A stretch of DNA of 64,000 nucleotides from Candidatus Mikella endobia (GTDB lineage: Bacteria; Pseudomonadota; Gammaproteobacteria; Enterobacterales; Enterobacteriaceae). The first letter of the stretch is position 1. The number at the start of each line of letters is the position of its first letter. The stretch is from the NCBI RefSeq assembly GCF_900048045.1, contig NZ_LN999831.1:248001-312000 (forward strand), read 5' to 3'. The translations under genes were made by a program, and so were the position numbers. Below the pieces are notes generated by a model, which was given only the letters and a program-made list of their open reading frames with translations, had not been told where the DNA came from and made no database searches. Positions 1 through 64,000 of the stretch are shown piece by piece.

Positions 1-563
1 GAATTGAATGTAATTTTCGGGGCTAAAAATAGCAATTTTTAGTGCTGGACACCTACTAGTGATAGTAGATACCTAAATCAATAGATAGTAACAATTATTC
101 TACATCAAGCTTAGCGTTTAATTGAAAAAAATAAAAAATTATTCATATACGTGAAAATAGATATATACACGACCTATAAGTTAATTAATTTTAGAATTTA
201 AAATATATTTTTTCTTTTAAAAGTGGTTTACTTCATCACTACTACCTAGAATTAGTATTCTTAACATTCTGTATTTTTTAGAAATTATCTTTCATACAAA
301 TGAAATTCTGTTAAATATTAATGAGAAAAAATAATTCTCAATTAAGCATACCCAATAGATTTTATTTATAAAGTATCTAAAATAAAATTAAATAGCGTAA
401 AAAAAACCATGTACTACTGGATTTAATTAGTAGTATTACTGATCTTAACATAAGAAATTCATTTATTGAATAATTTAGATATATGTATTGAAATTTATCT
501 CTTCTTACATAGAACCCATTACCAATATTATCGATATAAAAACATTTTTCATCTACTAGAAAT
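1..563. other. AT-rich spacer, no gene recognised
   Basis: This stretch lies downstream of frr, where relatives carry dxr and uppS on the same strand. I read both strands against those proteins and saw no convincing remnant. It holds two small inverted repeats: positions 23-42 (an 8-base CTAAAAAT arm around a 4-base loop) and 412-418 with 429-435 (TACTACT/AGTAGTA around 10 bases). Neither has a T tract that would make it a convincing terminator. Confidence 0.6.
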
Positions 564-1121
564 TTAAATTTCCATTAATTCTTCTTCTTTTTTCTTAAGA
601 AGAAGATCTAATTTTTTAATACAAATATTAGTTAATTTTTGAATTATATCTTGCAAACGATAATCTTTGTCTTCATCGATAATTTTATTTTTTAATAAAT
701 TTTTAATTTTTACGTTAGCATCACGTCGTACATTACGTATTGAAACTTTGCACTGTTCTGCTTCTAAGTGAACTGATTTAATCAAATCACGTCTGCGTTC
801 TTCAGTAAGTGGTGGAATCGGTACTCTAATGAGTATACCTGTAGAAGAAGGATTCAGTCCTAGATTAGAAGTGATAATAGCTTTTTCTACTGTTGGTACT
901 AAAGTACGATCAAATACTGTGATAGATAAAGTATGAGAATCTTCTGTAAGAATATTAGATAACTGACGCAATGGCATCATTTTACCGTAATATTCAATTT
1001 TAATATTCTCAAGTAAACTTGGAGAAGCACGGCCAGTACGTATCTTACTGATATGGTTTTTAAAAGCATCGACACATTTTTCCATGCGAATTTCAGCATC
1101 TTTACAGATTTCATTAATCAC
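564..1121 (-). CDS. frr: Ribosome recycling factor (RRF)
   Basis: Splits the post-termination ribosome into subunits together with EF-G, in the cytosol. The product is 185 residues, the same length as E. coli RRF, and aligns end to end. The conserved RTGRASP motif is at residues 28-34, the hinge and domain II carry [11 protein letters not shown] near residues 99-110, and NVRRDAN lies near 128. Domain I is the usual three-helix bundle rich in basic residues; the C-terminus is unusually lysine-rich, as expected under AT pressure. It is the last gene of the rpsB-tsf-frr cluster. In relatives pyrH sits between tsf and frr, but here only 104 bases separate them. High confidence. Confidence 0.97.
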
Positions 1122-1225
1122 GTTATTAACCTTTACCTTTGAATATTTAATTACACTGTTGATATATTTTTAAAACTTTTTAAAAAATTTATTTTTAACT
1201 AAATAGAATACATTTCTAAATATTA

Positions 1226-2086
1226 TTATTTTTGATAGTTAAATGGAATTTTTGGGTTAATACCTTCACCCACTTCAAAACGTATAAAGTTATTAATTTG
1301 AATACCAGATTCACATAAAAATTTACCAACAGTTTTGCTATGATCCATTACGAATAGCTGCTCATTTAAGCAAATTTCTTCAAAAAACTTACGCATACGA
1401 CCTTCAATAATTTTTTGGGTAATATCTGGTGATATTTTTCCTGATTGTCTTATAATGTCTCGTTGAATTGTCTTTTCATGAGATACGATATCAGATGGTA
1501 TATCTTTAACGTTTATATATTCTGGTTTGCTAGCAGCAATATGCATGGCAACGTGTTTCATCACTAAAGTAACATCGTTAGTAGAAACTAGATCTGTATT
1601 GATAACGGAAACTATAACACCAATATGTGTATTGTGTAGGTAAGAGACAAGTGTATCTCCTTCTAAAATACCCATGCGGCGGATGTTAATATTTTCACCA
1701 ACTTTAACTATTAACTCAGTTCGCTTATTTTCAACTTGCTTTTTTAAAGTATCAATATCCATGATGCGCTCATTTATTGCTAAATTAATAACTACGTCAC
1801 AAAAAGCTTGAAAATAAAAATTTTTAGCAACAAAATCTGTTTCACAGTTTATCTCTATAATAACACCATACTTGAGATTAGGAGTAATTTTAGTAAGAAT
1901 GCTACCTTTAGTAGCCACGCTTCCCGCTTTTTTAGCAGCTTTAACTTTTCCTAATTTACGCATGTTATCGATGGCTAGTTCAATATTTCCCTGAGATTCC
2001 ACTAAAGCTTTTTTACATTCCAGAAGGCTTATGCCAGTACGCTCACGTATTTCTTTTATCATAGCAGCAGTAATCTTATTAACCAT
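1226..2086 (-). CDS. tsf: Translation elongation factor Ts
   Basis: Nucleotide exchange factor that recharges EF-Tu with GTP. The 286-residue product (E. coli 283) begins with a UBA-like domain (residues 1-45, with the EIRERTGISLLECKKAL pattern) and carries the EF-Tu-contacting TDFVAKN motif near residue 82. The core and the C-terminal module follow in the usual order. It is transcribed with rpsB upstream, across a 131-base spacer containing a hairpin (2192-2215) that could attenuate read-through, and with frr downstream. Start chosen at the ATG preceding VNKITAAMIKEIR, which matches the family N-terminus. No lesions seen. Confidence 0.97.
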   Translation of the reverse strand: MVNKITAAMIKEIRERTGISLLECKKALVESQGNIELAIDNMRKLGKVKAAKKAGSVATKGSILTKITPNLKYGVIIEINCETDFVAKNFYFQAFCDVVINLAINERIMDIDTLKKQVENKRTELIVKVGENINIRRMGILEGDTLVSYLHNTHIGVIVSVINTDLVSTNDVTLVMKHVAMHIAASKPEYINVKDIPSDIVSHEKTIQRDIIRQSGKISPDITQKIIEGRMRKFFEEICLNEQLFVMDHSKTVGKFLCESGIQINNFIRFEVGEGINPKIPFNYQK

Positions 2087-2191
2087 TATTTGTTCTCATT
2101 ATTTTTTAGAAGTAAAGTTCAGTACAATAAGTAATCAACTGAAAGAAAGATCATCTAACCAACATAGAATAAAATTATTTGATGAAAAATT

Positions 2192-2215
2192 TTTGGTATG
2201 AATTATTATACCAAA
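2192..2215 (-). terminator. Possible attenuator hairpin between rpsB and tsf
   Basis: An 8-base stem (TTTGGTAT with ATACCAAA, loop 8 bases) starts just after the rpsB stop codon; on the minus strand a run of five T follows two bases beyond the stem. This position matches the rpsB-tsf spacer, where E. coli has an internal attenuating terminator. The stem has only two GC pairs, so it may be weak. Confidence 0.4.
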
Positions 2216-2217
2216 TT

Positions 2218-2928
2218 TTATCCAGTACGTTCGATTCCTAGATCTGGAGAAGAATCCTTATTATAGATTGTAGTTGTTACTGTAGTTAAATATAATTTAA
2301 TAGCACGTGTAGCGTCATCATTGCCAGGAATAATAAAATCCACGCACTTAGGATCCGAGTTAGTGTCAACAATAGCAAAAACAGGAATTCCCAGATTATT
2401 AGCTTCTTTAATAGCAATTTGTTCGTGTTTAGCATCTATAACAAATAGTGCATCCGGTAACCCACCCATATTTTTTATACCATCTAGACTCTTTTCCAGT
2501 TTCTTTTTTTCAAGAGTACGTATCAACGCCTCTTTTTTAGTTATTTTTTCGAAAGTACCATCTGTAGATTGTATTTCTAATTCTTTTAAACGTTTTATTG
2601 ATTGCCGAACAGTTTTCCAATTAGTTAACATTCCACCTAACCAACGATAATTTACGAAGAATTGATTACAGCTATTAGCTGCTTCTTTTATTTCTTCACT
2701 TGCGGCGCGTTTAGTGCCCACAAATAAAATTTTACCTTTACGCGAAGCTATTTTTTTTAGCTCAGCTAGAGCTTCGTTAAACATTATTAATGTTTTTTCT
2801 AAATTGATAATATGAATTTTATTACGAATGCCGAATATGAAAGGTTTCATTTTAGGGTTCCAATAACGAGTTTGGTGACCAAAATGAACACCGGATTGAA
2901 ATAATATACGCATAGAAATAATTGTCAT
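2218..2928 (-). CDS. rpsB: Small-subunit ribosomal protein S2
   Basis: Structural protein of the 30S subunit, needed for S1 binding. The 236-residue product (E. coli 241) aligns throughout: [22 protein letters not shown] near residues 12-33, GTKRAASE near 71, the coiled-coil insertion around 100-140, and [17 protein letters not shown] near 176. The C-terminal tail diverges from E. coli (ends [11 protein letters not shown]). First gene of the rpsB-tsf-frr unit, divergent from map, with a recognisable promoter upstream. The retained rpsB and rpsA fit a full-size 30S subunit. Confidence 0.97.
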
Positions 2929-2964
2929 GATGATGAACCTCTATAAGAAGTTTGGATACGATCT

Positions 2965-2997
2965 ACTCTAACTGTAGCACCCCAACACATGTGTCAA
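2965..2997 (-). promoter_or_regulatory. Promoter of rpsB-tsf-frr
   Basis: On the minus strand TTGACA (2997-2992) is a perfect -35 hexamer. After 15 bases comes TACAGT (2976-2971), preceded by TG one base upstream, that is, an extended -10. The sequence between them (ATGTGTTGGGGTGC) resembles the E. coli rpsB promoter/tff leader as I remember it. Roughly 40 bases of leader precede the start codon. Confidence 0.55.
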
Positions 2998-3215
2998 TAC
3001 GTGTGTATTAATAGCATTATTGATGCAAACATTTATCTATGTATGATGCTATTTAATTAAAAATGAATATAATAATCATTATTAAGTACTTTTATATCAT
3101 AGACTATGTCTAAACTCTATAAAAAAGACAAACATAAAAATTATAGTTTTACAGTATTGGCACTATTATGCAGATTCCAGTAATGCTATTCTATAATTTA
3201 GTTAGGATTATCTAG

Positions 3216-4010
3216 ATGAACATTTTTATTAAAAAATATGCAGATATTGCTCAAATGCGTATTGCTGGACGGCTAGCAGCAGAAGTTTTAGAAATAATAA
3301 AACCTTATATTAAAATTGGTGTCAGTACAGGAGAATTAGATAGTTTATGTCACCAGTATATAACAAAAACACAACATGCTATTTCTGCATCATTAGGCTA
3401 TCATGGTTTTCCAAAATCAGTTTGTATTTCAGTTAATGAAGTAGTATGCCATGGAATTCCGTGCTATAAGAAAAAATTAAAAACTGGTGATATTTTAAAT
3501 ATCGACGTCGCTGTCATCAAAAACGGATTTTACGGTGATACATCAAAGATGTTTATGGTCGGCAAACCAACTATTATTGGGAAACGGTTATGCCAAATAA
3601 CCAAAGAAAGTCTTTATTTAGCTATCAGTATGGTTAGGCCAGGTATTCGCTTACGCACTCTTGGTAAAGCAATACAACAATTCGTAGAATCAAAAAATTT
3701 TTCAGTAGTACGTGAATATTGCGGTCATGGTATAGGTAAAAATTTTCATGAATATCCACAGGTATTGCATTATGATGCAGACGACGGAGGTGTAGTGTTA
3801 AAACCAGGAATGGTCTTTACTATAGAACCTATGGTAAATGCTGGTGATTATCGTATTCATACTATGAAAGACGGTTGGACTGTAAAAACTAAAGATCGTA
3901 GCCTATCTGCACAATACGAACATACGGTAGTGGTTACTGAAGATGGCTGTGAAATTCTAACTTTAAATACTGATGATACTTTACCAAAAATAATCCACCA
4001 TTTAATCTAA
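3216..4010 (+). CDS. map: Methionine aminopeptidase, type I
   Basis: Removes the initiator methionine from nascent proteins; cytosolic metalloenzyme. At 264 residues it is exactly the E. coli length and colinear with it. All five metal ligands are visible: Asp97 (NIDV), Asp108 (YGDTSK), His171 (HGIGKNFHE), Glu204 (TIEPMV) and Glu235 (QYEHTV). It diverges from rpsB as in E. coli. The first codon is ATG at 3216, after TCTAG; no good Shine-Dalgarno sequence is visible. No lesions. Confidence 0.97.
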   Translation: MNIFIKKYADIAQMRIAGRLAAEVLEIIKPYIKIGVSTGELDSLCHQYITKTQHAISASLGYHGFPKSVCISVNEVVCHGIPCYKKKLKTGDILNIDVAVIKNGFYGDTSKMFMVGKPTIIGKRLCQITKESLYLAISMVRPGIRLRTLGKAIQQFVESKNFSVVREYCGHGIGKNFHEYPQVLHYDADDGGVVLKPGMVFTIEPMVNAGDYRIHTMKDGWTVKTKDRSLSAQYEHTVVVTEDGCEILTLNTDDTLPKIIHHLI

Positions 4011-4115
4011 TCTTTGTAGTAATTATATCTCAAATTAGGATTTTTTAGATAAATATTTAAAATAGATATAAAAAATTATTGCATTAATATAATATATAAG
4101 TTATATATATAAAAG

Positions 4116-4189
<74 letters not shown>

Positions 4190-4296
4190 TAATTTACAAG
4201 AATCTTTAGTTAAGAAAACATTGGTTTGAAACGTAGATCACGTAGAATTTACTTCTTAGGTAAATTAAGAAGATTTCTAGATATACTGATACTAGC

Positions 4297-4314
4297 TAGT
4301 AGTAATTACTACTA
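4297..4314. repeat. 18-bp perfect palindrome
   Basis: TAGTAGTAATTACTACTA reads the same on both strands. It sits in the 203-base spacer between the initiator tRNA and the broken uvrD, with no T tract. The ten-base core AGTAATTACT recurs in a second palindrome after rnpB (46141-46154). Confidence 0.7.
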
Positions 4315-4392
4315 CATAGATTTTATCCCATTTAAAATAAATAATGTTTTTTTCTAAAATTAGAAAACTTCTTCTAAGTAAGAAACTTACTT

Positions 4393-6326
4393 TCAAAGTT
4401 TTACATAGTTATATATTTTAAAGCACGCATATGGCAATTCTCGTAGAAAACTAGAGGGTCTTAAAAAGACCTCTTTACCATATATTTGACGTGTTTGTGC
4501 ATAAATAATTGTCAAGTGCTCCATAGCACGAGTAATGCAAACATACGCTAACCGACGCTCTTCTTCTAAAATTTCTTTTTCTTTTATTGAATTTGTACTA
4601 GGAAACATTTCTTCTTCCATTCCTACAATAAACACATAAGGAAACTCTAATCCTTTTGATGAATGCAATGTCATTAATTGTATGGCATCTGGTGTACTGT
4701 CTGGGTTTGAGTCTAGCACAGTGTGCGCAAGAAAATATTGCAGGGTTTTTATATTGTTATTTTATTTATAACTAAATTGTTTTGTTGCTGTTACTAGCTC
4801 TTTAAGATTATCAAGACGAGTCTGGCTTCTTTCGCTTTTTTCTTGTTCATACATTTTCAAAATACCGGAGTTTCTAATTACTTTATCAGTTTGTAAATAT
4901 AACGGCAAATCATAAGTTTCTTTTTTTAGAGTATCTAACAGTTCCCAAAATTGCCTAAGTGCAGCACTTAAGCGTTTTTTTAGTAAATTCTCTGCCAGCA
5001 ATATTTTACTGGATTGCCAAAGTGTTAGTTTTCTCTTTTTAGAAATACTCCTAATTAAATTTAATGTGCGATCACCAATTCCTCTAGGTGGCATATTAAT
5101 TACTCTTTCATAGGCAGAATTATCGTTATAGTTCGCGATAAGTCGCAGATATGAAAGTGCATCTTTAATTTCTTGACGCTCAAAAAATCTCATACCACCA
5201 TATATTTTATAAGATAGATTTGCTTGTAGTAGTGCTTCTTCCAATACACGTGACTGAGCATTATTTCGGTAAAGAATAGCGCATTCTTTAAGAGTTATAC
5301 CATGTTTCTGATTATCCTTAATACGATAATGAAATTAGCTTCATCTAGTTCATTCCAAGCATGATACAGTGTAATGGGTTCTCCTTCTATTTTTTTAGTC
5401 CATAGAATCTTTCCAAATATTCTATTATTATGAGCAATAAGTGAATTAGCTGCTTGTAAAATATTACTTGTAGAACGGTAATTTTGTTCTAATCTTATTA
5501 GCTTTACTTGAGAAAAATCATAAATAAATTGATGAATATTTGTTATCTTAGCTCCACGCCAGCCGTAGATAGATTGATCATCATCGCCAACGATCATTAT
5601 ATTACTGTTATTACTAGCTAATATCTTAATCCATTTATATTGAATTTGATTCAGATCCTGAAATTCATCTACTAAAATATTAGTAAATCTATTATGGTAA
5701 TACCTCAAAAGGTGTTGTTTATTTATCCATAATTCATATGAACGCAACATTAATTCAGCAAAATCTACTAAACCAGTACGATCACATGTTTCTTGATAGT
5801 TTTTATAAATATATTGCCAAGTAGTTTCAGTAGAATCTATTACCGATTGCGGACGTAAACCTTCATCTTTTTTTTTACCTATATACCACCTAGCTTGATT
5901 AGGTGTCCACTTTTATCTATATTCATGTCACGAATAATGCGTTTTAATAAACGTAGCTGATCTTCTCTATCGATAATCTGAAAATTTTGCGGAAGATTAG
6001 CATCCTGATAGTGGGAACGTAATAAGCGGTAAGCTAATCCATGAAAAGTTCCAATCCACATGCTATTTTGTCGTTTAATATTTATTCTGAGAATAGATTC
6101 TATACGATTTAGCATTTCAACAGCTGCCTTATTAGTAAAAGTTGCTGCAATTACTGAAGAAGGAGAACATTTTTCCACAGATAATAACCAGGCTGGCTAT
6201 ACGATGTACTAAAACTCTAGTTTTACCGCTGCCAGCGCCAGCTAGCACGAGAAAATTACCTCTAGGTGCAGCTACTGCCTTCCGTTGTTTATTATTTAAA
6301 TTTTTAAGTATATTATAAAATTCCAC
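4393..6326 (-). pseudogene. uvrD: DNA helicase II (UvrD), broken
   Basis: UvrD is the 3'-5' helicase of nucleotide excision and mismatch repair. The reading follows E. coli UvrD (not Rep): [22 protein letters not shown] near the N-terminus (Walker A), [47 protein letters not shown] and ITRAMEHL in order. Four lesions break it: a frameshift near 6180 after the helicase Ia motif region, a one-base loss in an A run at 5911-5914, a one-base loss near 5325-5330, and an in-frame TAA at 4762-4764. About 80 C-terminal residues are also missing after a PSSFLRELP motif. All motifs remain readable, so decay is recent. Expression of a working helicase is very unlikely. Confidence 0.93.
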
Positions 6327-6403
6327 AATTCACCTTGAAAATATAGATTTTTAATCATAAAAGGCTACTACTTTATGAAATTTCAAAACAGCAATTCTAT
6401 TTT

Positions 6404-6823
6404 TTAGAATGACGTTAATATTTCTATTTTAGCTACTTCAGCATTATTCCCACCGAAAATTTTTACTCATTTTCCTGTTTCAAGATCTTTATAGTGTTCT
6501 AAAAAATGTAGAATTTGTGCCTTCAGTAATGAAGGCAAATATCCTTGATATTATCTTCGAATGCGGTACAGCAACAATCTTATAATCTTCTCAGTAATTT
6601 TTAGCATTCATATCTGGTGACAACGAATTACAGATCTTGCCGTGGATATCGGCACTCACACGTATCCTGAATCCCCAGATAGAAGGGAATATATCCATCA
6701 TGAAACATCATTGTAGACATCGTAGCGCCGCTTTTCGTATTTGATAGGATCAGCATTAGCTGGAATTTCAATAATTCAATAGATATTTTTTGATGTATTT
6801 TTCATTGCTGGTACTTAATTCAT
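6404..6823 (-). pseudogene. ppa: Relic of inorganic pyrophosphatase
   Basis: Ppa hydrolyses the pyrophosphate released by polymerases and aminoacyl-tRNA synthetases. Degraded frames on this strand match E. coli Ppa in order: VPAMKNTSKNIY, then IIEIPANADPIKYE (near-identical to the family signature), LSGDSG, SVIRC, then LKAQILHFLEHYKDLETGK, NNAEVAKIEI and a terminal TAA. There are several in-frame stops (one just after the start, one in IY-stop-II, one in GK-stop-VK), frameshifts and deletions; only about 420 of the usual 530 bases remain. The reading is secure; that the gene is dead is equally clear. An intact family II or membrane pyrophosphatase elsewhere cannot be excluded. Confidence 0.88.
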
Positions 6824-7059
6824 TTTTTTATCTATGATAGTAGAAATGAGAAGAATCATATAACTATTTTTTACATTAGACTAAAGTTCCTGCAGAAAAA
6901 TTTTGCTTATTTTTGTTATACGAATTTAAAATTTTATAAAAGAAACTTTAACAAAGTTAAGATAACAATCTTATTGAATTTTATTTGATCTTTATCCGTA
7001 GATATAAAACTATTAGTAAAATTAAGTGGTGGTATAAAGAACTACCTACTACACTCCTA

Positions 7060-7650
7060 CTATGTAGGAGAATTACGTAGATATAATCTGTATGCTACTT
7101 TTCCTGCTACTTTTTCCTTATATATATTCCAATTTCTTGGTACTGCAGGATAGGGACTTTCTTTTTCAGTTTCGATATAAATCCAAGATTTTTGGGCAAG
7201 ATGTTGGTAATACTCCAGAAAATATACTGTTTTAGATATCATACCTTGATGAAATGGAGGATCAATAAAAACAATATCAAATTTAGCATATGATGAATGT
7301 GCTAACCAAAAATGGGTATCAGTAGTGATAACATGCGCTTGTTTGGTCTGCAATACTTGTAAATTTTTGAATAGTTGTTTACTAATTAATTTATCTTGCT
7401 CAATTAGTGTTATGCTAGCAGCATAGCGTGACAGTGCCTCTAGTCCTAAAGCACCGCTGCCAGAAAAACAATCTAAACAGTGTGCTCCCCGGATAACAGG
7501 AGCTAACCAATTAAATAAAGTTTCTCGTACTCGGTTAGGAGTGGGTCGCAAACCAGGTATCTTTGGCACTAAAAGTATACTACCACGCCACCTGCCACCA
7601 ATAATACGAATTTTTCCCGCACCATTATTTTTTTTATTGTTAGAAATCAA
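7060..7650 (-). CDS. rsmD: 16S rRNA (guanine966-N2)-methyltransferase
   Basis: Methylates G966 of 16S rRNA in the 30S subunit using S-adenosylmethionine. The 196-residue product (E. coli 198) has the substrate-binding start IRIIGGRWRG (14-23), RVRETLFNWL (40-49), the SAM-binding loop LDCFSGSGALG (59-69) and the catalytic DPPF near residue 130. In E. coli rsmD diverges from ftsY-ftsE-ftsX-rpoH; here it still diverges from rpoH, but the three fts genes are gone. An inverted repeat CTCCTAC/GTAGGAG (7054-7070) overlaps the stop codon. Confidence 0.95.
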   Translation of the reverse strand: MISNNKKNNGAGKIRIIGGRWRGSILLVPKIPGLRPTPNRVRETLFNWLAPVIRGAHCLDCFSGSGALGLEALSRYAASITLIEQDKLISKQLFKNLQVLQTKQAHVITTDTHFWLAHSSYAKFDIVFIDPPFHQGMISKTVYFLEYYQHLAQKSWIYIETEKESPYPAVPRNWNIYKEKVAGKVAYRLYLRNSPT

Positions 7651-7952
7651 ATTAAATATAAAATGAAATATTGAAAATAGTATATTATATCAAAATATAA
7701 AATTTTATGTGAACAATTTATCCCACTCCTTTTTTAAGGAGATAAATGTCAAAACAAAATCACCATCTTGTCCTTAAGAATTAAATTTCTTTATTATTAT
7801 TTACACTTAAAAAATAGTTTTTTATAATTATTTTCGGATAAAATATTTAGTTACTAAAATAACGAAGTTGCAAAGAAATAATGATCTATATCTTTAATAA
7901 TTAAAGTTTGCTTTTGAGTGCCGGCAGCTTTTCTACTAGTTAGAGGTCATAA
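7651..7952. other. rsmD-rpoH spacer (site of lost ftsY-ftsE-ftsX)
   Basis: About 300 bases stand where relatives have ftsY, ftsE and ftsX (roughly 3.5 kb). I found no readable trace of these proteins. A 6-base-stem hairpin at 7726-7741 (CTCCTT/AAGGAG) is followed by an ATG and a 12-codon open frame (7746 onward) that matches nothing I know. The rpoH promoter must lie in the second half, but no clear -35/-10 pair stands out. Confidence 0.55.
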
Positions 7953-8828
7953 ATGATTAAATATATGCAAGTTTTAGCTTATGTACCCCAGGGTAGTTTA
8001 GAATCCTATGTCAGGACTGCTAATACTTATCCCATGTTAACGGCAAAAGAAGAACTAGAGTTAGCTGAAAGATTACATAATCATAGTGATCTAGAGGCTG
8101 CAAAGCAATTAATATTGTCACATTTGCGCTTTGTTATTCATATTGCACGTAATTATTCTGGCTATGGTCTACCTCAAGCTGATTTAATACAGGAAGGAAA
8201 TATTGGTTTAATGAAAGCAATTAGACGGTTTAATCCTCAAGTAGGGGTGCGGCTGGTTTCATTTGTTGTTCATTGGATTAAAGCGGAAATTCACGAATAC
8301 GTATTACGCAACTGGCGTATTGTAAAAGTAGCAACTACTAAAGCGCAGCGTAAGTTATTCTTTAACCTGCGTAAAACTAAACAACGATTAGGCTGGTTTA
8401 ATCAGAACGAAGTAGAAATGGTAGCCAAAGAGTTGGGCGTAACTAGCAAAGATGTTCGGGAAATGGAGTCCCGTATGGCTGATCAGGATATAGCTTTTGA
8501 TCCCACACCAGAAGATGAAACTTCAGAAGGACATACTATTGCTCCTCTACTTTATTTACAAGATAAATCATCTGATTTTGCTGATAGCATTGAAGAGGAT
8601 AATTGGGATAATCACGCTGTTGATAAGTTAAGTATAGCTATAAAAGCACTTGATGAGCGAAGCCGTGATATCATACGTGCTCGTTGGTTAGATGAGAATA
8701 ATAAAAGTACCCTGCAAGAATTAGCTGATCAGTATGGTATTTCAGCAGAGCGTGTGCGTCAACTGGAAAAAAATGCAATGAAGAAAATACGTTTAACTAT
8801 TGAGTCCTCATCAAATATATCAAAGTAA
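7953..8828 (+). CDS. rpoH: RNA polymerase sigma-32 (heat-shock sigma factor)
   Basis: Directs RNA polymerase to heat-shock promoters. The 291-residue product (E. coli 284) aligns from the first residue. Region 2 ([13 protein letters not shown], about 77-89) and region 4 with its helix-turn-helix ([22 protein letters not shown], about 250-271) are intact, as is the sigma-32-specific 'RpoH box' QRKLFFNLR at 132-140. Ile54, needed in E. coli for homeostatic control through SRP-FtsY and FtsH, is conserved. A good ribosome-binding site (AGAGG) precedes the ATG. Convergent with serS, 22 bases apart. An alternative sigma factor retained in such a small genome suggests chaperone expression still matters, as in other insect symbionts. 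Confidence 0.97.
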
Positions 8829-8850
8829 ATTTGTAGGAATAAATCCCAGA

Positions 8851-10146
8851 TTAGCTGATATGGGTTATACAGCGCATATAGGGCCTAATTATCGACGGGA
8901 TTTCAATCCTTCCATCAGATAGCTGATAATTTTCAAGTACAGCCACTAGAGTACGACCCACAGCAAGTCCAGAGCCGTTTAATGTATGTACAAGTTGCAG
9001 TTTTTTATCCTTTTTGCTGCGATAACGTGCAAGTATCCTTCGCGCCTGAAAATCACCTATGTTAGAACACGATGATATTTCTCGATAGGTATTTTGTGCT
9101 GGAAGCCATACTTCTAAATCATATGTTTTACAAGATGCAAAACCCATATCAACGGTACTTAACAGTACTTTTCGGTATGGAAGCTCTAAAAGTTGTAGTA
9201 CCTTTTCAGCATGCCCTGTCATTTCTTCTAGCACTTGCATAGACTGCTCTGGTTTCACTACCTGCATGATTTCAACTTTTTCAAACTGATGCATGCGAAT
9301 CAATCCACTAGTATCACGTCCGTAAGATCCAGCTTCAGAACGAAAGCACGGCGTATGAGCAGTCATTTTAAGCGGAAGCGCGTCTTCTTCAATAATTTTG
9401 TTACGTAAAATATTAGTTAGCGGTACTTCTGCGGTCGGGATCAATGCATAAGAGTTTTTCTCTGTTTCTTCACTTAGTGACCTTACATAGAACAAATCTT
9501 TAGAAAACTTTGGTAACTGACCGGTACCATAAAGTGAAATCTTATTTACTAAATAAGGAAGATAATATTCTAGATATCCGTGTTGTTCTGTATGCAAATC
9601 TAACATGAACTGGGTTAGTGCACGATGTAATTGTGCAATTTTACCACGCATTACTGCAAATCGTGTACCCGTTATCTTTACTGCTGCAGAAAAATCAAAA
9701 CCATCTAGAACTTTGCCAAGTTCTACATGATCTCGAATATGAAAATCATAAGTTCGTGGTTGTCCCCAACGTAAAACTTCTTGATTATTATTTTCTATAC
9801 TGCCATCAGGAACATCATCTGCCGGAATATTAGGCAAAGAAAGTGCGTAGTTACTAATTGATTCCTGTAAAGATTTTAGTTCCCATTTAGCAGTGCTTAA
9901 TTGTTCATCAAGATCATTTACCTCTTGGCACAGTAGCTTAGTATCTTCTCCACGGAATTTATCGACGCCGATCTTCTTAGAAAGTGCATTACGTTTAGCC
10001 TGCAGTTTTTCCATTTTTATTTGAAACACTTTGCGGTGTTCTTCTTGTTGACGTAGTGCTACTACATCAAGTTTAAATTGTCTCATAGCTAATTTTTTAG
10101 TAACTGTATTAAGTTCCTTACTACGAAGTAACTTCGGATCAAGCAT
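8851..10146 (-). CDS. serS: Seryl-tRNA synthetase
   Basis: Class II synthetase that charges tRNA-Ser. Its 431 residues (E. coli 430) comprise the N-terminal coiled-coil arm (about 30-100, rich in K/E/Q) that grips the long variable arm, and the catalytic domain with TAEVPLTN (about 237), motif 2 [25 protein letters not shown] (about 268-292) and motif 3 near the C-terminus ([18 protein letters not shown]). In relatives it neighbours rarA and lolA on the same strand; here a lolA relic follows upstream. A cognate tRNA-Ser(GGA) is at 62837. No lesions. Confidence 0.97.
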
Positions 10147-10379
10147 AATATTCCTGTAGGTTTGATATTATTTAATAAAATATAACGCTCTATTGAATAA
10201 CTTATTAACATCGTTAAGTATTAGCTGCTTGTCATTATCTCTAACTAGAGAAGAATTCTCATCCAATAGAAGTTATTAATTGGAGCATTAATAAATATGT
10301 TATTAGCTTCTTAAAAAGAATTAAGAAGCAATTATGTATAAAGCCTCAATAAAATAGAAGTTTTAATGACCAGCGTATA

Positions 10380-10890
10380 ACTATGTTAAATTTAGCGTCT
10401 TCTAACTAACCATTGTGGTTTTTACTTTTAATTTGATGATCATCCTAGTTCTACTAGACTAGAAAAAAATTTTTTATTGCCGGCAATTAATAATAGCATA
10501 AATTGTTTTAAATTTACGTTATCGGAATTTTGTTCTAGTAACAACTATTATCAACATTATATTTACACCATTCAACAGTACTGTTGCTCATTATTACGTA
10601 TGAGAAATTTTCTCAACCAACTAATAATTAGTTGTCTACTTAATTTATTTTATTATATGCTTATAAATTGTTATCATCTAGTATAATTTAATTCAGTTAC
10701 ATGCCAGTTGAACATATTTAGGATTTTTATCCATAATTATGCTTTTCATTTTTGTATAATACTCATATTTTTCAATACCAAGTAATCAGTTGGATAAGAG
10801 AAGCTATTTACTTGGTAACAACCAGTAAGCATCCTCAGCAAAAAAAAACTATCGGTAACAAATACCATATTGATTCTTATCATTTTTTAA
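10380..10890 (-). pseudogene. lolA: Relic of outer-membrane lipoprotein carrier LolA
   Basis: LolA ferries lipoproteins across the periplasm. Degraded frames on the minus strand match it in order: an FFAEDA signal-peptide-like end (near 10840), LWIKILNMFNWHVTE (10695-10737; E. coli LWVKRPNLFNWHMTQ), then STVEWCKYNV (near 10570-10600), then NVNLKQF (10499-10520; E. coli NGNLKQF). Multiple stops and frameshifts separate the blocks. The location between serS and trxB, and the strand, are exactly where E. coli has lolA. Open frames on the opposite strand here are accidental. Edges are approximate. Confidence 0.75.
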
Positions 10891-11156
10891 AATTTTTTCC
10901 AACCAGAAACTTTTTGATCTATGTTTTAAAAAAACAGCAATAAAATTAACTTGAGAATATGTATCTGAAATTATCACTGTATAGCTAATTTTAATTATAT
11001 ATCGTATTTTAGTTTAGTTATATTTTAACATTAATTTAAAAATATTCTAATTTAGAGAAAATTTTTCTAAAATTATTTTATTTATTATGATAAAAAGTAT
11101 TTATTTATATAAATGGATTTTATGTACTAGCTATTGACACTTTTTTAATTTTTTAA
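10891..11156. other. Spacer upstream of trxB (site of lost lrp and ftsK)
   Basis: Relatives have ftsK and lrp between lolA and trxB. I see no readable remnant of either. TTGACA occurs at about 11134, but no -10 hexamer lies at a proper distance, so it is not called as a promoter. Confidence 0.5.
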
Positions 11157-12143
<987 letters not shown>

Positions 12144-12241
12144 AATGATAACTGTTTATCAAAAAAGTTAACTTCCGATATTTATTTCATTTTTAGAATA
12201 TTTTCCTCCTGAAGTGAATTTCAAATACTAATACAAATTGA

Positions 12242-14011
12242 ATGAATAATAGTAGACAAAAAATACTGATCCATTGGTTAAACTTGCAAAGTAAACGTAT
12301 AAATGGATGGCTACAACTTTCTATGTTATTTGGATTAATAAAAGCCTTAATTCTTATTGCTAATTCTGTGATTGTAGCTTTTTTACTACAAGCATTAATT
12401 GTAGATCGTACCCCACGCTCTAATTTAAAAGAATTTTTTATTGCTTTAGCAATATTATTTACGTTTCGCGCGGTAGTTAATTATGTTCATGAACGTATAG
12501 GTTTTATTGCTGGTAGTTTATTGCGTCGTAGAATACGTGCTCAAATGTTAGATCACTTTGAGTATCTGGGACCTGCATGTATCCAGAACAAAACCACAGG
12601 TAGTTGGATTAGTATGTTAATTGAGCAAATAGAAAAGATGCAAGATTTTTACGCTCTATATTTACCACAACGATTTCTATCAGCAATAGTGCCATTCATA
12701 ATTTTTATTGTAATTGTTACTATTAATTGGACAGCAGGTTTAATCCTATTTGTTACCGCACCGCTTATTCCACTATTTATGTTTCTGGTAGGAATAGGTG
12801 CAGCTGAAGCAAATAGACGTAATTTTTTAGCTTTAGAGCATTTATCTGGATATTTTTTGGATCGTCTACGTGGGTTAGAAACCATCAGGCTATTTTTTAG
12901 CGCAAAATCAGAAACAAATAATATTTATCGTACCACTGAGGAATTTCGTAAACGTACTATGGAAGTATTAAGATTAGCTTTTCTATCATCTGGAGTATTG
13001 GAATTTTTTTCTTCTATATTTATCGCTATCTTAGCAGTTTATTTTTGTTTTTATTATTTAGAAGAACTACATTTTGGTAGCTACAGCAAAAAAATAACGC
13101 TATTTGATGGATTTTTAGTGCTAATTTTAGCTCCTGAATTTTTTAAACCATTACGCGATTTAGGTACTTTTTATCATGCCAAAGCTCAGGCAGTAGGTGC
13201 AGCTGAATCAATAGTATATTTTTTAGAAGATGATTCTAATCATCAAAAAAAAGGCCAGAAACTTCCTGTTTCTGGTCCTGTATATTTGATAGCTCGTGAT
13301 TTATGGATATTAGCGAATAATGGTAATAAAATTGCTGGTCCGCTTAATTTTTCAGTTGAAGCTGGCCAATGTATAGCTATCATAGGTACTAGCGGTGCAG
13401 GAAAAAGTTCCTTGTTAAAGGTATTACTCGGTTTTTTACCATATAGAGGTTCGTTGCTTGTTAATGGCATAGAACTGAGCGCATTATCGCCACATATTTG
13501 GTATAAACAGTTAAGTTGGGTAAGTCAAAAACCAGTGTTACCGGCAATAACTGTACGCGATAATATTTTACTTGGAGCTCCAGATGCTGATGATTTGCAG
13601 TTAAGGCAAGTAATTAATGATACTTATCTAGATGATTTGCTTACATCACTATCAAATGGTATAAATAGCTCTATAGGTGAAGAAGCAGATTGTTTATCTG
13701 TGGGACAAGCACAGCGTGTTGCTTTGGCACGAGCTTTAATTCGCATACCTAGATTACTATTATTAGATGAACCTACTGCTAACCTTGATATACATAGCGA
13801 AAGACTGATAATGCATACTTTGGAAAGAACTATGCTCCTTCAGACTACAATTTTAGTAACACATCAATTACATCTCATAAAGAATTTTGACAGTATTTGG
13901 TTGATGAATAATGGTGTGATAGAAAAAACAGGTAATTATGCTAATTTTACAGACAGTACTACTGGAAAACTAACTGATTTGTTAATAAATTCTCAAAGAA
14001 AAGAGTTATAA
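12242..14011 (+). CDS. cydD: CydDC transporter, ATP-binding/permease subunit CydD
   Basis: Half of the heterodimeric ABC exporter of glutathione and cysteine at the inner membrane, required in E. coli for cytochrome bd assembly. Its 589 residues (E. coli 588) form an N-terminal six-helix membrane domain (about 20-320) and a nucleotide-binding domain with Walker A GTSGAGKSS (about 381-389), the CydD-type signature LSVGQAQRV (about 480) and Walker B LLLLDEPTANLD. Followed by cydC after six bases. The ribosome-binding site is poor. Its retention predicts that cydAB is present elsewhere, which cannot be seen here. Confidence 0.95.
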   Translation: MNNSRQKILIHWLNLQSKRINGWLQLSMLFGLIKALILIANSVIVAFLLQALIVDRTPRSNLKEFFIALAILFTFRAVVNYVHERIGFIAGSLLRRRIRAQMLDHFEYLGPACIQNKTTGSWISMLIEQIEKMQDFYALYLPQRFLSAIVPFIIFIVIVTINWTAGLILFVTAPLIPLFMFLVGIGAAEANRRNFLALEHLSGYFLDRLRGLETIRLFFSAKSETNNIYRTTEEFRKRTMEVLRLAFLSSGVLEFFSSIFIAILAVYFCFYYLEELHFGSYSKKITLFDGFLVLILAPEFFKPLRDLGTFYHAKAQAVGAAESIVYFLEDDSNHQKKGQKLPVSGPVYLIARDLWILANNGNKIAGPLNFSVEAGQCIAIIGTSGAGKSSLLKVLLGFLPYRGSLLVNGIELSALSPHIWYKQLSWVSQKPVLPAITVRDNILLGAPDADDLQLRQVINDTYLDDLLTSLSNGINSSIGEEADCLSVGQAQRVALARALIRIPRLLLLDEPTANLDIHSERLIMHTLERTMLLQTTILVTHQLHLIKNFDSIWLMNNGVIEKTGNYANFTDSTTGKLTDLLINSQRKEL

Positions 14012-14017
14012 ATAATT

Positions 14018-15760
14018 ATGCGCTTTTTACTATCTTATTGGTTTCTTTTATACTGTGGCTTAAAAAAATTTATTTTAGGAATTTTACTTACCATTATTAC
14101 TTTACTGGCTAATATAGGTCTGCTAACTGTCTCTGGATGGTTATTATCTTGTGCAGCAACTGCTGGGATAGCTGGACTATATAGTTGTAACTATATGTTA
14201 CCTGCTGCCAGTATGCGTATCGCTGCTATTATACGCACAATTTTTCGTTGGGCAGAGCTGGTGGTTAGCCACGACGCTACTTTCAACGTCTTAAAGTATT
14301 TAAGAATATATACTTTTATTCGCATTTTACCTCTTGTTTCTAGCGTAAGTAATCATTTTAAACGAGCAGAATTACTAAATATTTTAGTATGTGATGTCGA
14401 GACTCTAGAGAATCTTTATTTAAGAGTAATTTCACCGATAACTGGAGTATTAGTGGTGATCTTAACAGTAAATTCTCTTATATATCTGTTGTCTCCAAAA
14501 TATGGATTGACAATGGGTATATTAATGTTGTGTATATTGTTGCTATTACCTGTAATATTTTTTCGGGTAGGAAAATTCGTAGGAGAATCAATAACCGTTT
14601 TTCGTTCCAATTATCGTAAGAAACTTCATACCTGGATTTCTAGTAATGCTGAACTTACTGTGTATGGCGCCGCAAAGCGTTATCGACACCAACTAGATAA
14701 TACTGAAAAAAAATGGCAAGAATATCAGAACTGCCAAAGTAGTATAGGTGCTTACGCACAAAGTATGCTACAGTTATTAACGAGCCTAACATTAATACTT
14801 GTATTGTGGATTGCCGCTGGTAGCAATATTATAAATATAAATGATTCGTTTAGAGAGTTTATTGCTCTCTTATTTTTCGTGACACTTTCTTTATTTGAAG
14901 TAATAGGTCCGATAGCAGGTGTTTGTCACCATTTGGGACAAGTAATAGCATCTGCTGTACGTATTAATATATTTCTTAACAAGCAGCTTCCAGATGTAGT
15001 TTTTCCTTATATAGGTCCCGTACCTGCTACTAGTGTTACTTTGAATGCTAACCAAATACTATTTAAATATACACAGCAACAATTGCCAGCGATTAATAAT
15101 TTGTCGGTAAAAGTTGCTGCTGGAGAACATATTGCTTTACTAGGCCATACCGGCAGTGGTAAATCAACTCTATTACAATTATTTACTAGAGCTTGGGATC
15201 CCCAAAAAGGATATATCACTTTGAATGGGATACCGTTACAACAGTGGAGCGAAAGCGCGCTCCGCGCCATGACTGCTGTGGTACCTCAGAGAATTTATAT
15301 TTTTAGCGCTACATTAAGAGAAAATCTTATTTTTGCAGCGCCATATGTCAATAATAAAAAAATATGTACAGTATTGCAGTTGGTAGGATTAGAAAATCTT
15401 TTTAAATGCAAAGAAGGATTAAACCTTTTTATTGGAGAGGGCGGGAGACCTCTTTCTGGAGGGGAACAATTACGCATAGGTATCGCACGTATTATATTAC
15501 ACGAAGCTCCGCTGTGGCTACTAGATGAACCAACAGATGGTCTAGATATAGTTACAGAAAAGAAAATTTTACAACTTCTAATCACATTGGGTAAAGGACG
15601 TACAGTAATAATTGTTACACATAAGCTTCAAGAATTAGAAAATTTTGATTGTATTTATATTATGGATCAAGGTACCTTTCTTGAAAAAGGTAGTCATAAA
15701 GAATTAATAGAACAGCGCGGACGTTATTATAACTATCATTTAGCTGGTAGTATAATATAG
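14018..15760 (+). CDS. cydC: CydDC transporter, ATP-binding/permease subunit CydC
   Basis: Partner of CydD in the thiol exporter. Its 580 residues (E. coli 573) comprise a hydrophobic domain (about 1-320, several transmembrane helices) and an ATPase domain with Walker A GHTGSGKST (about 377-385), signature LSGGEQLRIGIARI (about 480-493) and Walker B LWLLDEPTDGLD. AAAGAG precedes the ATG, just after the cydD stop, indicating translational coupling. Both ATPase sites of the pair look competent. No frameshifts. Confidence 0.95.
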   Translation: MRFLLSYWFLLYCGLKKFILGILLTIITLLANIGLLTVSGWLLSCAATAGIAGLYSCNYMLPAASMRIAAIIRTIFRWAELVVSHDATFNVLKYLRIYTFIRILPLVSSVSNHFKRAELLNILVCDVETLENLYLRVISPITGVLVVILTVNSLIYLLSPKYGLTMGILMLCILLLLPVIFFRVGKFVGESITVFRSNYRKKLHTWISSNAELTVYGAAKRYRHQLDNTEKKWQEYQNCQSSIGAYAQSMLQLLTSLTLILVLWIAAGSNIININDSFREFIALLFFVTLSLFEVIGPIAGVCHHLGQVIASAVRINIFLNKQLPDVVFPYIGPVPATSVTLNANQILFKYTQQQLPAINNLSVKVAAGEHIALLGHTGSGKSTLLQLFTRAWDPQKGYITLNGIPLQQWSESALRAMTAVVPQRIYIFSATLRENLIFAAPYVNNKKICTVLQLVGLENLFKCKEGLNLFIGEGGRPLSGGEQLRIGIARIILHEAPLWLLDEPTDGLDIVTEKKILQLLITLGKGRTVIIVTHKLQELENFDCIYIMDQGTFLEKGSHKELIEQRGRYYNYHLAGSII

Positions 15761-15830
15761 TCAATTGATATTGTTTATTATTATTTATTTACATAATGAA
15801 TATTTTGAAGCATTTTATTTAAAGTTATGA

Positions 15831-16070
<240 letters not shown>

Positions 16071-16129
16071 AATTATTTTTATTGCACTATTTGTCAATAA
16101 TATGAGTAATGTTTATTTATAATCTCTTT

Positions 16130-16700
16130 TTGCTGTAACCTAAAAGTATTACAGTTGGTATGGCAATTTATTAACAATAATAACTTTTCACATACCTATG
16201 TCTAGAAGTATGTCTGATCTCCAGAGCTATTTATTTATAACAATGGAAATTCCTGCCATAACTAGCAATTGTGATATAGATGTTATCTATACTAATCTGT
16301 TCTTGGTTATGAAACAAACTTCACTATTCCATGGAATAGTGATATTTTTCACTGTTAATTATTCTTAACTTGTGATCATATTTCTGTTTCTTAATTAAAA
16401 GCATACTTCATCCCCACTTGCATTGACTAATAGATTGATAACAATATCGGCACCGTATTTTTGCAACATACCATTCCACCATCAATTTATAAAAAAATAA
16501 TCACTATCCCCATAGTACTATATTTGCTATAGCTTTTTATGCTGAGCTACTAGTGTGTTTCTGCTATAAATGGCTCACATGCTCAATACTTAGCGTCTCT
16601 ATCGAGAGTATCTGCTGCAGTAGAGCCACAATCTAACCCTTTCCCACTTCGCTGCTAAAGTTACAATCTGTAATGACAAACGAGAAATTTTTATTTCTAA
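16130..16700 (-). pseudogene. kdsB: Relic of CMP-KDO synthetase
   Basis: KdsB activates KDO for the lipopolysaccharide core. Minus-strand frames match it in order: GKGLDCG (E. coli GKPLVDINGK), TLDR...A...IAETH (E. coli VLERARESGAERIIVATDH), KLMVEWYVAK (E. coli ERLAEVVEKC), DIVINLLVNASGDE (E. coli DTVIVNVQGDE; about 16425-16470), ITIPWN (E. coli ATIPWD), DNIYITIASYG (E. coli DNFLRHLGIYG) and LE-I. Stops and shifts are frequent. In E. coli kdsB lies a few genes downstream of rpsA on the same strand, as here. Individual blocks are short, so the identification rests on their order and the location. Confidence 0.65.
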
Positions 16701-16937
16701 TGTCTTACGGTTAGGTTAGATAACAATGAAAATAGTAACAAGATAAATTAGAGAACAATCCAACTAGTTTTATATTTCACTTATTATAATACCTTGTTAT
16801 CAGATAATATCTAGTAGGGTATTAACTGATTCTTAGATATGCTGGTAAAATTTTAGCTACGTTCATATTTAGTTACCTGGTAATTTTTACTTATTCTTAT
16901 CGTTCTAAGAAGTACTGGTATTAGTAGTATTAATTAA

Positions 16938-18611
16938 CTATTCACTTTTAATAGCCGATTTAAAAGCTTCAGTCATGGCATTTGAAAAATGCTCTTCTGG
17001 TTTTTTATTTATAAAACTGATAGTTTTTTTCTCATATATTTCATTTTGTGTACAATCAGATAGGCTGATCACTCTATTTTTACGATCGATACCAATTAAT
17101 TTGGCTTCTATATTATTTCCAACTCTGATTATCGAGTCTTCTTTTTGATTACTCAAGTTTTCAGATGTTTGTGGTAGATAACCTATTACTCCTTTTGCTA
17201 ATTCAACTGTAATATCTTTTTTATCATCAATGGCTACGATTTTACCGGTAACGATAGCACCTTTCTTATTCAAAGATAAATAATTATTGAATGGATCTTC
17301 AGATAGCTGTTTTATGCCTAAAGAAATACGTTCACGTTCCGCGTCAACCTGTATAACTATAGCTGCAATTTCATCACCCTTTTTATATTCATGTATAGCT
17401 TCTTCTCCGGTTATATTCCATGAAATATCAGATAAATGAACCAAACCATCGATACCTCCGTTTAGGCCGATAAATATACCAAAATCAGTAATAGATTTTA
17501 TTTTACCTTCAACACGGTCACCTTTCTTGAAAGTTTCAGCAAACTGCTGCCAAGGATTAATTTTACACTGTTTTAATCCTAAAGAAATACGACGACGTTC
17601 TTCATCAATGTCTAGAACTATTACTTCTACCAATTCTCCTACATTAACCATTTTAGATGGATGAATATTTTTATTCGTCCAATCCATTTCAGAAACATGC
17701 ACTAGTCCTTCAATTCCTTCTTCAATTTCAACGAAACATCCGTAGTCAGTTAAATTAGTTACGCGACCATTCAATCGAGTACCTTCTGGATAACGTTTGG
17801 CGATAGCGACCCAAGGATCTTCACTTAACTGTTTCATACCTAATGATACCCTAGTGCGCTCACGATCGAATTTTAACACTTTAACATATATTTCATCTCC
17901 AAGAGTAACAATTTCTTTCGGATGCTTAACACGTTTCCAAGCCATATCTGTAATGTGCAGTAGGCCATCAATACCACCTAAATCAACAAAGGCACCGTAA
18001 TCAGTTAAGTTCTTTACAATCCCCTTAACTTTATTACCTTCCTGTAAATTTTCGATAAGAACATCTCTATCGGCACTATTTTCTAATTCAATAATAGCAC
18101 GACGAGAAACAACAACATTGTTACGTTTATGATCTAATTTAATTACTTTAAACTCCAGCTCTTTACCTTCTAAATGTAGTAGATCTCGAATAGGACGCAC
18201 ATCTACTAAAGAACCCGGTAAAAATGCACGTATCCCGTTTAACTCTACAGTAAAACCACCTTTTACTTTTCCATTGATAACACCAGTTACAGTAGTAACT
18301 TCTTCGTAAGCTTTTTCTAACATTAACCAGGATTCATGTCTTTTTGCTTTTTCACGGGATAATATAGTTTCACCAAAACCATCTTCTACTGCATCTAGAG
18401 CCACGTCAACTTGATCGCCTACTTTAATTTCTAATTTACCCTGAGAGTCAATAAATTGTTCAACAGGAATGGTTGATTCAGATTTGAGACCGGCGTCAAT
18501 TATAACTACTTCTTTCGAAATCGATACAACATGTCCACGAATAATAGAACCAGGACGAGTTTCAATTTTTTTCATGAATTCTTCAAAGATTTGAGCAAAT
18601 GATTCTGTCAT
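16938..18611 (-). CDS. rpsA: Small-subunit ribosomal protein S1
   Basis: Binds mRNA and tethers it to the 30S subunit. The product is 557 residues, exactly the E. coli length, with six S1/OB repeats; the last four show the typical G-V--ITDFG-F/Y-G/DGLVH pattern at about 190, 278, 365 and 455. Repeats 1-2 bind S2. Upstream cmk and downstream ihfB, msbA and lpxK have vanished; a kdsB relic is the next remnant downstream. No lesions, and strikingly full length given the poor Shine-Dalgarno sequences in this genome, which would make S1 important. Confidence 0.97.
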
Positions 18612-19568
18612 ATTTGATATTTAAAATTTTCTAATTAACAACCATTCAGCATCCATGCTTGATGGAAAAGTTATTATTATACACACCCAAAAGCATTCTC
18701 CTATGCTTGGGGATAATTTTATTACTGAATATTTGTAATATAGTCATAATTTTTCTAATATTTAGAGATTTATTATCTGACTTAAATATGAAATCATATT
18801 CAGCAAATTAGCTGTAGTATGACTACTACATGTAGCTTACTACCTACTATAAGTAATAAGCAGTGAGTTACTCTAGTTAGTAGTAGATACCAAGCATATA
18901 AATAAAAATTTTTTACATAATCTTTTCCTTTTCTAATGAATATTAGAATTTTTTAAAATTAACATTAAAGTATTTTATCTGCAACTACAGCTTACAGAAT
19001 GTATATTATCGGTTTTAACCGAATATAAAGAACAGTGTTTCCATTGAGTTAAGCTGAAATACACTTTATTGTCACCAAATACCCAGAAAACAAGGAATAA
19101 ATACATCTAACTTACTTACATACATTATATATCTATGTATTTCTCTTATTTTTCAAAAATTTTTATCAATGTTTTATGGAGCAATATTTAATAGTAATAT
19201 TTATTATTTTCTGAGTAGATATAATTGCCTGATTTATAAAATACGTGTTAATTGTATAGTTGAATATATAGTGTCTTGTGACTAATCAACGATAACTAGT
19301 TATCTGATGATATTAGTTATCAACAATTATTTTTAGGGCAAATATATTTACTTCTTATTTTCTTAAGCAAACAAAAATATTGTCCAGTTTACAACTCAAA
19401 TTAATTTGCTATTATGTAATATTATTAATGTATTTAAATATAGTTTAAGTATGGCTTGGCTTATCTTATATTAGATGTAGTGTAGTTGCTTACTATACTA
19501 TATCAATCTAATTGATTATTATCTATGTTGCTTTGATTTGAATTTTTCAAGTTAAATTTAATTTTCCT
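18612..19568. other. 957-base spacer between rpsA and metG
   Basis: The 5' ends of rpsA and metG face each other here, so it must carry both promoters. I searched for cmk (expected upstream of rpsA) and mrp (expected upstream of metG) and saw neither. It contains a cluster of short GTAGT/ACTAC repeats at about 18811-18895, including the palindrome CTACATGTAG (18826-18835). No structured RNA was recognised. Confidence 0.5.
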
Positions 19569-21227
19569 ATGACTGAAGTCGCTAAAAAAATATTGGTAAC
19601 TTGTGCATTACCTTATGCTAATGGTTCGATTCATATTGGACATATGTTTGAACATATACAAGCGGATATTTGGGTTCGTTATCAAAGAATGCGCGGCAAT
19701 AAAGTTTATTTCATTTGTGCTGATGACGCTCACGGCACACCAATTATGCTTAAAGCACAGAAAATGGGTCTGACTCCTGAAGAGATGATTAACGCAATAA
19801 ACTTAGAGCATAAAAAGGATTTTGCAGACTTTAGCATTAGCTATGATAATTACTATTCAACTCATAGCGAAGAAAATCTGCAATTATCTACACTTATTTA
19901 TCAGCGCCTTAAAAAAAATAATTTGATTAAATCTAGATTTATTTCCCAGCTCTTTGATATAGAAAAATCAATGTTTTTGCCAGATCGTTTCGTAACAGGT
20001 AGTTGTCCAAAATGCCATTCTCCAGATCAATATGGAGATAACTGTGAAATTTGTGGGGCTATTTATAACTCAACAGAGCTTCTTAAGCCTAAATCTGTAC
20101 TTTCCGGTACTAAACCAGTTCTGCGTGACTCAGAACACTTTTTTTTCGATTTACCTGTGTTTAGTAATATGTTAAGTAATTGGACTCGTTCAGGAACTCT
20201 TCAAGAGCAAGTAGCCAATAAAGTTCATGAATGGTTTGAATCAGGTTTACAGCAATGGGATATTTCCCGTGACGCACCATATTTTGGTTTTGAAGTACCT
20301 GATGCTCCTGGAAAATATTTTTATGTATGGTTAGATGCACCTATTGGTTATATGAGTGCTTTCAAAAATTTTTGTAACAAACGTAAAGATATATGTTTTG
20401 ATGAATTTTGGCAAGAAGATTCTAAAGCTGATCTATACCATTTTATTGGTAAAGATATTGTCTATTTTCACAGCTTATTCTGGCCAGCTATGTTAGAAGG
20501 AAGTCAATTTCGCAAACCAACTAATTTATTAGTTCACGGCTATGTAACTGTAAACGGATCAAAAATGTCAAAATCACGAGGCACTTTTATCAAAGCTAGC
20601 ACTTATTTAACATATTTTGATGCAGATTGTCTGCGTTATTTTTATGCTACTAAAATGTCATCAAATATCAATGACATCGATTTCAATATTAAAGATTTCG
20701 TACTAAGAGTAAATGCAGATATTGTTAATAAAGTGGTAAATTTGGCATCACGTAATGCTGTATTTATAAATAAATATTTTAACGGCCAATTAGCTGCTAC
20801 TATAGATGACCCGTTGCTATATGCTACATTTGTTAATGCAGCTAAGTATATTGGTCAATCGTTTAGTAACCGTGAAACTAGCAACGCTATTCGTAAAATT
20901 ATGGATCTAGCAGATTTGGCTAATCGTTATGTAGATAAACAGGTACCTTGGGTAATAGCGAAACATGAAGGACGTGAGAGGGATCTACAAGCTATATGTT
21001 CAATGGGAATTCAATTATTTAGAGTTTTGATGACATATTTGAAGCCAGTAATTCCTTCGTTAGTCATAAGAGCAGAATTATTCTTAGCAACTTCACTTAC
21101 CTGGGATACTATTACTGAACCATTGTTGTCACATCGGATAAATAATTTTCAGATATTATTTAGTCGTATTAAAATAGAACAAGTAGAAGCTATGATGAAA
21201 GCTTCAAAATTAGAAAATAACCATTAA
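19569..21227 (+). CDS. metG: Methionyl-tRNA synthetase, C-terminally shortened
   Basis: Class I synthetase charging initiator and elongator tRNA-Met. The catalytic core is complete: HIGH at 22-25, the zinc knuckle CPKC...CEIC near 142-158, KMSKS near 335, and the alpha-helical anticodon domain. The product stops at 552 residues against 677 in E. coli: the C-terminal EMAP/Trbp111-like tRNA-binding dimerisation domain is missing, and no remnant is readable after the stop. A 551-residue fragment of the E. coli enzyme is a known active monomer, so function is expected. No clear ribosome-binding site. The start ATG precedes [18 protein letters not shown], matching the family. Confidence 0.96.
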
Positions 21228-24127
<2,900 letters not shown>

Positions 24128-24304
24128 TAAAAATAATGCTACTAGCATTTAATAAAGTTATTAACTAATTAATTATATTAGTTACTTTTATCTTGTAATG
24201 TTTCACATTTTAATTTAATATTTCTTTTAAAGATTCTAAAAGAGTTAAGATAGATAAATTTTATCTGTTTTAAGTTAGATATTTCTTTTTATTAAATTAT
24301 TTGT

Positions 24305-24378
24305 GCGTCCGTAGCTCAGTTGGTTAGAGTGTCACCTTGACATGGTGGTGGTCAGTGGTTCGAGTCCACTCGGACGCA
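24305..24378 (+). tRNA. tRNA-Val (GAC)
   Basis: 74-base cloverleaf with acceptor stem GCGTCCG/CGGACGC, anticodon loop TTGACAT (anticodon GAC), T loop TTCGAGT and discriminator A. It resembles E. coli valV/valW, which lie a few kb from pykF in E. coli; here it precedes pykF directly. CCA is not encoded. Confidence 0.97.
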
Positions 24379-24751
24379 TTATTTTTACACTTATTTTTAG
24401 AGAAGTTTCTTCATTAATTTATTAGTAATAGTAGTATATTTTGTTTAATAAAAACGTTTCACTATTATATAACAGTTTTAAATAGAAATATAACTTCATA
24501 TAATAAAAAATTTATTCTATTTACTATAATTTTAGTAAATTTTAATTAAAGATATTTAAAAATATTACTATCATCTTGATGATGATCATCTTTAGTAAAT
24601 TTTTTTACAACAAATTTGTTTTATTAAAAACTATTTAATTTTTTGCTATTCATTATTAATAGTTATCTGTTTTCTAAGATAGTTTGTACCGTACCCAGTA
24701 ATAGAAGGGCACAAAAATTATTATCTATCACCATTTATAAAAGTTGAAATT
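24379..24751. other. Spacer between tRNA-Val and pykF
   Basis: Very AT-rich, with many short A and T runs. No gene remnant, hairpin terminator or clear promoter was recognised, although the pykF promoter should be in it. Confidence 0.5.
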
Positions 24752-26164
24752 ATGAAAAAAACTAAAATAGTTTGTACTATAGGTCCTAAAACAGAATCTG
24801 AAGAAGTATTATTAAGCCTTCTTAATGCGGGTATGAACGTAATGCGTCTGAATTTTTCTCACGGAAATTATGATGAGCACGAAAATAGAATTAAAAATCT
24901 GCGTGCCGTTTTAAATAAAACAGATTTACAAGCTGCTATTATGCTTGATACTAAAGGACCTGAAATTAGGACTATGAAGCTAGAAAATGGGAAAGATATT
25001 TCGTTAAATGCTGGACAAATATTTACTTTTACTACAAATAAAACCATTCTCGGCAATAGTAAGTGTGTAGCAGTTACTTATTCTGGATTTACTAATGATA
25101 TTAAAATAGGAAATACTATATTAGTAGATGATGGTCTTTTATGTATGACCGTTATAGATATCTTGCAGGATCAAGTAGTGTGCCAAGTATTAAATAATGG
25201 TGATCTGGGTGAAAATAAAGGAGTTAATATTCCTGGTGTATCTCTTACTCTACCAGCATTGTCAGAGAAAGATAAACGTGACTTAATTTTTGGATGCGAA
25301 CAAAGAGTAGATTTTATTGCAGCTTCATTTATTCGTAAACATTCTGATGTACAAAACATTCGCGACCATCTGAAGCAATACGGCGGTGAACATATTCAGA
25401 TTATATCTAAAATTGAAAATCAAGAAGGTTTAGATAATTTTGACAAAATTCTTGAAGAGTCTGACGGTATAATGGTAGCTCGTGGCGATCTTGGTGTGGA
25501 AATTCCAGTTGAAGAAGTAATTTTAGCGCAAAAGATGATAATAGCAAAGTGCAATCAAGCAGGTAAAGTTGTAATTACAGCAACACAAATGCTTGATTCT
25601 ATGATTAAAAATCCTCGTCCCACTCGTGCTGAAGCTGGCGATGTTGCTAACGCAATTTTAGATGGCACAGACGCTGTAATGCTTTCTGGAGAAAGTGCCA
25701 AAGGAAAATATCCCCTGGAATCTGTTACTATTATGGCTAAAATATGTGAGAGAACCGATAAGATCCTATCTAAGAATATCAATTCCATTAAAAAAATTAG
25801 TCACTTACCAATTACTGAAGTAGTTTGCCGTAGCGCTGTTGAAACTGCAGAACAACTAGAATCACCTCTTATTATAGTAGCTACCAAAAGTGGTAAATCT
25901 GCTAAATTTATACGGAAATATTTTCCTAAATCAGAAATTTTAGCATTAACTACTAACTATTTTACATCCCGTAACTTACTACTAAGTAGGGGAATTACTT
26001 GTAAGCTTATAGAAGACATTAATTCTTTTGATGATTTTTATCGTATAGGTAAAGCTATAGCACTAAAAACTAATTTAGCGGTTAAAGGAAATATTATCGT
26101 TTTTGTTTCCGGATCTTTAGTACCAAGCAATACCAGAAATACTTCATCAGTTTATATTCTTTGA
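24752..26164 (+). CDS. pykF: Pyruvate kinase I
   Basis: Converts phosphoenolpyruvate and ADP to pyruvate and ATP, the last glycolytic step. The 470 residues match E. coli PykF in length and sequence (rather than PykA): [18 protein letters not shown] at the start, active-site [15 protein letters not shown]-like block near 220, [12 protein letters not shown] near 240, TATQMLDSM near 276, and [11 protein letters not shown] near 294. The C-terminal allosteric domain is retained. Its 3' end overlaps the convergent sufE by 13 bases. In relatives lpp and ldtE lie between pykF and sufE; they are gone. Confidence 0.97.
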
Positions 26165-26595
26165 TATATAGTTTTTTGTGCGTTAGCTTGTATACGAATA
26201 TTTCGCACTATAGCTTCTAATCCTTGCGATCGGTATGGAGTCAAGTGTTGAATAAGTTCTAATTCATTAAAAAATGGTTGCACATCATAAGAAATAATTT
26301 CTGTAAGAGTTAAGTTTTGATAAATAATAAATAATATGGCAATAAGTCCTTTGACAATAGCCGTATCACTGTCTCCGTAAAACTGAAAGCTGTCTTTTGC
26401 ATAAGTTTCTAAACCTATCCATACTTTACTTTGACATCCAGTAACAAAATGTTTTGGGGTACGCATACTTACTGGTAACGGCGGTAATTGAGCTCCTAGT
26501 TCAATAATATAAAGATATATTTCTTCCCAATTCCTACAACGGGAAAAATTGTGCCGTAATTTTTCTTTATTAGGCAAATTAGATAGATTTTGCAA
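26152..26595 (-). CDS. sufE: Cysteine desulfuration protein SufE
   Basis: Accepts sulfur from SufS on a conserved cysteine and passes it to the SufBCD scaffold. 147 residues (E. coli 138); the active cysteine is in TGCQSKVW near residue 60, and [13 protein letters not shown] and [11 protein letters not shown] follow. Last gene of the suf operon, ten bases after the sufS stop. Its C-terminal codons overlap the pykF 3' end on the other strand. A short extension relative to E. coli is present at both ends. Confidence 0.96.
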
Positions 26596-26605
26596 ATCGT
26601 TCTCC

Positions 26606-27829
26606 TTATCTCAATAAATATTGTACCCTTACCAAACTAGACACGAGTCTATCTATATCATTTTTATTTGTATACATTGCAATTGATGCACGACACATGT
26701 GCTCTACATCAAAATATGACATCAACGGCATAGCACAATGATGTCCAGTACGGATAGCAATGCCATATCGATCTAAAAACAAACCTACATCATAGGCATG
26801 TCGCTGAATTAAATTAAAAGCAATAATACCTATACGGTTACTTGGTCCATATAATTTTATATTGGGTATTTGATTTAGTGCTTCAATTGTATATTGCATG
26901 AGTCCATGCTCATAAGCTTGAATATTTTCCATACCTATATGTTCAATATAATCAATAGCAGCTCCTAAACCTATAATACCTGCTATATTTGGAGATCCTG
27001 CCTCAAAACGCCATGGGATATCATTAAAAGAAGTTCCATTAGTTAGACTAACAGTACGGATCATAGATCCCCCACCTTCCCAAGGCGGCATAGCGTTTAA
27101 TAGTTCTTTTTTAGCATATAGTATACCAATACCAGAAGGTCCATAAATTTTATGACCTGAGAATACATAAAAATCGCAATCTATATTCTTGACATTTACT
27201 TTTTGATGCATAATTCCTTGCGCGCCGTCGACTAGTATCACTGCATTACTTAATGCACGTACTTGAGCTATAATTTTTTGTAGAGGATTAAACGTACCAA
27301 GTACATTAGATACTTGAGTAATCGCAAATAAACGCGTATGGTGATCAATTAAATCCGGCAATAGAGAGATATTTAGCGTCCCATCTGGAAGAAAAGGAAT
27401 ATAGCGTAGAGATAACTGTTTTCTATCAGCTAGAATTTGCCATGGAACAATATTAGCATGATGCTCCATTTCTGAAATAAGAATATTATCACCAGCTCGC
27501 AGATTATATTGTCCCCAACTATTAGCAACCAAATTAATACCTTCTGTAGATCCTTTAACGAAAATAATTTCATCTACAGAATCGGCGTTGATAAAACTTG
27601 CTATGCGATATCGCACTTGTTCCATACGAAAAGTAGATTCACTACTTAAAGTATGAATGCCTCGGTGCACTGCAGCGTATCCTTGCCGATAATATTCGCT
27701 TTCACAATCAATAACAACATTAGGTTTTTGCGCACTAGCGGCGCTATCAAGATATATTAGCGGCAGTTTATTTATTTTCCGTTCTAGGATAGGAAAATCA
27801 GAACGGATTCTTTCAATAGGATAATTCAT
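26606..27829 (-). CDS. sufS: Cysteine desulfurase SufS
   Basis: Pyridoxal-phosphate enzyme that takes sulfur from cysteine for Fe-S cluster assembly under stress. 407 residues (E. coli 406). The PLP lysine is in SGHKIYG near 226, the catalytic cysteine in [10 protein letters not shown] near 364; [10 protein letters not shown] (27-36) and [10 protein letters not shown] (51-60) match the group II desulfurases. The start codon overlaps the sufD stop by four bases (ATGA), implying coupled translation. As no isc genes are in view, Suf may be the only assembly system. Confidence 0.97.
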
Positions 27830-29112
27830 TTAGATACTTCCAAAGCCGCAGCGATATGTGCTAGTACCATATTGCGTACTGCATCTTGAGAAATTATTTC
27901 TGTTACTTCAGCTGCAAAAGCATAAATTATTATTTTTTGTGCATCTTTTCTAGTAATCCCTCGAGAACATAGATAGAAAATCTGTTCTTCATCGATATGA
28001 CCAATAGTAGCCCCGTGATTGCATTTTACATCATCAGTATAAATTTCTAATTGTGGTTTAGTATTTACTTCAGCTAGAGGGTTTAATAGTAAATTGTTAT
28101 TTATCATTTTACCATCGGTTTTTATAGCCTTATTAGCAACTTTAATTAATCCATTGAATACTCCTTTACCAAAATCACGTACAATAAATTTATGTAGTTG
28201 TCTACTTAAACAATAACTATTATTATGTTCAATATAAGTACGATTATCACTAATATCTTTCCCTGAAGGTACAATAAGGCTATTAATTACCAGATTAGAG
28301 CCTTCTCCGTTCATCTGCGCGCTAGTTTGATGCCTAGTCAACTTTGCTCCGAATATAAATGTACTACTATGTACCACCGCAGTACGACTGATACTTATAT
28401 CGTTATGGCCAAAATGATAGCTAGCACTATTTTCACAAGCTAGTTTGATATGACTTAAGTGTGCATTATTGCCAACTACCATTGAAGTTCGAGCTCCGCA
28501 GAAATGTCCTTTAGGATCTAAGCTAACAAAATGTTCAATTACTTGACCTTGTGCACTATCTCCGATATCAATATGGTGTCGGTAATGTACCATATTAAGT
28601 GTTTCTTTATTTTCACTTCCTTGACTGATATGTAATATATATAGCGGTCTTGCTGCTATGTTACTATTAGGTAAGTAAATTCTAGTAGTTTCTTTGCTTA
28701 AACTTTCGGTTAAATGTAAAAATATTTCAGGTTGGATAGGAGCTGGCAGTGATTGCCTCGCAGCACCTTTTTCTATTTTTATTTTCCAGAAACCAGTATC
28801 TGGATCACTTAATAATGAATCATAGTGACCATCTACAAAAACTAACCTACAAGCATCTATTTTAAAACTTAGAGCCTCTAAATTAGCGATAGATACCTTA
28901 CAAGCAGTAGTAGAAATAAAATGGTGCGAAAGCAAACCTTCCAGCTTGGTATATTTCCAATGTTCGTGTTTACAGGTAGGTATCCCCATACCTTTAACAT
29001 TATTCCAGTGCGAATAAGATTCAGCAAAGTGCGTTGCACTTTGGCTCATGAATAATTGTTGCCACTGTTTTAACGTTCTTGAAGAATTGTTATTATTTGG
29101 TAAGCCAGCCAT
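27826..29112 (-). CDS. sufD: Fe-S assembly scaffold protein SufD
   Basis: Component of the SufBC2D scaffold complex on which clusters form. 428 residues from the ATG at 29112, whose MAGLPN start equals that of E. coli SufD; an upstream in-frame ATG (29127) would add five non-family residues. The beta-helix core and the C-terminal SufB-interaction block ([22 protein letters not shown], about 370-391) are present. The start lies inside the 3' end of sufC (overlap of 20 bases), as in E. coli. No lesions. Confidence 0.96.
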
Positions 29113-29833
29113 AGCCTTGCTCCTCAAGCTTTTTTGCCAAGGAAAAATCGCTGGATTTTATAATTTTGCCTTTATGCAACACATGAACATGATCAGGTTT
29201 TATATATTCTAAAATACGCTGATAATGAGTAACTATAACAAAAGAACGTTTTGCATTACGTAGTGTATTTACGCCTCTAGCAACAATTTTTAAGGCATCT
29301 ATATCCAAACCAGAATCTGTTTCATCCAAAATACATAAATCTGGCTCTAGCACAGCCATTTGTAAAATGTCATTACGTTTTTTTTCTCCACCAGAAAATC
29401 CTACATTTACAGATCTAGTTAGCAAATCAGATGGCATTTTAAGTAATGCAATCTTTGATTCAATGAAATCTGAAAAATCAAAGCGATCTAACGGCGGTTT
29501 ATTACGATATTTACGAACCGTATTTACAGCAGTTTGTAAGAAAAAATGGTTACTGACACCTGGAATTTCTACAGGATATTGAAATGCCATAAAAATTCCT
29601 TCTCTAGCGCGTTCTTCTGGTTCTAATGCTAGTAAATTATAGCCTTTAAATAATACATAACCAGAAGTAATATTATAATTTTGCCTACCCGTTATAGTAG
29701 CTGCTAAAGTGCTTTTACCGGAACCATTGGGTCCCATTATAGCATGAACTTCTCCTGGTTTTATTTCTAAATTTAATCCTTTAAGAATAGCATTCTCTTC
29801 TATGCTAACGTTTAGATTTTTAATTGATAACAT
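29093..29833 (-). CDS. sufC: Fe-S assembly ATPase SufC
   Basis: ABC-type ATPase that drives conformational change of the SufBCD scaffold. 246 residues (E. coli 248): Walker A GPNGSGKST near 34-42, a Q-loop with FQYPVEIPGVSN near 84, signature FSGGEKKRND near 150, Walker B LCILDETDSGLD near 170 and the H-loop THYQR near 203. Shares its 3' end with the sufD start. Cytosolic, with no membrane segment. Confidence 0.97.
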   Translation of the reverse strand: MLSIKNLNVSIEENAILKGLNLEIKPGEVHAIMGPNGSGKSTLAATITGRQNYNITSGYVLFKGYNLLALEPEERAREGIFMAFQYPVEIPGVSNHFFLQTAVNTVRKYRNKPPLDRFDFSDFIESKIALLKMPSDLLTRSVNVGFSGGEKKRNDILQMAVLEPDLCILDETDSGLDIDALKIVARGVNTLRNAKRSFVIVTHYQRILEYIKPDHVHVLHKGKIIKSSDFSLAKKLEEQGYGWLTK

Positions 29834-29876
29834 TTTTAATTCCTATAACTAGCTAGCATGTAGTACAAACTCCATT

Positions 29877-31340
29877 TTAGCCTACTCTGCGTTCAATACT
29901 TATAGCTAGTAATTTTTGTGCTTCTACAGCAAACTCTAGTGGTAATTCTGAAAATACATCCTTACAAAAACCGTTAACTATCATTGAAATTGCATCATCT
30001 TCACTAATACCACGTTGGCAGCAGTAAAAAAGTTGATCTTCTCCTATATGCGAAATTGTAGCTTCATGTTCTAATTTAGCTGTATTATTACGTGCTTCTA
30101 CATAAGGGAAAGTATGTGCGCTACATTCGCTACCGATAAGCATCGAATCACATTGAGTAAAATTACGTGCATTATTAGCTGTGGGCATAATTTTTACTAA
30201 CCCCCGATAAGTGTTTTCACTTTTACCTGCAGAAATTCCTTTAGAGATAATTGTTGAGTGAGTATTTTTGCCAATATGAATCATTTTGGTACCAGTATCG
30301 GCTTGCTGGTAACTATTAGTCATAGCCACCGAGAAAAATTCTCCTAATGAATTATTCCCACGAAGAATAACGCTAGGATATTTCCAAGTAATAGCTGAGC
30401 CAGTTTCTAACTGTGTCCAGGACATTTTAGAGTTAGCACCGGCACATAACGCTCGTTTAGTAACAAAATTAAGAATCCCTCCCTCACTTTTATTACCAGA
30501 AAACCAATTTTGTATCGTAGAATACTTTACTTTAGCATCTTTAAGCAAAATAACCTCAACAACAGCTGCATGTAGTTGATAGATATTATGCACTGGAGCT
30601 GAGCATCCTTCTATATAGCTGATAGAACTACCTTCATCAGCAATAATAATAGTGCGTTCAAACTGACCTATATTAGCAGAATTAATGCGAAAGTATGTTG
30701 ATAGTTCCATCGGACAGTGTATACCTTTAGGTACATAAATAAATGTTCCATCAGAAACTACTGCTGAGTTTAAAGCAGCGAAAAAATTATCTGTATATGG
30801 CACTACACTGCCTAGATACTTACGTACTAAATCTGGATATTCATGAATAGCTTTATTAAATGAACAAAAAATAATACCTATTTTGGCTAGCTTCTCGCGA
30901 TAAGTAGTTGATACTGAAACGGAATCAAAAATAGCATCTACAGCAACATTTCTACCTTCACGAACGGGTACTCCAAGCTTATTGAATGCCTGTTCTACTT
31001 TATCTGTAAGATAATTTTTAACATGTTTGGTACTACCAGACTGGTGTGGTATTATACCTGATTGTAACTGACAATTATCATCACAATTATTACAAGATGG
31101 TGCAGAATAGTAACTATAATAATTATAATCAATAGGATTATAATGGGCTTTTAACCAGTGCGGTTCTTCCATTTTTAACCAAGCATCATAAGCATTTAAA
31201 CGAAATTTTAGCATCCAATCTGGATCATTACGTTTTGCTGAAATAGCACGTATTACATCTTCTCTTATACCATGCGCTAATTCTTCTGTTGCTAATTTTG
31301 TAAAGAAACCTTCTTTATAAGAACGATCATTTTTCATCAA
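29877..31340 (-). CDS. sufB: Fe-S assembly scaffold protein SufB
   Basis: Main scaffold subunit that holds the nascent cluster and FADH2. 487 residues (E. coli 495). The N-terminal cysteine motif CNNCDDNC (about 81-88) is retained, as are the conserved cysteine in NFTQCDSMLIGSECSAHTFPY (near 395-415) and the C-terminal NGFCKDVFSELPLEFAVEAQKLL helix. Colinear with E. coli over the whole length. Separated from sufA by 45 bases and from sufC by 43. Confidence 0.97.
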   Translation of the reverse strand: MMKNDRSYKEGFFTKLATEELAHGIREDVIRAISAKRNDPDWMLKFRLNAYDAWLKMEEPHWLKAHYNPIDYNYYSYYSAPSCNNCDDNCQLQSGIIPHQSGSTKHVKNYLTDKVEQAFNKLGVPVREGRNVAVDAIFDSVSVSTTYREKLAKIGIIFCSFNKAIHEYPDLVRKYLGSVVPYTDNFFAALNSAVVSDGTFIYVPKGIHCPMELSTYFRINSANIGQFERTIIIADEGSSISYIEGCSAPVHNIYQLHAAVVEVILLKDAKVKYSTIQNWFSGNKSEGGILNFVTKRALCAGANSKMSWTQLETGSAITWKYPSVILRGNNSLGEFFSVAMTNSYQQADTGTKMIHIGKNTHSTIISKGISAGKSENTYRGLVKIMPTANNARNFTQCDSMLIGSECSAHTFPYVEARNNTAKLEHEATISHIGEDQLFYCCQRGISEDDAISMIVNGFCKDVFSELPLEFAVEAQKLLAISIERRVG

Positions 31341-31385
31341 TAATTTAGTAACTTTAATTTTTTAAAAATAGTAATCATTTATCAA

Positions 31386-31763
31386 TTAAAGGCCAAAACT
31401 TTTGCCACAACCACAGGTGTACTGCGCTTTGGGATTGTTAAATTTAAATACGTAGTTTATACCTTGCTGTATGTAATCTAAAACAGTACCATCAATAAAA
31501 GGCATCGCTTTTATCGACACATATAATCTCGCGCCATTAGTTTCATAAACTATATCATTGTTATTAATTTGTGTAACTTTTTCCAGAAAATATTTAAAAC
31601 CAGCACATCCAGATTTTTTAATACTAAAACGTAACCCAAGCATAATTGAATCATCTTCCATTAATTTATTAATTTTACGTACAGCAGAATTAGTTAAGGT
31701 TACTCCGTGCCAGATATTATTTTCCATGGAAAATCTTTCCATGTTATTATCATCTAATTGCAT
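31386..31763 (-). CDS. sufA: A-type Fe-S carrier protein SufA
   Basis: Transfers clusters from SufBCD to target proteins. 125 residues (E. coli 122) with the three invariant cysteines of A-type carriers: GCAGF near 55 and CGCGKSFG at the C-terminus. First gene of the sufABCDSE operon. A second internal ATG (31740, MERFSM) is possible, but the longer form matches the family length better. No IscR or OxyR site could be recognised upstream. Confidence 0.95.
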   Translation of the reverse strand: MQLDDNNMERFSMENNIWHGVTLTNSAVRKINKLMEDDSIMLGLRFSIKKSGCAGFKYFLEKVTQINNNDIVYETNGARLYVSIKAMPFIDGTVLDYIQQGINYVFKFNNPKAQYTCGCGKSFGL

Positions 31764-32120
31764 AATTATTACCTAAGAACATTAGAAAATTATACTTCTA
31801 AAATTAAAATATTTATTTTCTTATTCAATAAATTTTTCTGTATATACTTATAGTAAGTATTATTAAATATTTATGAAAATAAAAAATAATTTAATATTTA
31901 ATTAAATATAATGCATTAAATTTTCTGTTAGATGCAGAGATTTTAGAAAATCTTAATTCTTAAGATAAGCAAATTATTTATTTATCTAATCCATATCGTA
32001 TTTATGTTATTTATATTTAAATAATAACAATATTATAAGTATATTTTTTAACAACTATTTTTTATTTGTCTGTAATAACTTAAGTTGTTATTAACAATTG
32101 AGATAGTTAGATCTATTAAT
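31764..32120. other. Spacer between sufA and the ihfA relic
   Basis: Promoter region of the suf operon on the minus strand; very AT-rich. No -35/-10 pair stands out, no regulator site is readable, and no trace of btuC (the next gene after ihfA in E. coli) is visible. Confidence 0.45.
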
Positions 32121-32413
32121 CTACCTAGATAGATTATCATTGTTTCTTAATTTTTTACTGGGGCAGAAGGTTACTACCCTGCTGGCAGTAACAAAAAGAA
32201 TCACTTGGCTAGTTTTAGGATTATATCCTGACCTATTATTTTTATTCAAAATAATTTATATATAACAAATATTAATTATTTTACTTAATTACCATTTGCT
32301 AATGCAAGACATTTATTTATAAAAATAATTTTACTATAATAGGAATCCTGTTTGCTTAATTTAATATTTTTAAATAAGTATTCTGAAATTCTAACTTTAA
32401 TTAGAAACATAAG
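32121..32413 (-). pseudogene. ihfA: Relic of integration host factor alpha subunit
   Basis: IHF-alpha bends DNA at specific sites. Directly after pheT, on the same strand and partly overlapping its last codons, frames match E. coli IhfA: ISEYLFKNIKLSKQD (E. coli MSEYLFDKLGLSKRD; near 32340-32385), CLALANGN-stop-VK (E. coli RRALENGEQVK), and VTASRVVTFCPSKKLR (E. coli ITARRVVTFRPGQKLK; near 32140-32190), ending at TAG 32121. In-frame stops and frame changes separate the blocks. The pheS-pheT-ihfA order is the E. coli order. Confidence 0.85.
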
Positions 32414-34823
32414 TTTCATTCCTTAAGTAGGCTTGGAATTTACTTTTTAAAGAAAAAATACATTTTTCAATAATTGCTGCAATTTCTTCTTCTTCAAGAG
32501 TATTATTTTTATTTTGCAATATTAAACTAATAGCTATGCTTTTAAAACCTTTTTTGATATTATTACCATGGTAGATATCAAATATATTTATATTAATTAA
32601 TTGATCTCCAATAACATTTTTACATTCATTAATAATATCTGTAACAGCAATATTATCAACAACTACAATAGCTATATCTCGGCGATTAGTAGGAAATCGA
32701 GAAATATTACTTATTTTATGACTTTTACACTCAGCAACTATATTCCAGAGAAATTCAAAAACCAAAGTACGACTATTTAAATTTAACTTGGCCTCAAGTT
32801 CAGGATGAATCATACCTATAAAACCAATAAATTCATTTTTAATATAAATTGCTGCACTCTGCCCTGGATGCAAAGCTGGATGCTGTTGTACTTTAAATTC
32901 TATATCGTCTAATTTACCAGTAATATCAAATATTGCCTCAATATCGCCTTTAATGTCATAAAAATCTACTAATGGTTGTTCTTTATCAAAATCCCAGTGT
33001 TCATTAAATCTAGGACCAGTAATAACTCCAGCCAACATAAAATCTTGACGAATTCCCATTTCAGCTGTATTATCAGGAATAAAACGCAATCCGCTTTCAA
33101 ATAAACGGATCCGCTGTTGCTGCCGATTCTGATTATAAATTAACGCATCAATAAGTCCGGTCCATAACGACAATCGCATAACGGACATATTTTTAGAAAT
33201 AGGATTAGGTAGTACTAATGGAACCTGATGAGGATGAAACAATGCTTGTTTTTTAGGATCAACAAAACTATAGATAATAGTTTCATGATAGCCACGAGCT
33301 ACTAGTAACATTTTTACTCTTGATAACTGTAGTGCTTCTTCACTAAAATGCGATATTTTTAAATTAGCACGTACTGGTACATTAGGAATCATGTTATAAC
33401 CATATAATCTGGCAATTTCTTCTATTAAATCTTCTTCAATAGATATATCAAAACGCCAACTAGGAGCTGTAACTTTCCAAGAATCTGTTGCTAGGATGCA
33501 TCTAACTTTGCAACCAATACTGGTTAAAATATCATTCACATCATTATTAGGGATAAAATGGCCAATTAGACGATCCAATTTTTTTCGGTGTAAATTTATA
33601 GTATTTGACTGTCTAAGTGATCTTTTAGATGTTCTATCAATAACTGGCCCCGGTTGTCCACCACAAATAGCTACTAATAGTTCTGTAACTCTCTCTATAG
33701 CTAAAGGTGGTAGATTTTGATCTACACCTCGTTCGTAATGATATAGAGTATTAGTATGTAATTCATAGCGACGAGCAGCACTAGTTATAATTAACGGATT
33801 AAAGAAAGCACATTCTAAAAATATATTACAGGTAGAAGAATAATTAATACTTGAATTAGCCCCTCCTAGAATCCCTGCTATTGCTAAAACTTTATTGTAA
33901 TCAGCAATAACTAGCGTATCGGAAGCTAAAGTAATATTATTACCATTAACTAATGTTAGTTGTTCATTTTTTTGGGCATATCGAACTAAAATCCCGCCTT
34001 CAATACTATCAAAATCAAAAATATGTGTTGGTTGTCCTAGTTCTAATAGAACATAATTAGTGATATCAACTACAGCGTCTATTGATCGATAGCCGCTGCG
34101 GCGTAATTTTTCTTTCATCCATAATGGTGTTCTAGCGTTGATGTTTATATTTTTTACTATTCTTCCTAAATAGCGCGGACAAGCATTAGTAACTTCTACA
34201 TAAATAAATATCTTATCGTTGATAACTGGCAATACTTTATGGATAATAGGTGGTTCGAAAGTAATACGATTATAAGCTGATATATCTCGAGCAATGCCTA
34301 ACAATCCTAAGCAATCGGGGCGATTGGGTGTGATGTTAATATCAATAATGTTATCTTCAAGCTGAAGATAGTCACGAATATTTTTTCCTATGGGTGCATC
34401 TGCTGGTAGTTCAATTATGTCATGATTATTTCCATCAATACCTAATGTAGGAAATGAACACAGTATACCTTCTGATAGCTCATTAAATAATTTTTTAGCT
34501 TCAATATTCAAATTTCCAGGCAGTAAGGCACCTCTAGTTGCTACCGCTACTATTAAATCTGTGCGACAATTTTTTGCTCCACATACAATATTATGTAGTA
34601 TTTTATCACCGATATCTACGGTATTAATAAATAATTTATTATTCTTGATATTGATGTGTGGCCTGCATTCAACTATTTTGCCGATTACTACACCAGTAAA
34701 ACGTTTAGCTACTGGTTCTATGCTGTTTACTTCTAGTCCAATCATAGTAATTTGATCTGCTAATGTGTTACTATCGATGGTTGGGTTCACCCATTCACGC
34801 AGCCAAAATTCACTGAATTTCAT
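32397..34823 (-). CDS. pheT: Phenylalanyl-tRNA synthetase beta subunit
   Basis: Forms the alpha2-beta2 PheRS with pheS; the beta subunit recognises tRNA and edits Tyr-tRNA-Phe. 808 residues (E. coli 795): N-terminal EMAP-like domain (about 40-150), the B3/B4 editing region (about 210-390), B5 (about 400-475), a pseudo-catalytic domain and the C-terminal anticodon-binding domain ending KFQAYLRNE. The stop lies inside the decayed ihfA. Starts 20 bases after the pheS stop. Confidence 0.96.
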   Translation of the reverse strand: MKFSEFWLREWVNPTIDSNTLADQITMIGLEVNSIEPVAKRFTGVVIGKIVECRPHINIKNNKLFINTVDIGDKILHNIVCGAKNCRTDLIVAVATRGALLPGNLNIEAKKLFNELSEGILCSFPTLGIDGNNHDIIELPADAPIGKNIRDYLQLEDNIIDINITPNRPDCLGLLGIARDISAYNRITFEPPIIHKVLPVINDKIFIYVEVTNACPRYLGRIVKNININARTPLWMKEKLRRSGYRSIDAVVDITNYVLLELGQPTHIFDFDSIEGGILVRYAQKNEQLTLVNGNNITLASDTLVIADYNKVLAIAGILGGANSSINYSSTCNIFLECAFFNPLIITSAARRYELHTNTLYHYERGVDQNLPPLAIERVTELLVAICGGQPGPVIDRTSKRSLRQSNTINLHRKKLDRLIGHFIPNNDVNDILTSIGCKVRCILATDSWKVTAPSWRFDISIEEDLIEEIARLYGYNMIPNVPVRANLKISHFSEEALQLSRVKMLLVARGYHETIIYSFVDPKKQALFHPHQVPLVLPNPISKNMSVMRLSLWTGLIDALIYNQNRQQQRIRLFESGLRFIPDNTAEMGIRQDFMLAGVITGPRFNEHWDFDKEQPLVDFYDIKGDIEAIFDITGKLDDIEFKVQQHPALHPGQSAAIYIKNEFIGFIGMIHPELEAKLNLNSRTLVFEFLWNIVAECKSHKISNISRFPTNRRDIAIVVVDNIAVTDIINECKNVIGDQLININIFDIYHGNNIKKGFKSIAISLILQNKNNTLEEEEIAAIIEKCIFSLKSKFQAYLRNETYVSN

Positions 34824-34842
34824 GTGGTGATTTTATCCTTCT

Positions 34843-35829
34843 TTAAAATTTAAATTGTTTTAAAAAACGTAGATCATTTTCGAAAAAGGCGCGTAAATCT
34901 GTAAGATGATAATAAATCATCGTTAATCGTTCTATTCCTATGCCAAAAGCAAAACCAGAATAGATTTCTGGATTTATTCCAATATTACTTAATACATTTG
35001 GATGTACCATGCCACAACCAAGAACTTCCAGCCAATTACCGTTGGTTCTCATAACGTCTACTTCTGCGGAAGGTTCAGTAAATGGAAAATAAGATGGACG
35101 GAAACGAACTGGTATATTTTCGGCAAAAAAATTACACAGAAAATCATGTAGTGTTCCTTTTAAGTTAGTAAAACTGATATTAGTATCAATAATCAGTCCT
35201 TCCATTTGATGAAACATAGGAGTATGTGTATAATCATAATCGTTACGGTACACTCTTCCTGAAGTAATAATTCTCATTGGTGGTTTTTGCATTTTCATAA
35301 TGCGAATCTGTACACCAGATGTATGAGTACGTAATAGTCTAGTATTATCTAACCAAAATGTATCTTTATCAGTACGTGCTGAATGATGTACGGGAATATT
35401 TAGTGCATCAAAATTATGATAATCATTTTCTATTTCAGGACCTTTTACTACCGAAAAACCTAATGTACTGAAAAAAGATTCAAGACGATTAATGGTCCAA
35501 GATATTGGATGAATACTGCCATTTTCCATACGTCGTCCTGGTAATGAGATATCTAAAGTCTCCGTGGCTATTTTTATATCCAATGCCAATTTTTCTAAAA
35601 TAATTTTCCTTTTAGTTAATTCTTGTTTAAATTCCTGTTTTACTTTATTTATTATAGCACCTACTACTGGTCTTTCTTCAGGAGCTAAATATCGCAAAGC
35701 ATGAATTTGTTGAGAAAAAATACCTTTTTTACCTAAATATTTGATGCGTATTGAATCTAATGTAGCAGTATCCTGAGACTGTTCAATTGCTTTTTTAGCC
35801 TGAGCAACAAAAAATTCAATTGTGGGCAT
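34843..35829 (-). CDS. pheS: Phenylalanyl-tRNA synthetase alpha subunit
   Basis: Catalytic subunit of PheRS. 328 residues (E. coli 327): N-terminal coiled coil (1-90), motif 2 near [20 protein letters not shown] (about 201-220), the Phe-binding pocket, and motif 3 [16 protein letters not shown] near the C-terminus. AGAGGA precedes the ATG. Upstream lies a terminator-like hairpin equivalent to the E. coli pheST attenuator but without the pheM leader peptide. Ala294 of E. coli corresponds to the GFAFG block, as expected. Confidence 0.97.
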
Positions 35830-35888
35830 TACTTCCTCTTTTTATTGAAGTTTATGGATTACTAATCCATACGAATTAATTTTTAATA

Positions 35889-35913
35889 TAAAAAGCCTCC
35901 AACTGATGGAGGC
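35889..35913 (-). terminator. pheST attenuator-type terminator
   Basis: On the minus strand GCCTCC, a 7-base loop and GGAGGC (35913-35895) are followed by a short T run. The stem is the same one used in the E. coli pheM-pheST attenuator. The 158 bases between rplT and pheS contain no ATG-initiated leader with phenylalanine codons, so regulation by ribosome stalling at Phe codons appears lost while the terminator stem remains. Confidence 0.75.
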
Positions 35914-35987
35914 TCAAGCACTTTTTTTAGTAAATTACAATAATACTAATCTCTATAAAAAATTTTTAACTTCTCAAGTAGTTTATA

Positions 35988-36338
35988 TTAAATTTTTTTT
36001 GTTTTATCTACCAAACAAGTGAAGGCAGATTTATCAAATACAGCTATATCAGCTAATATTTTACGGTCTATATTAATAGACTCTTTTTTAAGCTTATTTA
36101 TCAATTTACTGTAAGTAATATCATTTTGACGAGCTGCGGCGTTAATACGAGTAATCCATAACTGACGAAAATGACGTTTTTTTTGACGTCGATCACGATA
36201 AGCGTATTGACCTGCTTTTATAACTGCCTGGAAGGCAACTCTATAAATTCGAGAACGAGCACCATAGTAACCTTTTGCTTGTTTTAATATTTTTTTGTGA
36301 CGGGCACGTGCTACCACACTACGTTTTACGCGAGCCAT
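35988..36338 (-). CDS. rplT: Large-subunit ribosomal protein L20
   Basis: Early assembly protein of the 50S subunit and, in E. coli, translational repressor of rpmI-rplT. 116 residues (E. coli 118), very basic; [16 protein letters not shown] at the start and [13 protein letters not shown] near 78-90 are typical. Between rpmI and pheS, as in E. coli. High confidence. Confidence 0.97.
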
Positions 36339-36399
36339 ATAATATTAATATCTCCTAAAATTTTTATATTGGATCATTCAGAAGCTTATGTGTTTTAGT

Positions 36400-36591
36400 T
36401 TATACTAAACAATGCATAACTAAACTGAAATCATTTTTAGAAACCATAGATTTTGGATGCAAATGACGCTTACGTTTAGTTGATTTTTTAGTAAGAATAT
36501 GACGCATATTAGCATGTTTATGTTTCAAACCTCCTGAAGCTGTTTTTTTAAAACGCTTAACAGCACTACGTACTGGCTTAATTTTTGGCAT
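36400..36591 (-). CDS. rpmI: Large-subunit ribosomal protein L35
   Basis: Small basic 50S protein. 63 residues (E. coli 65); [16 protein letters not shown] and [14 protein letters not shown] are diagnostic. The two last residues of the E. coli protein are missing. Follows infC by 63 bases and precedes rplT by 61, the conserved operon order. Confidence 0.97.
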
Positions 36592-36654
36592 AAAATTTAT
36601 TATTTCCTCATAATTTTAGGAAAAACGTAGGTTCTACGAAGTCTTCCTTACTTA

Positions 36655-37203
36655 TTATTCTTTACACTGTTTCTTGGGTGCAAGAACCATAATCATTTGT
36701 TTTCCTTCTATTTTAGAAGGAAAGTATTCTACAATTGCTATTTTACTCAAATCATTACGAATACGGTTGAGAACTTCAATACCAATATACTGATGTGATA
36801 TTTCACGTCCTCGAAAACGTAAAATAATTTTAGCTTTATCTCCTTCTTCAAGAAAGCGAATTAAGTTACGTATTTTTACCTGATAGTCACTTTTATCAGT
36901 ACTAGGACGGAATTTTATTTCTTTAATTTGAATAACCTTTTGCTTTTTCTTTTGTTCTTTAGCTAATTTACTTTTTTCATAAAGAAATTTTCCGTAATCC
37001 ATAATTCTGCAAACTGGCGGCTCTGCATTAGGGCTTACTTCAATTAGATCAACACCAGCTTCTTCCGCTTTTTCAATGGCTTCAGTTATAGTAACAATAC
37101 CAATTTGCCTACCGTCTATACCTGTTAGACGAACCTCTGCGTTACGTATTTCTCTGTTAATACGATTAGAACGCACAGATGGAACTTTTTTTCCGCCTTT
37201 AAT
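36655..37203 (-). CDS. infC: Translation initiation factor IF-3, AUU start
   Basis: Prevents premature 50S joining and proofreads initiator tRNA and start codon. The family N-terminus MKGGKKV is encoded from an ATT codon (37203-37201), preceded by TGGAGGAC at the normal distance; from there the frame is open for 182 residues (E. coli 180). No ATG exists at this position, so the AUU start used in E. coli for autoregulation by IF-3 is conserved. Linker and C-terminal domain are intact ([27 protein letters not shown], about 50-76; [17 protein letters not shown] near 105). Thirteen bases downstream of thrS. Confidence 0.95.
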
Positions 37204-37218
37204 ACTTTAGTCCTCCAG

Positions 37219-39141
37219 TTAATGTTGATAAAGATTATAATTACTAATTTCTTGCTTCAATTTTGCAATAAAATCATTAATATGAATTATACCTAGATTT
37301 TTACCGCGACTTGTACGTACTGCAACATTGTTTGTTGCTACTTCTTTATCTCCACAGACCAACATATAAGGTACTCTACGTAAAGTATGTTCACGAATTT
37401 TAAATCCTATTGTTTCATTTCTTAAATCTGCTTTTACTCGAATACCTTCTGCTGATAATTGTTCCGTTAATTTTACAACATATATTGATTGATTATCAGT
37501 AATGTTCATTATAACTACCTGTAACGGAGCAATCCAGGTAGGGTAAAAACCAGCATATTCTTCTGTTAGAATACCAATAAATCGTTCCATTGAACCGAGT
37601 ATAGCTCTATGTATCATAACAGGAGCTATACGTACATTATTTTCTCCCATATAAAAAGAATTCAACCTACTAGGAAGAGAAAAATCTAGTTGTATAGTAC
37701 CACATTGCCAGGATCGATTGAGACAATCAAGAAGTGTAAATTCAATTTTAGGACCGTAAAAAGCCCCATCTCCAGGTCTAGATTCAAAGATAATACCATT
37801 ATCTATTAGTGCCGTAGCTAAATCATGCTCTGCGCGGCTCCAAATATCATCATTACCAATACGTTTTTCTGGACGAGTAGATAATTTAACTAATATCTTT
37901 TCAAATCCAAATGTACCATATATATTATATACCATTTGAATGCAATTGTTTATTTCATCTCTAATTTGATCTTCAGTACAGAAAATATGGGCATCATCTT
38001 GAGTAAACCCACGTACTCGCATCAATCCGTGTAGTGATCCTGAGGGTTCATTACGATGGCAACTACCAAATTCTGCCATACGTAACGGAAGGTCGCGATA
38101 AGACTTTAATCCTTGATTAAAAATCAATAAGTGTCCGAGGCAATTCATTGGTTTAATACAATATTCCCTATTTTCTGATGAAGTAGTAAAAATATTTTCT
38201 GCATAATTATCCCAATGGCCTGTTTTTTCCCATAACACTTTATCTATCATAAAAGGTCCTTTGACTTCTTGATATTTGTATAATTTCAGCTTCATTCGTA
38301 GAAATGATTCTAGTTCCTTAAAAATAATCCAGCCATCATTATGCCAAAATACCATCCCAGGAGCTTCTTCTTTTATATGATATAGGTCAAGCTGTTTACC
38401 AATTTTTCTATGATCACGCTTAGCTGCTTCTTCTAAATGTTGCAAATAAGTATTTAACTGTTTTTTATTCGCCCAAGCAGTGCCGTAAATGCGTTGTAGC
38501 ATTTTATTTTTTTTATTCCCGCGCCAGTATACTCCAGAAGTTTTTTGAATAGAAAAATGTTGGCAAAAACGTATATTTGGAACATGTAGTCCACAACATA
38601 TATCGATATATTCTTCATAATGATATAATTCTAAATATGTATTACGATTAAGCTCTTTATCTAGAAAATCTACTTTATAATCTTCTCCTCTAGTTACAAA
38701 AATATCTCGAGCCTGCTGCCAACTAACTTTTTCCTTAATAAGGTTATAGGATTTTTTAGCTAGTTGATACATCCGTTTTTCCAATAAATTTATATCATTT
38801 GTAGTTAAAGAATGATCAAGATCAATATCATAATAAAAACCTTTCTCGATAACTGATCCTCTTACCATTTTGGTATTTGGCCACAATTGTTTGATAGCAT
38901 GTCCTAATAAATGAGCACAGGAGTAACGGATAATTTCCATACTCACTTCATCTTTAGCAGTCAGAATAACCAGTTGAGCATTGTGCTCAATAATATCAAC
39001 AGCATCTACTAATTTTCCGTTAACGCGACCAGCAATACAATTCTTAGCTAGTTTAGGACAAATATCTCTAGCTACATCAAGAGTAGAAACTGGATTAGCA
39101 AAATTACGCTGACTTCCATTAGGAAGATTTATAACCAACAT
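37219..39141 (-). CDS. thrS: Threonyl-tRNA synthetase
   Basis: Class II synthetase. 640 residues (E. coli 642): TGS domain (1-60), N2 editing domain with His73 and His77 in SCAHLLGHA, and Cys and His of the second editing motif (near 180-186) retained in a changed context (CCGLHVP for CRGPHVP). In the catalytic domain the zinc cysteine is kept, but the near-invariant MNCPGH reads MNCLGH. Motif 2 ([20 protein letters not shown]) and the C-terminal anticodon domain are normal. Only 85 bases separate it from lysS, with no ThrRS-type operator recognised. Confidence 0.96.
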
Positions 39142-39192
39142 ACTGATTTCCTTAAATTATACTCAGTACAAAATGAATATTTTCTATATCTC

Positions 39193-39214
39193 ATGATTAT
39201 TTTTTAATAATCAT
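39193..39214 (-). other. Hairpin between lysS and thrS
   Basis: A perfect 9-base stem (ATGATTATT/AATAATCAT) with a 4-base loop lies in the 85-base lysS-thrS spacer. It is not followed by a T tract and does not carry an anticodon-like loop, so it is neither a clear terminator nor the E. coli-type ThrRS operator. Confidence 0.5.
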
Positions 39215-39226
39215 TTATGTTATTAA

Positions 39227-40726
39227 TTATTTTTGCTTGGGACGCAAAGTAGGAAATAAAATTACATCACGAATGGTATGATTATTAGTCAATAACATAA
39301 TAAGACGATCAATACCGATACCTAGCCCTGCAGTAGGAGGTAAACCGTATTCTAGAGCCATGATATAGTCTTCGTCATAAAACATAGCTTCATCGTCTCC
39401 ATTGTTTTTAGCATGAGCTTGCTCTAATAAGCGCGCCGCTTGATCTTCAGCATCGTTCATTTCTGAAAAACCATTGCCAATCTCACGTCCTGCTATAAAA
39501 AATTCAAAACGATCTGAAAAAAAAGGGTTTTCATCATTACGCCGTGCCAATGGCGATACTTCAGCTGGATAATCAGTAATAAATGTTGGTTGTATTAGAT
39601 GATTTTTAATTTTTTCTTCAAAAATTTCTGTCTGTAACTTACCCAGACCCCAACTTTTATTGACCTTGATTCCTATAGATTCAGCTATTTGGGTAGCAGA
39701 TATCATATTTTCTATCATTGTTGGAATAATTTCTGGACAATAATTGCAGATTGCCTCTTTCATTGTTATCTTAGTAAATGGTTTGCTGAAATTTAATTTC
39801 AGATCACCATACTGAATAAAGTTAGTTCCTAGTACTCTTTGTGTTACAGTTTTTAAAAAATTCTCCACAAAGATAATTAAATCTAGATAATCAGCATAAG
39901 CTATATAAAGTTCCAACATAGTAAACTCCGGATTATGTCGTGGAGACAATCCTTCGTTGCGAAAGTTACGGTTAATTTCAAATACACGTTCGAAACCTCC
40001 TATTACTAATTGTTTTAAATAAAGTTCTGGTGCTATACGTAAATACATATCAATATCTAGCGCGTTATGGTGTGTAATAAAAGGACGAGCGTTAGCACCA
40101 CCAGGAATAGTTTGCATCATTGGCGTTTCTACTTCCATAAAATCATTATCTATCATAAAACGACGAATTTCTTCTATGATACGAGAACGAATTTTAAATG
40201 TTTGACGTGATTTTTCGTTAGTAAGAAGATTAAGATAACGTTGTCGATATCTATTTTCTTGATCAGCTAGCCCATGAAATTTATCTGGAAGTGGACGTAT
40301 TGCTTTAGTAAGCAGTCTAATTTCTCTACAATGTACAGATAATTCTCCAGTACGTGTTTTGAATAACCTGCCACGTGCTCCTATAATGTCTCCAAGATCC
40401 CATTTTTTGAATTGCTCATTATATTGAGCTTCATATATATCGTTGCAGGTAACATATAGCTGAATTTCTCCTCCCATATCTTGCAAGGTAGCAAATGATG
40501 CTTTTCCCATAATGCGGCGTGTCATCATTCTACCAGCAATACTGACTTCTATATTTAAATATTTAAGCTCTTTATTATTTTTATTACCATAGGTATTATG
40601 TAGCTGGTTTGAAACAGCATTTCTTTTAAAATTATTAGGAAAAGCAATACCATGCTTGCGCAGTTGTGTTAGTTTTTCATACCGCGACCGTAGTTCTTCA
40701 TTACTATTATGATGTAAATGAGACAT
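39227..40726 (-). CDS. lysS: Lysyl-tRNA synthetase
   Basis: Class II synthetase charging tRNA-Lys. 499 residues (E. coli 505): OB-fold anticodon domain (about 60-150), motif 2 block [24 protein letters not shown] (about 247-270) and motif 3 GLGIGIDRL near the C-terminus. Starts nine bases after the prfB stop, the same prfB-lysS pairing as in E. coli. AAGGAA is the ribosome-binding site. Confidence 0.97.
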
Positions 40727-40735
40727 ATAAGTTCC

Positions 40736-41831
40736 TTATAATCCTGATTTAAGACTCGCTTCAATAAATTTATCTAAATTCCCATCTAGTACTGACTGAG
40801 CATTACGTGTTTCCATACCAGTACGTAGATCCTTAATGCGAGAATCATCAAGTACATACGAGCGAATCTGGCTACCCCAACAGATATCAGATTTAGTTTC
40901 TTCAATAGCTTTTTTTTCAGCATTTTTTTTCTGTAGCTGAAATTCATATAGTTTCGCTTTAAGCTGTTTTATTGCTTGATCTTTGTTTTTATGCTGAGAT
41001 CTATCGTTTTGGCACTGAGTAACAATATTAGTTGGTAAATGGGTAATTCTTACTGCAGACTCGGTTCTATTAACGTGCTGACCACCAGCCCCGGAGGCAC
41101 GATAAACATCAATGCGTAAATCTGCTGGCTTAATCTCTATATGAAGATCATCATCTACTTCTGGATAAATAAAAGCAGAGCTAAAAGATGTATGACGACG
41201 CCTACTAGAATCAAACGGACTTTTACGTACTAAACGGTGCACACCAGTTTCAGTACGTAACCAACCGTAAGCATATGGTCCTATTACCTTAATAGTAACT
41301 GATTTAATACCAACGACTTCTCCTTCTGATTCTTCTATAATTTTTGTTTGAAAACCATGTAATTCTGACCATCGTAAATACATTCTAAGCAACATGCTTG
41401 CCCAGTCCTGCGCTTCAGTACCACCAGATCCTGCTTGAATATCTACATAGCAATCGGCACTATCGTACTTTCCAGAAAACATCCTGCGTAATTCTAACTG
41501 TTTTAATTTATCTTCTAAAAGATTCAGTTCTTTTTGGATATCTCTAAATATTTCTTTTTCTTCTTCTGACGCTATTTGAAATATTTCTGTGATATTTTCT
41601 AAATCATGAATAAACTGATCAATAGTTTTAACAATATTATCTATAGATGAACGTTCTCTGCCCAGTAATTGCGCTATTTGGGGATTATTCCATATTTCTG
41701 GTTGTTCTAACTGGAATTTTAATTCTGCAAGACGTTCTTTTTTCAGATCATAATTAAAGATACCCCCTTAGAATTTCTATTCTTTCTGATAGATTTTGAA
41801 TACGGTTTTTTACTAAATTCATTTCAAACAT
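40736..41831 (-). CDS. prfB: Peptide chain release factor RF2, with programmed +1 frameshift
   Basis: Terminates translation at UGA and UAA. The gene starts at ATG 41831; 25 codons later an in-frame stop interrupts it and the frame continues +1 without further interruption for a total of about 364 residues (E. coli 365). The GGQ motif ([15 protein letters not shown]) and the RF2 tripeptide SPF (RKSPFDS) are intact. The residue two before the GAGGQ block is Ala-Ser, the form with alanine rather than the K-12 threonine. The frameshift site is described separately. Upstream of lysS. Confidence 0.95.
41754..41768 (-). promoter_or_regulatory. prfB +1 frameshift site, with UAA stop
   Basis: AGGGGG (41768-41763) acts as the internal Shine-Dalgarno-like element, followed by TAT CTT and then TAA (41756-41754). 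Slippage of tRNA-Leu on CTT-T gives AAT TAT GAT in the +1 frame, matching E. coli GAC TAC GAC. Spacing and codon number (after codon 25) are exactly those of E. coli, but the stop is UAA instead of UGA. Confidence 0.93.
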
Positions 41832-42010
41832 AAACTAATGTTTTCCTTAACAAAATATATATCATAACTATAAATAGAATCTATAAGTCTCGCAAATATA
41901 TATGATAATCTTATAAAATATCGATCGACTACTAGCCGGCAGAAATTTAATAAAGATATTTATGTATCGTAATTTTCTAGATTCTACAAAATAATAATTA
42001 GAGTAATAAA
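41832..42010. other. Spacer upstream of prfB
   Basis: Should contain the prfB promoter on the minus strand. No gene or strong promoter motif was seen. In E. coli recJ, dsbC and xerD lie upstream of prfB; nothing of them is readable here. Confidence 0.45.
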
Positions 42011-42046
42011 GACCTAAAATTAATTTTAGGTCTTCTTAATAAGAAG
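42011..42046. terminator. Bidirectional rho-independent terminator
   Basis: A 22-base perfect palindrome GACCTAAAATTAATTTTAGGTC (42011-42032; arms of 11) is followed on the plus strand by TTCTT and on the minus strand by TTTATTA. A second small stem (CTTCTTA/TAAGAAG) is adjacent at 42031-42045. It lies downstream of the degQ relic on the minus strand and could formerly have ended that gene. Confidence 0.6.
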
Positions 42047-42182
42047 AATGAGATTCTATAAGTTCAATTTAACAGATGCTGATAATATTGTAGTTTTTTG
42101 AGGAAAATACGTTCTTGTAATCATAGAAAAATATTAGTTTCTCCCCTAACGATATTAAGCGCTATTACTGCCTATTTTTATC

Positions 42183-42520
42183 TCAAAATTTACGTAATGG
42201 AGAGATAATTTTGTATTTTTTCATGATGCCAACTCTTATATCACCTTTTTGCCAACAAATTAAGGCTACAGATTTTACTTGAATACCTTTTGTGCTGTCT
42301 TTTAATTTACTGTTACGAAAAATAGAGGCACCTTGTAGTTCTGAGAATATATTCTTTATTCATAGTAGCAAAGATACTTTCATCCCGAATTACTAATACA
42401 GTTTGCAATTTACTATGGCGTAGCAAACCTATTTTTATAGTTTTTCCAGTAGTGGTTGTACCAACTTTTACTCTTAGTTCAGCAAAACTATTAAAACTAT
42501 TTTATCAATAGTTGGACTCG
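42183..42520 (-). pseudogene. degQ: Relic of periplasmic protease DegQ
   Basis: DegQ is an HtrA-family serine protease with two PDZ domains. Minus-strand frames read NSFAELRVKVGT...GKTIKIGLLRHSKLQTV (E. coli NSFAELRSRIATTEPGTKVKLGLLRNGKPLEV), then LQGASIF...KLKDSTKGIQVKSV (E. coli LEGATLSDGQLKDGGKGIKIDEV), then QKGD-R-GI, ending at TGA 42183. These are the PDZ1 end and PDZ2; the protease domain is no longer readable. In E. coli degQ lies near rplM-rpsI on the opposite strand, exactly as here. Confidence 0.85.
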
Positions 42521-43569
42521 AAAAAGTATTATACTAATATTTTGCTCTGCATGTTAAAATAGGTAATGAAAAAAATTCAATATATTTATTGTAATTTTGT
42601 TTAATTTTAATTTATTTTTTACTACTTATGTAGTTAAGTTCATATTGATGGCATTAATAATAATTGATAACTTTAAGAAATATTATATATTTTCTTTTAA
42701 ATTATAAAATCTATCTCGTATTCATTATTTTCTACATTAATTGTGTAAAATTTTCGTCTTACTTTAAGTATTACTATTAACTATAGTAGAGAAATTTTTT
42801 CTAGAATAAGAATAATTTCTCTAATCTAAGAGAGATATTAAGCTCAGCTACATCAATATTAAATTAATAATGCTGCTTTTACTTTATCAGAAAAAATAAT
42901 TACTAAAGATACTTCGCTGGTTAGTTGAATATTTTTATTTTGAACTAACGAAAATATTTATACTAAATAGTATTTTTCTAAAGTAGGTAGTATTCAAAAA
43001 TTTTTATAAAGTATAATTTAACTATCTTAATAGTTCAATTATAATCAAGTGAATTTATTCATAATTAATTATTTAAAAAACTATTTTTAGCGTATCAGTT
43101 AGCTATTATTAGCTTCTAATTGAATTTAGTATCTTACTATAAGTAACTTAGTTATCTAAAATAAGATGAGCCATTCTATTAGAATATTTTTTTATAATAG
43201 AAAGATGATATTTTTATCAAGATATCATCTTCAAGTAACATAAATATTGTATTAGTATGAGAGGATAGATTCAAATTTAAAGTAGTATTAATACTGTCTA
43301 TTTCATTTAGAAGAGCAACAAAATTTAAATGAAAAATATTGAGAAAATATAAAATTACTATATTAACTACAGTAAAGTAAAACTTAATCTAGTTTTAGAA
43401 TTGAAGTATTTATAATAAATCATTTATATATTTAAAAATAAAAATTAGTTATAATACTTGCTATTTTAGCAAGAATAATTTTTTAATTACCAATTAGTGT
43501 AACTAGAATAAATTTAAATCTTTAGATGTTTATTAATTAACGTGTAATTTAATATTTAGGTAATAGTTT
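42521..43569. other. 1-kb spacer upstream of rplM
   Basis: Relatives have the degQ 5' part, yhcB (zapG) and yhcM (zapE) here. I could not read any of them. Near rplM a TATAAT (43450-43455) is followed by a 7-base stem CTTGCTA/TAGCAAG (43457-43473) and AATAATTTTTT, which could be a promoter with a 5'-leader hairpin or a terminator. The rest is featureless and extremely AT-rich. Confidence 0.5.
43457..43473 (+). other. Hairpin in the rplM leader region
   Basis: Perfect 7-base stem (CTTGCTA/TAGCAAG) with a TTT loop, followed five bases later by a T run. It lies just after a TATAAT box and about 100 bases before rplM. It may be part of an rplM leader or a terminator for an older upstream gene. 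Confidence 0.4.
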
Positions 43570-43998
43570 ATGAAAACTTTTATAGCAAAACCAAAAATGA
43601 TTAAACATGACTGGTATATTCTTGATGCTAAAGAAAAAATTCTTGGTCGTATAGCTACCGAAATAGCTTTTAGGTTACGTGGGAAGCATAAAGCAGAATA
43701 TACGCCACATATAGATATTGGTGATTATATTATTGTATTGAATTCGGAACAAGTAGTAGTCAGCGGTAACAAGTATAATAATAAGATTTACTATCATTAT
43801 ACTGGCCATGTAGGTGGTATTAAACAAGCTACTTTTAAAGAGATGATGAATCGTCATTCTGAGCAAGTTATTGAAATTGCTGTTAAAGGTATGCTACCAA
43901 AAGGACCGTTAGGTCGTCTTATGTTTCGTAAATTAAAAGTTTATAAAGGTACTGAACACCATCATTCAGCACAACAACCTAAATTTCTAAATATTTAA
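43570..43998 (+). CDS. rplM: Large-subunit ribosomal protein L13
   Basis: Early-assembling 50S protein. 142 residues, the E. coli length: MKTFIAKP at the start, [19 protein letters not shown] (about 15-33), the [12 protein letters not shown] block (about 75) and [15 protein letters not shown] at the end. Pairs with rpsI fifteen bases downstream, the conserved L13-S9 operon. Confidence 0.98.
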
Positions 43999-44013
43999 TT
44001 GGAATTATCAATA

Positions 44014-44406
44014 ATGGTTATTAATCAATATTATGGTACTGGTCGTCGTAAAAGTTCTTCTGCTCGTGTTTTTATTAAGGATGGTAATGGCAATATTATT
44101 ATTAATCAACGTAATTTAGATCAGTACTTTGGTCTCGAAACTACCAGAATTATGGTTTGTAAACCCCTAGAATTAGTAGACATTAGAGGTAAAATAGATC
44201 TGTATATTACTGTTAAAGGCGGGGGGATATCTGGTCAAGCAGGAGCTATTCGTCATGGTATTACTCGGGCATTGATAGAATATGACGAAACTTTACGTAC
44301 CATTTTGCGTAAAGCTGGTTTTGTTACTCGTGACTCACGTCAAGTGGAACGTAAGAAATTTGGTCTGCATAAATCACGCAGACGTCCACAATTTTCAAAA
44401 CGTTAA
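44014..44406 (+). CDS. rpsI: Small-subunit ribosomal protein S9
   Basis: 30S protein whose C-terminal tail contacts P-site tRNA. From the ATG at 44014 it is 130 residues, as in E. coli; an earlier in-frame TTG (43999) directly after the rplM stop would add five unmatched residues. [12 protein letters not shown] starts the protein; [20 protein letters not shown] and the terminal RRPQFSKR, including the P-site-contacting arginine, are intact. Confidence 0.97.
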
Positions 44407-44786
44407 ATTTCTATTCTAGAAAATTTAATTTAGGGATAATGAGAGAAATAAGTAATTTCCTGTTTATAAGGAAGACAGGTACAGTATCAATAATCCTTTA
44501 GTAATTTTGCTGTAAATAATTGATTTTTAACAGAATCATAAGAATACAGAATCTTCTGAAGAAAAACTGTCTCTCCCATTATATGCTACTGGTTATAATT
44601 GAGGTAATACCTAACTAGTCAGTAAATTTACTGAAATAATATATATTAATAGTGATAGGGAAAATATTAATTGCATATACTAAAATTATATTTTTCTATA
44701 TTTAAAATTGTTTATTAGAGAAAAAATTCTTCAAATATTTTTGTATTTATTAAAATTTTATAAAAATAAATTTTTTTTAAATAAAA
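44407..44786. other. Spacer between rpsI and rsmI
   Basis: E. coli has sspA and sspB after rpsI; no remnant is readable. A weak AT-only hairpin (TTTCTA/TAGAAA, 44408-44422) directly follows the rpsI stop. Nothing else was recognised. Confidence 0.45.
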
Positions 44787-45662
44787 ATGAATCAATACCA
44801 GAAAATAAATATCTCTACATCAACGCTATATATAGTACCTACTCCAATTGGTAATTGGGGAGATATAACTTATCGATCTTTGTCTGTACTGCAAGGTGTT
44901 GATCTTATTGCAGCTGAAAATCCCTATCATACTGGTCTATTATTACAACATTTTGCTATAAATGCTAAATTATTTACATTTCATAATTATAATGAACAAC
45001 AACAAACCCCCATTTTATTAGAGCATCTAAAAAATGGAAAAAGTATAGCGTTAGTTTCAGATGCTGGTACTCCACTTATTAATGATTCTGGATATCATCT
45101 TGTGCGTCTTTGCCATGAGTATCGTATCCGCATAGTGCCATTACCAGGTGCTTGTGCAGCTATTACTGCGATATCAGCTTCTGGACTACCATCTAATCGT
45201 TTTTGTTATGAAGGTTTTATTCCTACAAAACGTAAAGCACGCCTTGATTTTTTACAATCGCTAGCTCAAGAATCACGTACAATGATTTTTTATGAATCTA
45301 CACATAGACTACTAGAAAGTTTGATAGATATGGTTATAGCTTGGGGTCCTTTGCGCTATATTGTTCTCGCAAGAGAATTAACTAAAAAATGGGAAACAAT
45401 TTATGGATCACCTGTTAGTAAACTTATAAGTTGGATAAATGAGGACCCAATGCGCTGTCGAGGAGAAATATCTATTATAGTCAAAGGTTATCAAGAACAA
45501 GAAAATGTGTTATCTACAAAATATTTACGTACATTATGGATGTTACTGGAAGAATTACCTCTAACAAAAGCAGTATCGATGGTAGCTAAAATACACGGTG
45601 TAAAAAAAAATATAATGTATCGTTATGCTCTTGATTGGAAAAAAAAACGTAAAGTTTTTTAA
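44787..45662 (+). CDS. rsmI: 16S rRNA 2'-O-ribose C1402 methyltransferase
   Basis: Methylates the ribose of C1402 in the decoding centre. 291 residues (E. coli 286): [15 protein letters not shown] (about 11-25), [17 protein letters not shown] (about 91-107), the SAM-site [19 protein letters not shown] (about 116-134) and FYESTHRL (about 169-176) are all visible. The start ATG has no Shine-Dalgarno sequence. In E. coli the AAED-RHTG block is conserved; here it reads AAENPYHTG, a mild change. rnpB follows. Confidence 0.95.
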
Positions 45663-45692
45663 TAACTTAAATTATAAAATATTACAATATAG

Positions 45693-45720
45693 ATGACAAT
45701 AATATTAAAATACTTATAAT
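45693..45720 (+). promoter_or_regulatory. rnpB promoter
   Basis: ATGACA (45693-45698; one mismatch to the -35 consensus), a 16-base spacer and a perfect TATAAT (45715-45720) end eight bases before the first base of the RNase P RNA, so both the spacing and the predicted transcription start are right. Confidence 0.75.
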
Positions 45721-45727
45721 AATTTTT

Positions 45728-46094
45728 AGAGTTGACCAGACAGTCGCTGCTTTGCTTGAAACTATTAGTCAAGAGTAAGTAGAGGAAAGTCCGGGCTCCA
45801 TTGGGTATGGGTGCCAGGTAACGCCTGGGAGGTGTAAATCTGCGACAAGTGCAACAGAAAATAAACTACCGATGGTCCCAAATGGATCAGGTAAAGTTGA
45901 AAAGGTGTGGTAAGAGCGCACCGCGCGACTGGTAACAGTTTGCGGCAAGGTAAACTCCACCCGGAGCAAAGCCAAATAGGGGTTCATATGGTATGGCCCG
46001 TACTTGAACCCGGGTAGGCTGCTTGAGTTATCGTGTGAGCGATAACCTAGATGAATGACTGTCCACGACAGAACCCGGCTTAAAGGTCAACTCT
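45728..46094 (+). ncRNA. rnpB: RNase P RNA (M1 RNA, type A)
   Basis: Catalytic RNA that trims the 5' leader of tRNAs. Ends are set by helix P1 (AGAGTTGACC pairing with GGTCAACTCT). Conserved blocks are present in order: GAGGAAAGTCCGGGCTCC, GGTGCCAGGTAACGCCTGGG, AAGAGCGCACCGCGC, GGTAAACTCCACCCGGAGCAA, AATAGGGGTTCATA, GAACCCGGGTAGGCTGC and ATGACTGTCCACGACAG. At 367 bases it is about ten shorter than E. coli M1, mostly in P3 and P12. The tRNA-CCA-binding GGT loop is retained even though tRNA genes here do not encode CCA. Confidence 0.97.
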
Positions 46095-46123
46095 ATTATT
46101 TTATTTTTAGTATCTTGTTGTAT

Positions 46124-46154
46124 GTAGTAGCATAACTACTACAGTAATTACTGT
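46124..46154. repeat. Hairpin and palindrome after rnpB
   Basis: GTAGTAG-CATAA-CTACTAC (46124-46142) is a 7-base-stem hairpin; it overlaps the perfect 14-base palindrome ACAGTAATTACTGT (46141-46154). The core AGTAATTACT is shared with the palindrome at 4297-4314. No T tract follows, so a terminator role for rnpB is doubtful. Confidence 0.55.
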
Positions 46155-46265
46155 TTAACTAACTAGTTTGAATCCATATTTGAAAAAAGTTATTAGAAGT
46201 ATTCATTTTCCAATGAGAATTTTATCTAATTTTGAAATAGTAGATAATAATTAAGAAGGGATCAT

Positions 46266-47699
46266 ATGATGTCTCTAATAGATAAATATACATTTTTGAT
46301 CCACGATTATGAAACCTTCGGTAAACATCCTACTTTTGATAGACCAGCACAATTTGCAAGTATTCGTACTGACAGCAATTTTAAAATAATAGAAGATCCC
46401 AATATCTTTTTTTGCCGTCCTACTAATGATTATTTACCGGATCCTGAAGCAGTACTCATTACTGGAATTACACCTCAACAAGCATTACGTAATGGTGTTA
46501 ATGAAGCCGAGTTTGCTAGACATATTAATAAATTATTTTGTGTTCCTGATACTTGTATCTTAGGATATAATAATATTAACTTTGATGATGAAATTAGTCG
46601 TAACTTATTTTATCGTAATTTTTACGATCCTTACAGTTGGAGTTGGCAGCAGGGTAATTCTAGATGGGATTTATTAAATGTTGTACGTGCTTGTTATGCT
46701 TTACGGCCAAATGGTATTGAATGGCCATTCAATAATGAAGGTAAACCTAGTTTTCGTTTGGAACATCTAACTAGTGCTAATAATATTGAACATATTAATG
46801 CTCATAACGCTATGGATGATGTTTATGCTACACTAGCTCTAGCTAAATTAATACGTCAAGCACAGCCAAAATTATTTTACTATTTATACCACCATCGACG
46901 TAAGCAACAGTTGAAAAAACTTGTCAATGTTACAACAATGAAACCTCTAGTTTATGTGTCAAGTTGTTTGGGAGCTTCTCGGGGTAATACTACTTGGATA
47001 GCACCTATAGCATGGAATCCATATAATTCTAATGAACTTCTTGTGTGTGATCTAAGCGGAGATATACGAATTTTAGATAATTTAAAAACCCATACACTAG
47101 ATGCTGATTTCTATTCTAAAAATAGTACTGTAAAAAATAATACCACCACGGTGCCATTAAAGCTAGTACATCTCAATAAGTGTCCGGTTTTAGTACCAGC
47201 TAATACACTTCGTTCTATAGATGCCGATAGATTAGGTATCCATAGACAGCAGTGTCTAGATAATTTAACTTGGTTGCGCTTGCAGCCAAAAATTAGAAAA
47301 AAGGCATTAGCACTATTTTCCGAACATGAAAATTTTATGTCGTCTGATGACGTAGATACGCAGTTATATAACGGATTTTTTAATGATACAGATCGTGCAT
47401 CAATGGATATCATCCTTGCCACTGCACCCCAAAATTTACCAGCACTTAATATTGATTTTATCGATCCTCGTATAAAATCATTACTTTTTCGTTATCGGGC
47501 ACGTAATTTTTCTTATACGTTAGATTACGATGAACAAATTTTTTGGTTAGAACACCGCAAAAAAATATTTACACAACCACGTTTAATAACGTACATACAT
47601 AAATTAGAGATGTTGTATTTAGAAAATAAAGATGATATGCAAAAAGCAAGGCTACTACGTGCACTTTTTATATATTTACATAAAAATAGCTATTATTAA
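46266..47699 (+). CDS. sbcB: Exodeoxyribonuclease I
   Basis: 3'-5' single-strand DNA exonuclease used in recombination and mismatch repair. 477 residues (E. coli 475): Exo I motif DYETFG (about 15-20), Exo II GYNNINFDDEI (about 102-112) and Exo III HNAMDDVYAT (about 179-188), the DEDD-type catalytic residues all present; the SH3-like and helical C-terminal domains follow. AAGGG precedes the ATG. Its intact state contrasts with the broken uvrD. Confidence 0.96.
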   Translation: MMSLIDKYTFLIHDYETFGKHPTFDRPAQFASIRTDSNFKIIEDPNIFFCRPTNDYLPDPEAVLITGITPQQALRNGVNEAEFARHINKLFCVPDTCILGYNNINFDDEISRNLFYRNFYDPYSWSWQQGNSRWDLLNVVRACYALRPNGIEWPFNNEGKPSFRLEHLTSANNIEHINAHNAMDDVYATLALAKLIRQAQPKLFYYLYHHRRKQQLKKLVNVTTMKPLVYVSSCLGASRGNTTWIAPIAWNPYNSNELLVCDLSGDIRILDNLKTHTLDADFYSKNSTVKNNTTTVPLKLVHLNKCPVLVPANTLRSIDADRLGIHRQQCLDNLTWLRLQPKIRKKALALFSEHENFMSSDDVDTQLYNGFFNDTDRASMDIILATAPQNLPALNIDFIDPRIKSLLFRYRARNFSYTLDYDEQIFWLEHRKKIFTQPRLITYIHKLEMLYLENKDDMQKARLLRALFIYLHKNSYY

Positions 47700-47720
47700 T
47701 AATAAATAGTATTCAAATAA

Positions 47721-47794
47721 TACGCCCTACTGGATTCGGACCAGTGACCTACGGCTTAGAAGGCCGTTGCTCTATCCAGCTGAGCTAAGGGCGC
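47721..47794 (-). tRNA. tRNA-Arg (TCT)
   Basis: 74-base cloverleaf on the minus strand with anticodon TCT in the loop CTTCTAA, reading AGA/AGG. Resembles E. coli argU, which in E. coli lies a few kb from folD and cysS, as here. The first acceptor pair is G-T. CCA is not encoded. Confidence 0.96.
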
Positions 47795-47929
47795 ATAACT
47801 CTCTACTATAGATAAAATTTTACCTTAAAAATAAATATATTGTTATTCCTATTTTTTACTAGGATATATTGTGATTCTATATTGTAAATAAAAGTATACT
47901 TTTGCTAAAAATAGAGCAATAAGAATGAG

Positions 47930-48540
47930 ATTAATAATTTTATAGCCAAACTTACTTAAGTAAGTAGTATTATAGTTCAGTTTTCTCAAATATCAAGAAT
48001 GAAATTTAGGTTCAGGAACATCTAAAGATGGGAACGCGCGTACCTAATATTCATTATTGTTGAATAATTTTGCATTACAAATTTATATGACTACTAATAA
48101 GCGTTACATATGTGTAAAAATATAAATATATATGGTTTCTATTTTACTAAAATTTTTCCAGTTTAATAAACTAAACCACGATAAATTACTAATTTTCATT
48201 GGTTGAACACAGATCGAAAATAGATTGTATTTGAGTGCCGCAATCAATTTTTGATTTAAATTTCATTAGTATACTAAAAGTACGTAATCTAGAGATAGTT
48301 TTCATTTCTATAATATTCCTTGGTATATATTCATAATATATACTTATTAATTATTATTTAGCATAAACCATATTTTATAGTCAGTGATAGATTTAAAACC
48401 TATGAATATTGAATTTATTAGTTGTCTGTTGTACTCACTGTTTAACACGTTCGTTACATATTTAAAATGCTAAGCAATTAGTGATTGAAATCATAAATAA
48501 AACCCAATCTATTGCTACTAGCGCAGTTAAATGCGCAGTA
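47930..48540 (+). pseudogene. folD: Relic of FolD (methylene-THF dehydrogenase/cyclohydrolase)
   Basis: FolD makes 10-formyl-tetrahydrofolate. Plus-strand frames match: RVPN near 48035 (E. coli RAPG), NNFALQIYMTTNKRYICV near 48065-48110 (E. coli SNPASQIYVASKRKACEEV), KPMNIEF near 48398-48415 (E. coli RPMSMEL), then CTHCLTRSLHI-stop-NAKQLVIE near 48430-48490 (E. coli [25 protein letters not shown]). Stops and shifts are numerous. Strand and position between argU and cysS agree with E. coli. Edges are approximate. Confidence 0.75.
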
Positions 48541-48602
48541 GGTACTGTACCAAATAGGTTATACTAGTTTATTAAAATTCTATGATATTAAAGAATTTAT
48601 TT

Positions 48603-50015
48603 TTAGCTACGACGCCAAATAGTACCTTTATGGTTATCTTCTAAAACAATACCTAATCTATTTAATTTATCTCTTACTTGATCTGCAAGTACCCACTGTT
48701 TGCAATTGCGTGCTTTATTACGTTGCTTAATTAATGCTGCAATTTTCATATTTTCATTTTTAATGTTCTCATGTGTTTTATTTTTTTCCATAGCTGTACT
48801 TTGCTGTAAAAAAGTACCTGGATCTTGTTGTAAGAAACCTAAAATACCCGCTAAATATCGTAAAGTAGCTGCCATACCTGGTACTGCCTTTGGATTTTGA
48901 ATTTTTAAGCAATTAATTTCTCTTGCTATATTGAATAAAACAGCATAGGCTTCTGGGGTATTAAAATCGTCATCCATGGCAGCATTGAATTGATCTATAA
49001 AGTTTTTATTCCTAGGAGTAGCCGGTGTTATATCAGTACCACGTAAAGCAATATATAGACGTTCTATTGCTGCTCGTGCCTGTTTAATATTTTCTTTGCT
49101 GTAATTTAGTTGACTACGATAATGACCAGACATTAAAAAATAACGTATAGTTTCCGCATCATAAGATTGCAAAATATCACGTACAGTAAAAAAGTTTCCC
49201 ATTGATTTGGACATTTTATTACCATTAACCATTACCATACCGGAATGCATCCATATATTAACGTAAGGACCATTGTGGATACAATTTGACTGTGCAATTT
49301 CATTTTCATGATGCGGAAAAATTAAATCAGAACCACCACCATGAATATCAAAATGATGACCCAGTTGTTTTCTATTCATAGCTGAACATTCAATATGCCA
49401 ACCAGGTCTACCATATCCCCATGGAGATGACCAACTAGGTTCCCCAGATTTCGACATTTTCCACAAAACAAAATCCATGGGATTTTGTTTGGCTTTATTA
49501 ACTTTTCTTCCAGAAAAAACTTGAAGTTGCTCTATATTTTGTTGTGAAAGTAAACTATAATTCTTATAGCTATTTACAATAAACATAATATCTCCATTAG
49601 AGGCAATATAGGCATGTTTTTTCTCGATAAGCTGGCTAATCATCTCAATAATTGCATCTATATAGTGTGTTGCTCGGGGCTCATTATCTGGACGTAAGAT
49701 ATTAAGTCTATCTAAATCTCTATGCATCTCTAAAATCATACGTTCTGTAAGTTGTTGAAAATTTTCCCCGTTTTCATTAGCACGTTTTATAATTTTATCT
49801 TCAATATCTGTAATATTACGTATATAATTTACATTAAAACCTCGATAACGTAGATAGCGAGTAACAACGTCAAATGTTACAAAAGTACGCCCATGTCCAA
49901 TATGGCATAAATCATATACAGTAATTCCACAAACATATATACCCACTTTACCAGAAGTTATAGGTTTAAATTTTTCTTTTTGGCGTGTAAGTGTATTAAA
50001 AATTTTCAGCATCAT
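48603..50015 (-). CDS. cysS: Cysteinyl-tRNA synthetase
   Basis: Class I synthetase. 470 residues (E. coli 461): zinc cysteine in VCGITVYD near 29, HIGH as CHIGHGRT (about 36-43), zinc ligands in WHIECSAMN and [11 protein letters not shown] (about 207-245), KMSKS as NKMSKSMGN near 270, and the C-terminal anticodon domain ending IWRRS. The second codon is also ATG and matches the E. coli start, so the product may begin one residue later. Some extra residues sit in a linker near 405-425. Confidence 0.97.
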
Positions 50016-50746
50016 AATTTTTATATTTATTTTTCTATCTGAGTCAGACTCAGGTCTTCTAATTATATTGACTTAAAATAATTTATTTAAGTACGCGCTT
50101 TCAATAAAGACTATAACTATATATCTATTAATTCAATATCTTACTTTCATATTGATATTATCATTCTAAGAATGTAATTAAATATAACAGTAAAATGCTA
50201 TTTTTATCAAAATATGTTTAGATAATTATTAATAACAAATTTACTCCGAGTCTTCAGTAAGATGGACATGTTCTAGAAAGAATCCCACTGAAAGCAATTA
50301 TAGAAATCTAGAATAATATTAGCGCTTTTTGTTGCCAATATTTATTTTGTAAAATAAAAAACTTAAATTACTGTATATTTATTGTAGTTATTACACATTA
50401 GTGCTACTAATACTAAAATATTTGTTTATGCTACTTTTTGAAATATAGATGAGCGATAATGATATGATAAACTGTAGCACTAAATTTTTAGGTGAATAAT
50501 GATGGAATTATCTACTTTTTTATTAATGGGAATCAGTATTTTATATTATAAAAACGCTCTACTGTCTTTTGTAGAAGAGACCACTTAATCTTCTCTTCTT
50601 ATAACTTGATAGTAACGCTGGTTTTTCATTTTATGCGTCACCGTTGTAATCAATGCTGATTGTTATCTCTTCCCAGAAGTAAATTTAACATAACTTTCCA
50701 TTTTAAAGCTGAAATTTATTAATTAATAAATGTTAGAAACTACATT
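50016..50746. other. Spacer between cysS and dnaX, with a possible ybaB relic
   Basis: In relatives ybaB and recR follow dnaX on the same strand. Around 50590-50700 (minus strand) the frame SALITTVTHKMKNQRYYQVI shows a faint resemblance to YbaB (AGLVKVTINGAHNCRRVEI); the match is weak. No trace of the C-terminal domains of tau was found after the dnaX stop, nor of ppiB upstream of cysS. Confidence 0.35.
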
Positions 50747-52453
50747 CTATTTGTATTTTTTATTTTTATCCGTTTTGTATCTATTAATTTTAGCTAATCT
50801 TTCTAGTGCACTGTTAGCAAATTTATTCTGTTGTGATATTATCAATTGATCTTTTTTATTTTGTTGAAATTTTTGATATCTAAGTAAAGCTTTTCTAGCA
50901 TTTAAAATACGTGTTGTATCATTTGGTAAAAAATTATTGGCTACCAAGATACTATTAGTAGCGGAAGCATATATCTGTATAAAATTTTCCTTTATTTGTT
51001 TTTCCCCAGTAGATAGTCGATAAAAATATTGATATTCTTTAGGCGCAAAATATATTTGTATAATTGCCAACTTTTTTAGTTGTTGAGAAACTCTAGCACT
51101 ACATCTCATAGTATCTGAAAGTAAACTCTTATTAGTTAATAGCTTGTCGTAATCGACAGATTTATTAATTCTTTTGGGTATATTGTTCTGATTAGAATAA
51201 AAGTTAATGTTAGTATTTGTTTTTTTTAATGGTTTTTTATATGGATTGAATCCATATGTTGTTACATTATTTCTCTCAAGAGAAAGATTGTTTTCAACAA
51301 CAGCGCTAAATTTAGATGTTTTTTTTTCTGCACTGGCTGGTATAACTGTTGGGGGCACCGTATTAGGATAAAACGCTAGTGCACGTAGCAAGGTTATTTC
51401 AACTCCTATTCGAGGAGTTGGAGCAAAAGGAAGTTCTTTTCTTCCAATAAGTAAAGTTTGATAATATAACTGTAAATCATCTGGAGAAAGACGATGAGCT
51501 AATTTCTGTAACCGGAGTGTTATATCTTGATTTTCTTCATATTTTAACTGATCTGGCAATAGTTGCCCTATGGCGATACGATGTAATAAATCAAGCATAT
51601 TAACTAGTAAATTTTCCCAATTGATACCGTTGTTGGCGTATAATGCTAGTTGTTTCAACATAGTATTTCCATCAGCGTTGGCCAATGACTCAAGAATATT
51701 TAAAGATTGATCGGTATTTAATGTACCTAACATCAGATGTACCGTATGGGTACTTATTTTTCCTTTTCCTATTGATATAGCTTGATCAGTTAAACTAAGA
51801 GCATCACGCATGCTGCCTGCAGCGGCTCGAGCTAATAAATTGAGCGCTTGCTGCTCAAAAACAATATTCTCTTTTTGTAAAATTATTGATAAATAACTTC
51901 GTATTTGCTCTATATCGATTGCTTTGAGATGAAATTGTAAACATCTAGAAATAATAGTTGCTGGCAATTTCTGAGGATCAGTTGTAGCTAGTAAAAATTT
52001 TACATGATCTGGAGGTTCTTCTAGTGTTTTCAACAGAGCGTTAAAACTATAACGAGACAACATATGTACTTCATCTATTAAATATACTTTAAAGCGACCT
52101 ACTGTTGGAACGTATTGTATATTATCTATAAGTTCACGGGTATCTTCAACTTTAGTACGTGAAGCAGCATCAATTTCAATTAGATCAACGAAACAAGATT
52201 GCGCAATTTCGCGGCAATTTTGACACTGACCACATGGCATATCTGTAATTCCAATTTTACAATTGAGTCCTTTTGCTAGCAGACGAGCAATAGTGGTTTT
52301 TCCAACACCGCGCATACCAGATAATAAATATGCATGATGGATTCTTCCTAATAAAAGACTGTTTGCTAAAGCAATCAAAATATGTTTTTGACCTACTACA
52401 TCAGCAAAAATTTGTGGACGCCACTTACGGGCAAGTACTTGATAGTTGTTCAT
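50747..52453 (-). CDS. dnaX: DNA polymerase III clamp-loader subunit, gamma-type DnaX
   Basis: ATPase motor of the clamp loader. 568 residues: Walker A GMRGVGKTT (about 45-53), zinc module CGQCQNC (about 73-79), Walker B LIDEVHMLS (about 124-132), SRC motif ISRC near 167, and the collar domain III to about 365. A long low-complexity stretch (about 380-500, rich in N and K) follows, then an E. coli-like NSALERLAKI block, and the protein ends about where E. coli gamma ends. Domains IV and V of tau (binding DnaB and the polymerase) are absent, and there is no E. coli-type slippery site plus downstream frame. It therefore seems to make only a gamma-like product. Confidence 0.93.
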   Translation of the reverse strand: MNNYQVLARKWRPQIFADVVGQKHILIALANSLLLGRIHHAYLLSGMRGVGKTTIARLLAKGLNCKIGITDMPCGQCQNCREIAQSCFVDLIEIDAASRTKVEDTRELIDNIQYVPTVGRFKVYLIDEVHMLSRYSFNALLKTLEEPPDHVKFLLATTDPQKLPATIISRCLQFHLKAIDIEQIRSYLSIILQKENIVFEQQALNLLARAAAGSMRDALSLTDQAISIGKGKISTHTVHLMLGTLNTDQSLNILESLANADGNTMLKQLALYANNGINWENLLVNMLDLLHRIAIGQLLPDQLKYEENQDITLRLQKLAHRLSPDDLQLYYQTLLIGRKELPFAPTPRIGVEITLLRALAFYPNTVPPTVIPASAEKKTSKFSAVVENNLSLERNNVTTYGFNPYKKPLKKTNTNINFYSNQNNIPKRINKSVDYDKLLTNKSLLSDTMRCSARVSQQLKKLAIIQIYFAPKEYQYFYRLSTGEKQIKENFIQIYASATNSILVANNFLPNDTTRILNARKALLRYQKFQQNKKDQLIISQQNKFANSALERLAKINRYKTDKNKKYK

Positions 52454-52762
52454 ATATTTTTTATCAATATATATAGTTATTTATATTAACATAAATTAGA
52501 TACTTCTAATCATCTAATAGATGAAATCTACTTTTTTTTATTATTGAATATCTCTCTAAATTCATATGTTAGTGCAATACAATATAAATATTGTATAAAT
52601 TTATAAATAAATAAACTATTTTAGTCAGAATATATATAATATAGTAGTAATAAATATTGTAAATTCTTTATTGTTATTTGACGATAAATAATATTGTTCA
52701 TAACATTTTTATAGAGAAATTTAAATTGTATAAGTTATCAAAAGTATTAAGTTTTTTAAAAA
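52454..52762. other. Spacer between dnaX and the ffh relic
   Basis: Divergent 5' ends of dnaX (minus) and the dead ffh (plus). apt, which precedes dnaX in E. coli, is not readable. Very AT-rich, with no motif recognised. Confidence 0.45.
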
Positions 52763-53954
52763 ATGTTTGATAATTTATCCGTTTCTCGTGCATATGAGAT
52801 AATATTAGCGGCAAAGACCACATGAGCAAGAAGTACGTAAGATGTGTAGATAGCACGCAATACCCACTACCAGTAATCCAGAATTTTATTCTCAGAATCA
52901 AAAAATTTCTTGAAGACTGAACAAGGTATTAATATAAATACTATTTTAGTAAAAATAATACGCGCTATGCTATGGGTAATGAAAAAAATGGTTTAAATAT
53001 AGAAACATAGATACCAGCAGTATGGTGATTACTAAAAGTAAGAAAAACTACAATTGTTAGTAAGATAGGAAAAGATATACGTTAGAGGAAGAAGAACAAA
53101 ATACTTGTGGTATCATCTAAAGTTTCTCGTTCTGTTGCCATCAACAAATTTTTAAAATAGTAGATATAGTACTCTATTGAGTAGCAGTTATGCCAAGCGT
53201 TAATTTTACGATATACTTTTAGTAGATACCCGCTGGCAGATACGTAAATAAAAAATGATGGTATTATAGCTATCCCACTATCAAATTAATAAAAAACCGA
53301 GGCTATTATTGGACAGGATGCTGCTAATAGTGGTAAACGGTTTTTACCATTAACTGGTATTATTTTAACTAAATTAGACAGCGATACTCATAGCTGTACT
53401 TTAAGTATAATATTTTACTGGAAAACCTATCAAATTTCTAGTAGTAGGTGAGAAAAGTGATTAGAGCCTTTTTATTCATAAAAATTAGCTAGTTGTATAT
53501 TTTTAGCGATATTTAATCATTAATTAATGATCTTGAAAGAAATAAAGATCGCTATCGTGTAAAAAAATTGATCAGCAACCTGAAATAAGTAAATATTTTA
53601 ATATTTTCTATTTTTTAAATAAAAGAAAACAGATTCTTCATGTAGGGGGTATTTCTAGCATCATGAACAAAATATATCATAATATTATCTAATTTCAAAA
53701 TGCAGATAATATTAAATTACAGATAAACGATCGATATCGTACATATCGAAGTAATTATAAATTAAATTACTGTAAAAGAGCGTATTAATCTATAATTGAT
53801 AAAAAATTCGCCAAAAATAAGTAGAGCTTTCGGTTCTAGCATGCAAATTAAGGACGAACTTCTTAAAGCAATTTTATAAGATGCAGTTTCTGCTAACGGA
53901 ATAGCAAAAATGATTCCCAATCTAAAATGGATAATTATTACTGTAATTAAATAG
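52763..53954 (+). pseudogene. ffh: Relic of signal recognition particle protein Ffh
   Basis: Ffh is the GTPase of the SRP, essential in E. coli for inserting inner-membrane proteins. Plus-strand frames match in order: ATG-FDNL start (E. coli MFDNLTDRLS), KKNKILVVSSKVSRSVAI (E. coli KKKVLVVSADVYRPAAI) near 53090, FYDILLVDT near 53205, GQDAANSGKRFLPLTGIILTKLDSDT near 53310-53390 (E. coli [29 protein letters not shown]), GKPIKF-like block, VHIEVIIN...VKERI near 53735, then FGSSMQIKDELLKAIL and IAKMIP at the end. Dozens of stops and shifts, no frame longer than a few dozen codons. It precedes rpsP exactly as in E. coli. Confidence 0.93.
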
Positions 53955-53995
53955 TTGTTAACTATCTAAAAAATAGAACATTATATTGATTGCTA

Positions 53996-54023
53996 TTGAC
54001 TATAAAACAGGTAGTATTATATT
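53996..54023 (+). promoter_or_regulatory. Promoter of rpsP-rimM-trmD-rplS
   Basis: TTGACT (53996-54001), a 16-base spacer and TATATT (54018-54023) give a good sigma-70 pair about 80 bases before rpsP. It lies after the ffh relic, so the operon is independent of the dead gene. Confidence 0.6.
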
Positions 54024-54056
54024 ACTTTAATTAACAATTTAGGTTACTGATTTAAG

Positions 54057-54090
54057 TAAGTTTATCAACTACAGTTAAGTTTATCAACTA
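54057..54090 (+). repeat. Tandem 15-base repeat in the rpsP leader
   Basis: TAAGTTTATCAACTA occurs at 54057-54071 and again at 54076-54090, with a four-base spacer, just before the rpsP ribosome-binding site (AAAGAG). It looks like a recent local duplication in the 5' untranslated region. Confidence 0.8.
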
Positions 54091-54101
54091 AAGAGTATGT
54101 T

Positions 54102-54341
54102 ATGGTAACTATTCGTTTAGCACGTGGTGGCGCTAAAAAACGCCCATTTTATCATATAGTAGTAACAGATAATCGTAATGCTCGTGACGGTTATTTTATT
54201 GAACGTATCGGTTTTTTTAATCCAATAGCTACTGGTAAAGCTGTTAGTTTAGGTTTTGATTTAGATCGTATTAAACATTGGATTAGTAATGGTGCAATAA
54301 TTTCTAAAAGAGTATCAATGTTAATTAATAATGCAAAATAA
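54102..54341 (+). CDS. rpsP: Small-subunit ribosomal protein S16
   Basis: Assembly protein of the 30S body. 79 residues (E. coli 82): [23 protein letters not shown] at the start, [16 protein letters not shown] near 28-43 and LDLDRI-HWI near 56-64. A few C-terminal residues are shorter. First gene of the rpsP-rimM-trmD-rplS operon. Confidence 0.97.
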
Positions 54342-54356
54342 GTAGAATATCTGTTA

Positions 54357-54926
54357 ATGATTAACATGTTGAATAAACTACTACGCAATAATATTGCAGT
54401 ACTAGTGAAACCAATAATTATTGGCAAGATAAAATCTGCGTATGGAATACGTGGTCAATTAAAAATGGTTTCTTTTACTCAAAAACCCCAAAATATTTTC
54501 GATTATCAACCATGGTTTATAAAAATTGCCAATAATAAGTGGCAGCAAATTCAATTAGAAAGTTGGAAAAGCTATAATAAAAATCTAATAATCAGGATTA
54601 TAAATATTCAAAATAGGGAAACAGCGATATTACTAACTAATTTAGAAATTTTTATAGAAACAGAACAATTACCCAATCTAGAAAAAGGACAATATTACTG
54701 GAAAGATCTCCTGGGGTGTCAAGTAATTAATGTTAATGGTTATAATATGGGTAAAGTAGTTAATTTAATAGAAACGGGATCAAATGAAGTTTTGGTTGTC
54801 AAATCTAATTCCCAAGATGATTTTTGTATTAGAGAAATATTAATTCCGTTTTTAAATATACAAGTCATTAAGAACGTTGATCTGATGGCAAAATGTATTG
54901 AAGTTATCTGGGATCCTATCTTTTGA
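54357..54926 (+). CDS. rimM: 16S rRNA processing protein RimM
   Basis: Helps mature the 30S head by binding S19. 189 residues (E. coli 182): N-terminal domain with [19 protein letters not shown] (about 24-42) and FDYQPWFIK, then the PRC-barrel with [11 protein letters not shown] (about 115) and [11 protein letters not shown] (about 139). Its last codons overlap the trmD start by four bases. The N-terminus is a few residues longer than in E. coli; the ATG at 54366 is an alternative. Confidence 0.95.
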
Positions 54927-55693
54927 AGATTAATGTTAAGAACGAACCAATTAAGATTTGGATTGGTATTATAAGCTTATTTCCTGAAATGTTTCGAGTG
55001 ATAACTGATTATGGAGTTACTGGAAGAGCAGTAAGAAATGGTTTATTGAATGTGCAATGTTGGAATCCCCGTGATTTTACTACTAATAAGTATCATTCTG
55101 TAGATGATCGTCCTTATGGCGGGGGACCTGGTATGTTAATGATGGTGCAGCCATTACGAGATGCAATTCAGAAAGCAAAAATTCATGCAGGTGAAAAAGT
55201 AAAAGTTATTTATTTATCTCCTACGGGTCGTAAACTAGATAACTTAGGTGTAAATGAACTAGCTACTAATACGAAACTAATTCTAGTATGTGGTCGTTAT
55301 GAAGGTATTGATGAGCGTTTAATTGCTACTGAAATTGATGAAGAATGGTCAATAGGTGATTATGTGCTCAGCGGTGGTGAATTAGCAGCAATGGTATTAA
55401 TTGATTCAATTTCCCGTTTTATTCCCGGTATACTAGGACATGATTCTTCTGTAAAAGAGGACTCTTTTGCTAAAGGTTTATTAGATTGTCCGCATTATAC
55501 TCGTCCTAAAGTATTAGATGGTATGGCAGTTCCGTCTGTTTTGCTGTCAGGAAATCATAAAGAAATTCGTCGATGGCGCTTAAAACAAACTTTAGGACAA
55601 ACTTGGATTAAAAGACCGGAAATTTTAGAAAAAATAATTCTAACTGAAGAACAATCAAAATTGTTGATAGAATTTAAGCAAGAATATCGATAG
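54923..55693 (+). CDS. trmD: tRNA (guanine37-N1)-methyltransferase
   Basis: Makes m1G37, which prevents frameshifting, using S-adenosylmethionine bound in a trefoil knot. 256 residues (E. coli 255): [12 protein letters not shown] near the start, [13 protein letters not shown] (about 57-69), knot residues [12 protein letters not shown] (about 117-128) and [11 protein letters not shown] (about 139-149). The E. coli start position (before WIG) has ATT here. The best start is TTG 54923, overlapping the rimM stop in TTTTGA, giving nine to eleven extra residues and translational coupling. Confidence 0.95.
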
Positions 55694-55801
55694 ATGCTAT
55701 AAAATTACATATTGATTAATATCAACAATTTAATTATTAAATACATTCTAAATTAGAATGTTAACTTTCAACATCATATAATTTAATTTATATCTTTAAT
55801 T

Positions 55802-56149
55802 ATGAATAATATTCTTAAGCAAATAGAACAAGAACAGATGAAACAGGACATCCCTACTTTTCGTTCCGGTGATTCAGTAGAAGTAAAAGTATGGGTTGTG
55901 GAAGGAAATAAAAAACGTCTGCAGGCATTTGAGGGTATCGTTATTGCTATTCGTAACCGAGGTCTTCATTCTGCATTTACTGTTCGTAAATTTTCCCATG
56001 GATCAGTAATTGAACGTGTATTTCAAACACACTCTTTAATTATTGATAGCATCACAGTAAAACGTTATGGTGCAGTTCGTAAAGCTAAACTATACTATCT
56101 TCGTAAGCGAATCGGTAAAGCTGCACGTATTAAAGAACGTTTAAACTAG
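55802..56149 (+). CDS. rplS: Large-subunit ribosomal protein L19
   Basis: 50S protein at the interface with the 30S subunit. 115 residues, same as E. coli: [26 protein letters not shown] near the start and [20 protein letters not shown]-like end. Stop codon is TAG, one of several in the window, so RF1 must be present. Last gene of the rpsP operon. Confidence 0.97.
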
Positions 56150-56306
56150 ACACTACAATGAAATATTTTTCTAAAAGAAAATAATTTTTTATTTTGGGAA
56201 TTTACTAAAAATAGTATTACTGTTTATTTAAATTATCTAAAAATTTTTTTACTGTTATTATTTTTTAAGCGAGCGGGTACTAAGATTATAATAATTATTA
56301 TTAATA

Positions 56307-56757
56307 ATGAAAAACATGAAACCCGTCACTTTCTATATCAAAAATTATTATTTCAACCATGAGCTAAATATTCTAGAACAGCTTGCATGTAATTTAGCTA
56401 TCATTGAATGGTGCAAGTGGAAGATAATATTAATATTATGTGAAAATAATTCACAAGCCTTAAACATTGATAAAGCGCTATGGAAGAATGATATTAATGC
56501 GTTTGTACCGCATAATCTCTCTGGGGAAAGTCCTTACAGTGTTCCAGTAGAAATTTATTGGCAAAAGCGTTTTTGTAATATATCACGGGATATCTTAATC
56601 AGTTTACTTCCTGTATGTGTAGAATTTTTTTAGCTTTTAATGAAGTGATATACTTCGTTCCAAATAATAAATTTTAAAAAAAACTAGCGCGTGATCGTTA
56701 TAGATTTTATCGTAGCGTTGGTTTCCAATTAACTATGGCTACACTGCCAACACAATG
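56307..56757 (+). pseudogene. holC: DNA polymerase III chi subunit, broken
   Basis: Chi links the clamp loader to SSB. Residues 1-108 are open and match E. coli HolC: FYI start, LEQLACNLA, DKALW, FVPHNLSGESP, PVEI-W and RDILISLLP. A one-base loss in a T run near 56625-56631 shifts the frame. The rest is readable in another frame ([37 protein letters not shown]. coli AFTEVVDFVPYEDS, KQLARERYKAYRVAGFNLNTATWK) with an additional in-frame TAA near 56676, ending at TGA 56755-56757. It precedes valS as in E. coli. The truncated product might fold partly, but the second lesion argues for a pseudogene. Confidence 0.85.
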
Positions 56758-56768
56758 ATTTAAATATA

Positions 56769-59633
56769 ATGGATAAAATATACAATCCTAAAGATATTGA
56801 ACAACATGTATATGCTCAGTGGGAGCAAAATGGTTATTTTAAACCTCAAGGAAATATACTTCAGAATAGTTACTGCATCATGATGCCACCACCAAATGTT
56901 ACTGGCAGATTACATCTAGGACATGCTTTCCAACATGTAATTATGGATACTTTAATTCGTTATCAACGTATGCAGGGAAAAAATACTTTATGGCAAGTTG
57001 GTACTGATCATGCTGGCATTGCCACACAGATGTTAGTAGAAAAAAAAATTTCTGATGAAGAAGGTAAAACTTGTCATGATTACGGCCGCGATGCTTTTAA
57101 TAAAAAAATTTTGCAGTGGAAAGAACAATACAGCAGCACTATTACATATCAAATGCGTCGTTTAGGAAATTCAGTAGATTGGGAACGCGAGCGTTTTACT
57201 ATGGATGATGGAATATCTAATGCAGTAAAAGAAGTGTTCGTTTGTATGTATCAAGAAGGTTTAATTTATCGTGGTAAACGTCTCGTAAATTGGGATCCCA
57301 AATTACACACGGCTATTTCTGATTTAGAAGTAGAAAATCGTGAATTAAAAGGTAAAATATGGCATTTACGCTATCCATTAGCTGATAACGTATGTACTAA
57401 AGAGGGTTTAAATTATATTGTAGTAGCAACTACAAGACCAGAAACTCTTTTTGGTGATACTAGTATAGCTGTCAATCCCAAAGATCCTCGCTATCAAAAT
57501 TTAATAGGTAAATTCGTTATTATTCCGCTTATTGACAGAAGAATTCAAATTATAGGCGATGAATATGTAGATCTTAAAAAAGGTACAGGATGTGTAAAAA
57601 TTACTCCAGCGCATGATTTTCATGACTATGAAGTTGGTAAGCGTCATGCTTTACCTATGATTAATATTTTAACTTATGATGGAAATCTTCATCAAGAAGC
57701 TCAAGTATTCGATACAACAGGAAAAACTAGCAAATTTATTTCAGTAAAAATTCCAGCAGCCTTTAGAGGTCTAGAACGTTTTGCTGCACGTAAAGCAATA
57801 GTAACAGAATTAGACCGTCGGGGATTTATCTACGAAGTTAAAGATCATAATCTTACAGTACCTTATAGTAATCGTGGCGGTGTAATTATTGAGCCTATGT
57901 TAACTGATCAATGGTATGTACGCACAGCGCCATTAGCAAAAGTAGCGATAAAAGCAGTGGCACAGGGTGATATTCAGTTTATACCCAAGCAATATGAAAA
58001 TATGTATTTTAGTTGGATGCGTGATATTAAGGATTGGTGTATTTCTCGTCAATTATGGTGGGGACATCGTATTCCTGCTTGGTACGACATTGAAGGTAAA
58101 GTTTATGTAGGTAGAAACGAAACAGAAGTGCGTCACAGGCATAGATTAGGAAATAACATGATCCTATATCAGGATGAAGATGTACTAGATACTTGGTTTT
58201 CTTCAGGATTATGGACCTTTTCTACTTTAGGATGGCCAGAAAATACAGAATCTTTAAGGATATTCCATCCTACTAGTTTGGTTGTTAGTGGTTTTGATAT
58301 CATATTTTTCTGGATAGCACGTATGATTATGCTCACTATGCATTTTATTAAAGATAAAAATGATAGACCTCAAGTTCCATTTAAGACTGTTTATATTACT
58401 GGTTTAATACGAGATGAAGAAGGACAGAAGATGTCTAAATCTAAAGGTAATATTATTGATCCTTTAGATATGATAGATGGAATTTCTTTAGAAGATTTAT
58501 TGAAAAAACGTACTGGAAATCTAATGAATCCTAAATTAGCAGATAAGATCAGTAATCTCACTAAAAAACAGTTTCCGAATGGAATAAAGCCGCACGGTAC
58601 CGATGCGCTACGTTTAACTCTTATGGCTTTAGCATCTACTGGACGTGATATTAACTGGGATATGAATCGTTTAAAAGGTTATTGTCATTTTTGCAATAAA
58701 TTATGGAATGCTAGCCGTTTTGTTTTGATAAATACTGAAGATCAAGATTGTGGTTTTTATGGAGGTTATAAAACTCTTTCTCTAGCTGATCGTTGGATTT
58801 TAATAAAATTAAATCAGACGATTAAGTTATTCCGTGATGCTTTAAATAATTATCGTTTTGATTTAGCGTCTAGTATTTTATATGAATTTACTTGGAACCA
58901 GTTCTGCGGATGGTATTTAGAACTAACGAAGCCAATTATAAACGGTGGTAGTGATGCTGAATTACGCGGTACTCGTCATACCTTAGTTAAGGTACTAGAA
59001 ACTATGCTTCGGTTAGCGCACCCAATTATTCCTTTTATTACTGAAACTATCTGGCAGAGAGTAAAACTGATAACAGGAGAAGAGGGACCAACTATTATGC
59101 TACAACCTTTTCCATCTTATGATACTAAACTGGTTGATGATGATGTCATTGCTGATATAGAGTGGATAAAAAAAACTATTTTTGTGGTACGCAATATTCG
59201 TAAGAATATGAATATTGCACCAAGTAAGCCATTATCAGTACTGTTTCGAAAAGCTTCTTCAGCAGTAGTACAAAGAGTACAGAATAACTTAAGCTTGATA
59301 ATCAATTTAGCTAAACTTGACAGTATTACTATATTACCAGTTAACGATAAAGGACCTATTTCTGTAATACAAATTATAGAAGGTGCGGAACTATTAATTC
59401 CTATGACAGGTATAATTAATAAAACAAAAGAATTAGAACGTTTAAAGAAAGAAACAAAGAGTATTGAAATAGAAATTGAGACTCTTATTACTAAATTAAA
59501 TAATAAAAATTTTATTAATTACGCTCCTGAAAAATTAGTAGTACAAAAACGCGAAAAGCTAAAAAAATATCAAAAAGATAAGCTAAAATTATTAGAACAG
59601 CAGATGCTGATAACTAATAATAGCAGCTGTTAG
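56769..59633 (+). CDS. valS: Valyl-tRNA synthetase
   Basis: Class I synthetase with editing activity. 954 residues (E. coli 951): [15 protein letters not shown] with HIGH-like HLGH (about 47-50), CP1 editing domain with [17 protein letters not shown] (about 217-233), [10 protein letters not shown] (about 428), KMSKS as QKMSKSKGN (about 555), anticodon domain, and the C-terminal coiled coil rich in K/E (about 885-950). Follows the broken holC by eleven bases. Cognate tRNA-Val(GAC) is at 24305. Confidence 0.97.
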
Positions 59634-59930
59634 ATTAGTTTTGTCTGCTTTTACAGCAATAAAGTTGTTGGGGTAACTATTTTAGTTATAAATTAATTTT
59701 ATATGAGATATTCTTATGTTCTAATAATTTGTCAATCTAATTGAAATAGTTAAGTAGTTACTTATATATTGATTATTAATATATTTATTGTTAGTTATTA
59801 AATTTAGATAAGTTTTTTACATAATAATTTTAAATAAAAAAGAGTTTTTTCATCGCTGGAATTTAAACATTCAGATATATTAAGTTCAGTATTTATTTAA
59901 TATGTTTGATAGACTATTTATGGAAATAAA
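59634..59930. other. Spacer between valS and argF
   Basis: About 300 bases, AT-rich. No ARG box (ArgR operator) of the E. coli type is recognisable upstream of argF, nor a clear terminator for valS. Confidence 0.45.
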
Positions 59931-60944
59931 ATGATAACTACGTTATTTAAACGTAATTTTTTAAGATTGATGGATTTTACATCTGCAGAAATCAATCAAT
60001 TGCTAGCTCTAGCAACTAAATTAAAGTATCAAAAATTTGCTAAACGCGAAATACCTCGTCTATTAGGTAAAAATATTGCACTTATCTTTGAAAAAGATTC
60101 AACTCGTACCCGTTGCGCTTTTGAAGTAGCAGCATTTGATCAGGGTGCTCGTGTAACATATTTAGGAGGAAGTCATATAGGCTATAAAGAATCTATTAAG
60201 GATTCTGCTAGAATATTAGGAAGTATGTATGATGGTATTCAGTATCGCGGATATCATCAGTCAATTGTTGAGAAATTAGCACTTAATGCAGGTGTGCCCA
60301 TATGGAACGGACTAACCAATGAGTTTCATCCCACTCAGTTACTAGCTGATATGCTGACTATGCAAGAATGTTTACCAGAAAAAAAATTAAATCAAATGAA
60401 ACTTGCTTATGTAGGTGATGCACGAAATAACATAAGTAATACGCTTCTAGAAGCAGCGGCGCTAACTGGTATTGATTTACGTATTATAGCACCTAGCACT
60501 TGTTGGCCAGATCATGATTTAATTGTATCTTGCCGGAAATTAGCACATAAAAACGGAGGTAATGTTACTCTTACCCAAAATATAGCTGCTGGAGTTAAAT
60601 ATGTAGACTTTATTTATACCGATGTATGGGTATCAATGGGAGAAAATCAAGATGTATGGAAGGAACGAATAGAAATGCTTCGTAGTTATCAAGTGAATAT
60701 GACTATGCTTTATCAAACAGGTAATTCAAAAGTAAAATTTTTACATTGTTTGCCAGCATTTCATAATAATGAAACCATTATAGGAAAACAAATACTGGAA
60801 AAGTATGATTTAATTGGTGGTATCGAAGTGACAGATGATGTTTTTGAATCTAAACATAGTGTTGTATTTGATCAAGCAGCAAATCGTTTACATACAATTA
60901 AAGCTATAATGGTGGCAACTTTAGTGTCAAATATCGATACTTAA
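59931..60944 (+). CDS. argF: Ornithine carbamoyltransferase
   Basis: Makes citrulline from ornithine and carbamoyl phosphate, in arginine synthesis. 337 residues (E. coli ArgI 334). Carbamoyl-phosphate site STRTRC (about 56-61), FHPTQ (about 135), ornithine/SMG loop as VSMGE (about 238) and catalytic cysteine in HCLPAFH (about 275-281). In E. coli argI lies next to valS, so this is the argI orthologue; the symbol argF is the usual name for single-copy genes. A biosynthetic gene kept in such a small genome suggests arginine provisioning, though only this step is in view. Confidence 0.95.
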
Positions 60945-61559
60945 GCAAAATATATTAATGTTAGCTGTTTATAAGGGACTGATGTCTAATATAAAAAGAC
61001 TTTCCCAGAAAAAATAATATCGCGATATGCAATCAAAATATTTTTCTCTTGTTTTTAGAAGATTTATTAATATTAGTTTATTGTTAATAACAAAGTTCAC
61101 TGTTTTAAATAATGATGTTTATCTAAAATTAAATTATTAATTATAGATATATAATTTTATTAAAAATATTTTTATTAATGGTAATAGATTACTTATCTAA
61201 TCTAATTATTAATATATTTTACTAATTTCTAGAATAAGTTCTTTTGTAATTCATTATTAGTAGTTTCAAATATTAATTTTGAATTAAAATTTATCTTTTA
61301 TAAATTTTGTTATTTAATAATTTATTGTATTCAATATTGAATAATTTTATATTTTTAATATTTCTAAATTAGTAAGTTAATATAAATATTGAAAAATATT
61401 TTTCACAATTAAATATTCATAAAATAGTTACAAGATAACTAATATTTTAGTTGTAATTACATTAATAACGAATTTCATCTAAATAAGAAATTTACTTATT
61501 TTATTAAAATAATAAAGTAAGCTACATAAATTACTTAAAATATTCAAAAAAGGATCAAC
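60945..61559. other. 615-base spacer between argF and asd
   Basis: Among the most AT-rich parts of the window. No remnant of rraB or other argI neighbours could be read, and no hairpin or tRNA. AAGGA immediately precedes the asd start. Confidence 0.5.
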
Positions 61560-62666
61560 ATGAAAAATGTGGGTTTTATTGGTTGGCGGGGGTTAGTAGG
61601 TTCAGTATTAATGCAACGTATGATAGAAGAAAATGATTTTACTAATATACAACCAGTATTTTTTTCTAGCACCCAGTATGGTCAACCAGCACCGCTGGTA
61701 AATAGCTATCAGAATAAATTGCATAATTCTAAAGACCTCTCAATTCTTAAAGAATTGGATATTATTGTTACATGTCAGGGTGGTGATTATACCCAAGAAA
61801 TATATCCTAAATTGCGAAAAATTGGTTGGCACGGATACTGGATTGATGCTGCTTCATCTTTACGTATGAATAATGACACTATTATAATACTTGATCCTAT
61901 CAATAAATCATTAATACAACAGGGGCTAAATAAAGGGATTAAAACTTTTGTTGGTGGTAACTGCACTGTCAGTCTAATGTTAATGGCGCTAGGTGGTTTA
62001 TTTGCTCACAATTTAGTGGAATGGGTCTCAGTTGCTACTTATCAAGCAGCATCTGGAGGTGGCGCTCGTCATATACGTGAACTATTAGTACAAATGGTGC
62101 AATTGTGCGATACGATTGCTCAACCATTACATAATCCTGTATTTTCTATTCTAGAAATAGAACGTCGCTTTACTGAACTAACTCGCAGTGGAATTATTAT
62201 GAAAAATAATTTTGGCGTACCATTAGTAGGGAGTCTTATTCCATGGATTGATAAACAACTAGAAAGTGGTCAAAGTCGTGAAGAATGGAAAGGACAAGCA
62301 GAAACTAATAAAATTCTTAATACTAAGAAATTAATACCTATAGATGGATTATGTGTACGTATAGGTGCTTTACGTTGTCATAGTCAAGCTTTTACTTTAA
62401 AATTGAGAAAAAATATTTCGTTAGCTGAAATTGAAATTTTACTCGACAATCATAATGAATGGGTAAGTATAATACCTAATGATAGGGAATTATCTATGCA
62501 AGAATTAACCCCATCAGCGGTAACAGGAACACTAAAAATTCCTATTGGTAGACTGCGTAAATTAAATATAGGTTCTGAATATCTTTCTGCTTTCACTGTA
62601 GGCGATCAATTATTGTGGGGAGCCGCAGAACCACTGCGACGTATGCTACATCAATTATTAAATTAA
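61560..62666 (+). CDS. asd: Aspartate-semialdehyde dehydrogenase
   Basis: Reduces aspartyl phosphate to the semialdehyde, the branch point to lysine, diaminopimelate, threonine and methionine. 368 residues (E. coli 367), colinear: NADP site [11 protein letters not shown] (4-14), catalytic cysteine in GGNCTVS (about 133-139), ASGGGARH near 170, [15 protein letters not shown] near 237 and LRCHSQAF near 272. May serve both cell-wall precursor and host amino-acid supply. A hairpin terminator lies shortly downstream. Confidence 0.97.
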
Positions 62667-62759
62667 TATTTAATTAATTATATTAATAGATTTTAAATAT
62701 CTTAATATTTGAAAATTTTTTAGCTTAATAATTAAAATAGTAATTTATGATTTTAGAAT

Positions 62760-62778
62760 CTCTTCTTTATAAGAAGAG
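62760..62778. terminator. Hairpin between convergent asd and tRNA-Ser
   Basis: CTCTTCTT-TAT-AAGAAGAG forms an 8-base stem with a 3-base loop between two convergent genes. T-rich sequence follows on the plus strand (TTAGTATTCTTT). It could serve as a terminator for asd and possibly for the tRNA on the other strand. Confidence 0.5.
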
Positions 62779-62836
62779 TTAGTATTCTTTCTGATTTTCA
62801 TCAATAAATTTACTAAATGATTGTCTTCAATTATTA

Positions 62837-62924
62837 CGGTGAGGGAGGGATTCGAACCCTCGATACACTTTTAGTATATACACACTTTCCAGGCGTGCTC
62901 CTTTAGCCACTCGGACACCTCACC
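62837..62924 (-). tRNA. tRNA-Ser (GGA)
   Basis: 88-base class II cloverleaf on the minus strand with acceptor GGTGAGG/CCTCACC, anticodon GGA in CTGGAAA, a long variable arm and discriminator G, matching E. coli serW/serX. In E. coli serW lies next to infA; here the gene is far from infA (15852), indicating rearrangement or that this is the serX copy. CCA is not encoded. Confidence 0.97.
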
Positions 62925-63073
62925 TAATATAACTTTATTATATTTCCTTTTATATAGTCAAGTTATAACATTATGATTGGGATATTTTTTATATAGAAAT
63001 AAAATTTCTGGTAAATAATAAAATATTTAAAAAAATAAATTAATATGCTGTAGATAAAATAAGGAGAATATAT

Positions 63074-63820
63074 ATGGCTACCTGGGTAACAGGTAATGTA
63101 GTACAGATAAAGCATTGGAGGGATGGTTTATTTAGTTTAATAGTACATGCGCCAATTTATCCTTTTACTGCGGGACAATTTACTAAAATAGGAATGAATA
63201 TTAATGGCAATAAAATTCAGCGAGCTTATTCATACGTTAATGCACCGCAAAATTCTAACTTAGAATTTTACTTAATTGCTGTTCCTAATGGAAAATTAAG
63301 TCAGGCTTTGCATAAATTGCAATCTGGTAATCAGATAATGATAACTAAAGAAGCAGCAGGTTTATTTGTACTAAACAAAATTCCACCATGTCAAAATTTG
63401 TGGATGATAGCTACTGGAACAGCGATAGGACCTTATTTATCAATTCTTGAGCATGGCAAAGAACTTGAAAGATTTAAGAGAATTATTCTCATATACGCGG
63501 TACGCTTTGTTCATAATCTTAATTATCTACCGCAAATGCTGAAATTACAACATCGTTATAACGATAAATTGCAAATACAAATAATAATTAGTCAAGAAAA
63601 AGTTCCTGGATATCTAATGGGACGTATTCCTACATTAATTGCTAATGGTTCTTTAGAATTAGCAGTAGATTTAAATTTAAATGCTAAAAATAGTCATGTA
63701 ATGATATGTGGAAACCCTAACATGATAGTTGATACACAACAATTGTTAAATAACAGCCGCGGTATGCGTAAAAATTCTAAATATAATCCGGGACATATAA
63801 CTATTGAAAATTACTGGTAA
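63074..63820 (+). CDS. fpr: Ferredoxin/flavodoxin-NADP+ reductase
   Basis: FAD enzyme exchanging electrons between NADPH and ferredoxin or flavodoxin. 248 residues, the E. coli length: FAD-binding RAYSYVN (about 50-56), NADP-binding ATGTAIGPYLSI (about 114-125), CGNP (about 216) and terminal aromatic Trp248. AAGGAG precedes the ATG at good distance. It may supply electrons for Fe-S cluster assembly (with Suf) and radical-SAM enzymes; its acceptors are outside the window. Confidence 0.96.
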   Translation: MATWVTGNVVQIKHWRDGLFSLIVHAPIYPFTAGQFTKIGMNINGNKIQRAYSYVNAPQNSNLEFYLIAVPNGKLSQALHKLQSGNQIMITKEAAGLFVLNKIPPCQNLWMIATGTAIGPYLSILEHGKELERFKRIILIYAVRFVHNLNYLPQMLKLQHRYNDKLQIQIIISQEKVPGYLMGRIPTLIANGSLELAVDLNLNAKNSHVMICGNPNMIVDTQQLLNNSRGMRKNSKYNPGHITIENYW

Positions 63821-64000
63821 TAATACCTTCAAGATAACTAGAATCTAGATCATAGAATATTAATTTTTATAAAAACTAATTTTGAATTATAGATAATTAT
63901 TAATTTTAAATTACTTTAAAAAAAATTTTTTAAATAAAATGTATCTGTTGATAATATTTGGTATTATTTTTAGTTATAATAGACTACAATTGATTATTTT
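63821..64000. other. Window end, no gene seen
   Basis: 180 AT-rich bases after fpr. No terminator hairpin, RNA or start of another gene was recognised before the window ends. Confidence 0.5.

What the first reader, a model, noticed from the sequence alone, without database searches (positions are those of the whole stretch)
6404..6823. Inorganic pyrophosphatase gene is a relic
IIEIPANADPIKYE and LLKAQILHFLEHYKDLE are unmistakable family I pyrophosphatase sequence, yet stops, shifts and deletions destroy the frame. Ppa is essential in E. coli because pyrophosphate would stop tRNA charging and polymerisation, and this genome keeps many synthetases.
Basis: partly seen in the sequence, partly recalled or inferred. 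Interest (0 to 1): 0.68.

Follow-up and report, generated by a model that had tools for sequence, protein, structure and literature searches.

The report
Dead pyrophosphatase gene in nested symbiont
A tiny insect-symbiont bacterium still carries the wreck of its only pyrophosphatase gene, normally indispensable for clearing a waste product of making proteins and DNA, so its waste must be cleared from outside or simply tolerated.

Summary
Window 6403-6823 (minus strand) is a ppa (family I inorganic pyrophosphatase) pseudogene: 13 deletions and no insertions against the same-genus gene, several stops, and loss of the catalytic DGDPVD stretch. It sits in the same gene order (uvrD/rep - ppa - rsmD - rpoH) as the intact gene of that relative. 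The refuter fails: in the complete 352,837-bp genome I found no other PF00719 match, no H+-PPase, no family II PPase, no PFK and no HAD-hydrolase hit. The genome still makes pyrophosphate (seven tRNA synthetases in this window alone, plus RNA polymerase). All 294 other sampled genomes of the family, down to 200 kb, keep a full-length ppa match, so within the family this loss is unique in the sample. It is not unique among symbionts: genomes matching Evansia muelleri (357,498 bp) and whitefly Portiera (280,822 bp) lack family I and H+-PPase too; the Evansia-sized one also lacks family II. Best reading: a recent, genuine loss of an 'essential' enzyme, tolerated because pyrophosphate production is slow and removal happens outside this genome (host or partner). 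The disposal route itself is inferred, not shown.

The parts
6403..6823 (-). ppa pseudogene (family I inorganic pyrophosphatase); 13 deletions, stops, catalytic DGDPVD stretch lost
6730..6823 (-). relic 5' piece, still reads IIEIPANADPIKYE; an in-frame TGA precedes it
6407..6545 (-). relic 3' piece, reads SLLKAQILHFLEHYKDLETGK*VKIFGGNNAEVAKIEILTS (the Trp codon has become TGA)
4393..6335 (-). uvrD/rep-type helicase relic next door, split over several frames; the relative's copy is open for 661 aa
7060..7650 (-). rsmD (intact), other neighbour; same order in the relative with intact ppa
7953..8828 (+). rpoH (intact sigma factor), conserved flank

Best explanation
No canonical pyrophosphatase is left in the genome (shown). 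The cell still makes pyrophosphate by charging tRNAs and making RNA and DNA (shown from gene content). Inferred: it survives because it grows very slowly and pyrophosphate is removed outside its own genome. Most likely pyrophosphate leaves a leaky, partner-dependent envelope and is hydrolysed by the insect's soluble pyrophosphatase; second most likely, the host enzyme is imported into the symbiont, as shown for MurF in another mealybug.
For: Single broken PF00719 match in a one-contig genome rated 98% complete. No PF03030, PF02833, PF00365 or PF00702 matches, with positive controls ringing in all four searches. Syntenic intact ortholog in the same-genus genome. Flat codon-position divergence and deletion-only gaps. 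Seven tRNA synthetases open in the window: SerS, MetG, PheST, ThrS, LysS, CysS, ValS, and RNA polymerase. Other host-bound symbionts without family I or H+-PPase exist (sizes). Host MurF is found in the Moranella cytoplasm in Planococcus citri (PMC12176269).
Against: No gene, signal or transporter that would carry pyrophosphate or a pyrophosphatase was shown. The nearest relative, with an even smaller genome (298,471 bp) and, if it is Trabutinella, the same nested arrangement, keeps ppa, so nesting alone does not make the gene dispensable. The Tremblaya partner and the host genome could not be searched. An unrelated enzyme with side activity on pyrophosphate cannot be excluded.
Confidence: 0.6

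Rival explanations
1. The nested partner Tremblaya, or the host through import, supplies a pyrophosphatase protein to this symbiont, making it dependent on a foreign enzyme for a core housekeeping step.
For: Protein import from host to the inner mealybug symbiont is documented for MurF (PMC12176269). All canonical pyrophosphatases are missing here.
Against: Not tested: neither Tremblaya nor the host genome was available. Tremblaya's gene set is extremely small (0.14 Mb, PMC12176269). Portiera- and Evansia-sized genomes lack family I and H+-PPase too and those symbionts are not known to be nested in this way, so import into a nested cell is not needed to explain such losses.
Confidence: 0.25
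2. The cell tolerates high pyrophosphate: slow growth, adenylate kinase pull and spontaneous or side hydrolysis by other enzymes keep tRNA charging going without a dedicated pyrophosphatase.
For: Genomes with the sizes of Evansia and Portiera do without family I and H+-PPase and keep RNA polymerase.
Against: ppa is essential in E. coli (PMC9959109), and every other sampled genome of the family, however small, keeps a full-length match.
Confidence: 0.2
3. The frame breaks are assembly or sequencing errors, or are corrected by transcriptional slippage, and a working enzyme is made.
For: Frameshift rescue in A/T runs is known in other AT-rich symbionts (from memory). No reads were available here.
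Against: Thirteen multi-base deletions, several stops, loss of catalytic codons and loss of codon-position bias, next to intact genes of normal divergence in the same stretch.
Confidence: 0.02
4. A non-homologous replacement pyrophosphatase, such as a HAD-type or family III enzyme, is encoded elsewhere in the genome.
For: Such enzymes exist in other bacteria; family III is mentioned in PMC9959109.
Against: PF00702, PF02833, PF03030 and PF00365 find nothing in this genome, while controls ring. Families not covered by these models were not searched.
Confidence: 0.08

Closest known systems
Family I soluble inorganic pyrophosphatase (E. coli Ppa, PF00719)
   Same: Residual peptides, gene length range and syntenic place match; IIEIPANADPIKYE is identical to the G033 copy.
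   Different: Frame destroyed, DGDPVD catalytic stretch lost, roughly 120 nt missing; it cannot make the enzyme.
Pseudogenes of otherwise essential genes in extremely reduced insect symbionts
   Same: Small deletions and stops in one gene amid intact neighbours; a second relic (uvrD/rep) lies next to it.
   Different: The gene lost is one that all 294 other sampled family members keep.
Pyrophosphatase-free symbionts (genomes the size of Evansia muelleri and Portiera)
   Same: No family I and no H+-PPase in a genome that still encodes RNA polymerase; no family II in the Evansia-sized one.
   Different: There the gene gives no match at all; here the relic is still readable, so the loss is recent and can be dated relative to a sister with an intact copy.

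Membership tests
Family I inorganic pyrophosphatase (as a pseudogene of it) | Sequence homology to PF00719 | tested here: met
   E = 6.5e-5 on the C-terminal piece; tblastn E = 8e-25 with the relative's Ppa
Family I inorganic pyrophosphatase (as a working enzyme) | Catalytic D-x-D-x-x-D stretch (DGDPVD) and intact frame | tested here: not met
   Stretch and frame lost; the three Asp are invariant in 25 compared copies
Family I inorganic pyrophosphatase (as a pseudogene of it) | Orthologous position | tested here: met
   uvrD/rep - ppa - rsmD - rpoH in both genomes
Pseudogene under relaxed selection | Loss of third-position bias in divergence | tested here: met
   0.196/0.120/0.184 versus about 0.08/0.04/0.19 for most intact genes
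Pyrophosphatase-free cell | No family I, family II or membrane pyrophosphatase in the genome | tested here: met
Pyrophosphatase-free cell | No pyrophosphatase activity in the cell, or pyrophosphate removed from outside | not testable with these tools
   Needs enzyme assay, localisation and metabolite measurements

The most novel reading that the evidence does not exclude
A bacterium that charges its own tRNAs has handed the removal of pyrophosphate to another organism's enzyme, imported across several membranes into a nested symbiont: an organelle-like dependence in a universal housekeeping step.
Probability: 0.2. Interest if true: 0.85.

Novelty: new member of a known kind. Interest (0 to 1): 0.5.

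Why it matters
Pyrophosphate hydrolysis is textbook-essential because it pulls tRNA charging and nucleic-acid synthesis forward. A complete genome with many tRNA synthetases and a freshly dead ppa, next to a sister genome with a live one, gives a clean natural experiment on how a cell can do without it, and on whether hosts or partners take over core chemistry of a nested symbiont.

Tried and rejected
Another intact pyrophosphatase: none found by family I, family II or H+-PPase profiles. PPi-dependent phosphofructokinase or HAD-type replacement: no PF00365 or PF00702 match. Sequencing error or slippage: rejected on the number and kind of lesions. Naming the genome through genome contigs: the scan may leave out the window's own record and gave only more distant relatives, such as Gullanella. 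Husnik and McCutcheon 2016 was not held. Searching Tremblaya: no genome of its size appeared in the listed class samples, and papers on it did not mention pyrophosphatase in their main text. A Pfam query with a mistyped ffh piece gave nothing and is not used (protein 4). A promoter/terminator scan of 6300-7100 gave no more sites than shuffles.

Full report
What is there. The window is bases 248001-312000 of a one-contig genome of 352,837 bp, rated 98% complete. Window 6403-6823, minus strand, aligns along almost the whole length of the ppa gene of the only other sampled genome of the same genus (G033, 298,471 bp). The tblastn match is E = 8e-25, with stops inside. The nucleotide alignment shows 13 deletions in the relic and no insertions, an early in-frame TGA, a Trp codon turned into TGA, and the disappearance of the DGDPVD stretch whose three aspartates are invariant in all 25 compared copies. 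The placement of individual gaps in the middle is uncertain; the conclusion does not depend on it.

It is a pseudogene of the resident gene. The order uvrD/rep - ppa - rsmD - rpoH is the same in G033, so this is the native copy and not a stray fragment. Divergence from G033 is nearly flat over codon positions (0.196, 0.120, 0.184), whereas the intact neighbours show the usual excess at third positions (for example rpoH 0.076, 0.035, 0.191; serS 0.084, 0.028, 0.213). Third-position divergence is like that of the intact genes, as expected for the native copy diverging at the background rate. The neighbouring uvrD/rep-type helicase is broken too, while G033 keeps 661 open codons.

Is there another pyrophosphatase? 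None was found. PF00719 has a single candidate in the genome, the relic. The H+-translocating family PF03030 and the family II domain DHHA2 PF02833 give nothing, with positive controls ringing in each search. PFK (PF00365), which includes the pyrophosphate-dependent kind, and the HAD hydrolase family PF00702 give no match either. Families outside these models were not searched.

Does the cell make pyrophosphate? Yes, from gene content: SerS, MetG, PheS and PheT, ThrS, LysS, CysS and ValS are open in this window alone, and RNA polymerase is present.

How unusual is it? In 295 sampled genomes of the family every one has a PF00719 match. This genome's match is E = 6.5e-5 to the relic, and the weakest of the other 294 is 1.7e-39, in a 200-kb genome. 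Of 24 small-genome relatives checked in detail, 21 have no stops in the gene and three have TGA codons; those lie at Trp columns, which suggests a changed code and not decay (one of the three also has a TAA at the end of the match). Across the class, 281 of 369 genomes have the family. Of 20 listed without it, 11 carry an H+-PPase and 3 a family II enzyme. One without any of the three has exactly 357,498 bp, the published size of Evansia muelleri. Two more of its family, one of exactly 280,822 bp, the published size of Portiera from Trialeurodes vaporariorum, lack family I and H+-PPase: they are missing from the list of PF00719 matches as far as its genome table goes. Family II was not tested in those two. 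So life without a canonical pyrophosphatase seems to exist among insect symbionts, but in this bacterial family the case at hand stands alone in the sample.

Who is it? From memory, 352,837 bp is the size of 'Candidatus Mikella endobia', 298,471 bp that of Trabutinella and 538,294 bp (G083, ppa intact) that of Moranella. A held paper gives 0.35 Mb as the smallest Sodalis-allied genome, citing Husnik and McCutcheon 2016, and places Mikella next to Trabutinella (PMC11032189). The name is therefore probable and not proven. If right, the cell lives inside Tremblaya inside a mealybug bacteriocyte.

How it may work. Shown: the gene is dead and nothing canonical replaces it. Inferred: slow growth lowers pyrophosphate output, and removal happens beyond this genome, most simply by escape of pyrophosphate to host enzyme, otherwise by import of a foreign enzyme. 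Import into the inner mealybug symbiont has a documented precedent, MurF in Planococcus citri (PMC12176269). The sister genome keeps ppa, so nesting alone is not sufficient; the Evansia- and Portiera-sized genomes suggest it is not necessary. In E. coli ppa could be deleted only when another pyrophosphatase was supplied (PMC9959109), which is why the loss is worth following up. A survey of core symbiont metabolism found an inorganic pyrophosphatase among the reactions common to all once the six smallest networks are removed (PMC3543179), which fits loss being confined to the extreme end.

Verdict. Observation confirmed, interpretation supported, novelty modest: a new and unusually legible case of a known kind, the loss of an essential gene in a host-dependent bacterium.

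Noticed in passing
window 52454-54056 (+): Fragments resembling Ffh (SRP54), e.g. GQDAANSGKRFLPLTGIILTKLDSD, lie just upstream of rpsP-rimM-trmD-rplS, the usual place of ffh: a likely ffh relic, another gene essential in E. coli. Pfam SRP54 match is weak (E = 0.005, below cut-off).
   Followed up: partly
window 4393-6335 (-): A uvrD/rep-type helicase gene beside the ppa relic is also broken into several frames, while the same-genus relative has 661 open codons.
   Followed up: partly
L049, L050, L051 (genomes of 258-305 kb, genus g102): Their ppa genes contain TGA at positions where other copies have Trp, suggesting TGA = Trp in this group of tiny genomes of the same family.
   Followed up: no
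L061 (G312, 357,498 bp), L080 (G462, 280,822 bp), L081 (G570, 351,658 bp): Genomes with the sizes of Evansia and Portiera lack family I and H+-PPase; this is not mentioned in the main text of the papers searched.
   Followed up: partly
whole window: Only about 71% of the window is covered by the intact genes counted; several non-coding stretches of about 1-2 kb (e.g. 10147-11156, 15761-16937, 41483-43569 in part) may hold more relics.
   Followed up: no
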